64,000 bases of DNA from Clostridia bacterium (GTDB lineage: Bacteria > Bacillota > Clostridia > UBA1212). Shown here piece after piece: positions 1-64,000 of this stretch. Positions within the stretch are counted from its first letter, which is position 1, and each line of letters starts with the position of its first letter. The stretch is taken from positions 62,001-126,000 of the forward strand of contig JAFTXP010000003.1 in the NCBI GenBank assembly GCA_017461545.1, given 5' to 3'. A program made the translations under genes and the position numbers. The notes beneath the pieces were generated by a model, which did no database searches, was not told where the DNA came from, and was given only the letters and a program-made list of their open reading frames with translations.

Positions 1-2
1 AA

Positions 3-284
3 CACCCTTTTCTTCGGAAAGTAATTGCCTTTATGAAAACGAGGAAGGAATGGCTCGGTACGGCTACCGATCTGCTGAACGCTATTGGAGATAACTATAC
101 CCCGCCCAACACCCTCACCAAACTGTTGCGGAAATATGATTATCAATATCTATACAAGGAAAAAGGAATTGATGTGTCCTTCCGCCGTACCAACCGTAAA
201 AGGCTCATAGGGTTATGCAACAGATTTTATTCCCGTAATGACAGTTCCGTGTACGGTAGCGGTGACGGTTGTTTTCAGAGATAG
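3..284 (+). CDS. C-terminal fragment of a mobile-element replication-type protein (5' end outside window)
   Basis: The reading frame is open from the window edge to the TAG at 282-284, and the internal ATG at 33 has no ribosome site, so this is the tail of a longer gene. The visible part, with a W-x-G-T-A-T-x-L-L motif near its start and a basic, Arg-rich stretch near residues 50-60, resembles the C-terminal DNA-binding tail of AAA/primase-helicase proteins found in integrative elements. That family match is from memory and is inference. It lies upstream of mobC and mobA, which fits an element replication or accessory gene. The catalytic part is not visible. Confidence 0.55.
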   Translation, partial: HPFLRKVIAFMKTRKEWLGTATDLLNAIGDNYTPPNTLTKLLRKYDYQYLYKEKGIDVSFRRTNRKRLIGLCNRFYSRNDSSVYGSGDGCFQR

Positions 285-310
285 GAGTAATCAAAAGAGA
301 AAGCCCTATG

Positions 311-404
311 CCTGTCCACAGGTATAGCGAGCATCGGATTTTGACACCAAAATCCAATCCACACCCTAAAGGGATGTGGACTATACTCAGGGGACACCCC
401 CTGA
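311..404. other. Hairpin cluster, candidate origin of transfer (oriT)
   Basis: Four inverted repeats sit in the 148-bp gap before mobC: CCTG/CAGG at 311-322, an 8-bp stem GGATTTTG/CAAAATCC at 336-355, an imperfect stem TCCACA/TGTGGA at 358-380, and a 7-bp stem TCAGGGG/CCCCTGA at 387-404. The second and fourth share the loop ACAC. Relaxosome nick sites commonly lie beside mobC/mobA and contain such repeats, so this is a reasonable oriT candidate. The nick site itself cannot be assigned. Confidence 0.5.
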
Positions 405-432
405 ATACCCCTAATACAAAGGAGATGATTTT

Positions 433-720
433 ATGAAAGATAAGGATACTGTTCGCATTTCAGTACGGCTATCCGAAGAAGAAAAAGAACTTTTGGAACG
501 CTCGGCAAAGCTGTGCGGACTATCCCAATCGGAATTTGTACGGCAGCTTTGCAAAGGTAAAACACCGAAGCCGCAACCGTCAAAGGAGTTTTGGAAACTG
601 CTTGAAGCACTCTACGATGTTCACAAAGGCTTTAAGGAGTGTGCAAAGTATGAGCCTTCCGCATTGAATGTCTGTAAGGAAATTGAGTGCCTTATCCTCG
701 ATTTACAGGAGGTGGGATAA
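433..720 (+). CDS. mobC: MobC-like relaxosome accessory protein
   Basis: This 95-residue protein is predicted to bind the transfer origin as a ribbon-helix-helix dimer and help the relaxase nick DNA. Residues 6-15 give the beta strand (TVRISVRLSE), followed by two helices containing ER-SAK-GLS-SEFVRQL, the typical MobC/RHH pattern. A good site (AAAGGAG at 418-424) precedes the ATG. Its stop is directly followed by the relaxase ATG, so the two are translationally coupled. Length and context match bacterial MobC proteins of mobilizable elements. Confidence 0.85.
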   Translation: MKDKDTVRISVRLSEEEKELLERSAKLCGLSQSEFVRQLCKGKTPKPQPSKEFWKLLEALYDVHKGFKECAKYEPSALNVCKEIECLILDLQEVG

Positions 721-2082
721 ATGGCAACTACAAGTTTATGGCATATTGAAGGTCGGTTAAAAGACCTTATTGCCTATGTAGAAAATCCCGAAAAGACGGT
801 AGCGAATAATCCGAGCTTACAACCGCTATGGGAAGTAATGTCTTACGTCAGCCGCCCCGAAGCTACCGAGCAAGGCGAATATGTTTCCACTATAAACTGC
901 TTGAAGGAGATCGCCTTGCAGCAGATGATCCTAACGAAAAAACAGTACGGCAAAGAAAATGGATATATCGCTTGGCACGGTTATCAGAGCTTTAAGCCGG
1001 ATGAGGTTACGGCAAAAGAAGCACACGAAATCGGTATGCAGACCGCAAGAGAAATGTGGGGTGATCGGTATCAAATCATTGTTACCACCCACCTTGACAA
1101 AGACCATCTGCACAATCATTTCTGCTTTAATTCCGTGTCCTTTATTGACGGTAAAAAGTATGACTATTCCAAGACAGAGCAACGAAAACTCCGTAGCGTA
1201 TCTGACCGTATTTGTGCCGAGCACGGCTTATCGGTAATAAAGAATCCGCATAAAGCACCATCACGGCAAGTATGGCTCGACGAGAAAAGCGGTAAGCCTA
1301 CCCGATACAATGTGTACCGTGAGGATGTTAGAGAAGCCATTGATTACAGCCGCACGCCCTACTATATGGAGGACTACCTACGGCGAAAAGGATATATTAC
1401 CGACTTTACGGGAAAGCATTGGAAAATCAAATTGCCGCAGTATAAACACTTTACCCGCCTTGATACCCTTAATGAAAAATGGACACCCGAAAATATCCGT
1501 TACTCTATGGGCAGATACGCTTCTTTTGGTAATCGCAGAGCGTATATCTCATATCCGAAAGATATGCCACAGGACTTGAAGGATTGGTTTCAGCCGTTTC
1601 GCAGGACAAGCCATATTTACCGCTTGTATCTGCACTACTGCTATCTGCTTGGCTACTTGCCAAAAAATACAGATTACAAGCCGACAAGTCCCTATCTCAA
1701 AGAGGACTTAAAAAAGCTCGAAGAAATCTCCGAGCAAGTACGGTATATGAGCAAATACGGCATTGAAACCTTTGACGATCTGTATGCAGACCGAGCAAAG
1801 ATTGAAAGTGATATGGATAGGCTGATTGAAGTCCGTACCAAATTGCAAAACAAAATCCGCAGAGCAACACCCGCCGAAAAAGAACGCCTACGAGAAGAAA
1901 AGGCGGGCGTTACGGCTCGGATAACTGAACTGCGGAAACAACTGAAAATGAACAAAGGCATTGAGGAACGTTCCGTTAAGATCCAAGAGAAAACAGATAT
2001 GTTCTTCGCCAACGAAATTGCGGCAAAACAAGCCGAACAACAACGAATCAGAGAAAGACAGAGAGGAGGTTGGGAACGATGA
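721..2082 (+). CDS. mobA: MobA/VirD2-type relaxase
   Basis: A 453-residue relaxase that would nick oriT, stay bound to the 5' end of the strand and pilot it into a conjugation pore supplied by another element. The metal-binding signature HLDKDHLHNH is at residues 124-133, the three-histidine motif of the Relaxase (PF03432) family. Residues 340-450 are highly charged and predicted coiled-coil. The gene begins on the base after the mobC stop and its stop overlaps the next ATG (ATGA). No type IV secretion genes are visible, so the element is mobilizable rather than self-transmissible as far as this window shows. Confidence 0.92.
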   Translation: MATTSLWHIEGRLKDLIAYVENPEKTVANNPSLQPLWEVMSYVSRPEATEQGEYVSTINCLKEIALQQMILTKKQYGKENGYIAWHGYQSFKPDEVTAKEAHEIGMQTAREMWGDRYQIIVTTHLDKDHLHNHFCFNSVSFIDGKKYDYSKTEQRKLRSVSDRICAEHGLSVIKNPHKAPSRQVWLDEKSGKPTRYNVYREDVREAIDYSRTPYYMEDYLRRKGYITDFTGKHWKIKLPQYKHFTRLDTLNEKWTPENIRYSMGRYASFGNRRAYISYPKDMPQDLKDWFQPFRRTSHIYRLYLHYCYLLGYLPKNTDYKPTSPYLKEDLKKLEEISEQVRYMSKYGIETFDDLYADRAKIESDMDRLIEVRTKLQNKIRRATPAEKERLREEKAGVTARITELRKQLKMNKGIEERSVKIQEKTDMFFANEIAAKQAEQQRIRERQRGGWER

Positions 2083-2318
2083 CAAATACCGATAGAAACG
2101 ATGATATTTACAAGGTCATAGATGAAATTACAGATTACCTTGCAACGCTTACCAAAGAGGAACGTATTGTTTGGTTTAAGAGGAATATGTACCTTGAACC
2201 GCTGAACTTCGTAAAGGAGATTGACGGTACTCTTTATGCGGTCAGAACTTTCTTTAAGGAAGATGCAAAGGAAAACATCACCGAAAAGGTTGAACGCATA
2301 ATTTTGAAAAAACAATGA
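2079..2318 (+). CDS. TnpW-like small transposon protein
   Basis: A 79-residue protein starting at the ATG that overlaps the relaxase stop. The site GAGGAGG (2063-2069) is about nine bases upstream, which favours this ATG over an upstream TTG at 2070. The C-terminal half (G-T-L-Y-A-V-R-T-F-F-x-x-D-A-K-E-N then V-E-R-I-I) matches the conserved part of TnpW-family proteins, small proteins of unknown role next to large serine recombinases in Tn4451-like elements. The assignment is from remembered family pattern. Confidence 0.68.
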   Translation: MTNTDRNDDIYKVIDEITDYLATLTKEERIVWFKRNMYLEPLNFVKEIDGTLYAVRTFFKEDAKENITEKVERIILKKQ

Positions 2319-2346
2319 AAAACTTTCGATTTACCGCATTAAAGTG

Positions 2347-4091
<1,745 letters not shown>

Positions 4092-4150
4092 CCAATGGCT
4101 ACACCGCTTAACGAAATCAATTATTCAGTTTAGATACAAGAGCCACCCAT

Positions 4151-4180
4151 TGGGGCACCTTCCTTACGGAGGGTGCCCCA
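4151..4180. terminator. Strong hairpin at the element/chromosome junction
   Basis: TGGGGCACC (4151-4159) pairs with GGTGCCCCA (4172-4180), extended by TCC/GGA around a TTAC loop. It lies between the convergent recombinase and acyltransferase genes. A short T-rich stretch follows on the plus strand, so it may terminate both. Confidence 0.68.
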
Positions 4181-4184
4181 AGGT

Positions 4185-5078
4185 TCACATTTTTATTTCA
4201 ATTTTCTTCGAAGCAGGCAGTTCTAAAAGCTCAGGATTTTCCAGCACATATTTGAGCAATTTTATTGTTTTTGAATAATAGTAACCGTCGGCAATTCTCT
4301 CGTCGACTGTCAGACCTAAATCAATACTTTCTTTCATTTCATACGTGCCGTCATCGTTAAAGAACGGACGTTTTTTTATTTCACCGATTGCAGTAAACAC
4401 CGAATTTGTTCCCCAATTTGTAAGATGGTGATATCCGCTGTGAAGTTTTATCGAGCCCAGATTTGTAAGAACGACAGAAGCGTAGTAGGGGTCGGTTGCG
4501 ATAAGTGCATGAGGCATTTTGCCGTGCTTATCAAGCCATCTCGCAATGCGGATAAGAAACTTTGCAAGAAAACGCGGCATTTTATTGAAAATATCCATAG
4601 CATCGCTGGAAGCATCTCCATTGCCGCCGCGGCAGGATGTGACCATACGCTTTATATCGTTATGTACGGAGTCTATTGTGGTATTTTCGTCAGCATGAAT
4701 GATTGCCAGCCCCTCCTTGGACTCGTCCTGATACTGCTTTTTTATGACAAATGCTGCGGTTACTTCATTTCTTTGGTATATGTTTCCGTTTGCAATAAAA
4801 CGGTTCATCTTAGGGCGTAAAGTGATAACTTTAATCATTGCGGTGACAATAAGCTGAAAGACATTATATTTGTAGTCTTTCGCGTCAATATTTTTATTTT
4901 CCAAATATTTAACTGCATTGGTCAAATCAATTTTTTCCGAAACAAAAGCCTCGTTGTCACATCTGTTCGGATAGATAAGCGGCATAACAAAATGCATGCT
5001 GTCAATGTCTCTTATCAGATATCCGTCTCTGCGGTCCCCTAAGCGACGTTTTCTTTTTTTCTGTGTGTTTTTTTGCAT
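4185..5078 (-). CDS. E2/chloramphenicol-acetyltransferase-fold protein with altered active-site motif
   Basis: A 297-residue protein matching the catalytic domain of 2-oxoacid dehydrogenase acyltransferases (CAT fold) but with no lipoyl or E1/E3-binding domain. The conserved motif near the C terminus, normally D-H-R-x-x-D-G with a catalytic histidine, reads DERIADG at residues 259-265. The usual base is therefore glutamate, so a normal acyltransfer mechanism is doubtful. The ATG has GGAGG ten bases upstream. The stop codon lies directly beside the mobile element end. No dehydrogenase partner genes are nearby. True substrate unknown. Confidence 0.8.
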   Translation of the reverse strand: MQKNTQKKRKRRLGDRRDGYLIRDIDSMHFVMPLIYPNRCDNEAFVSEKIDLTNAVKYLENKNIDAKDYKYNVFQLIVTAMIKVITLRPKMNRFIANGNIYQRNEVTAAFVIKKQYQDESKEGLAIIHADENTTIDSVHNDIKRMVTSCRGGNGDASSDAMDIFNKMPRFLAKFLIRIARWLDKHGKMPHALIATDPYYASVVLTNLGSIKLHSGYHHLTNWGTNSVFTAIGEIKKRPFFNDDGTYEMKESIDLGLTVDERIADGYYYSKTIKLLKYVLENPELLELPASKKIEIKM

Positions 5079-5113
5079 ACAAATATCCTCCGAAATGATA
5101 AAACCATAAAATA

Positions 5114-5142
5114 ATTATAAACAAAATGTAAAGTTCTGACAA
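5114..5142 (-). promoter_or_regulatory. Promoter of the E2-like gene
   Basis: Read on the minus strand: TTGTCA (5142-5137), 17-bp spacer, TATAAT (5119-5114). It is 36 bases from the ATG. Confidence 0.6.
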
Positions 5143-5155
5143 GATTGCAAAAAAA

Positions 5156-5186
5156 CGCCTCCGCTGCAAATTTTGCAGCGGAGGCG
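5156..5186 (-). terminator. Terminator of the repeat lipoprotein gene
   Basis: A 15-bp perfect stem (CGCCTCCGCTGCAAA and its complement) is followed on the minus strand by a run of T residues. Confidence 0.85.
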
Positions 5187-5212
5187 GTCAGCCGTATTTA
5201 TTACTGATTTTA

Positions 5213-5806
5213 TCAGAATTCGTATGAACCGATAAGTTCTCCATTAATATCAAAATATCTGAAAATAACTTTTTCTACAGCAGCGCATTCTTTTCTGATG
5301 GAATTTGCACTGGCTGTAAAGATGTCTTTTGAATTTTCAATTTGTGCATCCATTGCTTCTTTGGCATTATCTGCAGTTTCTACTAAGTAATTGTAGTTGT
5401 AAACAAGATTGTTTCCTTCAGCTTCTATGCTGACATTAAATACTGAAGAACTTTGTTTGCTCACTAAATCTTTCGCACTGTCTACATATTCCTGTACAGT
5501 CATACCGGATGTCTCAGTAGGTGTTTCTGTCTCGGGGGCATCTGTCTCAGGAGCTTCTGTTTCCGGAGCATCTGTCTCAGGAGCTTCTGTTTCCGGGGCA
5601 TCTGTCTCGGGAGCATCTGTCTCGGGAGCGTCTGTCTCAGGAGCGTCTGTTTCTTCCGGCTTTTCTGAATTTTTAAGGGCTTCCTCAAGTTTTTCTGTTG
5701 CCTCTTTAAGTTCGTCTATCTTTTTTGATGTCTCTGAATCTTCTCCGCATCCGAAAAGTGTAAATACCATTACGAATGACAATACTATCATTAATACTTT
5801 TTTCAT
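5213..5806 (-). CDS. Lipoprotein with ETDAP-type repeats
   Basis: A 197-residue secreted lipoprotein of unknown function. Residues 1-20 form a signal peptide ending in the lipobox LFGC, so the mature protein starts at Cys20. A short charged coiled-coil (28-50) leads into about nine five-residue repeats (ETDAP, ETEAP, ETETP), an acidic, proline-rich spacer that probably lifts the C-terminal ~95-residue domain away from the membrane. That domain is a compact alpha/beta unit with no motif I recognise. GGAGG lies seven bases before the ATG. The 15-bp DNA repeat encoding ETDAP could change copy number by slippage. Confidence 0.75.
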   Translation of the reverse strand: MKKVLMIVLSFVMVFTLFGCGEDSETSKKIDELKEATEKLEEALKNSEKPEETDAPETDAPETDAPETDAPETEAPETDAPETEAPETDAPETETPTETSGMTVQEYVDSAKDLVSKQSSSVFNVSIEAEGNNLVYNYNYLVETADNAKEAMDAQIENSKDIFTASANSIRKECAAVEKVIFRYFDINGELIGSYEF

Positions 5807-5873
5807 TGTTTGCCTCCACTAGTAACTTATATTAGCGCGTGCTTGTTAACGACTTGTTACACGCATAAAACGT

Positions 5874-5902
5874 ATAATATACTTTTTTTGATTTTTTATC
5901 AA
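5874..5902 (-). promoter_or_regulatory. Promoter of the repeat lipoprotein
   Basis: Minus strand: TTGATA (5902-5897), 17-bp spacer, TATTAT (5879-5874). The transcript would have a leader of about 60 bases. Confidence 0.6.
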
Positions 5903-5986
5903 GATAATATTTACACGCATTGTGAAAGAAAACAATCCGTGCTAAACTGATATACGACTAAAACGAAAGGAACTGATTTCATCACA

Positions 5987-6724
5987 ATGAAAGATTTTGA
6001 TGAGGAGCGTCTTTTCTCTTCGCGTATAAAGGACCTCGCAAGGTCTGCGGAAAAAGGAAATATATGCTATTCCGACTTTCTCACGCCTGCGGAGCGTTCA
6101 CTTGTGCTGTGCATGAAAGAGCTTGCAGGAATATGCAGGGTGAGTTTTGACGGCGGATATCCTGAGGCCGAGAGAGTGCGTGCGAAATTTTTGCCGATTG
6201 ACTTTGAATATGAAGTTGATTCTCCTGTCTTTGCTGTGGAAATCAGCTGCCGCATGGGTGAGTTCAGCCATCGCGAGGTGCTCGGTTCTGTGCTCGGTCT
6301 CGGCATTTCAAGAGGCAAAATCGGTGATATTATAATGGGTGATAAAAAATGTACCGTTATATGCGACCCCGGGATTGCTTCATATATTATAGACAATCTT
6401 AAACGTGTAGGACGCATGGGTGTAAAAGTAAAAGAATGTACAGAGATAAACGTTTTTGAAACCGAAAATGAGACAATAACAGTATCGGTTGCGTCGCTTA
6501 GACTTGATATAATTGTTGCAGAGGGATTCTCAATATCAAGGACTCTTGCTGCCGAGATGATACGAGGCGGTCTTTGTTTTGTGAATTGGATTAAGACGGA
6601 GTCGCCTTCGAATACAGTGAAGCTCGGCGATGTGATTACACTGCGGGGAAAGGGCAGAGTAAAGCTCTCAAATATAGGCGGTCAGAGCCGTAAAGGTAAG
6701 ACGTTCATTGACCTTTTAAAGTAG
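5987..6724 (+). CDS. ylmH: YlmH-family S4 RNA-binding protein
   Basis: A 245-residue protein of the YlmH family, implicated in ribosome-associated RNA binding. Residues 1-160 match the YlmH N-terminal region, with the R-x-x-D-L-A-x-S-A-E-x-G and F-L-x-P-A-E pattern at its start. Residues 165-225 form an S4 domain (SLRLDIIVA...SRTLAAEMIRGGLCFVN). In many Bacillota ylmH sits in the sepF-ylmG-ylmH-divIVA cluster, but here it stands alone. A promoter-like TTGTGA (5920-5925) with TAAACT (5943-5948) and a GAAAGGAAC site precede the ATG. Confidence 0.85.
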   Translation: MKDFDEERLFSSRIKDLARSAEKGNICYSDFLTPAERSLVLCMKELAGICRVSFDGGYPEAERVRAKFLPIDFEYEVDSPVFAVEISCRMGEFSHREVLGSVLGLGISRGKIGDIIMGDKKCTVICDPGIASYIIDNLKRVGRMGVKVKECTEINVFETENETITVSVASLRLDIIVAEGFSISRTLAAEMIRGGLCFVNWIKTESPSNTVKLGDVITLRGKGRVKLSNIGGQSRKGKTFIDLLK

Positions 6725-6811
6725 GGATTTATTTGTTTCGGTCTGTTTGACAGGTGTTATTATTTACGCTACTATATGAAACATTGTGACATGAATTTTA
6801 CGGAGGATAAA

Positions 6812-8404
6812 ATGAGTTTTTTAAAAAAATCTATATTATATATAACAATATTCTTAATTGCTCTATCAATGGTTGCCTGCAAAGACACTTCAGATGTTCC
6901 GGCTGTTTCGGATAGTCCGAACGGCAGTGTGGAAAACACAGACATTATTATTCAATCAGCATCAGATATGCCTTCTGTTACAGACTTACCTGTCAGCAGC
7001 ATATCAAATTCAGAGTCAATTTCTCCCGAAGCAACTGCATCTGCCGATATAAGTACACCCCCGACTCAAACGGCATCTGTTGCTGCTTCTCCGAAAAATA
7101 CATCTGTTGTTCAGCCAACTGCGACAGCATCTGTTTCCGCAGCGACATCAAGCCCTTATAACAGCAATAAGCCGGCGGGCACGTCCAAGCCCACGAATAC
7201 ATCTAAACAAACAAGCACTGCAAAACCGACAAGTTCTTCGGCATCGGCCGTAACTTCCAAAGCTACAACAACGCCGAAGAAAACAAGTCAAACTGCAACA
7301 GCTGCGACTCCGAAACCGACTGCGTCTTCAGGCATAAAAAGCAGTGAACAGTACATAGAGTTTTTAAATAATAATTATAAGAATTATCAGGAAGTTGAAT
7401 ACGGACTTGATATCACAAAAAAAACTGATTTAGTGGGAATATGTTATAGCACATGGTTTACGGCTATTCATGCAGGAAACGGCAGATTGGTGAATTCGCA
7501 CAACATTACAGACATCCTTGAAGGAAACGGAACATGGGGCAGTGCGGGACAATTTCATTACTGGGCTGAGCCTGCGCTCGGATATTACACGAGCCATGAT
7601 GAGTCCGTCATTCGTACACATATGACGCAGATTGCCGAAATGGGAGCAGACTATATAATAATTGACAATACAAATGTACAGATGCAATGGCAGAACAACC
7701 AGGACTGGTTCAGATTTGTAACGCGTCCCTGTACGGCACTTCTTGATACCATTGTCGAGATGCGCGCAGAAGGTTTGGAAACGCCGTACGTAGTTTTTTG
7801 GAATAAGACAAGTGACGGACAGAATTGGGATGTTGTAAACGAAATATATGACGAATTCATCTCTGTGGAAAAATGGAAGGACTGTTTTGTTTACTGGGAA
7901 GGCAAGCCTTTTGTACTTATAACTTCAAAAGTGTCCGGAACCCCTGATTGCGATATTACAACCCGTGTGCAGTGGGGATTGAAACAAAGCCTCGGGACGA
8001 GTGAGTGGAGTTTTCTCAATATAACAAATGTTCCGTCGGTTGATGCTAACCGTTTTGCAGAGCAGATATGTGTATGCACCGCGGTACAGGAAACATATAT
8101 GTCCGACACAACGACAGCTCACGGACGAAATCACGGAATATTTATGTATAATCAATGGAAAAATGCATTTAAATACAGACCGAAAGCAATCACTTTGACG
8201 TGGTGGAATGAATGGTGCGCACAACTCTCATACAGTGCAAACGGTACTCCGCAGTTCGTAGATAATTACAATCAGGAATACAGCCGTGATATAGAGCCGA
8301 TGAAAGGCGGTCACGGAGATCAGTATTATCAATGGACAAAGCAGTATATAACGGCATACAAAAACCACAGCAGCTGCCCGAGACTTGTCGAGGCAGGGTA
8401 CTAA
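6812..8404 (+). CDS. Secreted lipoprotein with GH99/GH71-like TIM-barrel domain
   Basis: A 530-residue exported protein. The ATG at 6812 has CGGAGG five bases upstream and gives a clean signal peptide with lipobox SMVAC (about residue 23), so it is preferred over an upstream ATG at 6776. Residues ~25-180 are a Ser/Thr/Ala/Pro-rich linker. Residues ~190-530 look like a TIM-barrel of the endo-mannosidase-like (GH99/GH71/WbsX) type, with a W-W-N-E-W motif near residue 470 and a conserved D-N-Y-N-Q-E-Y-S-R-D-I-E-P-M segment after it. The likely role is glycan binding or cleavage at the cell surface. The substrate cannot be read from the sequence. Confidence 0.7.
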   Translation: MSFLKKSILYITIFLIALSMVACKDTSDVPAVSDSPNGSVENTDIIIQSASDMPSVTDLPVSSISNSESISPEATASADISTPPTQTASVAASPKNTSVVQPTATASVSAATSSPYNSNKPAGTSKPTNTSKQTSTAKPTSSSASAVTSKATTTPKKTSQTATAATPKPTASSGIKSSEQYIEFLNNNYKNYQEVEYGLDITKKTDLVGICYSTWFTAIHAGNGRLVNSHNITDILEGNGTWGSAGQFHYWAEPALGYYTSHDESVIRTHMTQIAEMGADYIIIDNTNVQMQWQNNQDWFRFVTRPCTALLDTIVEMRAEGLETPYVVFWNKTSDGQNWDVVNEIYDEFISVEKWKDCFVYWEGKPFVLITSKVSGTPDCDITTRVQWGLKQSLGTSEWSFLNITNVPSVDANRFAEQICVCTAVQETYMSDTTTAHGRNHGIFMYNQWKNAFKYRPKAITLTWWNEWCAQLSYSANGTPQFVDNYNQEYSRDIEPMKGGHGDQYYQWTKQYITAYKNHSSCPRLVEAGY

Positions 8405-8415
8405 TTATAAAAAGC

Positions 8416-8472
8416 ATCCCGCTGGAAAAAACCAAAATCCTAAAGGATTTTTAATAATTTTTCCGGCGGGAT
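8416..8472. terminator. Terminator built on a dispersed palindromic repeat
   Basis: ATCCCGCTGGAAAAA (8416-8430) pairs with TTTTTCCGGCGGGAT (8458-8472) with one wobble. The loop carries a second stem, AAAATCC/GGATTTT. The inner part closely resembles the hairpin at 27511-27593 and the array after it. It lies between convergent genes. Confidence 0.7.
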
Positions 8473-8524
8473 AACTTTTTGCGTAATGAAGGTTTAAAGC
8501 ATGATTTTTATGCCGTAAATCGGT

Positions 8525-10465
8525 CTATTTAAGTTCGTTTAAATCGTTTACGGGCGGCATGCAACTGTGATTACGGCATACATAGTAAGTTGTTTTACCG
8601 TTTTTGAGAGGATATTCTTTTGTGGGTTTCTGCAAAAGAATAATGGCGGCTTCGGGGGAAATGTCAGGCGGAAAAATGTTTCTGTCTGTTTCTTTGTCGG
8701 GTACAACAGTCACTTTCATCGGCGGGTCGTTATAATCCAAAAGCGCAGTCAAAAACATTGAATATCCGGACGGATACCGTGATGCGAAGGCTGCGATAAA
8801 TTCCAGCTGCCGCTCTGCCGCTGCTGCATATTTTTTATCGGAAGTAATAAACGATAAGCGCACAAAATTGTATGCCATTAAAGAATTCCCGCTCGGAATC
8901 GCACCGTCGTATGTTTCTTTCGGACGCAATATCAATTCTTCGCTGTCATTGCCGTATAAATAAAATCCTCCTGTATTGTCACCGAATTCTGTTGTGACCT
9001 TATCGCAAAGACGGATTGCTCTTTCTGAATACTTAGAATCCAGGGTCGCTCTGTACAAGCTGAGCTGAGCAAAAATATATGCGGCATAATCGTCTAAAAA
9101 ACCTTTTACTCCGCGTTTTTCGTCCCGGAAACTTACAAACAGAGTATCATTTTCGCACAGGTGCTTCTGTATAAAATCATCTGCATTTTTGGCAGTATTA
9201 AGATATATTTCTTTTTTGCTGACAAGGTACAGCTTGCACATGGCGGCTATCATCAGTCCGTTCCATGAAGTCAGAATCTTATCATCAAGGTGGAGAGAGT
9301 ACCTGTTTTTTCTGTAATTATCCAGTTGCCGTAAGAAAGTATCAAATGTTCTGTCGCACGGGTCGCTTTTAAGCAAATTAGGGATATTCTTTCCTTCGAA
9401 ATTTCCTGCAGCGCTTATGTCAAAATGGCGGTTAAAAGCCTCTCCGCCTTTTTGTCCCAATACTTTTATTGTTTCGTCTGGGGTAAGAAGATAATACTTT
9501 CCCTCTTCGCCTTCGCTGTCGGCATCCTGTGCGCTGTAGAATCCGCCGTCTGGAGATGTCATTTCACGCATAATATACTCTGCGGTTTTTTCTGCGATTT
9601 CAAGATACAGCGTCTTTTTTGTGACATCGTATGCCGTACAGTAGGCCAATATCATCAGCGCGTTATCATAAAGCATCTTTTCAAAGTGCGGAACAAGAAA
9701 CTTTTTGTCGGTGGAATACCGGCAGAAACCAAATCCGATGTGGTCGAACATACCTCCGCGGTACATTTGTGTGAGCGTGTGTTCAGCCATTTTTAAAAAA
9801 TTTTCTTTTTTGAAGCGTTCATAGTAAGAGAGCAAGAATATCAGATTGTGGGGAGCAGGGAATTTCGGCGCGCGTCCGAAGCCTCCGTTATTTTTGTCGT
9901 AGAGTTTTTCGTAAATTTCCGCTGCAAAATGGGTTAACTGCATATCTGCGTTCCCGTATGTCACATCCGTGCTGTCAATATGGTTTATGATTTCATTTGA
10001 CTGTTTAAGCAGAGCGCTGCGGTTATCGGTCCATGCTTTGTGAATCGCAATCAAAAGTTCCCGCAGACCGATCATGCCTCCGTACGCACTTTTGGGAAAA
10101 TAAGTTCCTGCAAAAAACGGTTTTTGGTCTGACGTCATAAAAATACTTGTGGGCCATCCGCCGCTTCCGGTAAATGCCTGACATACTGCCATATAAACGT
10201 TATCAATATCAGGACGTTCTTCTTTATCAACTTTTATTGATATAAAATATCGGTTAAGGATATCTGCAATTTCCTCATCCTCAAAGCTCTCGTGTGCCAT
10301 AACATGGCACCAATGGCATGTGCTGTATCCGATGCTCAAAAAGATCGGTTTGTCCTCCTCTTGTGCACGTTCAAACGCTTCATCGCACCAGGGATACCAG
10401 TCAACAGGGTTCTCTTTGTGCTGAAGCAAATAAGGACTTGTCTCATTTTTCAATCGATTACTCAT
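8525..10465 (-). CDS. yyaL: YyaL-type thioredoxin-domain protein (DUF255)
   Basis: A 646-residue protein of the DUF255/spermatogenesis-associated-20 family: a thioredoxin-like N-terminal domain (1-~165) with the CHWCHVM motif at about residues 50-56, then an (alpha/alpha)6-barrel resembling N-acylglucosamine 2-epimerases and glycosidases. The family is widespread but its reaction is not established. GGAGG lies seven bases before the ATG. Its start codon is only 13 bases past the stop of the oxidoreductase alpha-beta gene, so it is probably the last gene of that operon, suggesting a link to redox or central metabolism. Confidence 0.85.
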
Positions 10466-10478
10466 TTGATTACCTCCG

Positions 10479-12704
10479 TTACAGTTCAGGGTGATTGGCC
10501 TGTGCTTTTAAACGTCTCCAGCGGAGATCGATTTCCTGCCGGATTGCATCTCTGATTTCGTCATATTTTTCTTCGCAAAGATGTTTCGTTCTTCCCATCA
10601 TTTTAAGCCAATCCTCCACGGGGATTTTTTTGCCACGCTGTTCCGGGTCATATGAGAGTGAAGTACAGCCGCGTTCTATCTCATACAGCGGGAAGTAACA
10701 GCAGTCTACGGCAGCCGAGATGACTTTACGCTCTGTATTTGGCTTATCTCCCCAGTTGAGAGGACAGGCAGAAAGACACTTAATGTAGGCTGTTCCGTAA
10801 TTTTTTGCATAGTACTGAGCTTTAGCGGCCTTTTTTATAAAATCTGACGGGTCTGACTCCGCCGCAGTTGCAACGTAGGGCATTCCTGTGGCAGCCATGA
10901 TGTGCGGCATATCCTTATGAAAGAATGTTTTTCCCCACTGTTTTGACCCTATATGAGACGTGGCGCTTTTTGCCCCTATAGGCGTGGAGTAGGACAGCTG
11001 GTAGCCGGTGTTCATATATCCTCCGTTGTCGTATTCAAACAGTATCAGCGGATCTCCGCGCAACGCAGTTCCTATGGCTGACCCCATTCCGATATCCATG
11101 CCGCCGTCGCCGCTGACCATTATGAAAGTTATCTGACCTGCAGGCATTTCGCCGCGTTCCTGCCGCTGATGATACATTTTTGCAAGACCTGCAAGTGTCG
11201 CGGCACCGTTCTGAAAAAGATTGTGTACGTAAGGCACTCGAAAGGCTGTTTTAGGATATCCCGTGGTCACTACCATGCCGCAGCCTGTCTGGAAAAGAAG
11301 TACGACATTTCCTTCAATGCCTCGAAGAAGCAGATTCACATTGACCGGTATACCGCAGCCGGGACAAGCGCTGTGACCCGGTGCTAGCCGTTTGGGTCTT
11401 GCAGTTGTATCTCGAATATTGCCGCCTTTTACAGTTACTTTTCCGTTTTCTTCACTGCACGAGATAATTCCTGAGGCATCGGATTCCGTTATAGGTTTGA
11501 AGTAAGGATTTGAAGCAACTTCTGCATCTCCGGGATAAACTCCGATATAATCAAACACGGGAGGGTTTTCCTCATAGCAGGTTTCAAGTAAACTTATAGC
11601 ATCTTTTTCATAGAAATCACGGCCGCCGAGCCCGTATATTCTGCTGAGAACACGGGGCGTGAGTCCTTTTTGCTGCAGCGCTGCGCGGATTTCAAGCGAC
11701 ATATTTCCTCCTCCGGCGCCGTAACTGTCCTGTCTGTCCGCTATCAGAACAGTATGGGCGTTTTTGCACAGATGCGCGATTTCCTCTGACGGAAAGGGGC
11801 GTAATATGCCCAAAGTGAATACACCTACACGCTTGCCGCTGCTCCGAAGACGGTCTACCGCGGATTTGGCGGTGCGGTATGCCGAACCAAGTACAAACAG
11901 CAGAACTTCAGCATCCTCTGTTCTGTATGATTTCAATATTTCAAGCGATCTGCCCGACAGCTGTTCGTATTCACGGAATACGTCGGGAATCAATGTCCTC
12001 GCTCTCTCCATAGCTAAGTGAAGCTGATATTTGTTGTTCATCAGATCCGGTTCGTTCATGTAAGAACCAATGGTGACAGGATGCTCTGTGTCCAATATTC
12101 CGTAATTGCCACTGCACGGCCCTATGAATTCTCTGACGGTTTCATCATCGGCAAATACATAGCTGTTACATTTTTGATGGCTTGTGAAAAAACCGTCAAA
12201 TGCCAATATGACGGGAAGCCTTAATTGTTCTGCAATTTTCAGAGCACAGATGTTGATGTCGTACACTTCCTGCGGTGAATCGGCAAACAGTATCACCCAA
12301 CCCGTGTTGAGCGTATACATCACATCGCTGTGGTCTCCTTTTATGGAAAGCGGTCCCGATACAGTGCGGCATGCAATGTTCAATACCATAGGAAGTCTTG
12401 TTCCCGACTGTACTGGCAGCTGCTCAAGTGCGTAGAGAAGTCCGTTTGCAGAGGTTGCATTAAATACTCTGCCTCCGCCTGCAGATGCTCCGTAGCAGAT
12501 GCCGGCAGCACTGTGTTCGCCTTCGGCAGGTATCAGCGCAACGGTATGTTCTCCGTCCGCTCCCATTTGATCTAAGTATTCCGCTATCTGTGTAGAAGGA
12601 GTGATAGGGTAGTAACCCATCACATGATAATTGATCTGTTTTGCGGCATAAGCTGCCATCTCGTTGCCGCTTTCAAATAAAAGTTTTTGTTCTGCCTGTG
12701 CCAT
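10479..12704 (-). CDS. 2-oxoacid:ferredoxin oxidoreductase, fused alpha-beta subunits
   Basis: A 741-residue fusion that would decarboxylate a 2-oxoacid (pyruvate by resemblance to PorB) and pass electrons to iron-sulfur clusters. Residues 1-~400 are the alpha part ([15 protein letters not shown], then [14 protein letters not shown]). The rest is the beta part with the TPP site GDGG-DIGMGS and NGGYMNTG, and cluster cysteines in CPGCG, TGCGM and SACPLNW. The ATG at 12704 has GGAGG eleven bases upstream, while a start at 12728 would sit inside the upstream gene. It forms a two-gene enzyme with the gamma-delta gene. Confidence 0.88.
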
Positions 12705-12705
12705 T

Positions 12706-13833
12706 TTACATGAGCCCTCCGTCAACACGTTTTTCGTCTAAATAGGATTCGCCCGTAATCCACGGGTCTGCTCCCCACGGGTCGAAATCAAGATTGTCTG
12801 CTATCAAATCTTTATTTCGGACAAACCATTGCTTTTCAGGGTGTTCCTGTTCTTTTCCCGTGATAAGTGCGCCTGTAGGACACACATCGACGCATCTGAG
12901 ACAACCTTTGCAATGGTGATAATCAAGTCCGCGGTTTATCATAGAAGGCGTGCCGCGGTATTCCCCCGGCAAAAACTGAAACACCATATCGGGACAGGTT
13001 GTGTCACACATACCGCAGTGAATACATTTTTCAAAAAGAAATAGCGGAATAAAGCCTTCTCTTGAGGTTGAAAGGTCATTTGATACAGTGCTGCCGAAAT
13101 GCGGATTTGCGCCGCCCAAAGGTGCATTCCCATATCCCCATTTGCTGCGGATTTCCCGATAGGGAATTGCGTTATATCGTCCGTCGGGTTTGAAGATCTG
13201 GATTTTTAAATTGTTGCAGCCCTGTTCTATGCCTGCGAGATTATTCTGAAGCATTGAAGGGTACTTCTTTCCCAATGTATCTGAAACTAAAGCTTTTACC
13301 GCCTCAATGGGGATAAAGCCCGACGCCTTGGCAACTGCGCCCAGTATCACCATGTTTACGCGGCTTTTGCTTTGAAGCGCCAGTTCCAATGCGTCAACAC
13401 AGCAGACTGTACCTGCATGAAGTTGCAGCTTATCACGTATTTCCTCCGGAGAGGAATTTGTGTTTACAACTACTATGCAATCTTCTTTCACACCTGCTGT
13501 TACGGGCAGTGTCTTTGAAAGAGCGCTGTGGAACAGTACCAAAATATCGGGATGCTCCACGGGACTGTTATGAAGAATTTCACGCTCAGGTGCGCTCCAA
13601 CGTATATATGACTTAACAGGCGACCCCCTTTTTTCCGAACCGTAGCTCGAAAAGGCAGATGCGTTAAGTCCTAAATATGCAGCGCCCAGTTCTCCGAGCA
13701 GTTTACCGCATAGATTAGCTCCCAGACCGCCGATACTTTCAAGACGCATTTCATAACATCCGTTTTCGTTTATACGGGGAAGGCTGACCGGATAGCTTGC
13801 GTGTTGCTTTTGTTCTGTTGAATGTTTTTTCAT
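12706..13833 (-). CDS. 2-oxoacid:ferredoxin oxidoreductase, fused gamma-delta subunits
   Basis: A 375-residue fusion. Residues 20-210 are the gamma domain (E-S-I-G-G-L-G-A-N-L-C-G-K near the start). Residues ~265-330 carry a two-cluster ferredoxin-like delta domain with CIHCGMCDTTCP and CKGCLRCVDVCP. It would carry electrons from the TPP centre in the alpha-beta chain to ferredoxin. Its stop is one base before the alpha-beta start, implying coupled translation and a 1:1 ratio. Together the two genes contain all domains that other organisms encode as four subunits or one chain. Confidence 0.88.
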   Translation of the reverse strand: MKKHSTEQKQHASYPVSLPRINENGCYEMRLESIGGLGANLCGKLLGELGAAYLGLNASAFSSYGSEKRGSPVKSYIRWSAPEREILHNSPVEHPDILVLFHSALSKTLPVTAGVKEDCIVVVNTNSSPEEIRDKLQLHAGTVCCVDALELALQSKSRVNMVILGAVAKASGFIPIEAVKALVSDTLGKKYPSMLQNNLAGIEQGCNNLKIQIFKPDGRYNAIPYREIRSKWGYGNAPLGGANPHFGSTVSNDLSTSREGFIPLFLFEKCIHCGMCDTTCPDMVFQFLPGEYRGTPSMINRGLDYHHCKGCLRCVDVCPTGALITGKEQEHPEKQWFVRNKDLIADNLDFDPWGADPWITGESYLDEKRVDGGLM

Positions 13834-13869
13834 ACAAAACTCCTTTAATCTTTTATATTATCATTGACT

Positions 13870-13885
13870 TAACAAGGCTTTGTTA
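13870..13885. promoter_or_regulatory. Palindrome upstream of the oxidoreductase operon
   Basis: TAACAA-GGCT-TTGTTA is a perfect 6-bp inverted repeat about 40 bases upstream of the gamma-delta start. Redox regulators bind similar AT-rich palindromes, but the regulator here is not identifiable. Confidence 0.35.
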
Positions 13886-14074
13886 TGCGAGATTTGTTAT
13901 ATAAATATTCATACCTTTGACGGTAGCAAAAAACTGATGTATCATGTCTGTTACAGTCTGCCTGTGAATAGAATGTATTTAAAATGCAGACCGGACTTGC
14001 GATAAATATGATTACAATCCGTAACAGATCGGCATCGGAGATCGTCGCGCTATATCACAAAAGAAAGGTAAACT

Positions 14075-14791
14075 ATGATGAACATAACAACGGTTTTATT
14101 TGACCTTGACGGAACTTTGGTTCCTATGGATCAGGATGTATTTGTAAAGGACTATTTTTCAAGACTTGCAGCTAAGATGTCTGTCTGCGGATATGAGCCG
14201 GAGGCGCTTTTGGGAGCTATGTGGCAAGGAATTAAGGCGATGATAAAAAATGACGGGGTGAAAACCAACGAAGAAATTTTCTGGCAGGTTTTTTCTTCTG
14301 TTCTCGGCGAAGAAATTTTAAATCATATGCCGAAGTTTGAAGAGTTTTATGAAAAAGAGTTTGACAAGGTGAAGAGTGTGTGCGGATATAATTCCGCCGC
14401 TGCAGAAACTGTACATAAAATTAAGGGAAGCGGTTACCGTGTAGCCCTGGCAACAAATCCGCTGTTTCCCTCAATCGCAACTGAATTGCGTATAGCATGG
14501 GCAGGACTTAATCCTGAGGATTTTGAACTGGTTACAACTTATGAAGATATAGGTTACTGTAAACCAAACATTGAATATTATAAAGAGGTTGTAAGACGAT
14601 TGGGGGTAAAACCCGAGGAATGTCTTATGGTGGGAAACGATGTGCGTGATGATATGATTGCGGAAAAACTCGGCATGAAGGTTTTTCTGCTTACAGATTG
14701 CCTGATAAACAAAGCCGATGCAGATATATCACAGTATCCAAAGGGCTCTTTTGATGAATTGCTTACATATATTGACAGCCTGAAAAATTGA
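14075..14791 (+). CDS. HAD-family hydrolase
   Basis: A 238-residue HAD-superfamily phosphatase. Motif I is FDLDGTLV (residues 9-16), motif II is within VALATNP (about 126), motif III is the lysine in YCKPNIEYY and motif IV is GNDVRDDMIAEKLG (about 190). The helical cap between motifs I and II marks a class I enzyme. The substrate is unknown. AGAAAGG lies upstream of the paired ATG codons. It is followed 76 bases later by an ABC transporter ATPase in the same direction, so co-transcription is possible. Confidence 0.82.
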   Translation: MMNITTVLFDLDGTLVPMDQDVFVKDYFSRLAAKMSVCGYEPEALLGAMWQGIKAMIKNDGVKTNEEIFWQVFSSVLGEEILNHMPKFEEFYEKEFDKVKSVCGYNSAAAETVHKIKGSGYRVALATNPLFPSIATELRIAWAGLNPEDFELVTTYEDIGYCKPNIEYYKEVVRRLGVKPEECLMVGNDVRDDMIAEKLGMKVFLLTDCLINKADADISQYPKGSFDELLTYIDSLKN

Positions 14792-14867
14792 AATTTTCTT
14801 TATATAATTTTATTATTTGTATGATATTGTAGTAAATATTTTTAAACATCTGACTGTGGAGGTAATC

Positions 14868-15575
14868 ATGCCTGAACACTATATTGAATTTGATAAAGTT
14901 ACAAAAAGTTACGGTTCGGGAAATACAAAAATTGATGCACTTTCCGAAGTAAGCTTTCATGTGGACAAAGGCGATTTTTGTGTATTGCTCGGTTCGTCCG
15001 GCGCAGGAAAAACAACGCTGCTCAATATGCTGGGCGGTATGGATACCATTACAAGCGGTCAGATCCGTTTTGACAGCAGAGATATATCGGCGCTCAGAAA
15101 AAAAGAATTGATTGAATATCGCCGCCATGACGTCGGATTTGTTTTTCAGTTTTATAATCTGATACCAAACCTTACTGCGCTTGAAAATATTGAAATCGCG
15201 GCGCAGCTTTGTAAGGATCCTATTCCTGCGGCAGACGCGCTTGCTATGGTAGGTCTTTCCGACCGTGCAAATAATTTTCCGGCGCAACTTTCAGGGGGTG
15301 AGCAGCAGCGTATTTCAATTGCTCGCGCTTTAGCGAAAAATCCGCGGTTGCTTCTTTGTGATGAACCTACGGGAGCGCTTGATTATGTGACAGGCAAAGC
15401 TGTTCTTAAGCTTTTGTATGATTTGAGTAAAAAACATAATACGACTGTTATAATAATCACTCATAATCAGGCTATCGCACCGATGGCTGACCGTATTATT
15501 CGCATAAAGAGCGGCAAAATACTCTCAAACAAGGTCAATTCGCATATTGTACCGATTGACAAGATTGAGTGGTGA
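14868..15575 (+). CDS. ABC transporter ATP-binding protein (MacB/LolD type)
   Basis: A 235-residue ATPase. The Walker A motif is [12 protein letters not shown] (about 42-53), the signature is [15 protein letters not shown], and Walker B is [12 protein letters not shown], which is typical of the lipoprotein-release/MacB family. GGAGG lies before the ATG at 14868. The stop codon overlaps the start region of the permease gene, so the pair forms one transporter. Such exporters often move peptides or work in envelope stress. No substrate gene is adjacent. Confidence 0.9.
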
Positions 15576-15580
15576 TCGCT

Positions 15581-18031
15581 ATGTCTTCGGTATTTAAGAT
15601 GACTTGGCGAACGATCCGGACTTTTTTCGGGCGGTTTATGGCATTACTTTTAATTGTCGCGCTCAGCGCCGGCTTTTTTGCCGGGTTGAAAGTCACAACT
15701 GATGCCATGCTCAAAACCGGCGAAAAATATCTTGATGATCAGAATTTCTATGATTTCCGCCTTTTCTCAACTCTCGGTTTTTCTGAAAATGATGTGGAGC
15801 GTTTTGCCGGATTAGACGATGTAGAGGCTGCTGAAGGCTCAAACAGTGCGGATGTTTTAATATGGTATGATGATGCGGTACATCCGTTTAAGTTATATTC
15901 GCTTACAGAGAAAATCAATCTTCCTTCTGTCACTGCCGGCAGACTTCCTATTGCTGAAAATGAATGCCTTGCCGACACGGATATGTTTACTGAGAAAGAT
16001 ATCGGAACAAAGATATGGTTGTCTGACGAAAATGACAGTTCTGCTGCTGAGAAGTTAAAAATAACTGAATTTACTATTGTGGGACTTACAAACTCTCCGA
16101 TGCATCTCGGCATAGACCGCGGTACAACAAATATAGGAAACGGTGCTGTTTATACGTTTTTGTATATACCGCAGTCAGCTTTTACGGGAGATGTTTTTAC
16201 TGAAATAAATATCACTCTGAACGAATCTGCCGATATTTACAGTGATGAATATGACAATCTGATTGAAAAATATAAAGGTGATGTTACTGCATTATGTGAA
16301 AGTCTTGCTGATGACCGTTATCAAAGTATTCTTGCAGAGAGCGGTATTCCCGCAGAGCTTGCAGAACAGGCCGGCATTGAAAAACCTGCGACTTATGTAT
16401 TGACTCGAAATGAAAATACAGGATATGCCAGCTTTGAAAATGACACAGGAATCATCGGCGGTGTTGCAAATATATTCCCGATTTTCTTTATTGCCATAGC
16501 AATACTTGTATGTGTTACCACTATGACAAGAATGGTCGATGAGGAGCGTACACAGATCGGTGTACTCAAAGCAATGGGATTCAGCAACGGCGCCATTATG
16601 GGGAAATACATTCTCTACGCCGGAAGTGCGACAATAATCGGCTGGGGTATCGGTTTCTTTTTGTGTACTTGGGCATTACCTAAGATATTTTGGATTGCCT
16701 ATAATGAAATTTACAATTTCGCGCCTATTTCATATTTGTTCAGCCCTGCACTGGCAATAATAACTCTGGCAATTTCGCTGGTCAGTATTCTAGGAAGTAC
16801 TTTTATATCATGCCGGAAGGAACTTGTGAGTGAGCCTGCGGCACTTATCCGTCCGCGTACCGGTAGAGCCGGAAAAAGAGTTATATTTGAATATATCAAA
16901 CCACTGTGGAAGAGATTGAACTTTTTACAGAAGATTACCGTACGCAACATGCTTCGGTATAAACAACGTCTCGTTATGATGTTGGTCGGTATAGGTTGTT
17001 GTGCCGGTCTCGTTGTAACAGCATTCGGTGTGCGTGACTCGATGATAGATGTGGGTGAACTTCAGTACAACACTATGCAGAAGTATGATATTGAAGCAAG
17101 CTTTGACAGCGAAAACAAGGACTCTGTTGTTGCGAAACTGAATGACATTGAAGGAGTATCACAGTGCATAACGGTTGTTTCGGGATATGCGGATGTCATT
17201 GCGGATGAATCAATGAATTCGGTTAATCTATTGTGTTTCCGTGAGTTTGACGATTTGTCGGGATTCTGGGATTTTCACAATGCGGATAAAAAAATTTCAG
17301 CTCCGAAATCAGGAGAAATAATTATAAGTCCTAAAATTGCAGAAAAACTTTCGGTGTCATCGGGGGATACGGTGCAGATAAGAAATTCCGATATGAAATC
17401 CGGAACAGTTAAAGTGAGTGCGGTTTTTGATAATCACATACATGATTATATTGTTATGTCCTGTGATACATATATAAATCTTTTTGGTGAATGTTATGAG
17501 AATACGGCATTGATTGTTGCAGGAAAAGACTGCGATGACCTTGCAAAGGAGATAACTGCTATTGAGGAAGTCACAAATGTATCTCAGCTTGATAAAATGG
17601 AAAAAACGATAAGTGACGCGCTTGAGTGTCTGAACTATATTATATGGCTTATTATTTTCTTTTCCGGCGCGTTGGCATTTATAGTTATTTTCAACCTGAC
17701 AAATATAAATATTGCAGAGCGGAGCAGGGAGATCGCAACTGTTCAGGTTCTCGGATTCTATCCCAAAGAAACTGAGAGCTACGTGCTGAAAGAAAACCTT
17801 ATATTATCGATAATCGCAAGTATATTAGGTCTGCCTCTCGGAAAACTGTTCCTAACTACCGTGATGAGCATGGTGAAGATTGATATGATTACCTTCAATA
17901 ATTGTGTGAAACCGATAAGTTATTTGATATCGTTTGTTATTACTGTCTTATTTGCCGTTGTTGTAAATAACGTTATGAAGCGGCAGATAGATAAAATCAA
18001 CATGGCAGAATCGCTGAAAGCTGTAGAGTGA
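15581..18031 (+). CDS. ABC transporter permease with two FtsX domains
   Basis: An 816-residue membrane protein partnering the preceding ATPase. It has an N-terminal membrane segment (about 17-37), a large extracytoplasmic domain (~40-270), three membrane spans around residues 285-405, a fourth near 465, a second extracytoplasmic domain (~490-680), and three more spans at the C terminus. This is the duplicated FtsX layout. The ATG at 15581 was chosen, but GTG codons at 15569 and 15572 are also in frame and no clear ribosome site decides between them. Translation is probably coupled to the ATPase stop at 15575. Confidence 0.88.
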   Translation: MSSVFKMTWRTIRTFFGRFMALLLIVALSAGFFAGLKVTTDAMLKTGEKYLDDQNFYDFRLFSTLGFSENDVERFAGLDDVEAAEGSNSADVLIWYDDAVHPFKLYSLTEKINLPSVTAGRLPIAENECLADTDMFTEKDIGTKIWLSDENDSSAAEKLKITEFTIVGLTNSPMHLGIDRGTTNIGNGAVYTFLYIPQSAFTGDVFTEINITLNESADIYSDEYDNLIEKYKGDVTALCESLADDRYQSILAESGIPAELAEQAGIEKPATYVLTRNENTGYASFENDTGIIGGVANIFPIFFIAIAILVCVTTMTRMVDEERTQIGVLKAMGFSNGAIMGKYILYAGSATIIGWGIGFFLCTWALPKIFWIAYNEIYNFAPISYLFSPALAIITLAISLVSILGSTFISCRKELVSEPAALIRPRTGRAGKRVIFEYIKPLWKRLNFLQKITVRNMLRYKQRLVMMLVGIGCCAGLVVTAFGVRDSMIDVGELQYNTMQKYDIEASFDSENKDSVVAKLNDIEGVSQCITVVSGYADVIADESMNSVNLLCFREFDDLSGFWDFHNADKKISAPKSGEIIISPKIAEKLSVSSGDTVQIRNSDMKSGTVKVSAVFDNHIHDYIVMSCDTYINLFGECYENTALIVAGKDCDDLAKEITAIEEVTNVSQLDKMEKTISDALECLNYIIWLIIFFSGALAFIVIFNLTNINIAERSREIATVQVLGFYPKETESYVLKENLILSIIASILGLPLGKLFLTTVMSMVKIDMITFNNCVKPISYLISFVITVLFAVVVNNVMKRQIDKINMAESLKAVE

Positions 18032-18070
18032 CGGTATATATTTAATGTTAATGAGAAATTGAATCAATAT

Positions 18071-18104
18071 AAAACAGCAAACCGCCGCGGCGGTTTGCTG
18101 TTTT
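18071..18104. terminator. Bidirectional terminator
   Basis: A 16-bp perfect stem (AAAACAGCAAACCGCC and complement) with a GC loop has TTTT on both strands. It separates the convergent permease and ferredoxin genes. Confidence 0.85.
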
Positions 18105-18133
18105 ATATAATGTTTTCAGATTTACATTAAGTT

Positions 18134-18832
18134 TTAATCCAAAATTCTTCCGTCGGTTGAAATTGTAACAACTTGCCACGGAATGAATTTTCCGCTTGCC
18201 TGAAGTGCTCGCTTTGCGGCGTTTTCGATTCCTCCGCAACAGGGAACTTCCATACGCACGATCGTAACGCTTTTGATATTGTTGTTTGCGATGATTTCCG
18301 TGAGCTTGTCTGCGTAATCGCCTTCGTCAAGTTTCGGACAGCCGATAAGTGTTATACGGTTTCGGATGAATTCGTTGTGGAAATTTCCGTAAGCATAGGC
18401 AGTACAATCTGCTGCAATCAATAAATTTGCATTGTCAAAGTACGGCGCGTTCACAGGTACAAGCTTTATCTGTACAGGCCATTGCGAAAGACGGCTCTGC
18501 GAAGGAACGGCGGAAACGGCACATTCAGACTCGTTTCGTTTAATTGCCTTGGACTGTGTTCCGGGACAGCCACAGGGAAGTTTCTGAGGCGTTTTTTGCT
18601 GCTTTGCGGCAAGGACCGCAGCTTCGTTATATGCCGGAGCTTCACGCTCTTCAAATGTAATTGCGTTGGTGGGACATGCAGGTAAACAATCACCTAAACC
18701 GTCGCAATAATCCTCGCGTGTAAGCTTTGCCTTTCCGTTTACCATTTCAATTGCGCCTTCGTGGCAGGCAGCTGCGCAGGCGCCGCATCCGTTACATTTA
18801 TTTTCATCGATTTTTATAATTTTTCTTATCAT
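18134..18832 (-). CDS. 4Fe-4S ferredoxin-type protein with extra C-terminal domain
   Basis: A 232-residue iron-sulfur protein. The first cluster motif is CNGCGACAAACH (about 13-24). The second reads CDGLGDCLPACP, where the usual second cysteine is missing, leaving three ligands. Residues ~90-232 form a domain with the motif EVPCCGGIENA, a probable further cysteine site. The gene is transcribed away from a Crp/Fnr regulator, an arrangement that often marks redox or nitrosative-stress response genes. The function is not established. GGATGG lies eight bases before the start. Confidence 0.8.
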   Translation of the reverse strand: MIRKIIKIDENKCNGCGACAAACHEGAIEMVNGKAKLTREDYCDGLGDCLPACPTNAITFEEREAPAYNEAAVLAAKQQKTPQKLPCGCPGTQSKAIKRNESECAVSAVPSQSRLSQWPVQIKLVPVNAPYFDNANLLIAADCTAYAYGNFHNEFIRNRITLIGCPKLDEGDYADKLTEIIANNNIKSVTIVRMEVPCCGGIENAAKRALQASGKFIPWQVVTISTDGRILD

Positions 18833-18875
18833 TTGAAATCCATCCTTTCGTTTTATATTTATAAGAAAGTTTTCG

Positions 18876-18913
18876 GAAAGTTCATTGACTTTCTGAATTG
18901 ATTATATTACGAT
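18876..18913 (+). promoter_or_regulatory. Promoter and operator of the Crp/Fnr-family gene
   Basis: TTGACT at 18885-18890, 17-bp spacer and TACGAT at 18908-18913 form a sigma-A-like promoter. The inverted repeat GAAAGT/ACTTTC at 18876-18893 overlaps its -35 box and is placed to regulate both divergent genes. Confidence 0.5.
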
Positions 18914-18957
18914 AAATAAAACAAAACCGTTGTTTTTACAACAGAAAGAAGCTTTTT

Positions 18958-19617
18958 ATGAAAAAATATATTTCTATTCTCAAGCGAACACGGTTGTTTG
19001 CCGGTGTGGGCGATGATGAAATACTGTCAATGCTCGGATGTCTGCAAGCCAAACTCCGAACATATAAAAAAGGCGAATATGTTTTCAGACAGGGTGAGCA
19101 CATCGATAATATCACTGTTTTGGCGGAAGGCAAGCTTCATATTCAGAGCGATGACTATTGGGGAAATCGCAGCATTATCAATATGATAGGCATAGGCGAG
19201 ATGTTCGGCGAGGCATATGCTGCACCTGGCAGCGGAGCAATATTAAATGATGTTGTTGCTGTGGAGGACAGCTCCGTAATCTTCTTTGATGTTCGGAGGA
19301 TTCTTACTGTTTGCTCGTCTGCTTGCAAATTTCATTCAACGGTTGTTCAGAATCTTTTTTTCGCGATATCGGAAAAGAACAGAAAGCTTGTGCAGAAGCT
19401 TGGGCATATGTCAAAACGTTCCACGCGGGAAAAGTTGATTTCATATCTTTCCGAGCAAGCCAAATATCAAAACAGCGCAACCTTTACAATTCCGTTTAAC
19501 CGTCAGCAGCTTGCGGATTTTCTATCGGTAGACCGGAGTGCCATGTCGAACGAGCTCTGCAAAATGCGCGATGAAGGATTGATTACATTTGATAAAAACA
19601 GATTTACGCTGAATTAA
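18958..19617 (+). CDS. Crp/Fnr-family transcriptional regulator
   Basis: A 219-residue regulator: a cyclic-nucleotide-binding-type beta barrel (~10-120, with RQGEHID and GEMFGEA), a dimerization helix and a winged helix-turn-helix (~150-215, RQQLADFLSVDRSAMSNELCKM). It has no N-terminal cysteine cluster of the FNR kind. The sequence SKRSTREKLISYL is typical of the linker helix. It is divergent from the ferredoxin-type gene with a palindrome in the shared promoter region, so that gene is its likely target. The ligand is unknown. Confidence 0.88.
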   Translation: MKKYISILKRTRLFAGVGDDEILSMLGCLQAKLRTYKKGEYVFRQGEHIDNITVLAEGKLHIQSDDYWGNRSIINMIGIGEMFGEAYAAPGSGAILNDVVAVEDSSVIFFDVRRILTVCSSACKFHSTVVQNLFFAISEKNRKLVQKLGHMSKRSTREKLISYLSEQAKYQNSATFTIPFNRQQLADFLSVDRSAMSNELCKMRDEGLITFDKNRFTLN

Positions 19618-19627
19618 AAAAACGGAA

Positions 19628-19669
19628 AAAAGCGCAGCTCCGCCGGAAAACCGGCGGAGCTGCGCTTTT
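19628..19669. terminator. Bidirectional terminator
   Basis: A 19-bp perfect stem rich in GC with loop AAAA lies between convergent genes, with A-run/T-run flanks suiting both directions. Confidence 0.9.
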
Positions 19670-19695
19670 AACATGCAATTCTTTATAATTTGCCG

Positions 19696-21768
19696 TTACG
19701 GTTCAATAATATTGAAGTTCATAGATTCGGTACTTATCTGGTTCATGTTGCTCATAAACAGCTTAAGCAATTCTGAATCCCCTTCGACCTTGATTGCCTT
19801 TGATACACCTTCTTGGTTATTTTGGAGAATGTAGAAGAGTGCATTTTTGGGGCAGGTAAGACTGATGTCGGGATTTTCCGATTCGCTGTTTTCATAGTGG
19901 AGAACAACACCGTTCTTTATGCGGATCATATGCTTTTCTCCGGTGTCTGTGACATTGATATTTATTGTGAAGTCGTATTTTGACATTGCTGCTTTGTCGA
20001 GACGTATTCCCATATAGTCAATCATCATAGACGCTGTCATTTCCTTCTGGAGACTTGCGTCTGATTGGACGGTGGTTGTGTTTACCGCTTGATTACCCTG
20101 ACGCAGTTCCAACGCCGCAGTAAGGTATGCGTTACGCCAAGGCCCTGATTCTGCCTGATATCCGAGCTGCTCAAGTGCATCGGCGCAAAGGAGTCTTGCG
20201 GCAGTATTACTTGGGTCGGCGTAAACTATCACATTTGTAATCTCTGCAACCCACTGATATTCGCCCGCGTCAAAATCTTTTTTTGCAAGTCGGAGAACCT
20301 CGTCAACATCTCCTAAATACTCAACCCATTTTTTTGCACTCTCCGAAGGTGTCAGGGGATTAAGGTTTACGGGGTTTGCATCGTACCAACCCATATATTT
20401 CTGATAAACCGCTTTGGAGTTATGTGCCACGGTGCCGTAATATTGACGTGTGTACCAATTTTTTGCAAGCTCGTCGGGAAGCTCGATCATATTTGAAATT
20501 TCATCCGAGGTATAGCCTTGATTGATATAAGTCAGCGTCTGGTCATTTATAAACTTATAGACTGCGGCGGTATCGGCAAGGTATTCGTTTACGACATCAT
20601 TTCCCCAGTGCGGCCAGTTGTGCGCCTGGAATGTGACTTCGGTATCTTTTCCGTACAAAGTTATTGCCTCGGTAATATATTTTGCCCACGCGGAGCCATC
20701 ACGCACCTGCGCGCCTCGGAGTGTGTAGAGGTTGTGCAGGGTAGCCGTGCAGTTTTCCGCAACCCACAAAGCCTTGAACTGCGGAAGCCATGTATTCATT
20801 TCGGCAGGCGCTTCCGTGCCGGGTGTGAGCTGGAATTCCATTTCGATTCCGTCAATTGTAATGGTTTCCCGTGTATTTTTTATTTCATAGGTGGGCACGA
20901 TAAATGTGACTGTTCCCTTTGACTGTCCCATGCCGATACCCATTGCAAGAGTTCCCTGAACTCCCGCTTCAAGAAGTGTTCCGTACTGGTACTGTGAACG
21001 ACGTGTCATAGCAAATCCGGCATAGACATTTTCCGCTACTGCATGTTCTGTAAATCCCTCCGGGACAATTATCGGAATTTTATCGCTTGAAAGCTGTTCC
21101 TGTATGGAAAGTGTACTGTCTGCCGCATCGCTTACTGCCATAATTCCCTTGATTCCGCCGAAATGATCTGCGTGCGGATGGGAGATAATTACTGCTTTTA
21201 TCGGGTATTTGCCGAGATTCTTCTCAATGAGTTGCATTGCTGCCTCAGAACATTCCATACTCATGAGCGGGTCAAATACGATCCAGCCCGTGTTGCCCTT
21301 TATAACAGTCAGATTTGCCATATCGTATCCTCTGACCTGATAAATTCCCTCCGTGACTTCAAACAGTCCGTAAGCGTGGTTGTTCTTTGTGTTTTCCCAA
21401 AGGCTCGGATTTACCGTATCGGGTGCTTTTTCGTAGTCATCGAGAAAACTGTACGCGGCCTGACTCCATATAACTTTGCCGTTTTCGTCAGTTAATTCCA
21501 GTGTTTCCGGTGCATCAATAAGTCCTTTTACAGCGAACTCCGCTTCCTGGGTATTCTCGAAGTCCAGAACGGAGTATAGTGCGGAATTTACGCTTACCGT
21601 GTATTCGCTGGCTCCTTTGCTTTCGCTTGTGAGTCCGAGCTCTTCAACAATGTTTGTATTCGGACTTGCGGTTCCGTTTGCTTTTTTGCCTTCGGAATCA
21701 TCACTGCAAGCAGGTATTGTGACCAGCATCAATCCTGCGAGCAGCATTGAAATAATTCTTTTTGACAT
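19696..21768 (-). CDS. Alkylsulfatase-like metallo-beta-lactamase lipoprotein (SdsA/BDS1 type)
   Basis: A 690-residue exported enzyme that by family would cleave sulfate from alkyl sulfates. A signal peptide with lipobox TIPAC anchors it (Cys at about residue 21). The zinc motif HPHADHFGG is at about residues 197-205, with further family motifs NLYTLRGAQVRDG and HNWPHWGNDVV. An alkylsulfatase dimerization domain (~410-550) and a sterol-carrier-like C-terminal domain (~560-690) follow, which is the full three-domain layout. GGAGG lies before the ATG. It has no co-directional neighbour and is divergent from the vWA gene. Confidence 0.88.
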   Translation of the reverse strand: MSKRIISMLLAGLMLVTIPACSDDSEGKKANGTASPNTNIVEELGLTSESKGASEYTVSVNSALYSVLDFENTQEAEFAVKGLIDAPETLELTDENGKVIWSQAAYSFLDDYEKAPDTVNPSLWENTKNNHAYGLFEVTEGIYQVRGYDMANLTVIKGNTGWIVFDPLMSMECSEAAMQLIEKNLGKYPIKAVIISHPHADHFGGIKGIMAVSDAADSTLSIQEQLSSDKIPIIVPEGFTEHAVAENVYAGFAMTRRSQYQYGTLLEAGVQGTLAMGIGMGQSKGTVTFIVPTYEIKNTRETITIDGIEMEFQLTPGTEAPAEMNTWLPQFKALWVAENCTATLHNLYTLRGAQVRDGSAWAKYITEAITLYGKDTEVTFQAHNWPHWGNDVVNEYLADTAAVYKFINDQTLTYINQGYTSDEISNMIELPDELAKNWYTRQYYGTVAHNSKAVYQKYMGWYDANPVNLNPLTPSESAKKWVEYLGDVDEVLRLAKKDFDAGEYQWVAEITNVIVYADPSNTAARLLCADALEQLGYQAESGPWRNAYLTAALELRQGNQAVNTTTVQSDASLQKEMTASMMIDYMGIRLDKAAMSKYDFTININVTDTGEKHMIRIKNGVVLHYENSESENPDISLTCPKNALFYILQNNQEGVSKAIKVEGDSELLKLFMSNMNQISTESMNFNIIEP

Positions 21769-21978
21769 GAAAAGGCCTCCTTTTGTCGTGTGGTTTTATA
21801 TTGACGGTATTTTAACATGAATTTTTTTGTATGGAAAGAAATGATTCCGTGTTTTTGTATGCGGGATAATTCTTGAAGTAGCTTTTTGAGGTGGCAATGT
21901 TACACAGCAGGCTTTCTTTCAACATATAATTTTAAAGGGTCCTATTAATAATATCGGACCCGGAAAGGAAGGATAAGA

Positions 21979-23352
21979 ATGGGTGTAACAAACTCAAACA
22001 AGGAGCTGAATGTTACGCAGATCGATTGCGGCGGCTCTTTCAAAATAAAATTATCTTTGACGGCGGAGCCGGATATCACATCCAATCCCACCGACATTGT
22101 TTTGATACTTGACCGTTCGGGCAGTATGCAGGGGAGTCCTCTTGAAAATCTGAAAAACGGTGCAAAAAAATTCATTGACATAATTGACGAAGCGACCGAC
22201 AGCTCGCAGGACGGGCAGATCGGTTCGGGAAGCCATATAGGTATTGTAAGCTTTGCAAGTACCGCGGCGCAGGATACTCAACTGATTACATCGGTTGCCG
22301 ATCTTAAAGCCGCTGTGGACGCGCTTTCTTCGGGAGGCTCTACAAATCACGAAGATGCATTTACCAAAGCATTGGAGCTTTTTGATCCCGCCTCGGCAAA
22401 TGCAAAAGTCATGGTTATGTTTACCGACGGTGTGACTACTGCCGGCGGGGATCCGAATCCTGTAGCCACCGCTGCAAAAGCTCAGGGTGTTATCATATAC
22501 AGCATAGGTCTTTCGGGCAACGGCGGTATTGACGAGCAAGCACTGCGCGACTGGGCATCCGATCCCGATTCGGCATATGTGGCAATCACTCCCGATGACG
22601 AAGAGCTGGAAGATCTTTTCGAAGAACTTGCCAGAAATATTTCTAAACCCGGCGCAACCAATGTTGTTATAACCGATACGGTTTCTCCCTGCTTCCGTAT
22701 TACATCGCTGTCCTCGCCGTCTAAGGGTACTGCGAGCACAATAGATGCAAATACGGTAGAATGGAAGATTGACGAACTAGGTGTAAAAAATAGCGAGGGT
22801 GCAACGTTTGAATTTACCGTTCAGCACATCGGACCGTGCTCGGGAACGATAGAAGTTAACGACAGTATCACCTACGATGACACCGAGGGCAATGTTGTCA
22901 CTTTCCCGTCGCCGGAAATAGATGTGGAATGTGACATTGTAATTTGTCCCGAATGCTGTCCGGAACCTGTGGATGTGACGGTGGACGGTTGTACGGATTC
23001 TGTGGAATTTGATGCCGGTGAACTCGAAATGGGATTGCTCGGACGAATCGTACAGGTGGACGTCACTCTGCGAAATGTGTGCCCCGGAAAACGGGTCGCT
23101 TTAGCGGTATTGCTTCACGAGGTTGATGATAACGGTATAGAATACAAGCGAGGAATGAAAACCATGACTGTCCCCGCACATACTCGGGAAACATGTCAGG
23201 ATGTAACAATACGATGCATCAAATTCGTGCTCCCTGAAGATCTGGATGTTTCGGATACCACCGATACAATTTGCAATTCCCGAAGCTTCAGAGCAAGATT
23301 CATTGCGCATTATATCGATAATGATTTTGATTGCTGTACTGTGGAGGATTAA
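21979..23352 (+). CDS. von Willebrand factor A-domain protein, no signal peptide
   Basis: A 457-residue protein. Residues ~35-225 form a vWA domain with an intact metal site: DRSGS (about 45-49), the threonine within GGSTNHEDA and FTDGV. A DUF11/CARDB-like beta domain (~225-305) is followed by a cysteine-rich stretch containing CDIVICPECCP and a final beta domain with several cysteines. There is no signal peptide or anchor, so it may be a cytoplasmic, spore-surface or otherwise unconventionally placed protein. GGAAAGGAAGG precedes the ATG. The leader carries a GGGTCC/GGACCC hairpin at 21937-21961 behind CATATAAT (21923-21930). Confidence 0.8.
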   Translation: MGVTNSNKELNVTQIDCGGSFKIKLSLTAEPDITSNPTDIVLILDRSGSMQGSPLENLKNGAKKFIDIIDEATDSSQDGQIGSGSHIGIVSFASTAAQDTQLITSVADLKAAVDALSSGGSTNHEDAFTKALELFDPASANAKVMVMFTDGVTTAGGDPNPVATAAKAQGVIIYSIGLSGNGGIDEQALRDWASDPDSAYVAITPDDEELEDLFEELARNISKPGATNVVITDTVSPCFRITSLSSPSKGTASTIDANTVEWKIDELGVKNSEGATFEFTVQHIGPCSGTIEVNDSITYDDTEGNVVTFPSPEIDVECDIVICPECCPEPVDVTVDGCTDSVEFDAGELEMGLLGRIVQVDVTLRNVCPGKRVALAVLLHEVDDNGIEYKRGMKTMTVPAHTRETCQDVTIRCIKFVLPEDLDVSDTTDTICNSRSFRARFIAHYIDNDFDCCTVED

Positions 23353-23373
23353 GTCTGTTTAGTCCTGCACAGA

Positions 23374-23720
23374 GATTTTTAATTGCTGAAAATATTGAAA
23401 AGCATACAGTGCGGCGAAAAAGTTATTTTTACCGACGAAGGAGGTATGCATAGATTTATGCGGTATGCTGTATCTTTCGCCTTTTTATTTCATTGTTAGT
23501 TTTTAATTGCTAAAGATATTTAAAAACCATATGGTGCGGCGAAAAAGTTATTTTTACCGACGAAGGAGGAAAACATAGATTTAGGCGGTATCTTTTGCCT
23601 TTTTATTACATCGTTAGGTTTTAATTGCTAAATATATTGAAACGCATATGGTGCGGCGAAAAAGTTATTTTTACCGACGAAGGAGGTAAGCCATAACTTT
23701 AAGCCGCACCATATGCGTTC
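23374..23720 (+). repeat. Three tandem ~120-bp structured repeats
   Basis: Three copies share an almost invariant 34-base core at 23411-23444, 23536-23569 and 23653-23686, beginning GCGGCGAAAAAGTTATTTTT and ending CCGACGAAGGAGG. Copy spacing is 125 and 117 bp, and each copy starts with TTTTAATTGCT. In copies 1 and 2 the core's GGCGAAA can pair with TTTCGCC or TTTTGCC about 70 bases later, followed by TTTTTAT, as in a terminator. Copy 3 is bounded by a 17-bp perfect inverted repeat (23641-23657 and 23703-23719). The pattern suggests structured RNA. I do not recognise the family. Confidence 0.75.
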
Positions 23721-23722
23721 TA

Positions 23723-23751
23723 TTGACAACAAAATTCACATAAGCTAATAT
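23723..23751 (+). promoter_or_regulatory. Promoter of candidate antitoxin RNA
   Basis: Consensus TTGACA at 23723-23728, 17-bp spacer and TAATAT at 23746-23751. A TATAAT also overlaps at 23749-23754. No gene on this strand follows within 1 kb. Confidence 0.68.
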
Positions 23752-23758
23752 AATTATA

Positions 23759-23853
23759 TCAAAGAGCATTGCCTAAAAGCTTATGCTCCTTGGAAGGCTA
23801 CTTTTTGAGATTGACTGCGTTCGTTGTTAAGGTTTAGAGCGCAGTCATTTTTT
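23759..23853 (+). ncRNA. Candidate type I antitoxin RNA
   Basis: A transcript of about 95 bases is predicted from the promoter to the intrinsic terminator TGACTGCG/CGCAGTCA (23812-23847) followed by six T. A first hairpin, GAGCAT/ATGCTC, lies at 23764-23788. Its 3' end is complementary to the last codons and stop of the small toxin-like gene on the other strand, and the rest is complementary to that mRNA's expected 3' region. This is the geometry of TxpA/RatA-type loci. Confidence 0.6.
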
Positions 23854-23931
23854 CTGATTTATGTAAAAAATAATCAAGAGAATAATTTCGATCATATACA
23901 AAATAATCGCAAGTATTTCGTAATCACTCAT
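23845..23931 (-). CDS. 28-residue hydrophobic peptide, candidate type I toxin (holin-like)
   Basis: A 28-residue peptide beginning MSDYEILAIIL and ending in NQKK. Residues 6-24 are one hydrophobic helix containing a single Glu at 15, with a lysine tail, the pattern of small putative holin-like toxins (often M-S-x-Y-E at the start). AAGGAGG (23946-23940 on the minus strand) lies eight bases before the ATG and is very strong. The gene is too short for routine calling but has a promoter, a structured leader and an opposing RNA. It would insert in the membrane and disturb it if overproduced. Function is inferred. Confidence 0.7.
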   Translation of the reverse strand: MSDYEILAIILYMIEIILLIIFYINQKK

Positions 23932-23939
23932 ATAAATCG

Positions 23940-24040
23940 CCTCCTTCCCGTCTGCCTGTAGGAATTTACAAGCAGCCCTACAAGGAGGATGACTGACACA
24001 CTTTTAGAGCAATGCCCACGGAATCGTGATGACTTCCGTG
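23940..24040 (-). promoter_or_regulatory. Toxin mRNA leader with ribosome-site-masking stem
   Basis: The toxin's Shine-Dalgarno AAGGAGG (complement of 23940-23946) is perfectly complementary to CCTCCTT (complement of 23982-23988) upstream in the same leader. An inner GTAGG/CCTAC pair extends the stem. The predicted 5' end carries a 7-bp hairpin, CACGGAA/TTCCGTG (24017-24040). Such leaders keep full-length type I toxin mRNAs untranslated. Confidence 0.6.
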
Positions 24041-24045
24041 AGAAG

Positions 24046-24074
24046 ATAATGCCATTTTGGTGATTGTTTGTAAA
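24046..24074 (-). promoter_or_regulatory. Promoter of candidate toxin mRNA
   Basis: Minus strand: TTTACA (24074-24069), 17-bp spacer, CATTAT (24051-24046). The start would be near 24039, at the base of the 5' hairpin. Confidence 0.45.
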
Positions 24075-24145
24075 GTATGTAAAATATTTCCCGGAAAAAC
24101 GCAAGTGTGTTGACTTTCAAACGAAACAGGACTGCGACTCGCTTA

Positions 24146-24223
24146 TTGCAATTAAAGCTCGCTGCATACGTTCGACATAGCCGTTCAAACCTCGCCTGAC
24201 GGCTTGTTTTCACGGTGTCTCAC
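24146..24223. repeat. Dispersed repeat, copy A
   Basis: A ~78-bp unit starts TTGCA, contains GCTCGCTGCATACGTTCGAC, then GCCGTTCAA, and ends TTTCACGGTGTCTCAC. GACA and CCGT near the middle can pair with ACGG and TGTC at the end, so it can fold. Copies B and C lie nearby. Confidence 0.7.
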
Positions 24224-24260
24224 TTATTGAACCTTGACGGTACAGCAAATCTTTACATGA

Positions 24261-24330
24261 TTGAAATTTGCTGCATAAACTCGACATAGCCGTTCAATCG
24301 TCGCAATAGCTTGCTTTCACGGTGTCTCGC
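24261..24330. repeat. Dispersed repeat, copy B
   Basis: A 70-bp diverged copy with TTTGCTGCATAAACTCGACA, GCCGTTCAA and TTTCACGGTGTCTCGC. The order of the blocks is the same as in copy A. Confidence 0.65.
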
Positions 24331-24360
24331 AAATCTGCGTCCTGTTTATGAACAGATAGT

Positions 24361-24403
24361 AAAAAGGTACAAGCACTACCTGACGGCAGTGCCTGTACCT
24401 TTT
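24361..24403 (-). terminator. Terminator of tRNA-Leu
   Basis: AAAAAGGTACA...TGTACCTTTTT forms a ~20-bp stem with two mismatches just 3' of the tRNA on the minus strand, ending in a T run. Confidence 0.8.
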
Positions 24404-24409
24404 TAGTTA

Positions 24410-24493
24410 TGCGGATAACAGGACTTGAACCTGCATGAAGTTGCCCTCACTGGTACCTGAAACCAGCGCGTCTGCCAATTCCGCCATATCCGC
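24410..24493 (-). tRNA. tRNA-Leu(CAG)
   Basis: On the minus strand, the acceptor 5' strand GCGGATA (24493-24487) pairs with TATCCGC (24417-24411), followed by discriminator A. The anticodon arm CTGGT-TTCAGGT-ACCAG gives anticodon CAG. A long variable arm and the T arm with GGTTCAAGTCC are present. The 84-base length and long variable arm fit leucine. CCA is not encoded. Confidence 0.95.
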
Positions 24494-24547
24494 TTTTATA
24501 ACTCTCTTAATTTTTACACGGCCGAGAGACAGCCGAGGCAGAGCATA

Positions 24548-24623
24548 TTGCAGTAAAAGCTCGCTGCATACGTTCGACATTGCCGTTTAGCCTTCGCTTG
24601 CGCTCGGTTTCACGGTGTCTTAC
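24548..24623. repeat. Dispersed repeat, copy C
   Basis: A 76-bp copy on the other side of the tRNA, with GCTCGCTGCATACGTTCGAC, GCCGTTTAG and TTTCACGGTGTCTTAC. It is nearly identical to copy A in its first third. Confidence 0.7.
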
Positions 24624-24713
24624 CTACTCCGCGAATGCCTTGAAATTATAACGCATAAGAAAATTAATTGCAACCTTTCCCGAGAAATTTTGCAGGAATA
24701 CCTGTTGCGGCAG

Positions 24714-24743
24714 GGAATACCTTTAAATGTCTTTTCATATATT
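24714..24743 (+). promoter_or_regulatory. Sigma-E-like promoter of the cotS-like gene
   Basis: GGAATACC (24714-24721), a 14-bp spacer and CATATATT (24736-24743) fit the sigma-E pattern (ATA core, CATA--AT-type -10), 38 bases before the ATG. Confidence 0.45.
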
Positions 24744-24780
24744 GAGTACAGACGAAGTTAAGGAGGCTGTTTTGTAGATA

Positions 24781-25872
24781 ATGGCTATTGATATAAGTGC
24801 GCTTGTGCAGGAGTATTACGGAATCAATCCTGTGAAATGTTGCAATACTCGTGAAGGCTGGGTAATAGAAGAAGATGGGTCGCAGGAGAGGTTGCTTTGC
24901 AGGGCGTTGCCGCTTCGCGGTGAAAAAATAATCGGAACACATGTGATATTGAAACATCTGAGGGAGAACGGGTTTGATAAGACCGACAGATATCTGACGG
25001 CGCTGAACGGTTTGCCTTTTATGCCGGGATACGGTGTGAATTATATTCTGATAAAGAGAAATATGGGGCGTGAATGTGAAATAAGTTGTTGTGAAGATCT
25101 TGCGGATGCGTCAAGGCTGCTTGCGGAAATGCACCTTGCGTCAAGAGGTTTTACGCAGCAAAAAGCGGAAGATGTTTTGATAAGATTTCATGAACTTATG
25201 TATCCGCCTCAGGAGAGGGGAGAAGAGTCTGCGCGTTACAGTGTTGATGAATCAAATCAGAATGAATTTAATTTTAACTGTTACATAAAAAATGATTTGG
25301 GAAATACGCCGGAGACTTTCAAGAGGCGTCTTGAAGAGTTGAAAAAGTTCAGAAAGACTGCCAAGAAGAGCAGAAATGCATTTGATTATGCGTATCTTTC
25401 GGTGGCGGATTATTATTGCGCCCTTGCGGAGCGTATTCACGAAGAGCTTGCGGTGTCACCTTATGAAAAATTGACGGAGCAGTACAGGGAAGAGGGCTGC
25501 GTTTGCCATAGGGATTATACCGGGCATAACATATTGCTCGGGAAGAATGAGACGGTCATCAATTTTGAAAGTGCCTGTATTGATTTGCCGATTTACGATG
25601 TTGCAAACTTTTTGAGGCGGCGAATGAGGAAATGCGGCTGGTCGGTGTCCGACGCGGACTTCATACTCGATAATTACAGCAAAACGAGACCGCTTTCAAA
25701 TGACGAAATAACTGTGCTGAAAATTTTGCTTCAATTCCCTCAGAAGCTTTGGAGAATAATCAACAAATACTATAACAGCCGCAGGTCGTGGTGCGAGAAG
25801 AGCTGTCTTATGCAGCTCGAAGAGGTGAAGCAGGAGAAAGATCCGCTTGCGGAATTTGCAAAGAATTTTTAA
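24781..25872 (+). CDS. CotS-family spore coat kinase-like protein
   Basis: A 363-residue protein of the CotS/aminoglycoside-phosphotransferase fold. The catalytic-loop-like motif is CHRDYTGHNIL (about 240-250), and the metal-binding D-x-D/DFG position reads INFESACIDLP, so it is partly degenerate. CotS proteins are coat-associated in spore formers and thought to phosphorylate or bind coat components. AAGGAGG lies 14 bases before the ATG, a rather long spacing. A sigma-E-like promoter precedes it and sipL follows 82 bases later, which supports a role in the mother cell during spore coat assembly. Confidence 0.85.
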   Translation: MAIDISALVQEYYGINPVKCCNTREGWVIEEDGSQERLLCRALPLRGEKIIGTHVILKHLRENGFDKTDRYLTALNGLPFMPGYGVNYILIKRNMGRECEISCCEDLADASRLLAEMHLASRGFTQQKAEDVLIRFHELMYPPQERGEESARYSVDESNQNEFNFNCYIKNDLGNTPETFKRRLEELKKFRKTAKKSRNAFDYAYLSVADYYCALAERIHEELAVSPYEKLTEQYREEGCVCHRDYTGHNILLGKNETVINFESACIDLPIYDVANFLRRRMRKCGWSVSDADFILDNYSKTRPLSNDEITVLKILLQFPQKLWRIINKYYNSRRSWCEKSCLMQLEEVKQEKDPLAEFAKNF

Positions 25873-25875
25873 ACA

Positions 25876-25906
25876 GTCATATTGGCATGGCTGAATGCAT
25901 AATAAT
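25876..25906 (+). promoter_or_regulatory. Sigma-E-like promoter of sipL
   Basis: GTCATATT (25876-25883), exactly the classical -35, then a 14-bp spacer and CATAATAAT (25898-25906). It lies 49 bases before the sipL ATG and independently of cotS. Confidence 0.65.
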
Positions 25907-25954
25907 AAGCGTATTCAAGGCGAGAATACATATATTTAAGGAGGTAAAATAACT

Positions 25955-27514
25955 ATGCCGGAGCTAATAAAAAATTATGTTAAAACAAGCAGACTTCTTA
26001 AAACCGAAGTTTTGAGAAGTGTTTTTGATTCCGATTATACTATTCCGGAGGGGATGCCGGAAATTAAGCAAGTGCTTGCAATTGATACAGAAGTGTTTGT
26101 CGAAAAGACGACTGCGGAAAATGACAGAGTAACAGCAGAGATATTGATTGAATACACCGTTTTGTACATGCCGAGCGGAGAAGATGTTTCCGTAAAGAGT
26201 GTAACATTTAAAAATCAACAGACCTTTTTGATAAATGCGACCGGAATTGAAGATGAGTGCAGATGCGTCATTAAGTGCTGTGCGGAACAGACTGAGATAA
26301 CAAATGTGAACGGCAGAAGACTGTCGGTTAGAAGCGTTGTAAAATGCTCTCCTCACATTGAAAATATTTCGGAGCTTGCGATTCCGTCGGATATAGCAGG
26401 AATTGATGACATCCAGGTGCAGGAGGATATATGTCCGATGAATGTCACTGTGGAGAACCTCATCGATGTGCTTGATATCAATGAAAATATTGAACTTCCG
26501 GTTGGCAAAGATCCTTTTTACAGAATAATCAAGAGCAATGCGTCAGTCAGCGATGTTACTTTTAATGTTGCATCAAACGAACTGACCGTCAAAGGCAATT
26601 TGAATGTCTGTACTCTCTACGAGTCTGACGGTGTGACAAAAAATTTGCAGATTATTGAAAATGAAATTCCTTTCAGCGAGGTAATATTTGTAGAAAATGA
26701 CAATGGCACCCTTGACTGGAATGTGGATTATTCGCTCACATCCTTCAATGCCGAGGCATCAGAGGACAGCGACGGAGAAAAGCGTATTCTCAATGTGACT
26801 GCTGCAATAAAATTTGATGTGACTTCTTCCGAGAATGTTTCGGTAAATATGCTCTCGGATGCTTATTCTCTATCGTGCGGTTTTGACCTTCAGAGAAAGA
26901 AGATTGACGTTTATACAAAGTGCGGCGAAGTTTCTTCACAGTTTGTTCTGAAGAATGCCGAATCGGTTCCCGAGGGGCTTCCTGCAATATCCGAAATAGT
27001 AAATCTGAGCGGTCAGATCGGACAGATGGACGTAAGTGCAGAAGACGGCGGAGCTGTTATCGAAGGTGTTGTAATATGCAATGTTTTGTATTTGTCAAAA
27101 GACGAATCAAACCCTGTCGCATCGTTTGCTGTACAAATACCGTTTACTCAAAGAATTGACCGACGTGACATGACTCCTGAAACCATTGTAAACCTAAGCT
27201 TAAACGTGAACCACACATCATACAGCTTGCTTTCTCCGACAGAGACCGAGCTGAGAATAGCGCTTTCTGCACGCGGTGAAACTCTTAAATCACAGTCGGT
27301 GAATATGATTTACGATGTTTCCCCTGTCACAGAACTCGACCCTACCCGCAGAAACCAAGCATCTATTCTTATCTACATAGTACAGCCGGGTGACACAATG
27401 TGGAAAATCGCAAAACGCTACAATGCTCCTATCGAAATTCTTAAATCAATCAATGATATTGAAAACGCAGATTTGATTATGCCGGGACAGAAATTGTTAA
27501 TACCTAAAAACTGA
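25955..27514 (+). CDS. sipL: SipL-like spore morphogenesis protein (SPOCS/DUF3794 plus LysM)
   Basis: A 519-residue protein that in Clostridia bridges the coat basement layer (SpoIVA) to the forespore surface, a job done by SpoVID in Bacillus. Residues ~25-460 contain repeated SPOCS/DUF3794 units (note the recurring PEGMPEI, PVGKDPFYRI and PEGLPAISEI edges). Residues ~470-519 are a LysM domain (YIVQPGDTMWKIAKRY...GQKLLIP). The order and length match known SipL. AAGGAGG lies before the ATG, and the sigma-E-like promoter agrees with mother-cell expression. Confidence 0.9.
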   Translation: MPELIKNYVKTSRLLKTEVLRSVFDSDYTIPEGMPEIKQVLAIDTEVFVEKTTAENDRVTAEILIEYTVLYMPSGEDVSVKSVTFKNQQTFLINATGIEDECRCVIKCCAEQTEITNVNGRRLSVRSVVKCSPHIENISELAIPSDIAGIDDIQVQEDICPMNVTVENLIDVLDINENIELPVGKDPFYRIIKSNASVSDVTFNVASNELTVKGNLNVCTLYESDGVTKNLQIIENEIPFSEVIFVENDNGTLDWNVDYSLTSFNAEASEDSDGEKRILNVTAAIKFDVTSSENVSVNMLSDAYSLSCGFDLQRKKIDVYTKCGEVSSQFVLKNAESVPEGLPAISEIVNLSGQIGQMDVSAEDGGAVIEGVVICNVLYLSKDESNPVASFAVQIPFTQRIDRRDMTPETIVNLSLNVNHTSYSLLSPTETELRIALSARGETLKSQSVNMIYDVSPVTELDPTRRNQASILIYIVQPGDTMWKIAKRYNAPIEILKSINDIENADLIMPGQKLLIPKN

Positions 27515-27593
27515 ACGCAAAGACTCCCTCGGAAAAAATGGCCAAAATTCTAACGAATTTTTAAATTTTTTCCGAGGGAGTCTCTGCGTTCAG
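27511..27593 (+). terminator. Long hairpin terminator of sipL
   Basis: A 28-bp arm (27511-27538) pairs with 27566-27593 with one mismatch. It starts inside the stop codon. The loop has a second stem, AAATTC/GAATTT. Its inner part is the same palindrome as at 8416-8472, and it seeds the tandem array that follows. Confidence 0.75.
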
Positions 27594-27960
27594 TTCGAAG
27601 GAGTAGTGGAGAAATGTCCAAAATCCTAATGGATTTTTAAATTCTTTCCGAGTGAGTCTCTGCGTTCAGTTCGAAGGAGTAGCGGAGAAATGGCCAGAAT
27701 CCTAACGAATTTTTAAATTTTTTCCGAGGGAGTCTCTGCGTTCAGTTCGAAGGAGTAGCGGAGAAATGTCCAAAATCCTAATGGATTTTTAAATTCTTTC
27801 CGAGTGAGTCTCTGCGTTCAGTTCGAAGGAGTAGCGGAGAAATGTCCAAAATCCTAATGGATTTTTAAATTTTTTCCGAGGGAGTCTCTGCGTTCAGTTC
27901 GAAGGAGTAGCGGAGAAATGGCCAAAATCCTAACGAATTTTTAAAATTTTTCACAGGGGG
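27581..27960. repeat. 76-bp tandem repeat array (five units)
   Basis: The junction TCTCTGCG recurs at 27581, 27657, 27733, 27809 and 27885, exactly 76 bp apart. Units carry a central stem (AAAATCC/GGATTTT in the better copies) and come in two versions: GTCC...GAGTGAG and GGCC...GAGGGAG. The last unit decays into ACAGGGGG. No coding frame runs through. The array follows sipL and seems to be duplication of its terminator hairpin. Confidence 0.9.
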
Positions 27961-27994
27961 TTTTGGTTTCAGTGAGGGTTGGCAGCCTTGTAAT

Positions 27995-28106
27995 GTGGCG
28001 TAACATATATAAAAATGGCGAAATTGGACAATTTCTGTTGAGGCACATTGAATTTAGACTATGGAGGCAGACTTGCAAATGGCGTAACATATATAAAAAA
28101 TGGCGA
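27995..28106. repeat. Direct repeat pair in the gap before the pyrophosphatase-like gene
   Basis: TGGCGTAACATATATAAAAA-TGGCGA occurs at 27995-28021 and 28080-28106, 85 bp apart. The rest of 27961-28237 shows no convincing gene. Confidence 0.6.
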
Positions 28107-28237
28107 AAACGGATATTTTTGCTGCGATGCTTTAGATTTCATTTTGATTTCTGTGTAAGAAGAAAAAATTCACTTCACATACCGTATTGCTTGCGGTATA
28201 GTAACTATGAAAAATGACAAAGACAAAAGGCGAATGC

Positions 28238-28541
28238 ATGTTGAACGGTTCACTTGTAAATGTAATTATTGATCGTCCACTCGGAAGTTACCATCCCGAA
28301 CACCCTGACCTATACTACCCTGTCAATTACGGTTATATCGAGGGAACACTCACTGCGGACGGCGAAGAGGAGGACGCATATATTCTCGGCGTTGAGAAAC
28401 CGATTAGTGAATTTGTCGGCAGAGTGATTGCGGTAATACATAGACAGGATGACGTAGAGCAAAAATGGGTTGTTGCACCTGACGGCATTGTTTTACAATA
28501 GAAGAAATTCGTCAAAAGGTCATTTTCAGGAACAATATTTT
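28238..28541 (+). pseudogene. Inorganic-pyrophosphatase-like gene with two frameshifts
   Basis: The readable part (28238-28501, 87 residues) matches small clostridial pyrophosphatase-like proteins: IDRPLGSYHPEHPDLYYPVNYGYIEG and VIHRQDDVEQKWVVAPDG regions. The frame then ends at TAG (28499-28501). The expected continuation is present in other frames: EEIRQKV at 28501-28521 in the next frame and FQEQYF at 28524-28541 in the third. One missing T in the run near 28490-28494 and one missing base near 28521 would restore it. The ATG at 28238 gives the usual N terminus. It is probably inactive, or else an assembly error. Confidence 0.72.
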
Positions 28542-28598
28542 CAATCAAAAATCAGTCTGATTATAATAATTTTGAATAAAGGCACGGAGGAGATTACC

Positions 28599-29144
28599 AT
28601 GAAAATAATGATTGCATCGGATATACACGGATCGGCAGAGTATTGCAGACAGCTTATTGAAGCATACAAAAGAGAGGGCGCTGAGAAACTTGTTCTTTTA
28701 GGGGATATACTTTATCACGGGCCGAGAAATGATTTGCCGGAAGGTTATGCACCGAAGAAAGTGATATCGATGCTTAACGGTATAAAACAGGAGATATTGT
28801 GTGTGCGAGGAAACTGCGACACTGAGGTTGACCAGATGGTGCTCGAATTTCCGGTGCTTGCGGAATATGCGATTATGTATCACGAAAGCCGCATGTTATT
28901 TTTGACTCACGGACACAACTTAAACGAGAAAAATCCTCCGATGTTAAAGAAAGGCGATGTTTTGTTTAACGGACATACGCATGTTCCGTGCGTCAGAGAA
29001 CACGAAGAGTATACATATATAAATCCAGGTTCGGTTTCGATACCGAAAGAGAATTCACCGCACAGCTATATTGTGATGACAGACGGATTGATCGAATGGA
29101 AAGACCTTGAGGGAAATGTGTATAACAGCTACAGGCTCAGTTGA
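28599..29144 (+). CDS. yfcE: YfcE-type metallophosphoesterase
   Basis: A 181-residue phosphodiesterase of the YfcE/MJ0936 family that hydrolyses phosphodiester substrates with two metal ions. The motifs are in order: SDIHG (about 6-10), GDILYHGPR (about 37), RGNCD (about 71), THGH (about 107) and NGHTHVP (about 128), then NPGSVSIP. GGAGG lies eight bases before the ATG at 28599. The frame is open further upstream through the decayed pyrophosphatase-like sequence, but that is not part of the protein. Confidence 0.9.
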   Translation: MKIMIASDIHGSAEYCRQLIEAYKREGAEKLVLLGDILYHGPRNDLPEGYAPKKVISMLNGIKQEILCVRGNCDTEVDQMVLEFPVLAEYAIMYHESRMLFLTHGHNLNEKNPPMLKKGDVLFNGHTHVPCVREHEEYTYINPGSVSIPKENSPHSYIVMTDGLIEWKDLEGNVYNSYRLS

Positions 29145-29204
29145 TTTAAAATTCGGTAAAAAAGTCGACATAAAAATATAAGATTTGACCGAACGGTTTT
29201 ATCT

Positions 29205-29237
29205 GCAGGTACATAAAATAATGTACCTGCATTTTTT
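29205..29237 (+). terminator. Terminator of yfcE
   Basis: GCAGGTACAT (29205-29214) and ATGTACCTGC (29221-29230) form a perfect 10-bp stem followed by ATTTTTTT. Confidence 0.9.
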
Positions 29238-29302
29238 TGCATGAAATTACACAAAATAGAAGCAGAAATATAAAAAGAATGTTGTTTTTCGGGAGGATTA
29301 AA

Positions 29303-31912
29303 ATGAATAAAATCGTCGATTCGAAAGAGTCACTGCTCGCACTGATTGACAGAACGAGAGAGGCGCAAAAGAAATTTGCCGAATTTTCACAGGAACAGGT
29401 AGACATAATTTTTAAAGCTGCCGCAACTGCCGCGAATAAAGCCCGTATAGAGCTTGCAAAGATGGCGGCGGAGGAGACCGGCATGGGACTTCTTGAAGAT
29501 AAGGTAATAAAAAATCATTACGCAGCGGAATATATTTACAATGCTTACAGGCATACAAAGACGTGCGGAGTTATTTCGCATGACAAAACGTACGGAATCA
29601 AGACGATAGCAGAGCCTATAGGTCTCATTTCTGCGCTTATTCCTACGACAAACCCTACATCAACGGTTATTTTTAAAATATTGATTTGTTTGAAAACACG
29701 CAATGCAATAATAATAAGCCCTCATCCCAGGGCAAAGAACTGTACGGTTGCCGCCGCCCGTATCATGGCAGAGGCGGCGGCAGCGGCGGGCGCGCCGGAG
29801 GGAATTGTCGGGTGGATTGATGCGCCCGCCGTGGAGCTGACTGAAGTATTGATGAAAAAGTCAGATACAATACTTGCGACAGGCGGCCCCGGAATGGTAA
29901 AGGCCGCCTATTCGAGCGGAAAGCCGGCACTCGGAGTCGGTGCGGGAAACGTGCCGGCGGTGATAGATGAAAGTGCCGACATAGTAAATGCCGTAAATTC
30001 AATCATTCATTCAAAAGTATTTGACAACGGAATGATTTGCGCATCGGAGCAGGCCGTAATAGTGCCTGAAAAGATTTACGCTCCGGTAAAAAAAGAATTT
30101 GCACGGCGAGGTTGCTATTTCCTAAGTGAAGGCGAAAGAGATTTGATGCGAAAGACAATTCTTATCGAAGGGTCGCTTAATGCGAAGATTGTCGGTCAGA
30201 CCGCAGAGCATATTGCAGGTCTTGCAGGAATATCGGTGCCGGAGGGCACAAAGATTCTGATAGGCGAGGTTGAGTCGACCGGGATAGAGGAGGCTTTTGC
30301 GCACGAAAAGCTTTCGCCTGTACTTGCGATGTACAAAGTGAAGGATATTGATGAGGCGTTTGAAAAGGCGGAGCAGCTGATTGAGGGCGGAGGACTCGGT
30401 CATACATCATCTGTGTTCCTGAATGAAAAAGATGAAAACGCACGACAGCATCTGAAGAGATTTGAAGAAAAAATAAGAACATGCAGGATTTTGATAAATA
30501 CACCTGCGGCTCATGGCGGTATAGGCGATATTTATAACTTTAAGTTGCTTCCGTCGCTTACACTCGGCTGCGGCTCGTGGGGCGGCAACTCGGTATCGGA
30601 CAATGTGGGGGTGAAGAATTTGCTCAATATCAAAACTGTGGCTGAGAGGCGTGAAAATATGCTTTGGTTCAGATGCCCCGAAAAGATTTATATGAAACGC
30701 GGATGTACACCGGTGGCACTTGACGAGATCAAAGAGGAGCTTGGCAGGAAAAGAGTATTCATAGTGACAGATAATTTCCTATATTCAAACGGGTATGTTC
30801 AAACTGTGACAGACAAACTTGATGAGCTGGGAATCACTCATACGGTATTTTTCGATGTTGAGCCTGACCCGACGCTTGAATGCGTCAAACGCGGTGCCGC
30901 AAGAATGTCAGAGTTTAAGCCGGACTGCATTATTGCCTTCGGCGGAGGTTCTGCAATGGATGCTGCAAAGATTTGCTGGGTGCTCTACGAGCATCCGGAA
31001 GTGTCGTTTGACGATCTTGCAATGAGATTTATGGATATAAGAAAAAGAATCAATAAATTTCCGAGGATGGGCGGGAAAGCTTACTTTATAGCAATACCGA
31101 CTTCTGCCGGAACAGGCTCTGAGGTCACGCCGTTTGCCGTGATAACCGATGAAAAAACAGGGGTAAAATATCCGATAGCAGACTACGAGTTAATGCCTGA
31201 CATGGCAATCGTCGATGTAGACTTTCATATGTCTGCCCCAAAATCGCTTACGGCGGCCTCAGGTATTGACTCTGTGACACACGCTCTGGAGGCGTATGTG
31301 TCAATGCTTGCAACCGACTACACCGATAGCCTCGCGCTTTCAGCTTTAAAAATAATATTTGAATATCTGCCGAGAGCTTACGAAAACGGTGAAAACGACA
31401 TTATTGCGAGGGAAAAAATGGCAAATGCCGCAACGATGGCGGGAATGGCTTTCGCAAATTCTTTCCTGGGAATATGTCATTCAATGGCTCACAAGTTGGG
31501 AGCCGCATTCAACCTTCCTCACGGCGTCGCAAATGCGCTTATGATAAACGAAGTGATACGTTTCAACTCAAACGATGTTCCTGTGAGAATGGGAACATTT
31601 CCGCAGTACAGTTATCCGCACACGACAAGGCGCTATGCCGAGATTGCGGAGCACTTAGGTGTCAAAGGAAAAAATGACGGCGATAAAGTTGAAAAATTGA
31701 TTGAGCTTATCGATGAGCTGAAAGAAAAAATCGGAATCAAAAAGACAATAAAGGATTATGTCCCCGATGAAGAGCTTTTCATGAGCAAACTTGATAAAAT
31801 AGCTGAGCAGGCATTTGATGACCAGTGTACAGGCGCAAATCCCCGATATCCGCTAATGTCGGAGATTAAACAAATGTATATTAATGCATATCAAGGCAGA
31901 AAAACTACTTGA
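29303..31912 (+). CDS. adhE: Bifunctional aldehyde-alcohol dehydrogenase AdhE
   Basis: An 869-residue fusion that reduces acetyl-CoA to acetaldehyde and then ethanol with NADH, regenerating NAD during fermentation. Residues 1-~440 are the CoA-acylating aldehyde dehydrogenase, with the catalytic cysteine in NGMICASEQ (about 245). Residues ~455-869 are the iron-dependent alcohol dehydrogenase, with GGGSAMDAAK, the iron histidines in CHSMAHKLGAAFNLPHG and a later H. AdhE normally forms spirosomes. The ATG at 29303 has GGGAGG upstream. The hydrogenase gene follows 101 bases later on the same strand, linking two electron sinks. Confidence 0.95.
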   Translation: MNKIVDSKESLLALIDRTREAQKKFAEFSQEQVDIIFKAAATAANKARIELAKMAAEETGMGLLEDKVIKNHYAAEYIYNAYRHTKTCGVISHDKTYGIKTIAEPIGLISALIPTTNPTSTVIFKILICLKTRNAIIISPHPRAKNCTVAAARIMAEAAAAAGAPEGIVGWIDAPAVELTEVLMKKSDTILATGGPGMVKAAYSSGKPALGVGAGNVPAVIDESADIVNAVNSIIHSKVFDNGMICASEQAVIVPEKIYAPVKKEFARRGCYFLSEGERDLMRKTILIEGSLNAKIVGQTAEHIAGLAGISVPEGTKILIGEVESTGIEEAFAHEKLSPVLAMYKVKDIDEAFEKAEQLIEGGGLGHTSSVFLNEKDENARQHLKRFEEKIRTCRILINTPAAHGGIGDIYNFKLLPSLTLGCGSWGGNSVSDNVGVKNLLNIKTVAERRENMLWFRCPEKIYMKRGCTPVALDEIKEELGRKRVFIVTDNFLYSNGYVQTVTDKLDELGITHTVFFDVEPDPTLECVKRGAARMSEFKPDCIIAFGGGSAMDAAKICWVLYEHPEVSFDDLAMRFMDIRKRINKFPRMGGKAYFIAIPTSAGTGSEVTPFAVITDEKTGVKYPIADYELMPDMAIVDVDFHMSAPKSLTAASGIDSVTHALEAYVSMLATDYTDSLALSALKIIFEYLPRAYENGENDIIAREKMANAATMAGMAFANSFLGICHSMAHKLGAAFNLPHGVANALMINEVIRFNSNDVPVRMGTFPQYSYPHTTRRYAEIAEHLGVKGKNDGDKVEKLIELIDELKEKIGIKKTIKDYVPDEELFMSKLDKIAEQAFDDQCTGANPRYPLMSEIKQMYINAYQGRKTT

Positions 31913-31958
31913 TTTAAGGTGCGGAACAATGATAATGTATACAACAAAAGAAACAGTA

Positions 31959-31996
31959 TACTGCGGCAAAACGGCTTTAGCCGTTTTGCCGCAGTA
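31959..31996 (+). other. 17-bp perfect hairpin between adhE and the hydrogenase gene
   Basis: TACTGCGGCAAAACGGC (31959-31975) and its complement (31980-31996) enclose a TTTA loop. No T run follows, so it is not a textbook terminator. It ends 17 bases before the hydrogenase ATG and could stabilise or attenuate the transcript. Confidence 0.6.
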
Positions 31997-32013
31997 GCAA
32001 GAAAGGCTTTTGT

Positions 32014-33438
32014 ATGAGAAAATTCGATACCAAGGTACAACATCTTAAATATAAAGTATTGAGAGAGGTTGCCCGTCAGGAGTGGAATGATACTTTGACG
32101 GAGAATCTTCTGGATATACCGAAAATAATTGTTCCGGGCACTGAACCGACAATGCGTTGCTGTGTTTACAAGGAGAGGGCCATACTCTCAGAGCGTATTA
32201 AGCTTGCAATGGGCGGCGACAGATCAAACAGCAATGTTATAGAAGTAATAAATATCGCATGTGACGAATGTCCTGTGGGAGGCTATGAGGTCACAAGCGC
32301 CTGCCGAGGATGTCTTGCACACCGCTGCGAAGATGTATGTCCGAAGGATGCTTTTTCATTTGATGAAAATCATGTAGCGCATATTGATAAGTCTAAATGT
32401 ATAGAGTGCGGCTTGTGCGCAAAAGCCTGCCCGTTTTCTGCGATTGTTCACAGAATCCGTCCGTGTCAGAGTGCATGCAAGATAAATGCAATTTCCATAA
32501 ACGACGACTTTTCTGCAAAAATCGACAACGGTGCCTGTACCTCCTGCGGTGCTTGTGTTTATCAATGTCCTTTCGGCGCAATCTCGGACAAATCCTACAT
32601 ACTTGATTTGATAAGGATGCTAAAGGAAAGCTTCAAGGAGGGCAGCAAAACAGAAGTTTATGCGGTTGTTGCTCCGACGATTTCAAGTCAGTTTACATAC
32701 GCAAAGCTGGGTCAAGTCATTACAGGCCTTAAAGAACTTGGTTTTCACACTGTCATGGAGGCGGCTCTCGGCGCGGATATGGTTGCTCAGGCAGAGTCCA
32801 AAGAACTTGCCGAAAAGGGCTTTATTACAAGTTCCTGTTGTCCTGCTTTTGTAAGCTATATAGAAAAAGCTTTTCCGGATTTAACGCCTTACATTTCGCA
32901 TAACATGTCGCCTATGGCAACGGTTTCCAAATACATAAAAGCCCGCAACGAAAATGCAAAAGTGGTATTTATAGGTCCCTGTACGGCAAAGAAGATGGAG
33001 ATAAAAAAAGCTGATGTCAGTAAATATGTGGATATCGCAATAACCTTTGAAGAACTCCAGGCGCTTTTTGACAGCCGCGATATTGACATAACAACTCTCG
33101 AAGAGGGCGAACTCGACAACGCCTCATATTTCGGAAGAATTTTCGCGCGGTGCGGCGGTCTTTCGGAGGCCGTAGCAGAGGGTTTAAAGGAACAGGGATT
33201 TGATGACTTTGAACTAAAGCCTATTTCATGTGACGGAATTGAAGCCTGCCGCGTGGCACTCCTGAAAAAAAGTAAAAATTTGCTTGATGCAAACTTTATT
33301 GAGGGTATGGCATGTGTCGGCGGTTGTATAGGCGGCGCAGGGTGTCTGACCCACAGCCCCAAAAACAGAGTTCATGTGGAATTACACAGCAAGCAGTCAA
33401 AGGATAAAACCATTTCTTCTGCTATTGAAAAAATATAA
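32014..33438 (+). CDS. Monomeric [FeFe]-hydrogenase, group B-like
   Basis: A 474-residue hydrogenase expected to interconvert protons and H2. The N-terminal part has a cysteine-rich region and two 4Fe-4S motifs (CIECGLCAKACP and CTSCGACVYQCP). The H-cluster motifs are TSSCCPAF (L1, about 270), GPCTAKKME (L2, about 325) and GMACVGGCIGGAG (L3, about 430), so all cluster ligands are present. Ala-Phe after TSSCCP and the N-terminal layout resemble group B enzymes, whose physiological partner is unclear. AGAAAGG precedes the ATG. No maturase genes are in the window. Confidence 0.9.
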   Translation: MRKFDTKVQHLKYKVLREVARQEWNDTLTENLLDIPKIIVPGTEPTMRCCVYKERAILSERIKLAMGGDRSNSNVIEVINIACDECPVGGYEVTSACRGCLAHRCEDVCPKDAFSFDENHVAHIDKSKCIECGLCAKACPFSAIVHRIRPCQSACKINAISINDDFSAKIDNGACTSCGACVYQCPFGAISDKSYILDLIRMLKESFKEGSKTEVYAVVAPTISSQFTYAKLGQVITGLKELGFHTVMEAALGADMVAQAESKELAEKGFITSSCCPAFVSYIEKAFPDLTPYISHNMSPMATVSKYIKARNENAKVVFIGPCTAKKMEIKKADVSKYVDIAITFEELQALFDSRDIDITTLEEGELDNASYFGRIFARCGGLSEAVAEGLKEQGFDDFELKPISCDGIEACRVALLKKSKNLLDANFIEGMACVGGCIGGAGCLTHSPKNRVHVELHSKQSKDKTISSAIEKI

Positions 33439-33457
33439 AAATAAGGAATTATGTAGT

Positions 33458-33497
33458 ACACTGCGCAGCAGCCCCATCCGGGGCTGCTGCGCAGTGT
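33458..33497. terminator. 18-bp GC-rich hairpin between convergent genes
   Basis: ACACTGCGCAGCAGCCCC (33458-33475) pairs perfectly with 33480-33497 around ATCC. No clear T run is seen on either strand, so termination efficiency is uncertain. Confidence 0.65.
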
Positions 33498-33500
33498 CGT

Positions 33501-34373
33501 TTAGCCTACCGAGGTTGCCCTAGGCTGCAGAATATTCATTGTTGCCGTAGGTGCCGAAGTTGCAGTAGCTGAAGCTGTCGCAGTTGCTGTGGGCATTGTC
33601 GTTGTCGTTGATGATGCACCCGGTGTTTGCGTAGTTGTGTCGGCATCTGAGTTCTCAACATCAGCAGATGTTTCTTTTGGGAAAAGCAGAACGGGGTCAA
33701 TCTTTTTGCCGTTTTGTATAACTTCAAAGTGCAGATGTGTTCCTGTTTCGCTTTCACAGAAGATAGTATCACCGAGAGTTCCGAGGACTGATCCTGCGGT
33801 AACTTGTTTTCCAAGTGTTATGTCATTCATTGCCGCAATTCCGCAGTAAACTGTTTTTGTTCCGCTGCCGTTGTCTATAATAACAGTTGTTCCGTAAAGA
33901 GGATCTGTTTTAATATCACTGACTGTTCCCGTCATAGCGCATATAATATCCTCACCCTTTTTCCCTTCAATATCAATTGCGGGATGGACTTTCCATTCTT
34001 TCAATGTCTTGTTGTACACAAGTTTTTTGTCAGAGAATTCAACGAGGACTTTTCCGGATACCGGCTTCAATAAAGATAGCTTTTCTTCCGGCTGATTTGT
34101 CTCTGCAGGTGCGTTATCGTTTGGTTTAATCGGTTTTGAAACACTTGTGCTTCCTCCGTTTGCGGCACTTGACTGATTAGACGTAGATTGCGGCGCAGTT
34201 ACGGTCGGAACTGCGTTATATTCATCTGCAGATGCCTGCTCTGTATTTGAAAGTAATGTAGATGTATCGTCTTTTGAATTGTGCTCTAAGATTGCAATTC
34301 CGGCAATACATACTGCAAATACACATACAATCAATATTAAATAATAACCGTTTGATTTAAGAAATTTTTTCAT
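33501..34373 (-). CDS. spoIIQ: SpoIIQ-like membrane-anchored LytM/M23 protein
   Basis: A 290-residue protein with one N-terminal membrane segment (about 11-31), a Ser/Thr/Asn-rich linker and an M23 domain (~105-225). The zinc ligands are intact: HPAID (His and Asp) and THLHFEV (the H-x-H pair). A repetitive Thr/Ala/Pro-rich tail follows. In sporulation SpoIIQ is made in the forespore and joins SpoIIIAH to form the channel across the two membranes. In Bacillus the zinc site is degenerate, but clostridial forms keep it. GGAGG lies nine bases before the ATG at 34373. A sigma-F-like promoter supports the assignment. Confidence 0.82.
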   Translation of the reverse strand: MKKFLKSNGYYLILIVCVFAVCIAGIAILEHNSKDDTSTLLSNTEQASADEYNAVPTVTAPQSTSNQSSAANGGSTSVSKPIKPNDNAPAETNQPEEKLSLLKPVSGKVLVEFSDKKLVYNKTLKEWKVHPAIDIEGKKGEDIICAMTGTVSDIKTDPLYGTTVIIDNGSGTKTVYCGIAAMNDITLGKQVTAGSVLGTLGDTIFCESETGTHLHFEVIQNGKKIDPVLLFPKETSADVENSDADTTTQTPGASSTTTTMPTATATASATATSAPTATMNILQPRATSVG

Positions 34374-34393
34374 GTATATCAACCTCCGAAGTT

Positions 34394-34422
34394 AGTTTTG
34401 CCGTAAAATTCCATTGATATAC
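34394..34422 (-). promoter_or_regulatory. Sigma-F-like promoter of the spoIIQ-like gene
   Basis: Minus strand: GTATA (34422-34418), 15-bp spacer, GGCAAAACT (34402-34394), matching the forespore pattern GYATA and GGnnAnAnT. Confidence 0.62.
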
Positions 34423-34534
34423 ATAAAAATTAATCTTCTGACTTCAAGGTGTTTTATGTTGGTGGAAATTTTTGTGGATATGTGATATAACAGTTTTTGC
34501 AAATTTATAATTTGAATGAAACGGAGTGAACAGA

Positions 34535-34879
34535 TTGCACCCATCACAGTACATACCAATGATCATTATTTTTATTGTATTGTTTATTTTGAGACGCAAC
34601 CAAAAACTCGCCATAGTGAAAAAAATTGTTAAAAAAAGAAAGTTGGAGGATAAAACAAAAATGATTGAGCTTGCAAAAAAATTTATTGATAAAGAGTGCA
34701 TTATTTTAGCTTTTGACAGTGATCACCAGTTTGTTGGTACGATTAAAGAGGTCAGCAACGGTGCAGTTTTGATTGAGAAAGATGGTAATATCGAGGCAAT
34801 CAATTTGGACTTTGTCATCAAAATAAAAGAGTACCCCAGAAATAAAAAGGGGAAGAAAAAGTCTGTAGTGTTTGGTTGA
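34535..34879 (+). CDS. Small membrane-anchored protein with Sm-like C-terminal domain
   Basis: A 114-residue protein of unknown function. A hydrophobic N terminus (about 9-19) is followed by a basic stretch (RRNQK..KKIVKKRK) and a ~55-residue beta-rich region (CIILAFDSDHQFVGTIKEV then GAVLIEKDG-NIEAINLDFVIKI), which has the five-strand rhythm of an Sm/Hfq-like or SH3-like fold, ending in a lysine-rich tail. No ATG has a ribosome site. The TTG at 34535 with CGGAG eight bases upstream is the best start, so the start is uncertain. Confidence 0.65.
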   Translation: MHPSQYIPMIIIFIVLFILRRNQKLAIVKKIVKKRKLEDKTKMIELAKKFIDKECIILAFDSDHQFVGTIKEVSNGAVLIEKDGNIEAINLDFVIKIKEYPRNKKGKKKSVVFG

Positions 34880-34900
34880 TAAATTTCAGTATAATATGCG

Positions 34901-34928
34901 AAAAGGCTTGCCGCATGGCAAGCCTTTT
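34901..34928. terminator. Bidirectional terminator
   Basis: AAAAGGCTTGCC and GGCAAGCCTTTT (12-bp stem, GCAT loop) with T runs on both strands, between convergent genes. Confidence 0.9.
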
Positions 34929-34956
34929 TAATCATTTTTTCAAATTTTTATATATT

Positions 34957-36093
34957 TTACTTTCTCCAAACCATCTTATTTACTATGCCTGTGTAGCTCT
35001 GAATGATTTTGACAACCTTTGTACTGACGTTTTCGTCAACGTAATTAGGAACGGGAAGCCCTAAGTCACCGTTTTCAAACATGGAAACTGCGGTGTCAAC
35101 TGCCTGAAGCACGTGCTCAGTGCCGATTCCTCCCAAAATAAAGTTTCCTTTGTCAATCGCTTCCGGTCGTTCTGTGCTTGTGCGTATGCAAACTGCCGGG
35201 AAGGAATTAAAGTAAGATGCCTCCTCCGGAAGTGTTCCGCTGTCAGACACAACGCAGAATGCATTGAGCTGCAAATGGTTGTAGTCGGAGAATCCGAAAG
35301 GTTTGAGACTTCTTACGAGCGGATCGAACACAAAGTTTCTTTGCTCTATAAATTTGGCACTTCTGGGATGCGTGCTATATATGACAGGCATATTGTATTT
35401 TTGCGCCATGGCATTGACTGCATTCATCAGATCAAAGAAGTTCTTTTCGTTGTCGATGTTTTCTTCTCTGTGAGCTGACAAAAGAATATATTTGCGAGGC
35501 TCGAGACCGAGTTTTGTGAGAATGTCACTTGCTTCGATTTTTGCACGGTTTGCCGTCAAAACTTCAGCCATAGGTGAGCCTGTAACATAAGTTCTCTCTT
35601 TTGCGACTCCCTCGTGGTTAAGATATCTTCTGGCGTGCTCGCTGTAACAGAGGTTAACATCTGCGATGTGGTCAACGATTCTGCGGTTTGTCTCCTCGGG
35701 GAGATTTTCGTCAAAGCATCTGTTTCCGGCTTCCATATGGAAAATCGGAATTTTGAGTCTTTTGGCAGGGATAGCAGAAAGAGCGGAGTTTGTATCCCCG
35801 AGAATAAGTACCGCATCGGGTTTTACCTCTGCCATAAGCTCGTAGCTCTTTGCGATAATGTTTCCTATCGTTGCACCGAGGTGCTCACCGACTGCGTCGA
35901 GATAATAGTCCGGCTCACGGAGTCCTAAATCTTCGAAAAATATCTGATTGAGGGTGTAGTCCCAGTTTTGTCCGGTGTGAACGAGAATCTGGTCAAAATA
36001 TTTGTCGCATTTCTTTATAACTTCGGAAAGTCTGATTATCTCAGGTCTTGTACCGATTACAGTCATAAGTTTGAGTTTTTTCGTATCGCTCAT
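34957..36093 (-). CDS. capG: CapG/WbjD-like UDP-amino-sugar 2-epimerase
   Basis: A 378-residue non-hydrolysing UDP-N-acetylglucosamine 2-epimerase homologue. It begins with TVIGTRPEIIRLS, and HTGQNWDYTLNQIFFEDL, GDTNSAL, HMEAGNRCFDENLPEETNR and SDSGTLPEEA follow in order. The last features and the neighbouring capF suggest the WbjD/CapG subtype, which forms UDP-N-acetyl-L-fucosamine for surface polysaccharide. The ATG at 36093 has GGAGG eight bases upstream, located inside the end of capF, whose stop ends two bases before it, so translation is coupled. A simple WecB role cannot be ruled out. Confidence 0.82.
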   Translation of the reverse strand: MSDTKKLKLMTVIGTRPEIIRLSEVIKKCDKYFDQILVHTGQNWDYTLNQIFFEDLGLREPDYYLDAVGEHLGATIGNIIAKSYELMAEVKPDAVLILGDTNSALSAIPAKRLKIPIFHMEAGNRCFDENLPEETNRRIVDHIADVNLCYSEHARRYLNHEGVAKERTYVTGSPMAEVLTANRAKIEASDILTKLGLEPRKYILLSAHREENIDNEKNFFDLMNAVNAMAQKYNMPVIYSTHPRSAKFIEQRNFVFDPLVRSLKPFGFSDYNHLQLNAFCVVSDSGTLPEEASYFNSFPAVCIRTSTERPEAIDKGNFILGGIGTEHVLQAVDTAVSMFENGDLGLPVPNYVDENVSTKVVKIIQSYTGIVNKMVWRK

Positions 36094-36094
36094 A

Positions 36095-37207
36095 TTAAAC
36101 CTCCAAATAGTATGTGTCGGGATTTTCGGGATCAAAAGGCTCGTTTGCCCACATAAATGTCACCATATCCGAATCTCCGAGATTTTCGATATTATGTGTA
36201 TATCCGGGAGGAATGTCAACTACTTCCAACTTTTCGTCTGAAACAAAATATTCTATAACCTCTCCGCCGTTTATGTCTCTGAATCGTATTACGCCGTTTC
36301 CTTTTACAACAAGGAACTTTTCATTTTTTGTGTGGTGCCAGTGGTTTCCCTTTGTGATACCCGGCTTTGAAATATTTACCGAGAACTGGCCTTGCCCTAC
36401 CGTTCTGATGATTTCGGTAAATGAGCCTCTGTTATCAACGTTCATCTTTAAGTTGTACGAAAAACTGTCTTCGGGAAGTGCACTCAGATATGTGGAGTAG
36501 AGCTTTTTCTCAAACGCATCCGCCATATCCGGAACAGAAAGAGTCTTTCTGCTGTCACGGAACTTATAAAGCAAATCTGTAATATGACCGAGCGTCGCTT
36601 TGTGAAAAACAGGAACTCTGCAATAACCGTCAGCTTCTGTGTTTGCCCTGCCTGCAAGCGCCTCCTGCAATTCTTTTACAACGTCGTCAATATATACAAG
36701 AGTGAGCTCGATCTTCGGGTCTGTCACGGTAATCGGAATATCTCTTGAAATATTATGACAGAATGTCGCTACCGCGCTGTTGTAATTCGGTCTGCACCAT
36801 TTTCCGAAAACATTCGGGAGCCGGTAAATATAGATTTTAGATCCTGTTTCTTTGCCGTAATTGAAAAGAAGATTTTCGCCTTCTTTTTTGCTTATACCGT
36901 ACGGATTGTCAAGGTCTGCCTGGATAGAAGAAGTCATGAGAATAGGGCAGCGGTTGTCTGCTTTCTTTAGACGGTCAATAAGCATGCTCGTAAAGCCGAA
37001 GTTGCCTTTCAGAAATTCGGAAGGATCTTTCGGCCTGTTTACACCTGCCAGATGAAAAACAAATTCGCAGTCTTTCGTAAACTTCGCAAGTTCAGATTCG
37101 TCAGTGTCAATATCGTATGAATATATTTCTATCTCTTTGTTTTGGCTCAGCTGTGCAATAAGATTTTTTCCTATAAAGCCTTTTGCGCCTGTTACGAGAA
37201 CTTTCAT
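36095..37207 (-). CDS. capF: CapF-like bifunctional reductase/cupin of UDP-FucNAc synthesis
   Basis: A 370-residue protein. Residues 1-~245 form a short-chain dehydrogenase with VTGAKGFIG at the N terminus and YGISKK as the YxxxK catalytic pair (about 103). Residues ~255-370 form a cupin with the metal site KGNHWHHTKNEKFLVV. This two-domain arrangement is characteristic of CapF/WbjC, where the cupin epimerises and the SDR reduces the sugar nucleotide. CapE, which makes its substrate, is not present on either side in this window. CGGAGG lies six bases before the ATG. Confidence 0.88.
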   Translation of the reverse strand: MKVLVTGAKGFIGKNLIAQLSQNKEIEIYSYDIDTDESELAKFTKDCEFVFHLAGVNRPKDPSEFLKGNFGFTSMLIDRLKKADNRCPILMTSSIQADLDNPYGISKKEGENLLFNYGKETGSKIYIYRLPNVFGKWCRPNYNSAVATFCHNISRDIPITVTDPKIELTLVYIDDVVKELQEALAGRANTEADGYCRVPVFHKATLGHITDLLYKFRDSRKTLSVPDMADAFEKKLYSTYLSALPEDSFSYNLKMNVDNRGSFTEIIRTVGQGQFSVNISKPGITKGNHWHHTKNEKFLVVKGNGVIRFRDINGGEVIEYFVSDEKLEVVDIPPGYTHNIENLGDSDMVTFMWANEPFDPENPDTYYLEV

Positions 37208-37272
37208 AATATTCCTCCGTTGCCGTTAATTTATTTTATGATATAACAAAAACGCTGTTCTTTCAATAAAAC

Positions 37273-38079
37273 TTAATCGTTTTCGCTCAGAATGAATTTT
37301 TCTATCACGTGCGCAACACCGTCGTTTGCGTTTGTTTCCGTGACAAAATCAGCGCGCTTTTTTACGCCCTCCGGAGCATTGCCCATGGCTGCGCCGAGTC
37401 CGGCAAGCTCTATCATTTCAACATCGTTGTATCCGTCGCCGATTGAAATGATTTCTTCATTTGAAATACCGTAGCTTGCTGCAATTGCCTCTACAGCCGT
37501 CGCTTTTGAAACACCCGGGTCAAAAAATTCGAGAAACTCAGGCGCTGTCATTACGCAGGACGATGTGTCTCCGAGAAGTTCTTTCATTTCTGACATGTAA
37601 CCGGGAATGAGCTTCGGCTCATCATACCATACAATTTTTGTTATGCCGGAATCCAAAAGAACCGTCATATCGCTCAATATCTCTGCAGCACCTCTCGAAT
37701 AGCTTTCGTATATCCGTACATTTTCATTGCGGACATTTGCAAAGAGTTTGCCCTGTGACCATATACATATTGTGGTCTTTCGCTTTTCTCCCTCAGCGAT
37801 TACCTTTTCAGCAACATTGGAGTCTAAATTTTGGCTGTAAAGGAGCTTTCCCTCCGGGTATTTTATAATTTCCGCTCCGTTGCAAAGAATGACGGGGTTT
37901 TCGAGTGAAGTAATTTCGGGATAGATATCCACGCCTGCTGCGGCGCGCCCCGTAGAAACAACGACCAATACACCCTTTTCTTTAGCTTTTTTTATCGCTG
38001 CATAATTTCTTTCCGTAATAATTTTTTCGTGTGTCAGAAGTGTGCCGTCCATATCAACGGCGAGCATTTTGTATTTCAT
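37273..38079 (-). CDS. Cof-type HAD phosphatase (subfamily IIB)
   Basis: A 268-residue HAD phosphatase acting on small phosphorylated metabolites such as sugar phosphates. Motif I is VDMDGTLL (about 7-14), motif II is in VVSTGRAA, motif III is the lysine in GVSKATAV, and motif IV is IGDGYNDVEMIELAG (about 211). The C2B cap lies between motifs II and III. The ATG at 38079 has CGGAG upstream, and the earlier in-frame start at 38109 lacks one. It lies 65 bases before capF on the same strand and may be in one transcript. Confidence 0.88.
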   Translation of the reverse strand: MKYKMLAVDMDGTLLTHEKIITERNYAAIKKAKEKGVLVVVSTGRAAAGVDIYPEITSLENPVILCNGAEIIKYPEGKLLYSQNLDSNVAEKVIAEGEKRKTTICIWSQGKLFANVRNENVRIYESYSRGAAEILSDMTVLLDSGITKIVWYDEPKLIPGYMSEMKELLGDTSSCVMTAPEFLEFFDPGVSKATAVEAIAASYGISNEEIISIGDGYNDVEMIELAGLGAAMGNAPEGVKKRADFVTETNANDGVAHVIEKFILSEND

Positions 38080-38656
38080 AAAAACTCCGATTATAAAAAC
38101 ATTATTCAATAAATTGCGACTGTATAAAATTACAAATCAATAATACCACATAACGAGTTTTGCCGCCACACAGAATTATTATGATTTCAATTATGTGTAT
38201 GAGTATCGTAATGATTTCAAACCCAGTAATATGTACCACACCTTGCGTCGGCGCGGAATTCATACCTTAGCAATGATTTTCATCATTGCTCACTCATTCC
38301 GTCACGCCTCCTTTTTGCAAAAAATCACGCTCTGCGCGCCTGCTCAGTTGTAAACACCTTCGCGACGGTTTGCTATCGCTACCAACTTTTTGCGATGGTA
38401 TAAATGCCGGCAGATATTTATGAAAAAATGCACAAAGTAAATAACTGCATGCCGTAATAGGCAATGCCCGCATATAAGGGTAGCATCCTTCCAAAAAATG
38501 TAAATGATAACAAATATTTCCCGGGAAACGATACGAATAATATGCTTGAATAACAGGCATATTTAGTATAAAATAACAGACAAGCTACATTATATAGGCA
38601 TGTTTTACAGTAAGATAAGAGTTAGGGATAACATAAGCTACGAAGGAAAGAGAAAA
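38080..38656. other. 577-bp gene-free stretch
   Basis: The divergent promoters of the Cof phosphatase and the nuclease gene should lie here. I see one hairpin, GCAATGAT/ATCATTGC (38270-38289), and a short direct repeat (TAATGATTTCAA-like near 38178 and 38209). No convincing gene or RNA family is recognised. The 88-codon minus frame at 38294-38560 has no ribosome site. Confidence 0.55.
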
Positions 38657-39793
38657 ATGGGTAATATTGATTTCATGATATGTGCGGATATGCACCTTGA
38701 TTCTACTTTTGCGATTGATAACGAATTGCGAAGAGAAGAACAAAAATTCACTTTCGAAAAAATTATTGATATGGCGGCTGAATCGGATGCGGAACTTTTA
38801 TTGATTCCGGGAGATCTTTTTGATGTAAGAAATCCGTCGGAAGAGACCGTTAATTTTGTAATCCGTCAGTTTGAGAAAATTCCGAATACACAAATCTTGA
38901 TAGCGCCGGGAAATCATGACCCGTATACCACCGACTCTCCCTATTTTTATGCGGAGTGGCCGGAAAATGTTTATGTTTTTAAAGCAGACACCATGAAATG
39001 TTTTGAAACTTCGCTCCGTGACAGTTGCCAAAAGAAATTGAGAGTTTACGGAATTGCAAATGCAGGGCATTTTACAAGAAAAACATTGTTACGTGATTCG
39101 AACAATAATCTTCCTGTCCTGGATGCCGGTTATACAAATATCTTACTTATGCACGGTGACGCTGAGGTGGCAAAGTCTGTATATAATCCTATTACCACAC
39201 AGGATCTGAAAACATGCGGATTCGATTTGTGCGCGCTCGGGCACAGACACCGTTATGAGAGTACTCCGCTTTATACATATGCCGGTGTACCTTATCCGAG
39301 AGGATTTGACGAGTGGGGCGAATGCGGAATTATAGAAGGAACGATCACAGACGGCGGCGCTGTAATATGTTGGTTTGTTCCTGTTGAAGGAAGAAGATAT
39401 ATCGAAACAGAAGTAAATGCTGAGGAAATTGATGACTGCAGTCCGGAAGAACTTTGTATAGAAATATTAAAGAAAATAACTCCCGGCAGAGACTTTTATA
39501 AGATAAAAATTGAGGGAAGAATTCCCGAGGGCAAGAAGATAAACTGCAGTGCAATTGAAATGCGGCTTTCGGAAGATTTTCCGGGAATAAAAATTGAAGA
39601 CAATACTGTTCCGGTTACAGATTACAATCTTATATCAAGAGAAAATTCACTCAGGGGAATTTTTATAAGAAAATTGCTCTCGATGCAGCGTGAAGTAAGT
39701 CGGGAAAAAGTTATCGATAAGCAGGCTGTTGCAGATGCAATGGCGCTTGGAATGAAAGCATTTGACGGAACGCTTACTGCGTCTGATGACTGA
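38657..39793 (+). CDS. SbcD/YhaO-like metallophosphoesterase
   Basis: A 378-residue protein with the Mre11/SbcD phosphodiesterase domain: ADMHLDS (about 8-14), PGDLFD, APGNHDPY, LMHGDAE and LGHRHRYE in order, all metal-binding motifs present. Residues ~255-378 are the C-terminal capping region. With the downstream ATPase it would form an SbcCD/YhaO-YhaN-type complex that processes DNA ends. GAAGGAAAGAG precedes the ATG at 38657. The stop is 17 bases from the next gene. Confidence 0.87.
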   Translation: MGNIDFMICADMHLDSTFAIDNELRREEQKFTFEKIIDMAAESDAELLLIPGDLFDVRNPSEETVNFVIRQFEKIPNTQILIAPGNHDPYTTDSPYFYAEWPENVYVFKADTMKCFETSLRDSCQKKLRVYGIANAGHFTRKTLLRDSNNNLPVLDAGYTNILLMHGDAEVAKSVYNPITTQDLKTCGFDLCALGHRHRYESTPLYTYAGVPYPRGFDEWGECGIIEGTITDGGAVICWFVPVEGRRYIETEVNAEEIDDCSPEELCIEILKKITPGRDFYKIKIEGRIPEGKKINCSAIEMRLSEDFPGIKIEDNTVPVTDYNLISRENSLRGIFIRKLLSMQREVSREKVIDKQAVADAMALGMKAFDGTLTASDD

Positions 39794-39810
39794 GGACGGG
39801 GGTGAAGGGT

Positions 39811-41697
39811 ATGACCATACGTAAAATAAAAATATACGGATTCGGCAGACATAAAGACAAAGAGTGGACATTTGAAGACGGGTTGAATGTAATCTACGGA
39901 GAAAACGAAACAGGCAAATCGACAATATTCGCATTTATCCGTTCGATGCTCTACGGTCTTACTGGAAGAGGTACGGAAAATTTCAGAAAAAAATATATCC
40001 CGTGGAATTATGTTAAAGGAACAGATAAGTTCGGCGGAGAACTCGAATTCGTACATAAAGATATAGAATACAAAGCTATAAGCCTTTGGGGTGAGTCAAA
40101 ACGTGAGGACAATGTACGCCTGTTTAACAATTCCAGCGGTGCAGAGATAAGAATACCGGACGGACGTACTATAGGCGAGCATATACTTCAGCTCACAGCG
40201 GGGGCATATGATTCATCTATATATATAGGTCAGATGGCTTCAGTGATAAATGCATCGGATGATAAGGACGGTGTGCTTGTGTCACGTCTTTCAGCCGTAT
40301 CGGGTCTTGGTGAGAGCGAAGCATCTGCGGTGAAAGTTATCGGCAGATTAAAAGAATGTATGGATAAAATCCGTTCGCCGAGAGGAAATGCCGGAATACT
40401 CGATAAGCTGTATTTCCAAAAGACAGGATACGAAAACGACATGAACCGTCTTGAGCTGACTGACGGAAATGCCGCCGCGTCAAGTGCCAACCTTAACAGC
40501 ATGTTGTCAGACCGCGAAAAAATTTCCGAGGAAATAAAGGACACCAAAAAGAAGATAAGTATTATAAATGCGATAAAAGTAATTAACAAGCAAAACAAAA
40601 TAATAAAACTGTTTGAAGAGCTTGATGAGTTGCAGGAAAGAACGGAGGATTATAAAAAGAAAGCGGCAGCTGATAAAAAGTCTGCTGAAGTGCCTGCTGT
40701 TCCGCGAAATTGGTATATACCGTGTATCGCCTATGCGGCTTTGACAGTAATATTTGCGGCTTTAGCAGTATTGATTATAAATACCCAAAAAATTCTTTCA
40801 ATAGTTTTCTTTGCTGTTTCAGTGTTTACATTGGTCATGACGATTGTATCATTGTTCGGCATAGGTAAAAAGAAAAATGCGTTAAAAAAGAATGTTGAAC
40901 GCGAGGCCGGCGATGCACTGCAAAAATTAAAAGAGACCGAGATTCTGATTGCCGAAAAAGAGAAGATGCTCGACGAAAAGATGGAAGGAAAATCCTTTGA
41001 CGAGTTAGAAGAAAAATGGAAGGCTGCAAAAGCTATTATAGATGATGCCGGTTCGCGGGTTTGTTCGACACTTGCATCACAATCTGCAGATACTTATGCT
41101 GAAAAAGCAGAGGAATTATCTGCTGCACTCAATAATCTCGACTCGGAAATAGGATATCTTAAAGCGACTATTGACAACATGTACAAAAATGAAAGAATGT
41201 CATTTTCGGAGGCCTCAGCCAAGTTCTACGAGGTATGCGAAAAGATAGAATATTATGAGAGAAAATACGAGGGTCTGAAGCTTGCAAAAGAAATAGCCGA
41301 GGAAAGTTTCGAAGAACTCAGAACTACGTTCGGTCCTGTATTAAGCGATGCAACAGAAAACATTCTGTCGCAGATTGCCGGCACAAAGGGAAATGTAAAA
41401 ATAGGGGATGACTTCAATATTTCAGTGTTCGATGAAGATATGCCGAGAAATATTTCATCATATAGCGGTGCTGCCGTTGACCAGACATATTTTGCATTGA
41501 GACTTGCGATAGCCGGAGTTATAGCTCCGAAAGGCCAGCCGTATCCGCTGCTTCTTGACGATCCGTTTGCACAGTATGACGATGAACGTCTTATGAAAGC
41601 TATGAATTTCCTTAATTCATATGACGGTTCACAGATTATTTTGGCTACATGCCAAAAGAGAGGTTCTGAGACAGGAAATTCCTTCTACAAATTATAA
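39811..41697 (+). CDS. SbcC/YhaN-like AAA ATPase with central membrane segments
   Basis: A 628-residue partner of the preceding nuclease. It starts with KIYGFGRHKD and a Walker A motif GENETGKSTIFAFI (about 31-44). The C-terminal part has a Walker B, LLLDDPFAQYDD, before an NSYDGSQIILATC switch region. The middle is coiled-coil interrupted at ~300-350 by two strongly hydrophobic helices (IPCIAYAALTVIFAALAVL and a second one), which would place it at the membrane, as in YhaN. At 628 residues it is shorter than Bacillus YhaN. Confidence 0.85.
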   Translation: MTIRKIKIYGFGRHKDKEWTFEDGLNVIYGENETGKSTIFAFIRSMLYGLTGRGTENFRKKYIPWNYVKGTDKFGGELEFVHKDIEYKAISLWGESKREDNVRLFNNSSGAEIRIPDGRTIGEHILQLTAGAYDSSIYIGQMASVINASDDKDGVLVSRLSAVSGLGESEASAVKVIGRLKECMDKIRSPRGNAGILDKLYFQKTGYENDMNRLELTDGNAAASSANLNSMLSDREKISEEIKDTKKKISIINAIKVINKQNKIIKLFEELDELQERTEDYKKKAAADKKSAEVPAVPRNWYIPCIAYAALTVIFAALAVLIINTQKILSIVFFAVSVFTLVMTIVSLFGIGKKKNALKKNVEREAGDALQKLKETEILIAEKEKMLDEKMEGKSFDELEEKWKAAKAIIDDAGSRVCSTLASQSADTYAEKAEELSAALNNLDSEIGYLKATIDNMYKNERMSFSEASAKFYEVCEKIEYYERKYEGLKLAKEIAEESFEELRTTFGPVLSDATENILSQIAGTKGNVKIGDDFNISVFDEDMPRNISSYSGAAVDQTYFALRLAIAGVIAPKGQPYPLLLDDPFAQYDDERLMKAMNFLNSYDGSQIILATCQKRGSETGNSFYKL

Positions 41698-41735
41698 TTA
41701 TAAAAAATCATGAAACCATTATATTCTCCTTTTTA

Positions 41736-41788
41736 AAAAACGGGAAGCGGCCGCAACAGTTAAAACATTGCGACCGCTTCCCGTTTTT
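41736..41788 (+). terminator. Terminator of the nuclease operon
   Basis: A 15-bp stem (AAAAACGGGAAGCGG with complement) extended by CGCAA/TTGCG after one mismatch, followed by TTTTT. Confidence 0.88.
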
Positions 41789-41818
41789 AACGTGCCGATA
41801 TCAATAAAGCAGCTTCCG

Positions 41819-41949
41819 GTAAAAAACTCGAAATTCGATAGAATTTCGAGCTCAATTAGAATCTTCGAAATAACAAAAAGCTATGGTGTAAAAAAACTCG
41901 AAATTCGATAGAATTTCGCTCGTTTTTTTACACCATAGCTTTTTGTTAT
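41819..41949. repeat. Nested inverted repeats downstream of dapF
   Basis: Two copies of a palindrome CGAAATTC-GATA-GAATTTCG lie at 41829-41848 and 41899-41918, each preceded by GTAAAAAA. The second sits in the loop of a 28-bp perfect inverted repeat (41870-41897 with 41922-41949) that overlaps the dapF stop. It probably terminates dapF, but the duplicated palindrome is unusual. Confidence 0.8.
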
Positions 41950-42776
41950 AGATATTCACCGGTGCAGACTCTGACTGCCGGACCTTCCATGATGACATGA
42001 TTATCATCTTTCCATGTTATCTTAAGATTTCCGCCGTTGAGTTTAACCGTTACCTCCCTGTCGCAAAGACCATTGAGGATTCCTGCGACAGCGACGGCGC
42101 TTGCGCCTGTACCGCATGCCATTGTTTCGGCAGAACCTCTTTCCCAGACTCTCATGCGAAGCGTTTTTCTGTCAATGACATTGACAAATTCAGTATTTGT
42201 TCTGGCGGGGAATATTTCGTGGCTCTCGAAGAACGGCCCTATGGATTCCAAATCCATGTCTTCAACTTTTTCGTCCTGAAAAATAACAGCGTGGGGGTTG
42301 CCCATAGAAACCGCTGTGACTTTGTAAGATTTTCCGTTTACGGTAACTTCTTCGTTTATCATTTTGTCGCCGTCAAAAACAACAGGAACCTTTGACGGTG
42401 TAAGAATGGGTTCTCCCATGTCAACGCTTGCTCCGACGCAAACGCCGTCTTTTACTATTAGATCAAGGTGCTTGATGCCGGCCAATGTTTCTATATCGAC
42501 ACTGTCTCCTGTAACATATCCTTCGTCATGAAGGAATTTGCCGACGCATCTGATTCCGTTTCCGCACATTTCAGCCTGTGAGCCGTCTGCGTTATAAATA
42601 TTCATTGTGTAGTCTGCTATTTCTGACTTGCCTACCAATATAAGTCCGTCAGAACCTACCCCAAAATGTCTGTCACTGATTTTTATTGACAATTCGGCAG
42701 GATTTTCTATTTTTTCCTTCATGCAATCAACATAAATATAGTCGTTGCCGAGTCCCTGCATTTTTACAAATCTCAT
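41946..42776 (-). CDS. dapF: Diaminopimelate epimerase
   Basis: A 276-residue cofactor-independent epimerase converting LL- to meso-diaminopimelate for lysine and peptidoglycan. The two catalytic cysteines are present in EMCGNGIRCVGKF (about 73) and MACGTGASAVAV (about 219). The N terminus (FVKMQGLGNDYIYVD) is canonical. GGAGG lies nine bases before the ATG. It is a single-gene transcript, divergent from dusB. Confidence 0.95.
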   Translation of the reverse strand: MRFVKMQGLGNDYIYVDCMKEKIENPAELSIKISDRHFGVGSDGLILVGKSEIADYTMNIYNADGSQAEMCGNGIRCVGKFLHDEGYVTGDSVDIETLAGIKHLDLIVKDGVCVGASVDMGEPILTPSKVPVVFDGDKMINEEVTVNGKSYKVTAVSMGNPHAVIFQDEKVEDMDLESIGPFFESHEIFPARTNTEFVNVIDRKTLRMRVWERGSAETMACGTGASAVAVAGILNGLCDREVTVKLNGGNLKITWKDDNHVIMEGPAVRVCTGEYL

Positions 42777-42914
42777 TATGTGTCCTCCGAAAAATAATAC
42801 TTTTATTTTTATAAAACTTTTTTAATTGTCTTCTGCCGTAATTATTGAGCATTTATACGCGCTGATTTTAACATAAGAATCAAAAAAAAAATACTATTTT
42901 TTTGCGTTGCATGT

Positions 42915-42920
42915 TATACT
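42915..42920 (+). promoter_or_regulatory. Extended -10 box very close to the dusB start
   Basis: TATACT ends nine bases before the dusB ATG. No ribosome site exists in between. If this is the promoter, the mRNA has practically no leader. Confidence 0.4.
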
Positions 42921-42929
42921 TCATTTGAT

Positions 42930-43922
42930 ATGGAAAAAAATGATAATTTGATTGAAAAATACATAAAAAAACCTTTTTATATAGGAAACGTAAAAGCCGA
43001 TAACAATATTTTTCTTGCGCCGATGGCCGGCGTGTGTGACCGTGCGTTCAGGACTGTATGCAAAATGCACGGCGCCGGTATGGTTTACTCAGAAATGATA
43101 AGTGCCAAAGGTGTTCACTATAAAAGTGAGAACAGTATTTTGCTTGCCGAGACAGACGAGAGAGAATATCCTTGTGCAGTACAGCTTTTCGGCTCAGAAC
43201 CTGAGATAATGGCGGAAGCCGCAGTTGTGTTTGAAAAGATGGGCGCGCCCATGATAGATATAAATATGGGCTGTCCCGTGCCGAAAGTTGCCGGAAACGG
43301 CGAGGGTTCGGCGCTTATGAAAAACCGTAAGCTTGCAGGTGAGATAGTAAAGGCTGTCAGCTCAGCTGTTAAAATTCCGGTTACGGTAAAAATGCGCCGC
43401 GGATTTTCAATAGGTGATGAGAGTGCAGCAGAGCTTGCGCAGACAGTTTGTGAAAACGGGGCTAAAGCTGTTGCGGTACACGGCAGATACAGAGAGGAAT
43501 ATTATTCCGGAACCTGCAACCGTGATATTATCAGGCGTGTAAAAGAAGCTGTGGGAATTCCTGTCATTGCCAGCGGTGATATTTGCAACGTCAAAGATGC
43601 TTTCAATGTTTTTAATGAAACCGGCTGTGATGCTGTCATGATAGGCAGAGGTGCGCTTGGAAATCCGTGGATTTTCGGTGATATATTAAACGGCTGCGAT
43701 TCTGTGCACAGCGGCGAAGATATATTAAAGGAAGTTGAGCTTCACAGCAAACTTGTAATCGGTTTTAAAGGTGAAGAGGTCGGAGTACGTGAGCTGAGAA
43801 AACATATGGCGTGGTATCTTAAAGGACTTCCGGGCAGCGCAGCGGTCAGAGACAGACTTTTTAAAGCTGTAAAGTACGATGAGCTTATAAATGTGTTGAG
43901 TGATTATTTGTTGAAGAAATAA
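42930..43922 (+). CDS. dusB: tRNA-dihydrouridine synthase (DusB type)
   Basis: A 330-residue FMN enzyme that reduces uridine in the tRNA D loop. The motifs are in order: FLAPMAGVCDRAFR (about 29), VQLFGSEPE, DINMGCPVPKV with the catalytic cysteine (about 111), VKMRRG, VHGR and GDICNV then GRGALGNPW (FMN phosphate site). About 15 extra residues precede the usual DusB start. No Shine-Dalgarno is visible, so the transcript may be leaderless or the start slightly different. A TSCPD gene follows 20 bases later. Confidence 0.93.
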   Translation: MEKNDNLIEKYIKKPFYIGNVKADNNIFLAPMAGVCDRAFRTVCKMHGAGMVYSEMISAKGVHYKSENSILLAETDEREYPCAVQLFGSEPEIMAEAAVVFEKMGAPMIDINMGCPVPKVAGNGEGSALMKNRKLAGEIVKAVSSAVKIPVTVKMRRGFSIGDESAAELAQTVCENGAKAVAVHGRYREEYYSGTCNRDIIRRVKEAVGIPVIASGDICNVKDAFNVFNETGCDAVMIGRGALGNPWIFGDILNGCDSVHSGEDILKEVELHSKLVIGFKGEEVGVRELRKHMAWYLKGLPGSAAVRDRLFKAVKYDELINVLSDYLLKK

Positions 43923-43942
43923 TATACAGGAGGGAAATTATA

Positions 43943-44194
43943 ATGAATTATAAGTACAGAACTTCGGGCGTGTGCTCAAGTATGGTAGAGTTTGATTTGA
44001 ATGACGGAATTGTTTCAAATGTGAAATACACAGGCGGCTGTAACGGAAATCTCAAAGGTATTGCAGCGATGGCAGAAGGAATGAAAGCAGAAGATGTTAT
44101 TGGCAGATTAGAGGGTATCCGTTGCGGATTTAAAAACACCTCATGTCCGGACCAGCTTGCAAAAGCGTTAAAGACGGCTTTGGAGCAGGCATAA
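43943..44194 (+). CDS. TSCPD-domain protein
   Basis: An 83-residue protein made only of a TSCPD domain (named for the motif NTSCPDQLA at about 66), also found at the C terminus of some ribonucleotide reductases. The cysteines at VCSSM, GGCNGN, IRCGF and SCPD could bind a metal. AGGAGGG precedes the ATG. It is co-directional with dusB, 20 bases apart, so the two are likely one operon. The role is unknown. Confidence 0.85.
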   Translation: MNYKYRTSGVCSSMVEFDLNDGIVSNVKYTGGCNGNLKGIAAMAEGMKAEDVIGRLEGIRCGFKNTSCPDQLAKALKTALEQA

Positions 44195-44246
44195 AAGACA
44201 CAGAGTGAAGTAATATATTCAGTTTTTGTATAATTTTAAATACAGG

Positions 44247-44275
44247 TTGCCGAATATATTTTGCGGTGTTATAAT
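44247..44275 (+). promoter_or_regulatory. Promoter of the six-span membrane protein
   Basis: TTGCCG (44247-44252), 17-bp spacer, TATAAT (44270-44275). Confidence 0.65.
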
Positions 44276-44315
44276 AAATGATGATTTTTGAGATATATTA
44301 AGGAGATTTTAATAT

Positions 44316-45182
44316 ATGAAAGCATGTCTTGCGAGAATTAAGGAAAGACCGATTTTAGCCATATTTATCGTGTTTTCTACATTGTTCTTCTGTGCAGCAG
44401 AACAGTTTAACCCGATAATTAAGGAATACGGTTCCATGAGTAAACTTTTAGAGGGCGAAGGATATGTAGACTTGCTGTCTGATTTTGCTAATTGGCTGGC
44501 TACACATGTGTCATCCCCTGTAGTTGTGGCAATTACTGTCGGTGTGTCGATTTTGTTTTTGTTTGCAGTTTCCGCAGTTATCGGAATATTCTTTTCAGGC
44601 TATTCGCATGTGCTTTATCTCTCTTTGATAGATCATGCTCCTAAAAAAGGCGAATTTAAAGTTGGAATTAATAAGAATTTTCTGAAAGTTACTTTATATT
44701 TCTTGTTCACGTTTATTTTGTCGATTTTATTTGTAGTTTTTGCGGCATATGCTCTTGTTCCGGCTGCCATGACGATAAAACAGCTCATTTCGGCGGGTGA
44801 TACAAGTGTTATATTGAGGATGGTGTTCCTCTGCTTGCTTACGGCGGTAGTTTTATTCTTTGCTACTGTATTCTTCGCAATGTATTTATCATTCATACTC
44901 CCCGGTCTTATTGGATTTAAGCGCGGTGGTGTAGGTGTTTCGATAAAGATGGTAAACGGCTATTGTTGGTATCTTATCCCGAGAACTCTTGTTTATCTGG
45001 TTGTGATGGTTGTAATTACATTACTTATGTTGTTGCTTGGCTACGGTCCTGCGACAGGAGTGACTTCGGTACTGTACCTGGTTATCAATACAGTTTTGAA
45101 ATTCTTTACAAACTTCATATATATCTATTATGTATTCTCGACATTTATTGCGATGAAAGACGATATGTTTGCTGCTGATTGA
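44316..45182 (+). CDS. Six-span integral membrane protein of unknown function
   Basis: A 288-residue protein with six predicted membrane helices (about 13-30, 70-95, 122-150, 162-190, 220-245 and 255-280) and short loops. It has no signal peptide, transporter signature or catalytic motif that I recognise. AAGGAG lies ten bases before the ATG, and a good promoter precedes it, so it is probably transcribed alone. It ends at a convergent palindrome. Confidence 0.72.
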   Translation: MKACLARIKERPILAIFIVFSTLFFCAAEQFNPIIKEYGSMSKLLEGEGYVDLLSDFANWLATHVSSPVVVAITVGVSILFLFAVSAVIGIFFSGYSHVLYLSLIDHAPKKGEFKVGINKNFLKVTLYFLFTFILSILFVVFAAYALVPAAMTIKQLISAGDTSVILRMVFLCLLTAVVLFFATVFFAMYLSFILPGLIGFKRGGVGVSIKMVNGYCWYLIPRTLVYLVVMVVITLLMLLLGYGPATGVTSVLYLVINTVLKFFTNFIYIYYVFSTFIAMKDDMFAAD

Positions 45183-45219
45183 TAGGTTTATATGATAGGT
45201 TTGTCGGTTTAAAACATGA

Positions 45220-45251
45220 CCCCCCGCTGTGTGATATCACACAGCGGGGGG
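45220..45251. terminator. 32-bp perfect palindrome between convergent genes
   Basis: CCCCCCGCTGTGTGAT is immediately followed by its exact complement (45236-45251). The T tracts are weak, but the position suggests a shared terminator. Confidence 0.7.
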
Positions 45252-45330
45252 TAAATTATTTCCTTACCGTATTTTTATATCCGGGCATGCTTTGTCCGAA
45301 CAACATTTTCTGAAACCGGACAATCCCCGT

Positions 45331-45822
45331 TTAATTTCCGTCATCTCTGTCCGATACAGTTAAAATGCAGAAAACGGAAATTCCCAAACCCTGACCGAAC
45401 GCTGTCAGGCCTTCGCCTGTCGTTGCGGTAATGCCTATGTCGCTTTTTTTCACAGAGAGAAGTTCTGCGATTTTTTCCTTCATCTCATCGATTTTCGGAG
45501 ACATCTTGGGAACAAGACATTCGATTGTGATCGAAAGATGATTTATTTTATACGGGGTCTGTGCAAGGTCATCGAGCGCAACTTTGAGGTACGCCGATGA
45601 ATCGATAATTCCGCTTTTGCAGATATCGTCTGCGACTTTTCCTAAAATGTTTCTTCCTGTAATTCCGGAAACAGCATTTGTGATTGCATGCAATACCACG
45701 TCACCGTCGCTGTTTGCGCGAAGTCCGCATTGTCCGGGGAATTCAACTCCGCCCAATATAAGCGGTTTTGCTGTCTCTTTATCAAATGCGTGTGAATCCT
45801 GACCGATAGAACATTTGACCAT
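45331..45822 (-). CDS. ispF: IspF-like 2-C-methyl-D-erythritol 2,4-cyclodiphosphate synthase, divergent
   Basis: A 163-residue homologue of IspF, which cyclises CDP-methylerythritol 2-phosphate in isoprenoid synthesis. Zinc ligands are kept as GQDSHAF (Asp and His, about 7-12) and the histidine in SDGDVVLHAI (about 43). However, the usual D-T-D-P-x-x-K-G-A-D-S segment is replaced by a sequence around KVADDICKSG-IIDSS, and the C-terminal motif reads ATTGEGLTAFGQGLG instead of TTTEKLGFTGRGEG. The ATG at 45822 has GGAGG. It follows dut by 16 bases. Activity should not be assumed. Confidence 0.75.
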   Translation of the reverse strand: MVKCSIGQDSHAFDKETAKPLILGGVEFPGQCGLRANSDGDVVLHAITNAVSGITGRNILGKVADDICKSGIIDSSAYLKVALDDLAQTPYKINHLSITIECLVPKMSPKIDEMKEKIAELLSVKKSDIGITATTGEGLTAFGQGLGISVFCILTVSDRDDGN

Positions 45823-45838
45823 TTGTATTTCCTCCGTA

Positions 45839-46291
45839 TCAGTTGCTGCCTGTGTGACCGAAGCCGCCGCCTCTGTTTTCTCCGATAGCAGAAACGTCAT
45901 CTACAACATCAAATTCCATCATAGGAACGCTTTGAAGAACGAACTGTGCGACTCTGTCACCTTTTGCTATTTCAAAACTTTCAGTAGCAGATGTATTTGT
46001 GAGTATGATGCCAATCTCGTCTCTGTATCCTGCGTCAATTGTGCCGGGAGCGTTTGCAACTCTGATGGGAGTCTTAAAAGACATGCCTGAGCGCGGTCTC
46101 ACCTGTATTTCATATCCTACCGGAATAGCAACTTTAAGTCCTGTAGGAATTATTTTTGTTTCGTTGGGGGCAAGAGTTATGTCGATTGCGGCACGCACGT
46201 CCATTCCTGCATCACCCGGTTTTGCATAGAAGGGAAGTGATGTACCCTCGCGGCAAATTTCAATAGCTACTTTAACTTTTTCCTGACTCAT
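45839..46291 (-). CDS. dut: dUTP diphosphatase
   Basis: A 150-residue trimeric dUTPase removing dUTP and supplying dUMP. All five motifs are visible: KPGDAGMDVRA, PRSGMS, GTIDAGYRDEIG, GDRVAQFVLQ and RGGGFGHTG near the C terminus. The start codon is one base after the stop of the upstream U32-like gene, and GAAAGG lies inside that gene, so it is co-translated. Confidence 0.95.
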   Translation of the reverse strand: MSQEKVKVAIEICREGTSLPFYAKPGDAGMDVRAAIDITLAPNETKIIPTGLKVAIPVGYEIQVRPRSGMSFKTPIRVANAPGTIDAGYRDEIGIILTNTSATESFEIAKGDRVAQFVLQSVPMMEFDVVDDVSAIGENRGGGFGHTGSN

Positions 46292-46292
46292 T

Positions 46293-47105
46293 TTAATTTT
46301 CCTGCCTTTCTTTGCGATTAGAAATTCTTAAATTTAATAAATCTTTTTCGTTTAAAACATTATATCTTAAAATACAATTACCCAAAAGGTGTTTTTTTGC
46401 ATATTCTTCAGCTATTTCAATGTTTTTTGCGGACAGCACAATATTTTGGCAATCGTGCGGCAAGCCGATAACGGGAAATTTATTTTCTGCATTGTCGGTC
46501 AATGAATATCCTGTCATGCCGTTCTTCCCGCATCTGACGCAGTGATATTTCGGGTTATCTGTTATGAAGCAATGCTCGCTCCTCATTACTATTATTTTGC
46601 CGCCGCAAATTATTTCCGGGAGCATTGTGCCGTTTTGAAGCTTGCAAACGGAGTTTGCAAGCTTGATTTGTTCAGACGCTTCCGGCTCGGGTGAAACGGT
46701 GACGCTTTTAAGACCGGAAGCGTTCCAGTATGCGGCGCTTTCACTGTTAAAAACGTTTAGACTGTAGTCGCCGTATACGAATTTATCCGATACGCCGTGT
46801 GCCTGAAACAGCCCGGACAGGAATGCTAAATCGCCTATGTTTTGAATCATGAAGCCGTCCGCTGTTTTGCACACGGTGTTGAAATTCTTTTCAAAATGAT
46901 TTCTTGCGTTGCCTTTATTTATATACGGCAGCACCGCTGCCTTTTCGCATTCAATCTCTTTTATAGCAGATAATGCCTCTCTGTCTGTAAATGACTGATA
47001 TGGCAGATAAACACGGAAAATTCCGTCAAGCGCAGCTTTTAATTTTTCGTATTTTACGGATGTTAATATATCCGGATTGTAAAAATATACTGATTTCAAA
47101 ACCAT
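46293..47105 (-). CDS. C-terminal half of a long U32 peptidase, split off by one stop codon
   Basis: A 270-residue protein resembling the second TIM-like region of long (~800-residue) U32 proteins, including CVRCGKNGM, NKFPVIGLPHDCQNIVLSA and LRYNV segments. It begins with ATG directly after the TAA of the preceding U32 gene and in the same reading frame: 540 + 270 codons would make the usual long protein. AAAGGAG lies nine bases before its ATG, so it may be made separately by coupling. Either a nonsense mutation or a stable split explains this. Confidence 0.75.
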   Translation of the reverse strand: MVLKSVYFYNPDILTSVKYEKLKAALDGIFRVYLPYQSFTDREALSAIKEIECEKAAVLPYINKGNARNHFEKNFNTVCKTADGFMIQNIGDLAFLSGLFQAHGVSDKFVYGDYSLNVFNSESAAYWNASGLKSVTVSPEPEASEQIKLANSVCKLQNGTMLPEIICGGKIIVMRSEHCFITDNPKYHCVRCGKNGMTGYSLTDNAENKFPVIGLPHDCQNIVLSAKNIEIAEEYAKKHLLGNCILRYNVLNEKDLLNLRISNRKERQEN

Positions 47106-48728
47106 TTATCTGCGCTCCTTTCGTATGTCTGAAAGGCTTTGTACTGCTTTTCTGCGAAGTTCTTTTATGACCGAAAACGGAACAAAACTTTTTCCGTCGG
47201 TTAATACATTTACGGAGACCATTTTGTACGGAGTTCCGCCGAGTTCTGACAGTTTTTTTGTTATATCGTCTGCCGCGATTCCTTTTTCTGAAAAATCACA
47301 TAACAGATTGCTCTCTGCCGTGACTTTGTTTCCGTCGCAGTCACTCAATGTGAGAATACAATTTTTGCCGCTGAATAAATATATTTCGGCAGAGACGGAA
47401 ACTTTCCTGAGTTCAGTATTGGGAGCATAGTATTTACTGTATTTTTTCATGAGGTCAGCATCATAGTTTTTGTAAAACTTAAGCCCTTCTCTGAAAACGG
47501 GAGGCTTGCCTGCTATGGTGAGTTCCTTTTTATTGCCTTTCTGTGTGATCACATTTACAACGCCGCCGAAATCTCCGGCGCCTTCAAAGGTAATACCGTC
47601 ACCCTGGCTGAGACAGTCTGTAAAGAGAGAAACTTCCGCTTTATAGATACTTACCGGACCTTTTACTTTTTGTATTGGGGAGAGCAGTTTGCCTGCCAAA
47701 AGTCCCTGATGGCCGGGTTTGTTTGCGGTTATACTGTCAAGGGTCATTTTTGAGAGCTGATGTCCGCTTGTAAAGCCGCCGCGGGAAAAGATTACGGAAA
47801 GTTCTTCGATATCTTTTTCCGTGAAAATTTCCGCATGAGCTGATGTGCCGTTTCCTATTGAAATAACAGCATTTTTGTACTTTTCGGTAACTATTGCGGT
47901 GTACTCCGGGGATTTGAGACGTCCTTCGATTTTCAATGAATCAACGCCTGTTTTTATAAGTTCTTCAAGATATGTCAGGCTGCATAAATCGGCAGGGCTC
48001 ATACGCGGAGAAAAAATTTGCGACGCATTATAGAATTTATTATTTTTTTTGTCTGAATTATCAAAACTATCAGGAACATTCAGCTTATAATTAAGCCTGC
48101 AAGGCTGTGAGCAAGTTCCTCTGTTACCGCTTCTGCCTGTTAAGAATCGGCTCATCATACATTGCCCGGAGTAGGAAATGCAGAGTGCACCGTGGCAAAA
48201 AACTTCAGTTTCCATTATGTGCGCATCGCAGATTTCTGAAATTTCCTTTAATGAAAGTTCGCGTGCAAGAACAGCGCGGGTGAATCCCATATCATGCAGG
48301 ACTTTAAGCCCATCATTGTTATAAACTGTCATCTGTGTACTTGCGTGGAGCTGCGCTTTTATCTTTCCGACAAGTTTTTGTGCTACACCGATATCCTGTA
48401 TAATAAAAGCATCGACACCCAAACGGTCCGCCTCAAGAGCCATTGTGACGGCATCATCTATTTCAGAGTCGGAAACTAATGTGTTTAAAGTTATATATAC
48501 TTTGACGCCCCGTATGTGGGCATAAGAGATACACTCTGCCAATGTTTCAAAAGTGAAATTATCGGCAGAGATCCTTGCGTTGTATTTCGGTAATCCTGTG
48601 TAAACAGCGTCGGCACCTGCTTGTATGGCTGCTTTAAATGAGTCAATGCTGCCGGCAGGCGAAAGAATTTCGGGTAATTTGATTTTATTTAAATATGTCT
48701 GCGGTGACATTTTAAAATTGTTATGCAT
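47106..48728 (-). CDS. U32-family peptidase-like protein (RlhA/YhbU family), N-terminal part
   Basis: A 540-residue protein. The U32 domain (1-~290) has PEILSPAGS at the start and the cysteine cluster CHGALCISYSGQCMMSRFLTG...GTCSQPCR (about 184-220), which in the family binds iron-sulfur. SLKIEGRLKSPEYTA follows, then a DUF3656-like region (~370-530). Members act in tRNA or rRNA hydroxylation rather than as proven proteases. It ends in TAA one codon before an in-frame ATG. The start overlaps the zapA stop by one base. Confidence 0.87.
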   Translation of the reverse strand: MHNNFKMSPQTYLNKIKLPEILSPAGSIDSFKAAIQAGADAVYTGLPKYNARISADNFTFETLAECISYAHIRGVKVYITLNTLVSDSEIDDAVTMALEADRLGVDAFIIQDIGVAQKLVGKIKAQLHASTQMTVYNNDGLKVLHDMGFTRAVLARELSLKEISEICDAHIMETEVFCHGALCISYSGQCMMSRFLTGRSGNRGTCSQPCRLNYKLNVPDSFDNSDKKNNKFYNASQIFSPRMSPADLCSLTYLEELIKTGVDSLKIEGRLKSPEYTAIVTEKYKNAVISIGNGTSAHAEIFTEKDIEELSVIFSRGGFTSGHQLSKMTLDSITANKPGHQGLLAGKLLSPIQKVKGPVSIYKAEVSLFTDCLSQGDGITFEGAGDFGGVVNVITQKGNKKELTIAGKPPVFREGLKFYKNYDADLMKKYSKYYAPNTELRKVSVSAEIYLFSGKNCILTLSDCDGNKVTAESNLLCDFSEKGIAADDITKKLSELGGTPYKMVSVNVLTDGKSFVPFSVIKELRRKAVQSLSDIRKERR

Positions 48729-49087
48729 TATCTGTGTTCGAGAATGTGAACTCTTTTTTTGAGTTCTTCATTTTGTCTCAAAAGAGCTGTGAATTGCTCC
48801 TGCAAGTCCTGATAATCGGCTTTGAGACGGTCATATTCTTCCATCATTCTGGTAGTGTCGTTTGTCAAAGAATTAAAGCTCTGCTGAGCTTTGAAGAGTT
48901 CGTCTGTAACTGCAATACCTGCCATAACGGTAGCCGTCTGCTCTCCAAGCTGAATTCCGTTTGTAGAGGCTGAGGCGATTTTACTGTTAAGATAGTGGAC
49001 GACTTTATTTATGTATTCGTCATTCTCGTCATGAAGAAGGGTATAATTTTTTTTGTTTACTGTTACGGTTATTTTTTTCTTTTCCAT
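48728..49087 (-). CDS. zapA: Cell division protein ZapA
   Basis: A 119-residue FtsZ-ring-stabilising protein. Residues 1-85 match ZapA (KITVTVNKKNYTLLHDENDEYINKVVHYLNSKI as separate strands and helix), followed by a coiled-coil (about 75-117). The ATG at 49087 has GGAGG seven bases upstream. It precedes the U32 gene with a one-base overlap, a gene order common in Clostridia and Bacillus relatives. Confidence 0.88.
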   Translation of the reverse strand: MEKKKITVTVNKKNYTLLHDENDEYINKVVHYLNSKIASASTNGIQLGEQTATVMAGIAVTDELFKAQQSFNSLTNDTTRMMEEYDRLKADYQDLQEQFTALLRQNEELKKRVHILEHR

Positions 49088-49183
49088 TTTGACCTCCGCG
49101 TGGCACAATCTGCAAAACACAATAAAATTATAATGTAGATAATATAACAGAATTTCATGCATTTGTAAAATAAAGTAAAAGAA

Positions 49184-49218
49184 CCGGCAGCTCCCAAGTT
49201 TGGTATAGGAGCTGCCGG
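49184..49218 (-). terminator. Hairpin downstream of the repeat lipoprotein
   Basis: CCGGCAGCTCC (49184-49194) pairs with GGAGCTGCCGG (49208-49218). On the minus strand it is followed by TTCTTTTACTTTATTTT, a T-rich tail. Confidence 0.8.
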
Positions 49219-49230
49219 CATATTATCGTT

Positions 49231-49776
49231 TTATCTTGTCATGTTTGTAACTGTGTTGTTATTTTCTTGTTCAGGGAGTAAATGACTGGCATTATGCTGA
49301 TCATTTTCACCGGAAATGAAGTCGTTAGAAACTTCTCCGCTGCCTCTTGTAACATCACCTACGGCATCACCGACACCTCTTGTAACATCACCTACGGCAT
49401 CACCGGCACCTCTTGTAACATCACCTACAGCATCGCCGACACCTCTTGCGGCATCACCTACAGCATCACCGGCGCCTCTTGTAACATCGCCTACGGCATC
49501 GCCGACACCTCTTGCAGTATCACCTACGGCATCACCGGCATCATCTGCAGCGTCTCCTAAATCATCACTGATTCTATCAGTAGTGTCAGGATTGTTATTG
49601 TCAGTAACCGTAGGATTATCTGTCTGCAGATTGCCTGTTGCAGTCGGGCTGCCGGTGGCATTGTTATCGTCGGGCGAGTTTTTTACTTTTCCGTCGTTCC
49701 CACCGCACGCGGCAAATGTCAGAAGCATAAAACATAAAGCTGATAAAACGGCACTTCGTTTAATCCATTTGCTCAT
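49231..49776 (-). CDS. Lipoprotein with 11-residue GDAVGDVTRGA repeats
   Basis: A 181-residue lipoprotein of unknown function. The signal peptide ends at lipobox TFAAC (Cys about 24). A Thr/Asn/Asp-rich linker leads to about seven repeats of G-D-A-V-G-D-V-T-R-G-A with A/V and D variants (about 75-145), an amphipathic pattern. The 33-bp DNA repeat could expand or contract. The ATG at 49776 is preferred (GGAGG at good spacing) over 49782. A GTGCGA/TCGCAC stem lies in the leader. Confidence 0.75.
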   Translation of the reverse strand: MSKWIKRSAVLSALCFMLLTFAACGGNDGKVKNSPDDNNATGSPTATGNLQTDNPTVTDNNNPDTTDRISDDLGDAADDAGDAVGDTARGVGDAVGDVTRGAGDAVGDAARGVGDAVGDVTRGAGDAVGDVTRGVGDAVGDVTRGSGEVSNDFISGENDQHNASHLLPEQENNNTVTNMTR

Positions 49777-49962
49777 TTGCATATCCTCCGTGCGACAAAT
49801 CGCACCGCAAAATAAAGAAGTGTCATTATTCTGACTTCGGAATGTTTACAGTGCAAAAATGCCGCATATTCTTCGTTAAAGTAGTGAAAAGCAGCACATG
49901 AGATTTTCACAGAAATATTATTGGTGCTAAAACGAAAATATATGATGTCAATAAATAACAAA

Positions 49963-49991
49963 TTGATATTGTGCTGCTCATGGAGTATAAT
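49963..49991 (+). promoter_or_regulatory. Promoter of polC
   Basis: TTGATA (49963-49968), 17-bp spacer and a perfect TATAAT (49986-49991). Transcription from about 49998 starts after the ATG at 49980, so translation must start later, at 50028. Confidence 0.7.
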
Positions 49992-50027
49992 ATTTTAACT
50001 AAAAAGCATGCGGAAACGGTGGATAAA

Positions 50028-53000
50028 ATGAATCTTCAAGGTATGGAAAATTTTAAAATTGAAAAGGTGGATATTGACCCTGACAAGAAGATATTTGTCG
50101 TTGAAATGTTCAGCGAAAAGTTTCCTATGTATAATGATTTATTTAAAATAAAAGAACAATTATGTGATACTCTCAAATGCAATAATATAAAAATTACTTG
50201 CAGATGCGGGCAACCGTTTGATGATATAGCGTCAAATTCTGCCCGCCTTAAAATATTATGGGCGAGTATTTTGCAGTATTTACAGCTCGAGCGTGTCAGC
50301 GCCTGGGCGCTGCTTAAAAACAGCACGCTTAACTATTCGGACGGAACATTTTATATTATTTCAGAAAAACATACAAAGTGTGCTTTGGAGGCATTGCGTG
50401 CAGATGCTTTCATTGACAGTTATATTTATGCCACATGGCAGATTCATCGCAGTATTGTCTTTGAGGAAAAGCAGACAGATAAAAAGCGCAGTGAAAAAGA
50501 ATCAGATGATTACGAATGCGTAACCGTTGACTTTTCATTGGACGAGTATAATAAAGTCGTTTCAAACAGAAAAGCTACCGGAACAAAAGATTATTCGGGC
50601 GGTTACGACAAAGTTTACGGCGGCTCGGGTTCACGTCCTGTCAGACGAAGCGAAGAGTACAAGGGCAGAGGCTCGGGTAAAAAAAGAAGACTTACTCCCG
50701 CAGAGGGCGAGGAGCTTCCGAAAGATTCACACGGCCGTGAGATTATAATGGGCGGTCAGATCGACGAGAAGATTGTAAAAATGCAGGACATTACTGCGGA
50801 TTCCGGTTACGTTGCCGTAAAGGGACGCGTTTTCAAAACCGAATACAAAGAGCTTTCGAGCGGTTCGTACATAGCTAATATCTGCATGACGGATGAGCTA
50901 TATTCTATAACGATAAAATTCTTCTTTGACCCGGAGGATCTGGATTTTGTAAAGAAAAGATTCAAAGACGGAAAATGCTTCATTGTCTACGGCGATGCAA
51001 ATGATGACAGATTTGCGCATGAGATAGTAATAAGAGCCAAGAGTATTGTCGAATACAAGCCGGAAGTGAGAATGGACAACGCAGAGGTTAAGCGTGTCGA
51101 ACTTCATCTGCACACAAATATGAGTGCGCAGGACGGACTTACGCGCCCTAAAGAACTGGTGGCAACTCTTGACCGCTGGGGGCATACTGCAGTTGCAATT
51201 ACCGACCACGGAGTTGTACAGGCGTACCCCGATATGTTCAATTCGGTTAAATTCAGCAAAAGCAATTTAAAGCTTCTTTACGGAATAGAATGTTACTTAA
51301 CCGACCAGCCCGGAGAGGTTACAAAAGAAGAGGCAAAAAATATTCCGAGATGGCACTGCATTATACTTGTTAAAAACCTTGTAGGACTTAAAAATCTGTA
51401 CAAGCTCATATCAAAATCTAACTTGAATTATTACTATAAACGTCCTCTCATGCCTCGTTTTGAAATTGAATCAATGCGCGAAGGTCTGATTATAGGTAGC
51501 GCATGTTCGGAGGGAGAACTGTACGATGCTATAATAAGCGGCGAGAGCGAAGAAAGACTTTTGGAGATGGCGTCGTTTTACGATTATCTTGAAATTCAGC
51601 CGATTGACAACAACCAGTATCTGCTCAGACAGGGCAGGGTTGCAAGTTCATGGGAGCTTCGTGAAATAAATAAGAGAATTGTAGAGCTCGGAGACCGCTT
51701 AGGAAAGATGACTGTTGCAACAGGCGACGTTCACTTTTTAAATCCTGAGGATGCCCTCTACAGAAACGTTATGCAGAGCGCCATGGGCTTTGATGATGCA
51801 GATATGCAGCCTCCGCTGTATCTGAAAACCACCGAGGAAATGCTCCGTGAGTTTGAATACTTAGGCGATAGGGCTTATGAGGTCGTTGTCGAAAATACAA
51901 ATAAAATTGCAGACATGATAGAGAAAATCCGACCTGTGCCGGACGGCTTCTTCCCTCCCGTCATCGAAGGCTCTGACGACAAAATCAGACAGAGTTCGTA
52001 TGACAAGGTAAAAGAAATTTACGGCGACAGAGTTCCGGACTTTGTTATGGAAAGACTTAACAGAGAGCTTGATGCGATTATCGGAAACGGATATTCAATC
52101 ATGTACCTTACTGCAAAAGAACTTGTTGCGGAATCTGCACGAAACGGATACACGGTAGGTTCGCGAGGTTCGGTAGGATCATCACTTGCGGCGTTCATGT
52201 CAGGCATTACAGAGGTTAACTCACTTCCGCCGCATTACAGATGTCCGAAGTGTTTTTACAATGAGTTCTTCTTAAACCAGGAGTATGAGAGCGGTTGCGA
52301 GCTGCCTCATAAGGATTGTCCCGAGTGCGGTACGCCGCTTGTGCGTGACGGATTTGACATACCGTTTGAAACATTCCTCGGCTTTGACGGAGATAAGGTT
52401 CCGGATATTGACCTTAACTTTGCATCTGATGACCAGCCTAATGCTCACAGATATACCGCCGTGCTTTTCGGAGAGGATTACGTGTTCCGCGCAGGTACTA
52501 TTTCAGGTCTTGCTGAGAAAAACGCGAGAGGATATGTTCTTAAATACCTTGAAAGGAAAGGTATGCAGGCGTCGGAGGCGGAGATAAACCGCTTGGCAAG
52601 CGGATTTACAGGCGTAAGAAAAACCACGGGTCAGCACCCGGGCGGCATCATGGTTATACCGAAAGACCACGATATATATGACTTTACCCCGATACAGCAC
52701 CCTGCGGACAAGACTGATTCCGACACAATAACGACGCACTTCGATTATCACTTTTTGCATGATAATATTTTGAAGCTCGACATACTCGGACACGATGGTC
52801 CTGCGATGCTCAAATATTTGGGTGACTTTACAGGTGTAGATACTACGGCGGTTGACATTGCAGATGAAAAGGTTCTTTCGCTTTTCAGCTCCGCTGAGGC
52901 TCTCAATATGGATCCGAGAGAGCTGAGGATAAATATTGAGTTCGGCACGCTCGGTATTCCCGAATTCGGAACAGGCTTTGCCATGGGCATGCTTAAGGAT

Positions 53001-53840
53001 ACAATGCCCACGACTGTTTCGGAACTTGTAAGAATTGCCGGACTTTCACACGGTACGGATGTTTGGCTCGGAAATGCTCAGGACCTTATAAAGAGCGGCA
53101 CCTGTACGCTTTCACAGGCGATATGCTGTCGTGACGATATCATGTTGTTCCTCATAAAGATGGGTATGGATAAGAAGCAGTCTTTTGTGATTATGGAGCA
53201 GGTTCGTAAAGGCAAAGGTTTAAAACCGGAACAGATAGAGGATATGATGGAACACGACGTTCCCGACTGGTACATAGAGTCGTGTAAAAAAATAAAATAC
53301 ATGTTCCCGAAGGCTCACGCTGTTGCATACGTTGTGCTTTCGCTCAGAATTGCGTGGTTTAAAGTGTATTACCCTGTTGCATATTACTGCACAAGATTTA
53401 CTCTTAAGGTCGATGAATTCGATGCGGAGAATATGATTCACGGTGTTGATAAGGCATTTATGAAGATGACCGAGATGAAAAAGATGGGCAATGCTCTGAC
53501 CGATAAGGACGACAGGCAGCTAATTATATATGAGCAGCTTATGGAGCTGTACGCAAGGGGCGTCGAATTTTTGCCTGTTGATTTATATAAATCGGATGGG
53601 GTTGTATTCCGCCCCGAAGACGGAAAAATCCGTCCGCCGTTCAGTTCACTCCAAGGTGTAGGCGCAAACGCCGCGCAGGGAATAGTCGATGCGAGGAACG
53701 ACGGCAAGGGCGAATTTATTTCAATAGAGGATTTGCGCGCAAGAGCAGGGCTCAATAAAGCGGTTATTGAAACATTGAAGAACGAAGGATGTCTTGACGG
53801 TATGCCGGAGGATGACAGACTTTCGCTGTTTGATATGTGA
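50028..53840 (+). CDS. polC: PolC-type DNA polymerase III alpha subunit lacking the exonuclease domain
   Basis: A 1270-residue replicase with PolC order: N-terminal domain, OB domain, PHP domain, zinc finger (CPKC...CPECG, about 745-775), palm with PDIDLNF (Asp793 and Asp795) and the GxGxN-type helix-hairpin-helix at the end. Canonical PolC (~1430 residues) has a 3'-5' exonuclease of ~170-200 residues inserted in PHP. Here PHP runs straight from YGIECYLTD (418-426) to WHCIILVKN (442-450) with no exonuclease. PHP metal residues look complete: HLH (360-362), ITDH, GIE, WH, Cys493 and GDVH (566-569). The ATG at 50028 follows GGTGG. Confidence 0.93.
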   Translation: MNLQGMENFKIEKVDIDPDKKIFVVEMFSEKFPMYNDLFKIKEQLCDTLKCNNIKITCRCGQPFDDIASNSARLKILWASILQYLQLERVSAWALLKNSTLNYSDGTFYIISEKHTKCALEALRADAFIDSYIYATWQIHRSIVFEEKQTDKKRSEKESDDYECVTVDFSLDEYNKVVSNRKATGTKDYSGGYDKVYGGSGSRPVRRSEEYKGRGSGKKRRLTPAEGEELPKDSHGREIIMGGQIDEKIVKMQDITADSGYVAVKGRVFKTEYKELSSGSYIANICMTDELYSITIKFFFDPEDLDFVKKRFKDGKCFIVYGDANDDRFAHEIVIRAKSIVEYKPEVRMDNAEVKRVELHLHTNMSAQDGLTRPKELVATLDRWGHTAVAITDHGVVQAYPDMFNSVKFSKSNLKLLYGIECYLTDQPGEVTKEEAKNIPRWHCIILVKNLVGLKNLYKLISKSNLNYYYKRPLMPRFEIESMREGLIIGSACSEGELYDAIISGESEERLLEMASFYDYLEIQPIDNNQYLLRQGRVASSWELREINKRIVELGDRLGKMTVATGDVHFLNPEDALYRNVMQSAMGFDDADMQPPLYLKTTEEMLREFEYLGDRAYEVVVENTNKIADMIEKIRPVPDGFFPPVIEGSDDKIRQSSYDKVKEIYGDRVPDFVMERLNRELDAIIGNGYSIMYLTAKELVAESARNGYTVGSRGSVGSSLAAFMSGITEVNSLPPHYRCPKCFYNEFFLNQEYESGCELPHKDCPECGTPLVRDGFDIPFETFLGFDGDKVPDIDLNFASDDQPNAHRYTAVLFGEDYVFRAGTISGLAEKNARGYVLKYLERKGMQASEAEINRLASGFTGVRKTTGQHPGGIMVIPKDHDIYDFTPIQHPADKTDSDTITTHFDYHFLHDNILKLDILGHDGPAMLKYLGDFTGVDTTAVDIADEKVLSLFSSAEALNMDPRELRINIEFGTLGIPEFGTGFAMGMLKDTMPTTVSELVRIAGLSHGTDVWLGNAQDLIKSGTCTLSQAICCRDDIMLFLIKMGMDKKQSFVIMEQVRKGKGLKPEQIEDMMEHDVPDWYIESCKKIKYMFPKAHAVAYVVLSLRIAWFKVYYPVAYYCTRFTLKVDEFDAENMIHGVDKAFMKMTEMKKMGNALTDKDDRQLIIYEQLMELYARGVEFLPVDLYKSDGVVFRPEDGKIRPPFSSLQGVGANAAQGIVDARNDGKGEFISIEDLRARAGLNKAVIETLKNEGCLDGMPEDDRLSLFDM

Positions 53841-53882
53841 TTGATATGTAAAGTATAAACTTGGTTTAAAGGAGTATTTCAT

Positions 53883-56009
53883 ATGCTTAGCAAGAAAGTT
53901 GAATTTTTAAAAGCAATCCCGGTGTGGGCAGAAGGATTGGAAACGGAAATGAATGTGAATCTGATTTTCAATACTGCCGTAAATTTCACGGGAAGTGAGA
54001 AAACTATTCTGAGAATAAGCGGAAGCAGTGCTTTTTCGATAAAAGTAAACGGAAAGTTTTTCGGCATGGGACCTGCAAGGGCGGGCCACGGCCATTACCG
54101 TGTCGACGAGTACATCTTAAACGATGAACTTGTTTCCGGAGAAAACAAGATTGAAATACTTGTAGCAGGTTACTGTCAGAACAGTTTTTACTGGATAGAC
54201 CAGCCGTCATTTTTGTGTGCGGAAATATTGCAGGACGGCACACCTGTTATCTGGACTTCGGAAAGCGATAACGGATTTAAAGCGTATACATTTGCGGAAA
54301 GAACCGTAAAAGTTCAGCGCTATTCTTTCCAGAGAAATTTTGCCGAAGTCTATGACTATAACAGAAAAACCGACTATGAAAAGCCTGTGAAGCTTGTACA
54401 TGCTACCGCAGAGGAAAAAGTTTTCATAGAAAGAGGTATATTTTATCCCGGATACGAAAAGCAATCTGCCAAAAGCATTGTGTGTCAGGGAACTACAGGT
54501 GTTTCCGAAAAAGACAAATATTACGATGACAGGGCTGTTGTAAATATCGGACCTAATCTCAAAGGCTTTAAAATTGACGAACTTGAAGTTTGCAGTGCGT
54601 GGCAGGCTCAGAAACTTGACTTTGACGCAAAAGACTATACCGTAATTGATAATTCCCCTATATCTGTCGCAAGAGATGGTTTTGCTGTTTACGACATGGG
54701 TATCAACACAAACGGACTTATAGGTTTTGACATTGACTGCGAAAGCGATGTCACCGTCTACGCGCTTTTTGATGAGATTATTGCCGAAAATGACCCGAAC
54801 AAACTCGATTTTTTAAGACTCGGCTGTTCTAGCGTCATAATGTGGACACTTCCAAAGGGAAAATATTCGCTTCTTTCTTTTGAACCGTATGTATTTAAGT
54901 ACTTACGAATTGCGGTTATGGGCGGTGCGGCAAAAGTTTCCGACGTTCACGTGCGCCGTGTAGGATACTACATGCCTGATAAAAAGATAAAAACCGACAA
55001 TCCTAAGCTCAAAGCGGTTTATGATGCGGCAATAGAAACTTTCAGACAGAATACATGCGACATTTATATGGACTGCGCTTCGCGTGAACGCGCCGGCTGG
55101 CTCTGCGACAGCTTCTTTACATCAAGAGTCGAAAGAACGTTGACCGGAAAGAGCGAAGTCGAGAGAAACTTCCTTGAAAACTTCCTGCAACCCAAAAGTT
55201 TCAAATACATCCCCGAGGGAATGCTTCCGATGTGCTATCCGGCAGACCACTACGACTCGGTATTTATTCCGAACTGGGCAATGTGGTATGTCGTGGAACT
55301 TGAAGAATATCTCGCACGCAGCGGAGATTCGGAGCTTATTGCGGCGGCAAAGGAAAGAGTTTACGGACTCCTTAAATATTTCAAGGGTTTTGAAAACAAA
55401 GACGGCCTTTTGGAACGCCTCGAATCATGGGTATTCGTCGAATGGTCAAAAGCAAACGAACTGGTACAAGATCTAAACTTCCCGTCAAATATGCTTTACT
55501 GCAAGATGAAACGTGTAATGTCAAGACTCTACGGCGATGAAACCCTTGCAAAAGAGGCTGACGCGCTCGAAAAGAAAATCAAAGAGCTTTCATTCGGAGG
55601 CAAATTCTTCCGCGACAATGCAGTTTACGAAAACGGCGTGCTGAAATTGACGGAGAACTACACCGAAGCCTGCCAGTACTATGCTTTCCACACCGGAATC
55701 GCAACTCCCGAGGAATACCCGGAGCTTTGGGATACTTTAGTTAAAGATTTCGGACCTCAGCGCAAACAGACGGGCAAATGGCCCGAAGTGTATTTTGCAA
55801 ATGCCTTTATCGGGAACTATCTCAGACTCGATTTGCTCAACATGTATGGCTACACCGATGAAATTCTCGACAACATGGAGGGATATTTCTACTATATGGC
55901 AGAGAAAACCGGCACGCTCTGGGAAAATGACACCGACTTTGCAAGTTGCAGCCACGGATTTGCTTCACACGTGATTTATTGGTTTGACAAGCTCGGAATG
56001 TTGGAGTGA
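53883..56009 (+). CDS. GH78-like alpha-L-rhamnosidase-family protein
   Basis: A 708-residue protein without a signal peptide, so cytoplasmic. Beta-rich domains occupy 1-~380 and an (alpha/alpha)6 barrel ~385-705. The barrel has MDCASRERAGWLCDSFF (about 398), which corresponds to the D-x-x-x-R-x-E-R-x-G-W motif of GH78, and a C-terminal GTLWEND...CSHGFASHV region. The family removes L-rhamnose from glycosides, but substrates differ widely. AAAGGAG lies nine bases before the ATG. It follows polC by 42 bases and could be partly co-transcribed. Confidence 0.8.
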   Translation: MLSKKVEFLKAIPVWAEGLETEMNVNLIFNTAVNFTGSEKTILRISGSSAFSIKVNGKFFGMGPARAGHGHYRVDEYILNDELVSGENKIEILVAGYCQNSFYWIDQPSFLCAEILQDGTPVIWTSESDNGFKAYTFAERTVKVQRYSFQRNFAEVYDYNRKTDYEKPVKLVHATAEEKVFIERGIFYPGYEKQSAKSIVCQGTTGVSEKDKYYDDRAVVNIGPNLKGFKIDELEVCSAWQAQKLDFDAKDYTVIDNSPISVARDGFAVYDMGINTNGLIGFDIDCESDVTVYALFDEIIAENDPNKLDFLRLGCSSVIMWTLPKGKYSLLSFEPYVFKYLRIAVMGGAAKVSDVHVRRVGYYMPDKKIKTDNPKLKAVYDAAIETFRQNTCDIYMDCASRERAGWLCDSFFTSRVERTLTGKSEVERNFLENFLQPKSFKYIPEGMLPMCYPADHYDSVFIPNWAMWYVVELEEYLARSGDSELIAAAKERVYGLLKYFKGFENKDGLLERLESWVFVEWSKANELVQDLNFPSNMLYCKMKRVMSRLYGDETLAKEADALEKKIKELSFGGKFFRDNAVYENGVLKLTENYTEACQYYAFHTGIATPEEYPELWDTLVKDFGPQRKQTGKWPEVYFANAFIGNYLRLDLLNMYGYTDEILDNMEGYFYYMAEKTGTLWENDTDFASCSHGFASHVIYWFDKLGMLE

Positions 56010-56024
56010 GAAATTTTTATAAAA

Positions 56025-56069
56025 AAACGCAACCGCTGAAACTATAATGGTTAGTTGGCGGTTGCGTTT
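56025..56069. terminator. Terminator between the glycosidase and the XRE gene
   Basis: AAACGCAACCGC (56025-56036) pairs with GCGGTTGCGTTT (56058-56069). A run of A precedes it and TTTATTGTTTT follows, and it overlaps the XRE stop. Confidence 0.82.
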
Positions 56070-56307
56070 ATTGTTTTGACTGCCCGTAAAATATACTTTC
56101 AAAGTTAGCATTAAGAATTTCTTTTATTAGAATTATTTCATCTGGGTAAAGATGCCTTTGCCCTACTTCTATCTTAGCAACAGCACTTCGTGTAATATCA
56201 CATCCGCGCACTTGAAGCTTGGTTGCGAGTGTATCCTGTGTCATCCCAATTTTTTCGCGTATTTCACGAATATTATTTCCTATTTTTGTCTCTACTTCTT
56301 TATTCAT
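56068..56307 (-). CDS. XRE-family helix-turn-helix protein
   Basis: A 79-residue DNA-binding protein consisting of one HTH_XRE domain: IGNNIREIREKIGMTQDTLATKLQ, then SAVAKIEVGQRHLYPDEIILIKEIL. The usual shape is kept, although the second helix is extended by RGCDITR. No partner gene is attached. AGAGG lies six bases before the ATG at 56307. Its target is unknown, with its own promoter region the most likely. Confidence 0.83.
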   Translation of the reverse strand: MNKEVETKIGNNIREIREKIGMTQDTLATKLQVRGCDITRSAVAKIEVGQRHLYPDEIILIKEILNANFESIFYGQSKQ

Positions 56308-56412
56308 AAGCATCCTCTTTGCACTTATACAGGAACAATTTTCTTGACTTTATTATCTGATGGTAAATTTGGCAAGTTTAAAGAAGTTTTAAGAGAACCA
56401 TTTCATTTATAA

Positions 56413-56856
56413 TATCCGAATATTTTTGAATATGAAAACGATATTTATATGATTCCTGAATCATCGGCTGTAGGCGAGATCCGTTTATATAAAGCTTCTA
56501 AATTTCCTTTTGAGTGGCGATTGGAAAAAGTGTTGTCAGAAGTAAAGAAAACTTTTGTAGATAGTTTGTTCCTTTTTGAAAATGGTAAGAGTATTGTTGT
56601 TACGAGTTATGTTGATGGAAATAAAAAAGACATAACAGAGGTATATGAGCTGGATATGGCCGAGAAAAAACTTGTTCCGATATCCGGTTATGAAATAACT
56701 TCGGGACGTGCCGCAGGTAATTTTATTCAAATAGGTGATAAAATAATACGTCCGCTTCAAAATCATATTACAGATTACGGTAACTCCATGACTCTGTACA
56801 GTTATGAAATCAGCGGAGACGGACTGACAGGAGAAACGGTTTTGGGCGAAATTTAA
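56413..56856 (+). pseudogene. Remnant of a glycan-synthesis beta-propeller gene
   Basis: From 56413 the frame reads Y-P-N-I-F-E-Y-E-N-D-I-Y-M-I-P-E-S, a family hallmark of the N-terminal propeller found in glucosamine-transferase-like and polysaccharide-assembly proteins. It is preceded by a stop at 56410-56412, so the N-terminal part is lost. The longest ATG frame (56449-56856, 135 residues) has no ribosome site and ends early, with no transferase domain after it. It is most simply a truncated copy left after rearrangement. Confidence 0.62.
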
Positions 56857-57019
56857 ACTGAAAATTTTTTGTTAAAAAGAAGAATTAAAAATCTTACCGG
56901 AACCCATACGATAAACAGATTTAAAAATTTTGAGGTTGTAGACTTTAAGTATAATCGATTTTGTTTGCTAAAACGTTTTATATGGATTATTTCAAAATTC
57001 AAAAGATAGTGGTGAGAAT

Positions 57020-58090
57020 ATGGAAATAAAAGAATACACTCCGCAACAATTTGACGAATTGGAAAAGCATTGGAAACAGTTGGAAAAAGGCTGCGAAATG
57101 ACGGCATTTCAGTTATACGACTGGTACAAGAATATAAATGACTTATACAGCAGAGAAAAAGTGAAAAACATTTTCCGTAAGTGGACGTATGTATTGGTTA
57201 CAGAACAGGACGTTCCGATAATGATTGCCCCCATACAAGTTGTAAAATTTGGTTTTGGAAACAAACGAGTTGGTTATCCGAAGGGGTTTTATATTATCAG
57301 GAGACAATGGTATTCGGATTATTTAAATTTTATTTATGAGGATTTTTCCGAGAAAGCAGTTGATTTAGTTTTAAAATACATGTTTGAAAAGTATGGTTTA
57401 AATGTTTGTCGTTTTGAACAAATAATCAAAAACACCTCTTTTTATCAATACATTACAAAGCACTTTAAATATAGTCAATGGGAATGTTATTGTGCAGAGT
57501 TGGTTTTACCGGAGACATTTGATGAATATAAAAATTTGCTGTCTAAGAGTACTCGGCAAAATATAAGAACTGCTATAAACCGTCAGAGTAGAGATGGAGT
57601 AAATCTTCAGCATAGGATAGTGTACTCTCTTGATGATGAAACCTTGGAAAAACTTAAAGAGATAAGGGCTCAACGCCTCAAAGAGAAACAGCAAAAATCT
57701 GCGGGGAAAGCATCTTTGTTCGGTAAAGCATATGGTTTTCTGCGAAAAATGTCTATTCGTCTTTTCTGTGCAGAACACAATGTTTTACATAACAGCTGTG
57801 CACCGTGGTGCTTTTTAGTAACGGACGGCGATAAAATTGCAAGCTATTTCTGGGGCATAAGAAATGATTATAAAAAAGAATTTTATATAATACTTGCAGG
57901 AGTTGACAAAGAATATCTTTGGTATTCTCCCAGTATAAGCCATCTGTATCTCTTCATCGAAGAACAATATAAAGAAGGGGCGGACGATATAAAAGTTTTT
58001 GATTTTACCCGAGGCGGCGAGCGGTATAAAACCGATATGGGCGGATCAAAGAAAGAAACTTACAGGATTGACTTCAGTATAAATGAATAA
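57020..58090 (+). CDS. GNAT/CelD-like acetyltransferase of envelope glycan type
   Basis: A 356-residue protein of the Acetyltransf_6/FemAB-like fold, with a conserved end FDFTRGGERYKTDMG and the middle motif LLSKSTRQNIRTAINRQ (about 172-188). Such enzymes are often encoded with capsule or surface-glycan genes and transfer acyl or aminoacyl groups. It has no signal peptide and no adjacent glycan operon except the remnant upstream. A GTGGTGAG site precedes the ATG. The substrate is unknown. Confidence 0.75.
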   Translation: MEIKEYTPQQFDELEKHWKQLEKGCEMTAFQLYDWYKNINDLYSREKVKNIFRKWTYVLVTEQDVPIMIAPIQVVKFGFGNKRVGYPKGFYIIRRQWYSDYLNFIYEDFSEKAVDLVLKYMFEKYGLNVCRFEQIIKNTSFYQYITKHFKYSQWECYCAELVLPETFDEYKNLLSKSTRQNIRTAINRQSRDGVNLQHRIVYSLDDETLEKLKEIRAQRLKEKQQKSAGKASLFGKAYGFLRKMSIRLFCAEHNVLHNSCAPWCFLVTDGDKIASYFWGIRNDYKKEFYIILAGVDKEYLWYSPSISHLYLFIEEQYKEGADDIKVFDFTRGGERYKTDMGGSKKETYRIDFSINE

Positions 58091-58176
58091 CGGTCGCTAG
58101 TGAATTGCTGCTAATAATATGCTTTAGAAAATTATTTTAAAATGCATAGATTGCAAGTAAAATGCACATAATATTA

Positions 58177-58205
58177 TTGCAATTTCATATAATTTGATGT
58201 ATAAT
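58177..58205 (+). promoter_or_regulatory. Promoter of the dinJ-yafQ-like operon
   Basis: TTGCAA (58177-58182), 17-bp spacer and TATAAT (58200-58205). The -35 region overlaps a near-palindrome centred on ATAATATTAT (58168-58177), a likely autoregulatory operator. Confidence 0.65.
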
Positions 58206-58228
58206 TTCGTTATAAAGGAGGCGATTAT

Positions 58229-58504
58229 ATGAGCAACATAAATGTCACTATCCGCATGGACGAAGATTTAAAGAAGCAAGCGGATACTCTTTTTACTGAA
58301 CTTGGACTTAATCTTTCAACAGCTTTTAATGTATTTGTCAGACAGGCTGTTCGTGAGCAAGCTATTCCTTTTGTAATCACAAAAAGACAGCCGAATGCTG
58401 AAACACTTGCTGCGATTGATGAGGTACAGAAAATGAAAGCAGACTCCACCATCGGCAAGTCGTACAGCGACGCAAGTCAGATGATGGAGGAACTTTTGGC
58501 ATGA
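58229..58504 (+). CDS. dinJ: DinJ/RelB-family antitoxin
   Basis: A 91-residue antitoxin. The N-terminal ribbon-helix-helix (NVTIRMDEDLKKQADTLFTELGLNLSTAFNVFVRQ in separate blocks, 5-40) binds the operator. The C-terminal ~35 residues would wrap the toxin. AAAGGAGG lies eight bases upstream. Its stop overlaps the toxin start by four bases (ATGA), the usual coupling in this family. Confidence 0.92.
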   Translation: MSNINVTIRMDEDLKKQADTLFTELGLNLSTAFNVFVRQAVREQAIPFVITKRQPNAETLAAIDEVQKMKADSTIGKSYSDASQMMEELLA

Positions 58505-58779
58505 TGTATAATATAAAACCGACAAATCAGTTTAAAAGAGATTTAAAAGCAATACAAAGGCGAGGTTATAATCTTACTTTATTGACAGAGGTTATTCAGT
58601 TGCTTGCAGATGGCAAGCAACTGCCGGAGAAGAATAGGGATCATCCACTGAGCGGTACTTTTGTCGGATGTCGTGAATGTCATATTTTGCCCGATTGGCT
58701 TTTGATTTACGAATTATCGGACAATGATTTGATTTTATATTTAACAAGAACCGGTACTCACAGCGATTTATTTAAATAG
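58501..58779 (+). CDS. yafQ: YafQ-family mRNA interferase toxin
   Basis: A 92-residue RelE-superfamily toxin that cuts mRNA on the ribosome. All catalytic-type residues known in YafQ are present: DHPLSG, ECHILPDWLLIY (His, Asp, Trp) and the C-terminal GTHSDLF. Two adjacent ATG codons (58501 and 58504) are possible starts. It is co-expressed with the dinJ-like antitoxin, and the terminator follows directly. The module appears intact. Confidence 0.92.
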   Translation: MMYNIKPTNQFKRDLKAIQRRGYNLTLLTEVIQLLADGKQLPEKNRDHPLSGTFVGCRECHILPDWLLIYELSDNDLILYLTRTGTHSDLFK

Positions 58780-58785
58780 CAGTTG

Positions 58786-58822
58786 CCGGCGAACCGCCCA
58801 AAATGATTAAGCGGTTCGCCGG
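58786..58822 (+). terminator. Terminator of the dinJ-yafQ operon
   Basis: CCGGCGAACCGC (58786-58797) and GCGGTTCGCCGG (58811-58822), followed by TGTTTTATTTTTT. Confidence 0.9.
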
Positions 58823-58834
58823 TGTTTTATTTTT

Positions 58835-58909
58835 TGTCTGTCCGTTTTTCAAACGGACAGACACGGACAATTTTCCGCCGCGCATATATTTTTGTATATA
58901 TGCGCGGCG
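58835..58909. other. Two perfect hairpins in the sigK leader region
   Basis: TGTCTGTCCGTTT/AAACGGACAGACA (58835-58863, 13 bp) is followed by CGCCGCGCATATAT/ATATATGCGCGGCG (58876-58909, 14 bp). The second ends six bases before the ATG at 58916 and could hide or shape the translation start of sigK. Confidence 0.75.
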
Positions 58910-58915
58910 TTAGTT

Positions 58916-59602
58916 ATGCCCTTGTTTAAGGAGCTGTTAAAATTGTCTGTAAACGGAAATTCAACGATTTATTCCTCCCAGGGAATGGCTTTTCCGAAGC
59001 CTCTTTCTGCTGAAGAGGAAAATTATTATGTGGAGCGTTATTCACAGGGAGATGAGAGTGCAAAAGATATATTGGTTGAGAGGAACCTGCGGTTGGTTGC
59101 ACACATTGCAAAAAAATATATTTCCCCGACTGCAAACGGCGATGATTTGATTTCAATAGGAACAATAGGCTTGATAAAGGCCGTCGGTTCGTTTAAAGCC
59201 GATAAGGGGATAAAGCTCGGTACGTATGCCGTCCGATGTATCGAAAACGAAATTCTCATGTATATGAGATCCGGCAAAAAGTACCAAAGCGAGGTTTCAC
59301 TTCACGAACCCGTAGGAACAGACAAAGAGGGCAACGAAATATTGCTTGAAGACGTACTGAGTCTTGACGATGCGGAGATGCTCGATGAAATTGATGCAAA
59401 CTTCAAATCGGAATTGCTTTTGAAATGTGTAGAAAAATATTTAACATCGAGGGAGCGGCAAATAATAAAACTGCGATACGGTCTGGTGGGAGGAAACGAG
59501 TTGACACAGCGAGAGGTAGGTAAACTGCTCGGAATCAGCAGATCGTATGTTTCCCGAATAGAAAAAAAGGCTTTGGAGAAGTTGGCAAAGGCGATGCAAT
59601 AG
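58916..59602 (+). CDS. sigK: Sporulation sigma factor SigK, uninterrupted
   Basis: A ~228-residue sigma factor for late mother-cell genes. Region 2 (DDLISIGTIGLIKAV) and region 4 (ELTQREVGKLLGISRSYVSRIEKKAL) are complete, and the hallmark FPKPLSAEEE follows a short N-terminal extension. The ATG at 58916 gives a pro-sequence-like start MPLFKELLKLSV, comparable to the removed leader of pro-sigma-K. However, its ribosome site is poor, while a TTG at 58943 has AAGGAG at good spacing and would give a protein without a pro-sequence. No skin-like element interrupts the gene. Confidence 0.88.
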   Translation: MPLFKELLKLSVNGNSTIYSSQGMAFPKPLSAEEENYYVERYSQGDESAKDILVERNLRLVAHIAKKYISPTANGDDLISIGTIGLIKAVGSFKADKGIKLGTYAVRCIENEILMYMRSGKKYQSEVSLHEPVGTDKEGNEILLEDVLSLDDAEMLDEIDANFKSELLLKCVEKYLTSRERQIIKLRYGLVGGNELTQREVGKLLGISRSYVSRIEKKALEKLAKAMQ

Positions 59603-59660
59603 GCAAAAAGAACGGCGTAAAAAATATGGGAAAATATTTTTTACGCCGTTCTTTTTGCCT
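59601..59660 (+). terminator. 27-bp perfect terminator hairpin of sigK
   Basis: The arm AGGCAAAAAGAACGGCGTAA... (59601-59627) overlaps the stop codon and pairs exactly with 59634-59660 around GGGAAA. Confidence 0.85.
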
Positions 59661-59771
59661 ATTTCGGGAGAATATCGGAGATATGGAGAAAATATTCTTT
59701 ACGCCGTTCTTTTTGCCTATTTCGGGAGGATATCGGATATGGAGAAAATTTTTACACCGTTCTTTTTGCCT
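59641..59771. repeat. Direct repeats of the terminator right arm
   Basis: TACGCCGTTCTTTTTGCCTA-TTTCGGGAG-type units start near 59642, 59699 and (as TACACCG...) 59753, spaced 57 and 54 bp: two full units plus a partial. Each could pair with the single left arm at 59601-59627. From 59772 to 59984 I see no further feature. Confidence 0.82.
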
Positions 59772-59984
59772 GGCTTTCTTTACTTACTTGTGTCGTGTTA
59801 GCGGCTGTTATTTTGGAGGAAGATTTTTAAAATCGGAAATTTTTCGTTCTGCTGATTTATCGGCTTGTAGGAGAGTTCTTTACATTGCTTTATAATTGAC
59901 TGCATATGCCTTTTTGTTTAAAATAAAGACATCCGATTGCAGTATTTTTTGATAAATTTCTTTGGAAGAGGGTGCTTAAACGTT

Positions 59985-60398
59985 ATGGCAGAAATAAATT
60001 ATGACGAGATGATAAAGCTTGCAGCAAAAGCAATGGGCGAGTCGTATTCGCCTTATTCAAAGTGCCGTGTGGGCGCATGCCTTTTGGGCGAGAGCGGTCA
60101 ATACTATTTGGGCTGTAATGTCGAAAATGCTTCGTATTCCGCAACCTGCTGTGCGGAGCGCACTGCGATTTTTAAAGCGGTATCTTCCGGTGAAAAGAAA
60201 TTCCGGGCGATTGCAGTTGTTGGAGGATTTGACGGAAATATAAAGGAGTATTTTCCTCCATGCGGAGTATGCCGTCAGGTTATGTCAGAGTTTTGCAAGG
60301 ACGGTTTTGAGGTAATATTATTTAACGGCAAAGAGAGAAAAGTTCTGTCAATGGAGGATGTTTTGCCGTATCCGTTCGGAAGTGAGAAGCTGAAATAG
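59985..60398 (+). CDS. cdd: Cytidine deaminase
   Basis: A 137-residue tetrameric-type zinc deaminase converting cytidine and deoxycytidine to uridines. The motifs are NVENASYSATCCAERTAI (Cys-Ala-Glu, about 45-62) and PPCGVCRQVMSEF (two zinc cysteines, about 88). SPYSKCRVGA near the N terminus is canonical. The ATG at 59985 follows GAAGAGGG. It is transcribed alone and has a terminator at 60434-60472. Confidence 0.95.
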   Translation: MAEINYDEMIKLAAKAMGESYSPYSKCRVGACLLGESGQYYLGCNVENASYSATCCAERTAIFKAVSSGEKKFRAIAVVGGFDGNIKEYFPPCGVCRQVMSEFCKDGFEVILFNGKERKVLSMEDVLPYPFGSEKLK

Positions 60399-60433
60399 AA
60401 TTAAGCTTGAGATAAACAGTATAATGATTTTAC

Positions 60434-60472
60434 AAAGCAGATGTACGGACTGTGAAGCCGTATGTCTGCTTT
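60434..60472 (+). terminator. Terminator of cdd
   Basis: AAAGCAGA--TACGG pairs with CCGTA--TCTGCTTT (two mismatches), followed by TTTTT. Confidence 0.85.
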
Positions 60473-60528
60473 TTTGGTGTATGAGTGCCGCCGGTAACTT
60501 TTTGGTGCGGGCGGGAATAACATATTGA

Positions 60529-60543
60529 TGAGAATAATTTTCA
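60529..60543. promoter_or_regulatory. Fur-box-like operator of feoAB
   Basis: TGAGAAT-A-ATTTTCA is a 7-1-7 match (one mismatch per half) to the Fur consensus TGATAAT-N-ATTATCA. It ends nine bases before the feoA ATG, in position to block transcription when iron is plentiful. Confidence 0.65.
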
Positions 60544-60552
60544 GGAAGAAAT

Positions 60553-60831
60553 ATGTTTAAGGTAGCATCATTGAACGATTTAAAAGAGGGACAAAAGTGC
60601 GTGGTAGACGATATTGCAGTGTCCGGCGATATTAAACGAAGACTGATGGACCTCGGTATCATAAAAGGAGCAGTAGTAGAATGCGGAATTATAAGCCCGG
60701 GTGGCGACCCGAAGGCTTTTTACATAAAAGGGGCGCTCATAGCGCTCAGGGAAGAAGACTCTTCAAAAATATATATAAAAGCGTATGACGGCGCGAATTC
60801 TCCTTACGAAAAGGGGTGTGTCGATGAATGA
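60553..60831 (+). CDS. feoA: FeoA-family iron transport accessory protein
   Basis: A 92-residue protein with the SH3-like FeoA domain (MFKVASLNDLKEGQKCVV, then RRLMDLGIIKGAVVECG and DPKAFYIKGALIALREED, about 1-70). It supports Fe(II) uptake by FeoB, probably by contacting its G domain. Residues 70-92 are a short extra tail. AGGAAG precedes the ATG. Its last eight bases overlap the feoB start, so both are made together. Confidence 0.9.
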   Translation: MFKVASLNDLKEGQKCVVDDIAVSGDIKRRLMDLGIIKGAVVECGIISPGGDPKAFYIKGALIALREEDSSKIYIKAYDGANSPYEKGCVDE

Positions 60832-62992
60832 TTTTGTAATAGCGCTTGCAGGCAATCCGAATGTAGGGAAAAGCACGGTTTTTAATGCGTTGACAGGCAT
60901 GCGACAGCACACTGGAAACTGGCCGGGAAAGACAGTTGAATGTGCCAAGGGAAAGTTTGACTGTTTCGGAAAGAATTGTACTTTAATTGACTTGCCGGGA
61001 ACTTATTCCTTGCTTTCTCATTCTCAGGAAGAGGAAATTGCAAGGGATTTTATTTGCTTCGAAAAGCCTGACTGCGTAATAGTTGTGTGCGATGCGACAT
61101 GTATGGAGCGGAATCTCAATTTGGTTTTACAGATATTGGAGCTTACAGGTAAAGTTATTGTCTGCGTAAATCTTATGGACGAAGCCGAGAAGTTCGGTGT
61201 TGTACCCGATTTAGATAAGCTCTCCCTTATGCTCGGTGTTCCCGTTGTCGGCACATGCGCGAGGTCAAACAAAGGAATTGACTCAATAAAAAGAAAAATT
61301 TGCGAGATGTCTGCTGAGGCAAAGCGAAAACTTGCAGAAGAACCTAAGCCGCCGGTTGTATATCCTGATGAAATAGAAAAGAATATTGAATTTATCAAGC
61401 CTTACGCCGAGGCCGTTTACGGCAATTCCGTAAACGGCAGGTGGCTGGCTCTGAGGCTTTTAAGCCGTGACTATGAATTAATCGAAGGTCTTAACAAAAG
61501 GCTTCGCGGCAGCGAGGTGATTTCCGGCGCCGTCAGCTCACTCGGAAATGCTGACGGCGAGCATTCGGGAGCGGCGGCACCGCAGGATGCCGCCGCTTCA
61601 GAGATGCTGGCGGCTGCGCTGCGCTGCGCGCAGCCGCCGGAAGACGCTTCCGAGATAATTGTTCAGAGCATCTTCCGCCGCGCAAGCGCGGCAGCATCTT
61701 ATATCTACTCCGAAGATTCAGATGCGGTAAAAGATTCAAAGATGAAACGGCGCAACAGACGCTTTGATAAAGTCTTTACGGGTAAAGTGACAGGAATTCC
61801 GATAATGCTTTTGTTGCTTTGCCTGATACTGTGGATAACCATTGAAGGTGCAAACTATCCGTCTGCATGGCTTTCGGAAATTTTGCTTGGGTTTGAAAGT
61901 AAAATATACTCGGGACTGAAATATGTAGGGTGCGCGGAATGGTTTTGCAGTTTTCTGTGCGAAGGCGTCTACAGGGTGGTTGCGTGGGTCGTATCGGTAA
62001 TGCTTCCGCCGATGGCAATATTCTTTCCGCTGTTCACAATTCTGGAGGACTTCGGCTACCTGCCGCGCGTTGCGTTTAATCTCGATAAATACTACAAAAA
62101 ATCAGGTGCTTGCGGAAAGCAGTCACTGACGCATTGCATGGGCTTTGGCTGTAATGCAGTAGGTGTGACAGGGTGCAGAATAATTGACTCACCGAGGGAA
62201 CGGCTGATTGCAATCCTGACCAACTGCTTTGCACCGTGCAACGGCAGATTCCCGATGATAATAACAGTCATATCGGTATTCTTTGCAATCTTTTCATCGC
62301 CTCATGCGAGCTCAATACTGTCTGCTGCGATTGTTTCCGTTGTGATAGTCGTGGGGGTGTTTTCATCACTTGCTGTGTCAAAAATGCTTTCAAGGACATT
62401 GCTCAAAGGAGAGGCTTCGTCTTTTGCGATGGAAATGCCTCCGTACAGAACACCTCAAGTCGGGAAAGTTATCGTAAGGTCTTTTCTCGACAGAACATTT
62501 TTTGTTTTGGGCAGGGCAATTACTGCCGCTGCACCTGCCGGAGCAATTATATGGATATTGACGAATGTCCGCGCCGGTGCGGAAAACCAAAGCCTTTTTG
62601 AAATATGTGCCGGCGCGCTTGAGCCGCTCGGACAGCTGATGGGACTTGACGGAATAATTCTGATGGCATTTATACTGGGCTTTCCAGCAAATGAGATCGT
62701 ACTGCCGCTGATTATTATGGGTTACACGGCATCGGGAAGCCTGACAGAGACAGGGAGCATCGAGGCTGTCCGTGAACTTTTAGTTTCAAACGGATGGACT
62801 CATGTCACTGCAATTTGCGTGATAATATTTGCGCTTATGCACTGGCCGTGCGCAACAACATGCATGACAATAAAGAAGGAAACCGCCAGCTTTAAGTGGA
62901 CTCTGACTGCAATACTTCTGCCGACATTGTGCGGAATCGCATGCTGTATTGCGGTGAACGGCATTGCAACATTGGCAAGGGTTTTGTTTTAA
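60824..62992 (+). CDS. feoB: Ferrous iron transporter FeoB, variant gate type
   Basis: A 722-residue GTP-dependent Fe(II) permease. The G domain (1-~165) has GNPNVGKST (G1), the NWPGKTVE switch, DLPGTYSL (G3) and NLMDE (G4). About seven to eight membrane helices follow from residue ~325. The conserved gate regions read GFGCNAVGVTGCRIIDS and NCFAPCNGRFPMII, a clostridial variant of the more familiar sequences. An Ala-rich, GC-rich linker (AAAPQDAAASEMLAAAL region, ~245-285) lies between the G domain and the membrane part. The ATG at 60824 is used because the longer frame at 60785 has an atypical N terminus. Confidence 0.93.
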   Translation: MNDFVIALAGNPNVGKSTVFNALTGMRQHTGNWPGKTVECAKGKFDCFGKNCTLIDLPGTYSLLSHSQEEEIARDFICFEKPDCVIVVCDATCMERNLNLVLQILELTGKVIVCVNLMDEAEKFGVVPDLDKLSLMLGVPVVGTCARSNKGIDSIKRKICEMSAEAKRKLAEEPKPPVVYPDEIEKNIEFIKPYAEAVYGNSVNGRWLALRLLSRDYELIEGLNKRLRGSEVISGAVSSLGNADGEHSGAAAPQDAAASEMLAAALRCAQPPEDASEIIVQSIFRRASAAASYIYSEDSDAVKDSKMKRRNRRFDKVFTGKVTGIPIMLLLLCLILWITIEGANYPSAWLSEILLGFESKIYSGLKYVGCAEWFCSFLCEGVYRVVAWVVSVMLPPMAIFFPLFTILEDFGYLPRVAFNLDKYYKKSGACGKQSLTHCMGFGCNAVGVTGCRIIDSPRERLIAILTNCFAPCNGRFPMIITVISVFFAIFSSPHASSILSAAIVSVVIVVGVFSSLAVSKMLSRTLLKGEASSFAMEMPPYRTPQVGKVIVRSFLDRTFFVLGRAITAAAPAGAIIWILTNVRAGAENQSLFEICAGALEPLGQLMGLDGIILMAFILGFPANEIVLPLIIMGYTASGSLTETGSIEAVRELLVSNGWTHVTAICVIIFALMHWPCATTCMTIKKETASFKWTLTAILLPTLCGIACCIAVNGIATLARVLF

Positions 62993-63010
62993 TAAACTTT
63001 GATGAAAGAT

Positions 63011-63041
63011 TCGCCGCTTCGGCTTTTCACTGAAGCGGCGA
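63011..63041 (+). terminator. Terminator of feoAB
   Basis: TCGCCGCTTC (63011-63020) pairs with GAAGCGGCGA (63032-63041), followed by CAAATTTTT. Confidence 0.82.
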
Positions 63042-63136
63042 CAAATTTTTATATACTTAAAAACGCCGATATTGTATAATATTTACAGTGGATTTCTCTG
63101 TTAAAACAGGTTAGAACTTGCTAGGAAGGCGAATTG

Positions 63137-64000
63137 ATGCGTATGAGAACGTTTCTTGATAAAATATTTCATTCTGATAAATTGGCAGTTAGTATTATTG
63201 TAAGGTTCGTTCTTATGTTTTTGATGTGGTTTAGGTCATTTACTTTTAATTTGGAGTTATATTGGCTGGACGAACATTATGCATATGAATTATATGTAAA
63301 TCCGATGTATGAATATGAACATCTGATGTTCAGTTCCGTTGCATTCTTTTTTCCTTTCCTGTTTTTGTGGCTTTTTGATGCAATTTGGATTCAACAAAAT
63401 ATAAAGTCTTTAAAAGTCCATCCGTATGAATACAAAGAACAACGAAACCGCTTGGTTACAAGGCACATAATAGAGTTGATTATTCCTCTCATACCGTTCT
63501 TGGTGTTGTGCCCTATCGTTTATGCATGTATGCCTGATACACCTTTCGGAAAGTCGTTTATGGTGCTTCAGTGGCTGCCGATTGTAATGACGGGATGGTT
63601 TGTGTCTGGAATTGTATGGTCTGTTCTCGGAGTAATATTGTTGGCAGTAGTGTTTTTTATCGTGCCGTTTTATGTGTTCCCTCCGGTGGTTAACCTTGTG
63701 AAAAAAGCATTTGCAGAGCTCAAGTACAATGCATTGCATGCCCTATACATAGATTACACAAAATTTGCTTCCGAGGGTATTTGTTTTTCATTTGAAAGCA
63801 ATACTCCTTACAGCAGAAAGATTAAAAAGATATTTAAGGATTTCAACGGATATTTTGAGAAAAAGTATATTGACGGATATTTAACGAAAAAAGTTATGTG
63901 TTATATTGTTCCGAAAGAGTCTGGAAATTTACCTCGTCAAAAGGGTGTATATATGACAACGGAAAGTGTTTTTGCAGTTTTAGAGTGTGATTTTGCAAAG
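63137..64000 (+). CDS. Membrane protein of unknown function (runs off the window)
   Basis: An open frame of at least 288 codons with no stop before the window end. The sequence starts MRMRTFLDKIF. Hydrophobic helices lie at about 17-36, 69-85, 116-134 and 150-185, the rest being a cytoplasmic C-terminal region (KKIFKDFNGYFEKKYIDGY). GGAAGG lies 8-13 bases before the ATG (another ATG at 63143 is possible). No motif is recognised, and the family cannot be judged without the missing end. Confidence 0.7.
   Translation, partial: MRMRTFLDKIFHSDKLAVSIIVRFVLMFLMWFRSFTFNLELYWLDEHYAYELYVNPMYEYEHLMFSSVAFFFPFLFLWLFDAIWIQQNIKSLKVHPYEYKEQRNRLVTRHIIELIIPLIPFLVLCPIVYACMPDTPFGKSFMVLQWLPIVMTGWFVSGIVWSVLGVILLAVVFFIVPFYVFPPVVNLVKKAFAELKYNALHALYIDYTKFASEGICFSFESNTPYSRKIKKIFKDFNGYFEKKYIDGYLTKKVMCYIVPKESGNLPRQKGVYMTTESVFAVLECDFAK

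Follow-up and report, generated by a model that had tools for sequence, protein, structure and literature searches.

The window, a stretch of 64,000 nucleotides from an uncultured member of the Clostridia, carries a sipL gene whose last codon and stop codon (TGA, 27512-27514) both lie within the stem of a long hairpin, and this hairpin heads a tandem array that continues downstream of the gene (Table 1). The names sipL, sigK-like and dapF are backed by profile matches; eno, pyruvate kinase, ftsW-like, htpG-like, rlmH-like, cobW-like and spoIID, where they are used here, are presumed identities judged from the look of the translations or the DNA.

Table 1. Position of the sipL array and of related features in the window (MFE in kcal/mol)
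Feature	Position	Strand	Basis
sipL gene, SPOCS domains and C-terminal LysM	25955..27514	+	ORF list; Pfam SipL PF12673 E 1.8e-31, LysM PF01476 E 5.9e-14
Head hairpin, left arm L, present once only	27509..27539	+	palindrome scan, fold
Head hairpin, tip (core): GGC, 7-bp stem, UAAC loop, AA	27540..27564	+	
Head hairpin, right arm R	27565..27595	+	palindrome scan, fold
Unit 2, S-core-R, no L	27596..27671	+	MFE -16.3
Unit 3, S-core-R, C.A mismatch in core stem	27672..27747	+	MFE -12.1
Unit 4, S-core-R	27748..27823	+	MFE -16.8
Unit 5, S-core-R, hybrid of both versions	27824..27899	+	MFE -18.7
Unit 6, S-core-decayed R, C.A mismatch in core stem	27900..27975	+	MFE -14.9
Single shorter hairpin of the sipL core type, 14 nt after a stop	8416..8472	+	
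Array of the same form, head 23641-23719, period about 117	23380..23719	-	TRF, palindrome scan
Single family hairpin overlapping the dapF stop	41870..41949	-	DapF TIGR00652 E 7.3e-90
Head and one-armed units at the sigK-like stop, period 58	59598..59771	+	SigK subfamily NF004471 E 3e-89

The head hairpin spans 27509-27595 (87 nt). Its overlap with the sipL stop and its single mismatch are as the original prediction had them, and the 30 pairs measured come close to the 28 bp that it gave for the stem. TRF delimits the repeat to 27536-27952, with a period of 76, 5.5 copies, 92% matches and no indels, and the cores start at 27543, 27619, 27695, 27771, 27847 and 27923; the exact 76-bp period that had been claimed is confirmed by these five steps, which separate six cores where five units had been counted. 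The left arm L is confined to the first unit, a feature that had been overlooked, and each of the five later 76-nt units consists of a 24-nt purine-rich spacer (S), the core or tip, and the right arm R. The whole 471-nt region folds at -167 kcal/mol (z -7.65, equalled by none of 100 shuffles), with a minimum free energy of -54.1 kcal/mol for the head as opposed to -12.1 to -18.7 kcal/mol for units 2-6 taken alone. The proposed alternation between two versions is roughly right, in that units 2 and 4 represent one version and unit 3 the other, but it breaks down at the hybrid unit 5 and at unit 6, whose R has decayed. Similarly, by eye the centre stems keep their full pairing in four of the six units, as had been proposed for all, but not in units 3 and 6. 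The suggestion that the array grew from a hairpin at the 3' end of sipL is supported by the congener, in which the same site holds a single hairpin, followed at most by what is left of a decayed second unit. On the 3' side of the array, 27976-28120 holds two decayed copies of a segment ATGGCGTAACATATATAAAAA-TGGCGAAA...TTTC, which look like remnants of further tip-like units.

Extent, position and covariation of the hairpin family

Matches to the core outside the sipL array were found by BLAST in the window's genome on contig C2, at the end of C16, at the start of C19 and at position 8432 of the window. A palindrome scan for hairpins of at least 60 nt identified 12 in this genome (450 kb scanned) and 13 in its one available congener (G001; 383 kb scanned), and none in shuffles; with the samples extended to 850 kb and 783 kb, the counts are 18 and 20 respectively (n=38). 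No long hairpin was found in 148 kb of another genus of the same family, in 250 kb from other families of the order or in the surroundings of sipL or LysM genes from named Bacillota (162 kb). In the DNA sampled, the hairpin family was seen in only one genus of uncultured Clostridia and is carried by two genomes, of which the window's is a 69% complete draft in 27 contigs. A third genus of the family (G002) has four long hairpins in 182 kb, three with one arm sequence in common, and these look like a different, REP-like kind. The common arm, GCACCAGGGGGACAGAC, occurs at different loci (L206, L210 and L142) of a genome that has Y1 transposases, and the hairpins that carry it are probably a REP-like family.

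Altogether, 62 different long hairpins were collected from the window's genome and the congener. Some of these loci were retrieved with the tip model R1, which enriches the set for that tip, and a few dissimilar hairpins (L139, L178, L119 and several small ones) were retained in the counts. Family hairpins with an abutting gene have a median stem of 28 bp. A stop codon lies within -20 to +8 nt of the foot on exactly one side in 42 of these 62 non-redundant hairpins, on both sides in 2 and on neither in 18, and in 21 of the 62 it begins at -1 to +8, that is, within the foot of the stem. For comparison, the same DNA has 206 simple terminators among 2,198 ends of long open frames, with a median distance from stop to stem of 30 nt and only two at 0 or less. 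The tip also has a direction: scored by a rule of our own making, it agrees with the direction of the gene in 33 cases, against 6 of disagreement and 3 left undecided (p 1.4e-5). Given that the tip is directional while the rest of the hairpin is symmetric, this points to an action in RNA.

The arm sequences vary by locus, and the tips fall into a few types. One tip of 19 nt has nine exact copies in the congener, which sit in arms that differ by locus (two share one array and one is poorly paired), and is absent from the 30 other genomes of the order that were searched, the window's own among them. It is also missing from viral_contigs, and a phage origin was rejected on this ground. A covariance model built from nine hairpins of one tip type has 52 matches in the congener, several of them counted on both strands, and 7 in the window's genome; one weak match in G003 (E 0.003, inside an open frame) was dropped, and a further 55 genomes had none. 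In the alignment of the nine hairpins, both partners vary in 23 of 32 pairs, and 95.8% of cells are paired, as against 36-58% when the partner is slid. Between orthologues, compensation was seen in 5 of 6 pairs that had changed at the sigK-type gene and, at the cobW-type gene, in 10 of 11; these are the two of five orthologous sites that align without gaps. Such covariation can also stem from palindrome correction rather than from selection. A search of the window and ten loci against Rfam returned tRNAs only at the gathering score, and nothing below threshold but lookalikes among long hairpins, for instance miRNA precursors; a known RNA family was rejected, there being no other match.

One-armed arrays, their turnover and the spacer motif

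Extra copies of an arm accompany 17 of the 38 long hairpins and, read head-first, the repeated arm is R in all 17 (C2a was left out of the count, its extra matches being the neighbouring array). The order is invariably L-core-R followed by [S-core-R]n. At a cut-off of 72%, four of the arrays have one extra match of the other kind, which may come from a neighbouring hairpin in the spoIID-upstream array and at L129 16688 and from A-rich arms in L133 and L104. Where the head sits on a stop codon, the array runs away from the gene without exception: this holds for all ten such arrays, namely those at sipL, at the sigK-type and pyruvate-kinase-type genes of both species, at the eno-type gene and at L133, L134, L179 and L107. 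The eno-type array, at the end of its gene, has a period of about 79 and runs off both contig ends; the spoIID-upstream array, on the minus strand, is the longest and has ten internal units of about 70, of which eight have mismatched core stems by eye. In both, the first unit is a full hairpin and the later units are without L. In three arrays (L129 1-346, L129 16440-16769 and window 23380-23719), the head abuts a TTGACA-type promoter rather than a stop and has another tip type, GGTTTACT...AGTAAAA. Other tandem repeats of the window, at 49343-49568 and 5525-5653 with periods of 33 and 15/30, probably lie in coding sequence.

Four sites lend themselves to comparison between the two species, one of them being sipL, with its array in one species and a single hairpin in the other. 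At the sigK-type site both have arrays, and these are related. At the pyruvate-kinase-type site both again have arrays, here with unrelated cores and arms, and upstream of spoIID (L018 4660-5392, L115 11363-11540) both have unrelated arrays that run opposite to the neighbouring genes. Given these unrelated arrays at orthologous sites, arrays either form repeatedly there or are quickly rewritten.

Two further ideas about the units were set aside. A short peptide encoded in them (ATGGCCAAAATC...TAA) was rejected for two reasons: first, the start codon is not kept elsewhere; second, not every period (76, 79, 70 and 58) is divisible by 3. A spacer acting as a ribosome-binding site was rejected since only one array (L107) runs into a real gene start.

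With the array headed by 23641-23719 added by hand, 18 arrays were available for analysis of the spacer. The motif TAGCGG, with at most one mismatch, lies 8-11 nt after the head in 10 of the 18, whereas the best 6-mer over 200 shuffles reaches 8. This search was limited to 26 nt after the head and to position, and was designed after the motif had been seen by eye, though it was maximised over all k-mers; under five settings, the number of shuffles out of 200 that reached the observed value was 0, 0, 2, 1 and 0. When k-mers were searched without restriction over the 45 nt after the heads, nothing rose above shuffles. In the sipL array, the motif reads TAGTGG in the first spacer and TAGCGG in all others. 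A common spacer motif is not predicted by plain slippage, and TAGCGG is the best lead towards an enzyme-driven process.

Relation to known hairpins and repeats

Uptake-sequence terminators of Neisseria and Haemophilus are terminator hairpins with a repeated motif, but there the motif is formed by the arms, whereas here it is the tip. Nearest in kind are the SPRITE and BOX elements of streptococci. SPRITE is likewise a hairpin family confined to a genus or species; it occurs at the 3' ends of genes, has a longer stem than ordinary terminators do, and consists of an 18-bp duplex of conserved sequence followed by a U-rich tract (PMC3049150). In the present family, by contrast, stems measure about 28 bp, the arms vary from one locus to another, a T run, where there is one, falls within the stem, and there are arrays; judged by description, these hairpins are not SPRITE elements. 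BOX elements are also scattered hairpin repeats whose tandem inner modules vary in number, with boxA and boxC flanking boxB modules of conserved sequence (PMC3049150). Here, one full hairpin stands at one end and the repeated unit holds one arm, so that the order boxA-boxB(n)-boxC was found in none of the 17 arrays, a judgement made on order. REPs are likewise extragenic palindromes, some of them within 15 nt of a stop (PMC12306157), but the palindrome sequence of a REP or REPIN is common across loci, whereas here the tips are common and the arms are not. The one pair with shared arms, L248 and L249 of the congener, is separated by 1.6 kb; the arms are nearly identical, both hairpins follow a frame of about 490 codons, and the pair is probably a duplicated gene together with its hairpin. 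Finally, template-switch homogenisation of inverted repeats is an established way to keep arms identical while both change (PMC8604942); on its own, it gives neither one-armed tandem arrays nor a common gene-oriented tip. In the open-access literature, no description of locus-specific arms combined with shared tips and one-armed arrays was found with search terms that may miss one.

Role of the hairpin and origin of the arrays

A T run of at least 4 lies in or just after the outer right arm of 31 of 42 family hairpins, compared with 28% of control stretches, and a run of at least 5 in 20 of 42, compared with 13%. The heads at sipL and eno, both with clear arrays, have no such run, and it is at these two genes that a terminator role is weakest for that reason. 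Across the outer right arm of the sipL head and the following 8 nt the longest T run is 2, and its stem is not followed by the U-tract that, placed at once after a GC-rich stem, characterises an intrinsic terminator.

Taking these observations together, the most probable explanation, at about 0.5, is that the head is a lineage-specific RNA hairpin of gene 3' ends, usually terminator-like, and that the array is a by-product of slippage, probably re-copied from the tip. Family hairpins would consist of a long near-perfect stem, placed at or just after the stop and free to change its sequence, and a strand-oriented tip composed of a 5' GG or GC, an inner stem, often a UNAC loop, and a 3' AA. In RNA, the head hairpin would most likely end or protect the transcript: members with a T run in the outer right arm could act as intrinsic terminators, the sipL hairpin would have lost its run, and stabilisation of the mRNA by the first sipL hairpin, as originally proposed, is possible. 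We infer from the same anatomy how the arrays could arise. During replication, once a strand has copied L-core-R together with 10-25 nt of spacer, it may slip back, re-prime at the exposed tip and copy core-R-spacer again; since re-copying would start at the tip, every extra unit would be without L. The tip would be the sole single-stranded part of the extruded hairpin and thus the priming site, and in several arrays a few bases at the end of the spacer do match the tip at its base, as GAGAAATGGCC and GAAAAAATGGCC do in sipL. Template switching could keep L and R matched, and the arrays would grow, shrink and be replaced faster than the flanking genes diverge. That internal units decay and fold weakly (-12 to -19 against -54) is consistent with a by-product. 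Nevertheless, the missing T runs at sipL and eno and the common spacer motif go against this explanation, as do the 18 of the 62 hairpins that are without a nearby stop, the spoIID-upstream array that opposes its neighbours, and the 6 of the 39 decided tips that oppose the direction of the gene.

Across this family of gene-end hairpins, structure, placement on the stop codon and tip persist although almost the whole stem sequence is replaced, and palindromes have given rise to one-armed tandem repeats time and again, which makes these sites a natural test bed for palindrome-seeded arrays. They would serve equally for the effect of a stop-containing hairpin on translation and termination where polymerase outruns the ribosome. 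Bacillota are classed as having runaway transcription (PMC13323073). Given this, a hairpin on the stop codon could act before the ribosome arrives.

A more far-reaching proposal, tentative and rather unlikely, is that these hairpins represent a distinct class of 3'-end RNA element, with the stop codon in the base of a 28-bp stem and a tip that a putative dedicated factor reads; tips would be copied between loci while arms remain private, and amplification of core and R would be primed at the tip and guided by TAGCGG. Next in order, and unlikely too, is selection on the array itself, which could for instance be a 3' region that slows translation or binds protein, its effect being tuned by the number of units. 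The recurrence of arrays with different sequence at orthologous sites would fit, as would the stop inside the stem, given that REPs lying no more than 15 nt from a stop reportedly stall ribosomes (PMC12306157). However, a fragile palindrome would also be expected to give recurrence, many hairpins of the family stand alone, and the internal units decay (two of six in sipL and most in the spoIID-upstream array).

It is also doubtful, and ranked just after selection, that a mobile-element enzyme, such as a Y1/HUH (REP-associated) transposase reading the hairpin and a short guide like TAGCGG, makes the hairpins or arrays. This would account for a common spacer motif near the hairpin foot and for a 19-nt tip copied exactly nine times in the congener, mostly inside unrelated arms, and Y1 transposases are present in the congener (two) and in G002. 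Against this, arms that differ at nearly every locus imply that the whole hairpin does not move as a unit, a search of seven genomes found no Y1 gene in that of the window (69% complete), and the four Y1 loci are without TAGCGG and have hairpins that look different. Nor does position support a Y1-transposase element: in the loci seen, these genes are not near family hairpins.

The original prediction also offered the units as stacked terminators, each backing up the stop of sipL read-through. Although the hairpin sits at a gene end and every unit partly keeps the A-rich/T-rich inner stem, this is very improbable and was discarded for units 2-6, which have lost L and fold weakly; a consensus scan restricted to short loops found no terminator-like site on either strand of 27000-28700, and no T run trails the stem of the head. 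Least probable of all is an assembly artefact: the array is real, since its units differ from one another and the same architecture appears in the independently assembled congener, even though the genome is a draft in which unit number may be wrong. Of the contig ends examined, 4 of 20 fall in such arrays (one, C11, was judged with the help of another array), and it is for this reason that unit numbers may be wrong. These arrays explain several contig breaks in the drafts of this genus. The eno-type array (L017 4631-4990, L016 1-410) ends contig C16 and begins contig C19, which suggests that the two contigs are neighbours and that this array is longer than assembled.

Follow-up and report, generated by a model that had tools for sequence, protein, structure and literature searches.

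An exonuclease-less PolC replicase with a complete PHP metal site in an order of Clostridia

Proofreading by PolC-type DNA polymerase III alpha is usually ascribed to its DEDDh exonuclease (Exo). A polC gene in the window analysed here, a stretch of 64,000 nucleotides from a Clostridia-class bacterium with an incomplete genome (69%, 27 contigs), encodes a protein lacking this part, which raises the question of what proofreads in such a replicase.

The open reading frame at 49971-53840 on the forward strand is full-length and encodes 1289 amino acids from a GTG start. Alternative starts are ATG 49980 and ATG 50028, the latter used in an earlier note on this DNA (1270 amino acids), whose residue numbers plus 19 give the numbering from GTG used here; no clear Shine-Dalgarno site was visible at the start candidates. 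Two PolC equivalog models of NCBIfam are matched above their cut-offs (NF001688, 1450 bits against 873; TIGR01405, 1290 bits against 1043). The Pfam order is PHP, DNA_pol3_alpha, finger and HHH_6, and the domain order OB, PHP, Pol3 and HhH, with OB N-terminal to PHP, is that of PolC, the OB match being weak and below its cut-off. The C-terminal RLSLF is probably a beta-clamp-binding motif, from its position and its resemblance to QxSLF. Upstream of the gene, the opposite strand carries genes for a dUTPase, a U32 peptidase and ZapA; downstream follows an alpha-L-rhamnosidase-like gene. Also upstream of polC on the opposite strand, positions 49231-49782 of the window encode a short predicted lipoprotein with the repeated unit GDAVGDVTRGxGDAVGD. 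The features of polC are as follows.

49971..53840, + strand: polC, exonuclease-less PolC-type DNA polymerase III alpha (ORF, Pfam, NCBIfam)
50811..51047, + strand: OB-fold domain, residues 281-359 (weak Pfam match below cut-off)
51099..51596, + strand: PHP domain, uninterrupted, residues 377-542 by Pfam, with the last ligands D586 and H588 beyond it (Pfam)
51105..51113, + strand: PHP metal ligands H379 and H381, HLH (alignment)
51132..51134, + strand: PHP metal ligand D388, S-x-x-D-G (alignment)
51207..51209, + strand: PHP metal ligand H413, TDHG (alignment)
51288..51290, + strand: PHP metal ligand E440, GIE (alignment)
51291..51353, + strand: 21-residue loop CYLTDQPGEVTKEEAKNIPRW, at the DEDDh exonuclease site of other PolCs (alignment; insertion site in PMC5636811 and PMC12592400)
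51354..51356, + strand: PHP metal ligand H462, WH (alignment)
51504..51506, + strand: PHP metal ligand C512, SAC, Cys493 in the earlier note (alignment)
51726..51734, + strand: PHP metal ligands D586 and H588, GDVH (alignment)
51981..52550, + strand: polymerase region, DNA_pol3_alpha, residues 671-860 (Pfam)
53559..53810, + strand: helix-hairpin-helix region, residues 1197-1280 (Pfam)
53817..53831, + strand: C-terminal RLSLF (sequence)

The earlier note had described a continuous PHP domain without exonuclease, and this is borne out. Pfam matches PHP in one stretch, and 21 residues separate E440 from H462, where exo-containing PolCs have approximately 202-237, the loop thus standing in place of a DEDDh Exo of about 205 residues. 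RNase_T had no Pfam match anywhere in the PolC protein, so the absence does not reflect an exonuclease placed elsewhere in it. The protein therefore lacks the hallmark of canonical PolC, a DEDDh exonuclease inserted in PHP, as does a known minority of PolCs. The metal ligands listed in the earlier note are all present, together with a ninth, D388, which it had missed. These nine (H379, H381, D388, H413, E440, H462, C512, D586 and H588) correspond to those holding three zinc ions in Mycobacterium tuberculosis DnaE1 (PMC5636811), and agree with the motif HHDHEH[C/H]DH (PMC12926913) of active PHP exonucleases of that kind.

The present protein is a natural exo-less PolC of an already known kind. 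In 2013, Timinskas et al. (PMC3919608) put the share of PolCs without Exo at 6%, almost all of these in Clostridia and Negativicutes and otherwise as a second copy in Thermotogae, which reduces the novelty of our observation. The architecture without Exo in PHP is the same and there is no difference in kind; their subgroup comprises bacteria with both PolC and DnaE1, and DnaE1 is seen in relatives of our organism, not in its incomplete genome. Compared with a canonical PolC such as that of Enterococcus faecium (9QPC), all other domains and their order are the same, but the latter carries a DEDDh Exo between PHP strands 3 and 4. M. tuberculosis DnaE1 (5LEW) shares the nine ligands, the PHP fold and a loop between the Glu and His ligands; it differs in being DnaE-type and in that its exonuclease has been demonstrated, whereas that of the present PolC is predicted. 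New with respect to Timinskas et al. are the order-wide fixation, the repeated Exo loss, the table of ligands and the lack of DnaQ-type proteins.

The loss was traced in 31 genomes of the same order, from which 30 PolC loci were fetched. Exo was absent from all 29 loci that read across the PHP junction, the spacing being 21-32 residues; elsewhere in the order, the locus of G017 (L034) lies at a contig edge and starts only within the loop, and truncation keeps the PolC of G027 from reaching the junction. In the wider class, an exo-less PolC occurs in at least 64 of the 393 genomes sampled, as counted by hand from a match list extending to about E = 1e-66. G049, with a loop of 57 residues, was recognised as exo-less on reading the sequence. 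Outside the order, exo-less families include f7, f11, f15, f25, f50, f53, f62 (one genome), f75, f84 and f87, and named carriers are Moorella thermoacetica, Desulfosporosinus fructosivorans, Selenomonas ruminantium, Anaerovibrio lipolyticus, Mogibacterium sp. and Cuneatibacter sp. The alignment across Clostridia proposed earlier thus reveals a loss that is order-wide and recurs elsewhere in the class. In several genomes of the class, DnaE was matched but PolC was not (G034, G136 (f10), G191, G207 (f65), G110, G062, G167, G235 and G261); in families f10 and f65, PolC may be absent altogether.

A FastTree phylogeny of 196 PolCs, rooted on Brevibacillus and computed with the Exo columns left out, requires 15 changes of Exo state, at least 10 of them forced by well-supported branches, and a second tree of 108 rows under an IQ-TREE mixture model requires 18, at least nine of them forced. 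A single origin of exo-less PolC was accordingly rejected. When a gain costs twice a loss, the trees give 16 losses (FastTree; two of them catalytic decay) and 20 losses (IQ-TREE) with no gains; equal costs give eight losses and seven gains, and 13 and five, respectively. Repeated regain of Exo is nevertheless disfavoured, since distances between Exo sequences correlate with those of the core (r = 0.74) and the loops differ between clades in length (12-57 residues) and sequence, as would be expected of separate deletions. The changes are read most simply as repeated loss.

The state of PHP was compared with that of Exo. All 90 complete exo-less PolCs retain 9/9 ligands, so these are conserved in relatives, as the earlier note had asked. 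The nine fall within the 32 invariant columns among 220 PHP columns in these proteins (hypergeometric P = 1e-8), a position that is not due to chance; exo-containing PolCs have seven invariant PHP columns, or 18 without family f32. Among 99 PolCs with Exo catalytic motifs, PHP is intact in 89 and broken in 10, seven of the latter from family f32, in which L104, L110-L112, L116, L118 and L123 keep Exo and have lost several ligands and L115 keeps all nine. Exo motifs are retained in all 10 PHP-decayed proteins, motif II of L118 being atypical, and PHP decay (four to six events) was thus seen only where Exo is retained. The converse case, a catalytically dead Exo, was accompanied by an intact PHP in 3/3 PolCs of the main set and in 14/14 of a wider sample. 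The latter comprises 13/13 sampled species of family f41 (L236-L239, L241-L244, L246, L247, L249, L250 and L253) and G213 of family f26 (L248), in which an insert of 220-347 residues occupies the Exo site with all or nearly all DEDDh residues replaced, and PHP has 9/9 ligands. In PMC12926913 the inactivated part of Pol III alpha is stated to be PHP rather than the DnaQ proofreader; these proteins run counter to that. An independent-pairs sign test of PHP loss against Exo state gave p = 1 and a crude branch-length estimate (32.6/56.9)^6 = ~0.035; with four to six PHP-loss events, the phylogenetic test is too small. The direction of the pattern is consistent with two proofreaders that would cover for each other. 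As 89 of the 99 exo-containing PolCs also have all nine ligands, ligand conservation alone is no proof of a new role after Exo loss.

An AlphaFold2 model of residues 375-1289 (mean pLDDT 89.4, pTM 0.82) found its best Foldseek match in 3F2B, the PolC of Geobacillus kaustophilus (TM-score 0.92 by query length); the fit to M. tuberculosis DnaE1 5LEW is looser (776 residues, rmsd 4.0 Å, Z 30.9). The 3F2B construct likewise lacks Exo, but there it was removed by the experimenters for crystallisation (PMC12592400). G. kaustophilus PolC has been reported to lack PHP exonuclease and to have one mutated ligand (PMC5636811), and our alignment places an Asn at the position equivalent to D586. In M. tuberculosis DnaE1, D226N abolishes the exonuclease (PMC5636811). 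The PolC cited as the negative case thus has a defective PHP site, and its result is not transferable to the present PolC.

Other enzymes could take over from a lost Exo. PF00929 (RNase_T/DnaQ) proteins were found neither in the source genome (69% complete) nor in the same-genus genome G007 (95% complete), and none was detectable in 21 of the 31 genomes of the order, G007 included, by a search that was not perfectly exhaustive, G020 having been called differently in two runs. Proofreading there has accordingly not been handed over to a stand-alone DnaQ. The Pol I 3'-5' exonuclease was rejected as a substitute: the order yields mostly weak, incomplete PF01612 matches, in frames of about 860-940 residues that, by their size, look like Pol I. 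DnaE1 was not found in the incomplete source genome; relatives do have it, and all 20 that were read carry the nine PHP ligands. In G007, dnaE (L216) falls into two frames, of 700 and 485 amino acids, probably through an assembly frameshift. MutS matches exceed the cut-off in 26/31 genomes of the order, so nothing suggests that mismatch repair is missing from this lineage.

We consider it probable that Exo was deleted in the ancestor of the order and that the PHP domain of PolC proofreads. The protein would be an ordinary replicative PolC in which deletion of the inserted DEDDh exonuclease left a short loop in PHP; a mispaired 3' end would pass this shortened loop, as in tuberculosis DnaE1, and be hydrolysed at the PHP site. 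From the conserved ligands, this site is predicted to be active as a 3'-5' exonuclease that proofreads in vivo, and proofreading in cis is the most likely reading. To our knowledge, no PolC PHP domain has demonstrated exonuclease activity, and the ligands might instead serve stability or pyrophosphate hydrolysis. A replicase without proofreading, in which the PHP site serves structure or pyrophosphate hydrolysis while fidelity is left to base selection and mismatch repair, would accord with the presence of MutS, with the lower stability of M. tuberculosis metal-ligand mutants (PMC5636811) and with the structural and proposed pyrophosphatase roles of PHP in E. coli DnaE (PMC5636811, PMC4822814). 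However, five of the nine ligands are changed in E. coli DnaE (PMC5636811) and several are missing from PolCs of f32, proteins that presumably remain folded and functional; folding as such therefore does not require the ligands, and we regard this explanation as unlikely. We give just as little credence to proofreading in trans by the PHP of DnaE1, or to DnaE1 doing most of the synthesis, with the PolC PHP a bystander. The complete ligands of DnaE1 in relatives favour it, and the PolC Exo of Bacillus complements DnaE3 in trans (PMC12926913), so exchange between two polymerases is possible, but it leaves unexplained why the ligands of PolC PHP are invariant in 90/90 complete exo-less proteins when PHP can decay with Exo kept, as in f32.

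Takeover by a separate DEDDh protein is very improbable: one or two RNase_T proteins do occur in 10/31 genomes of the order, but they are unlike one another (several in genus g3 have long basic tails, and others are short or have other N-terminal parts), and, besides the source and same-genus genomes, about 40 of the 64 exo-less genomes of the class sample, counted by hand, have none. An assembly or gene-calling artefact, for which the incompleteness of the source genome might speak, can practically be dismissed, because Exo is absent wherever PolC spans the junction, in separate assemblies of the order, among them that of a 91%-identical congener, and in other lineages with isolate genomes such as M. 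thermoacetica and A. lipolyticus. Of the interpretation offered in the earlier note, the suggested shift of proofreading to PHP is thus supported by comparison (9/9 ligands in 90/90 complete exo-less and 14/14 dead-Exo PolCs), the alternative of a DnaQ-like protein is unsupported for this lineage, and the implied novelty is lessened (PMC3919608).

More broadly, we lean somewhat towards the view that the PolC PHP is a genuine proofreader which in most Clostridia duplicates the function of the DEDDh Exo, and that neither would be given up unless the other is still there; whole lineages whose Exo was deleted or has decayed in place would then have PHP as their only replicative proofreader, with no detectable DnaQ-type protein. 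PolC is the target of the late-stage antibiotic ibezapolstat (PMC12592400). Exo losses that recur while PHP is kept every time offer natural test cases for proofreading by the PHP domain of PolC, and the cultivated M. thermoacetica and S. ruminantium are sources of such enzymes.
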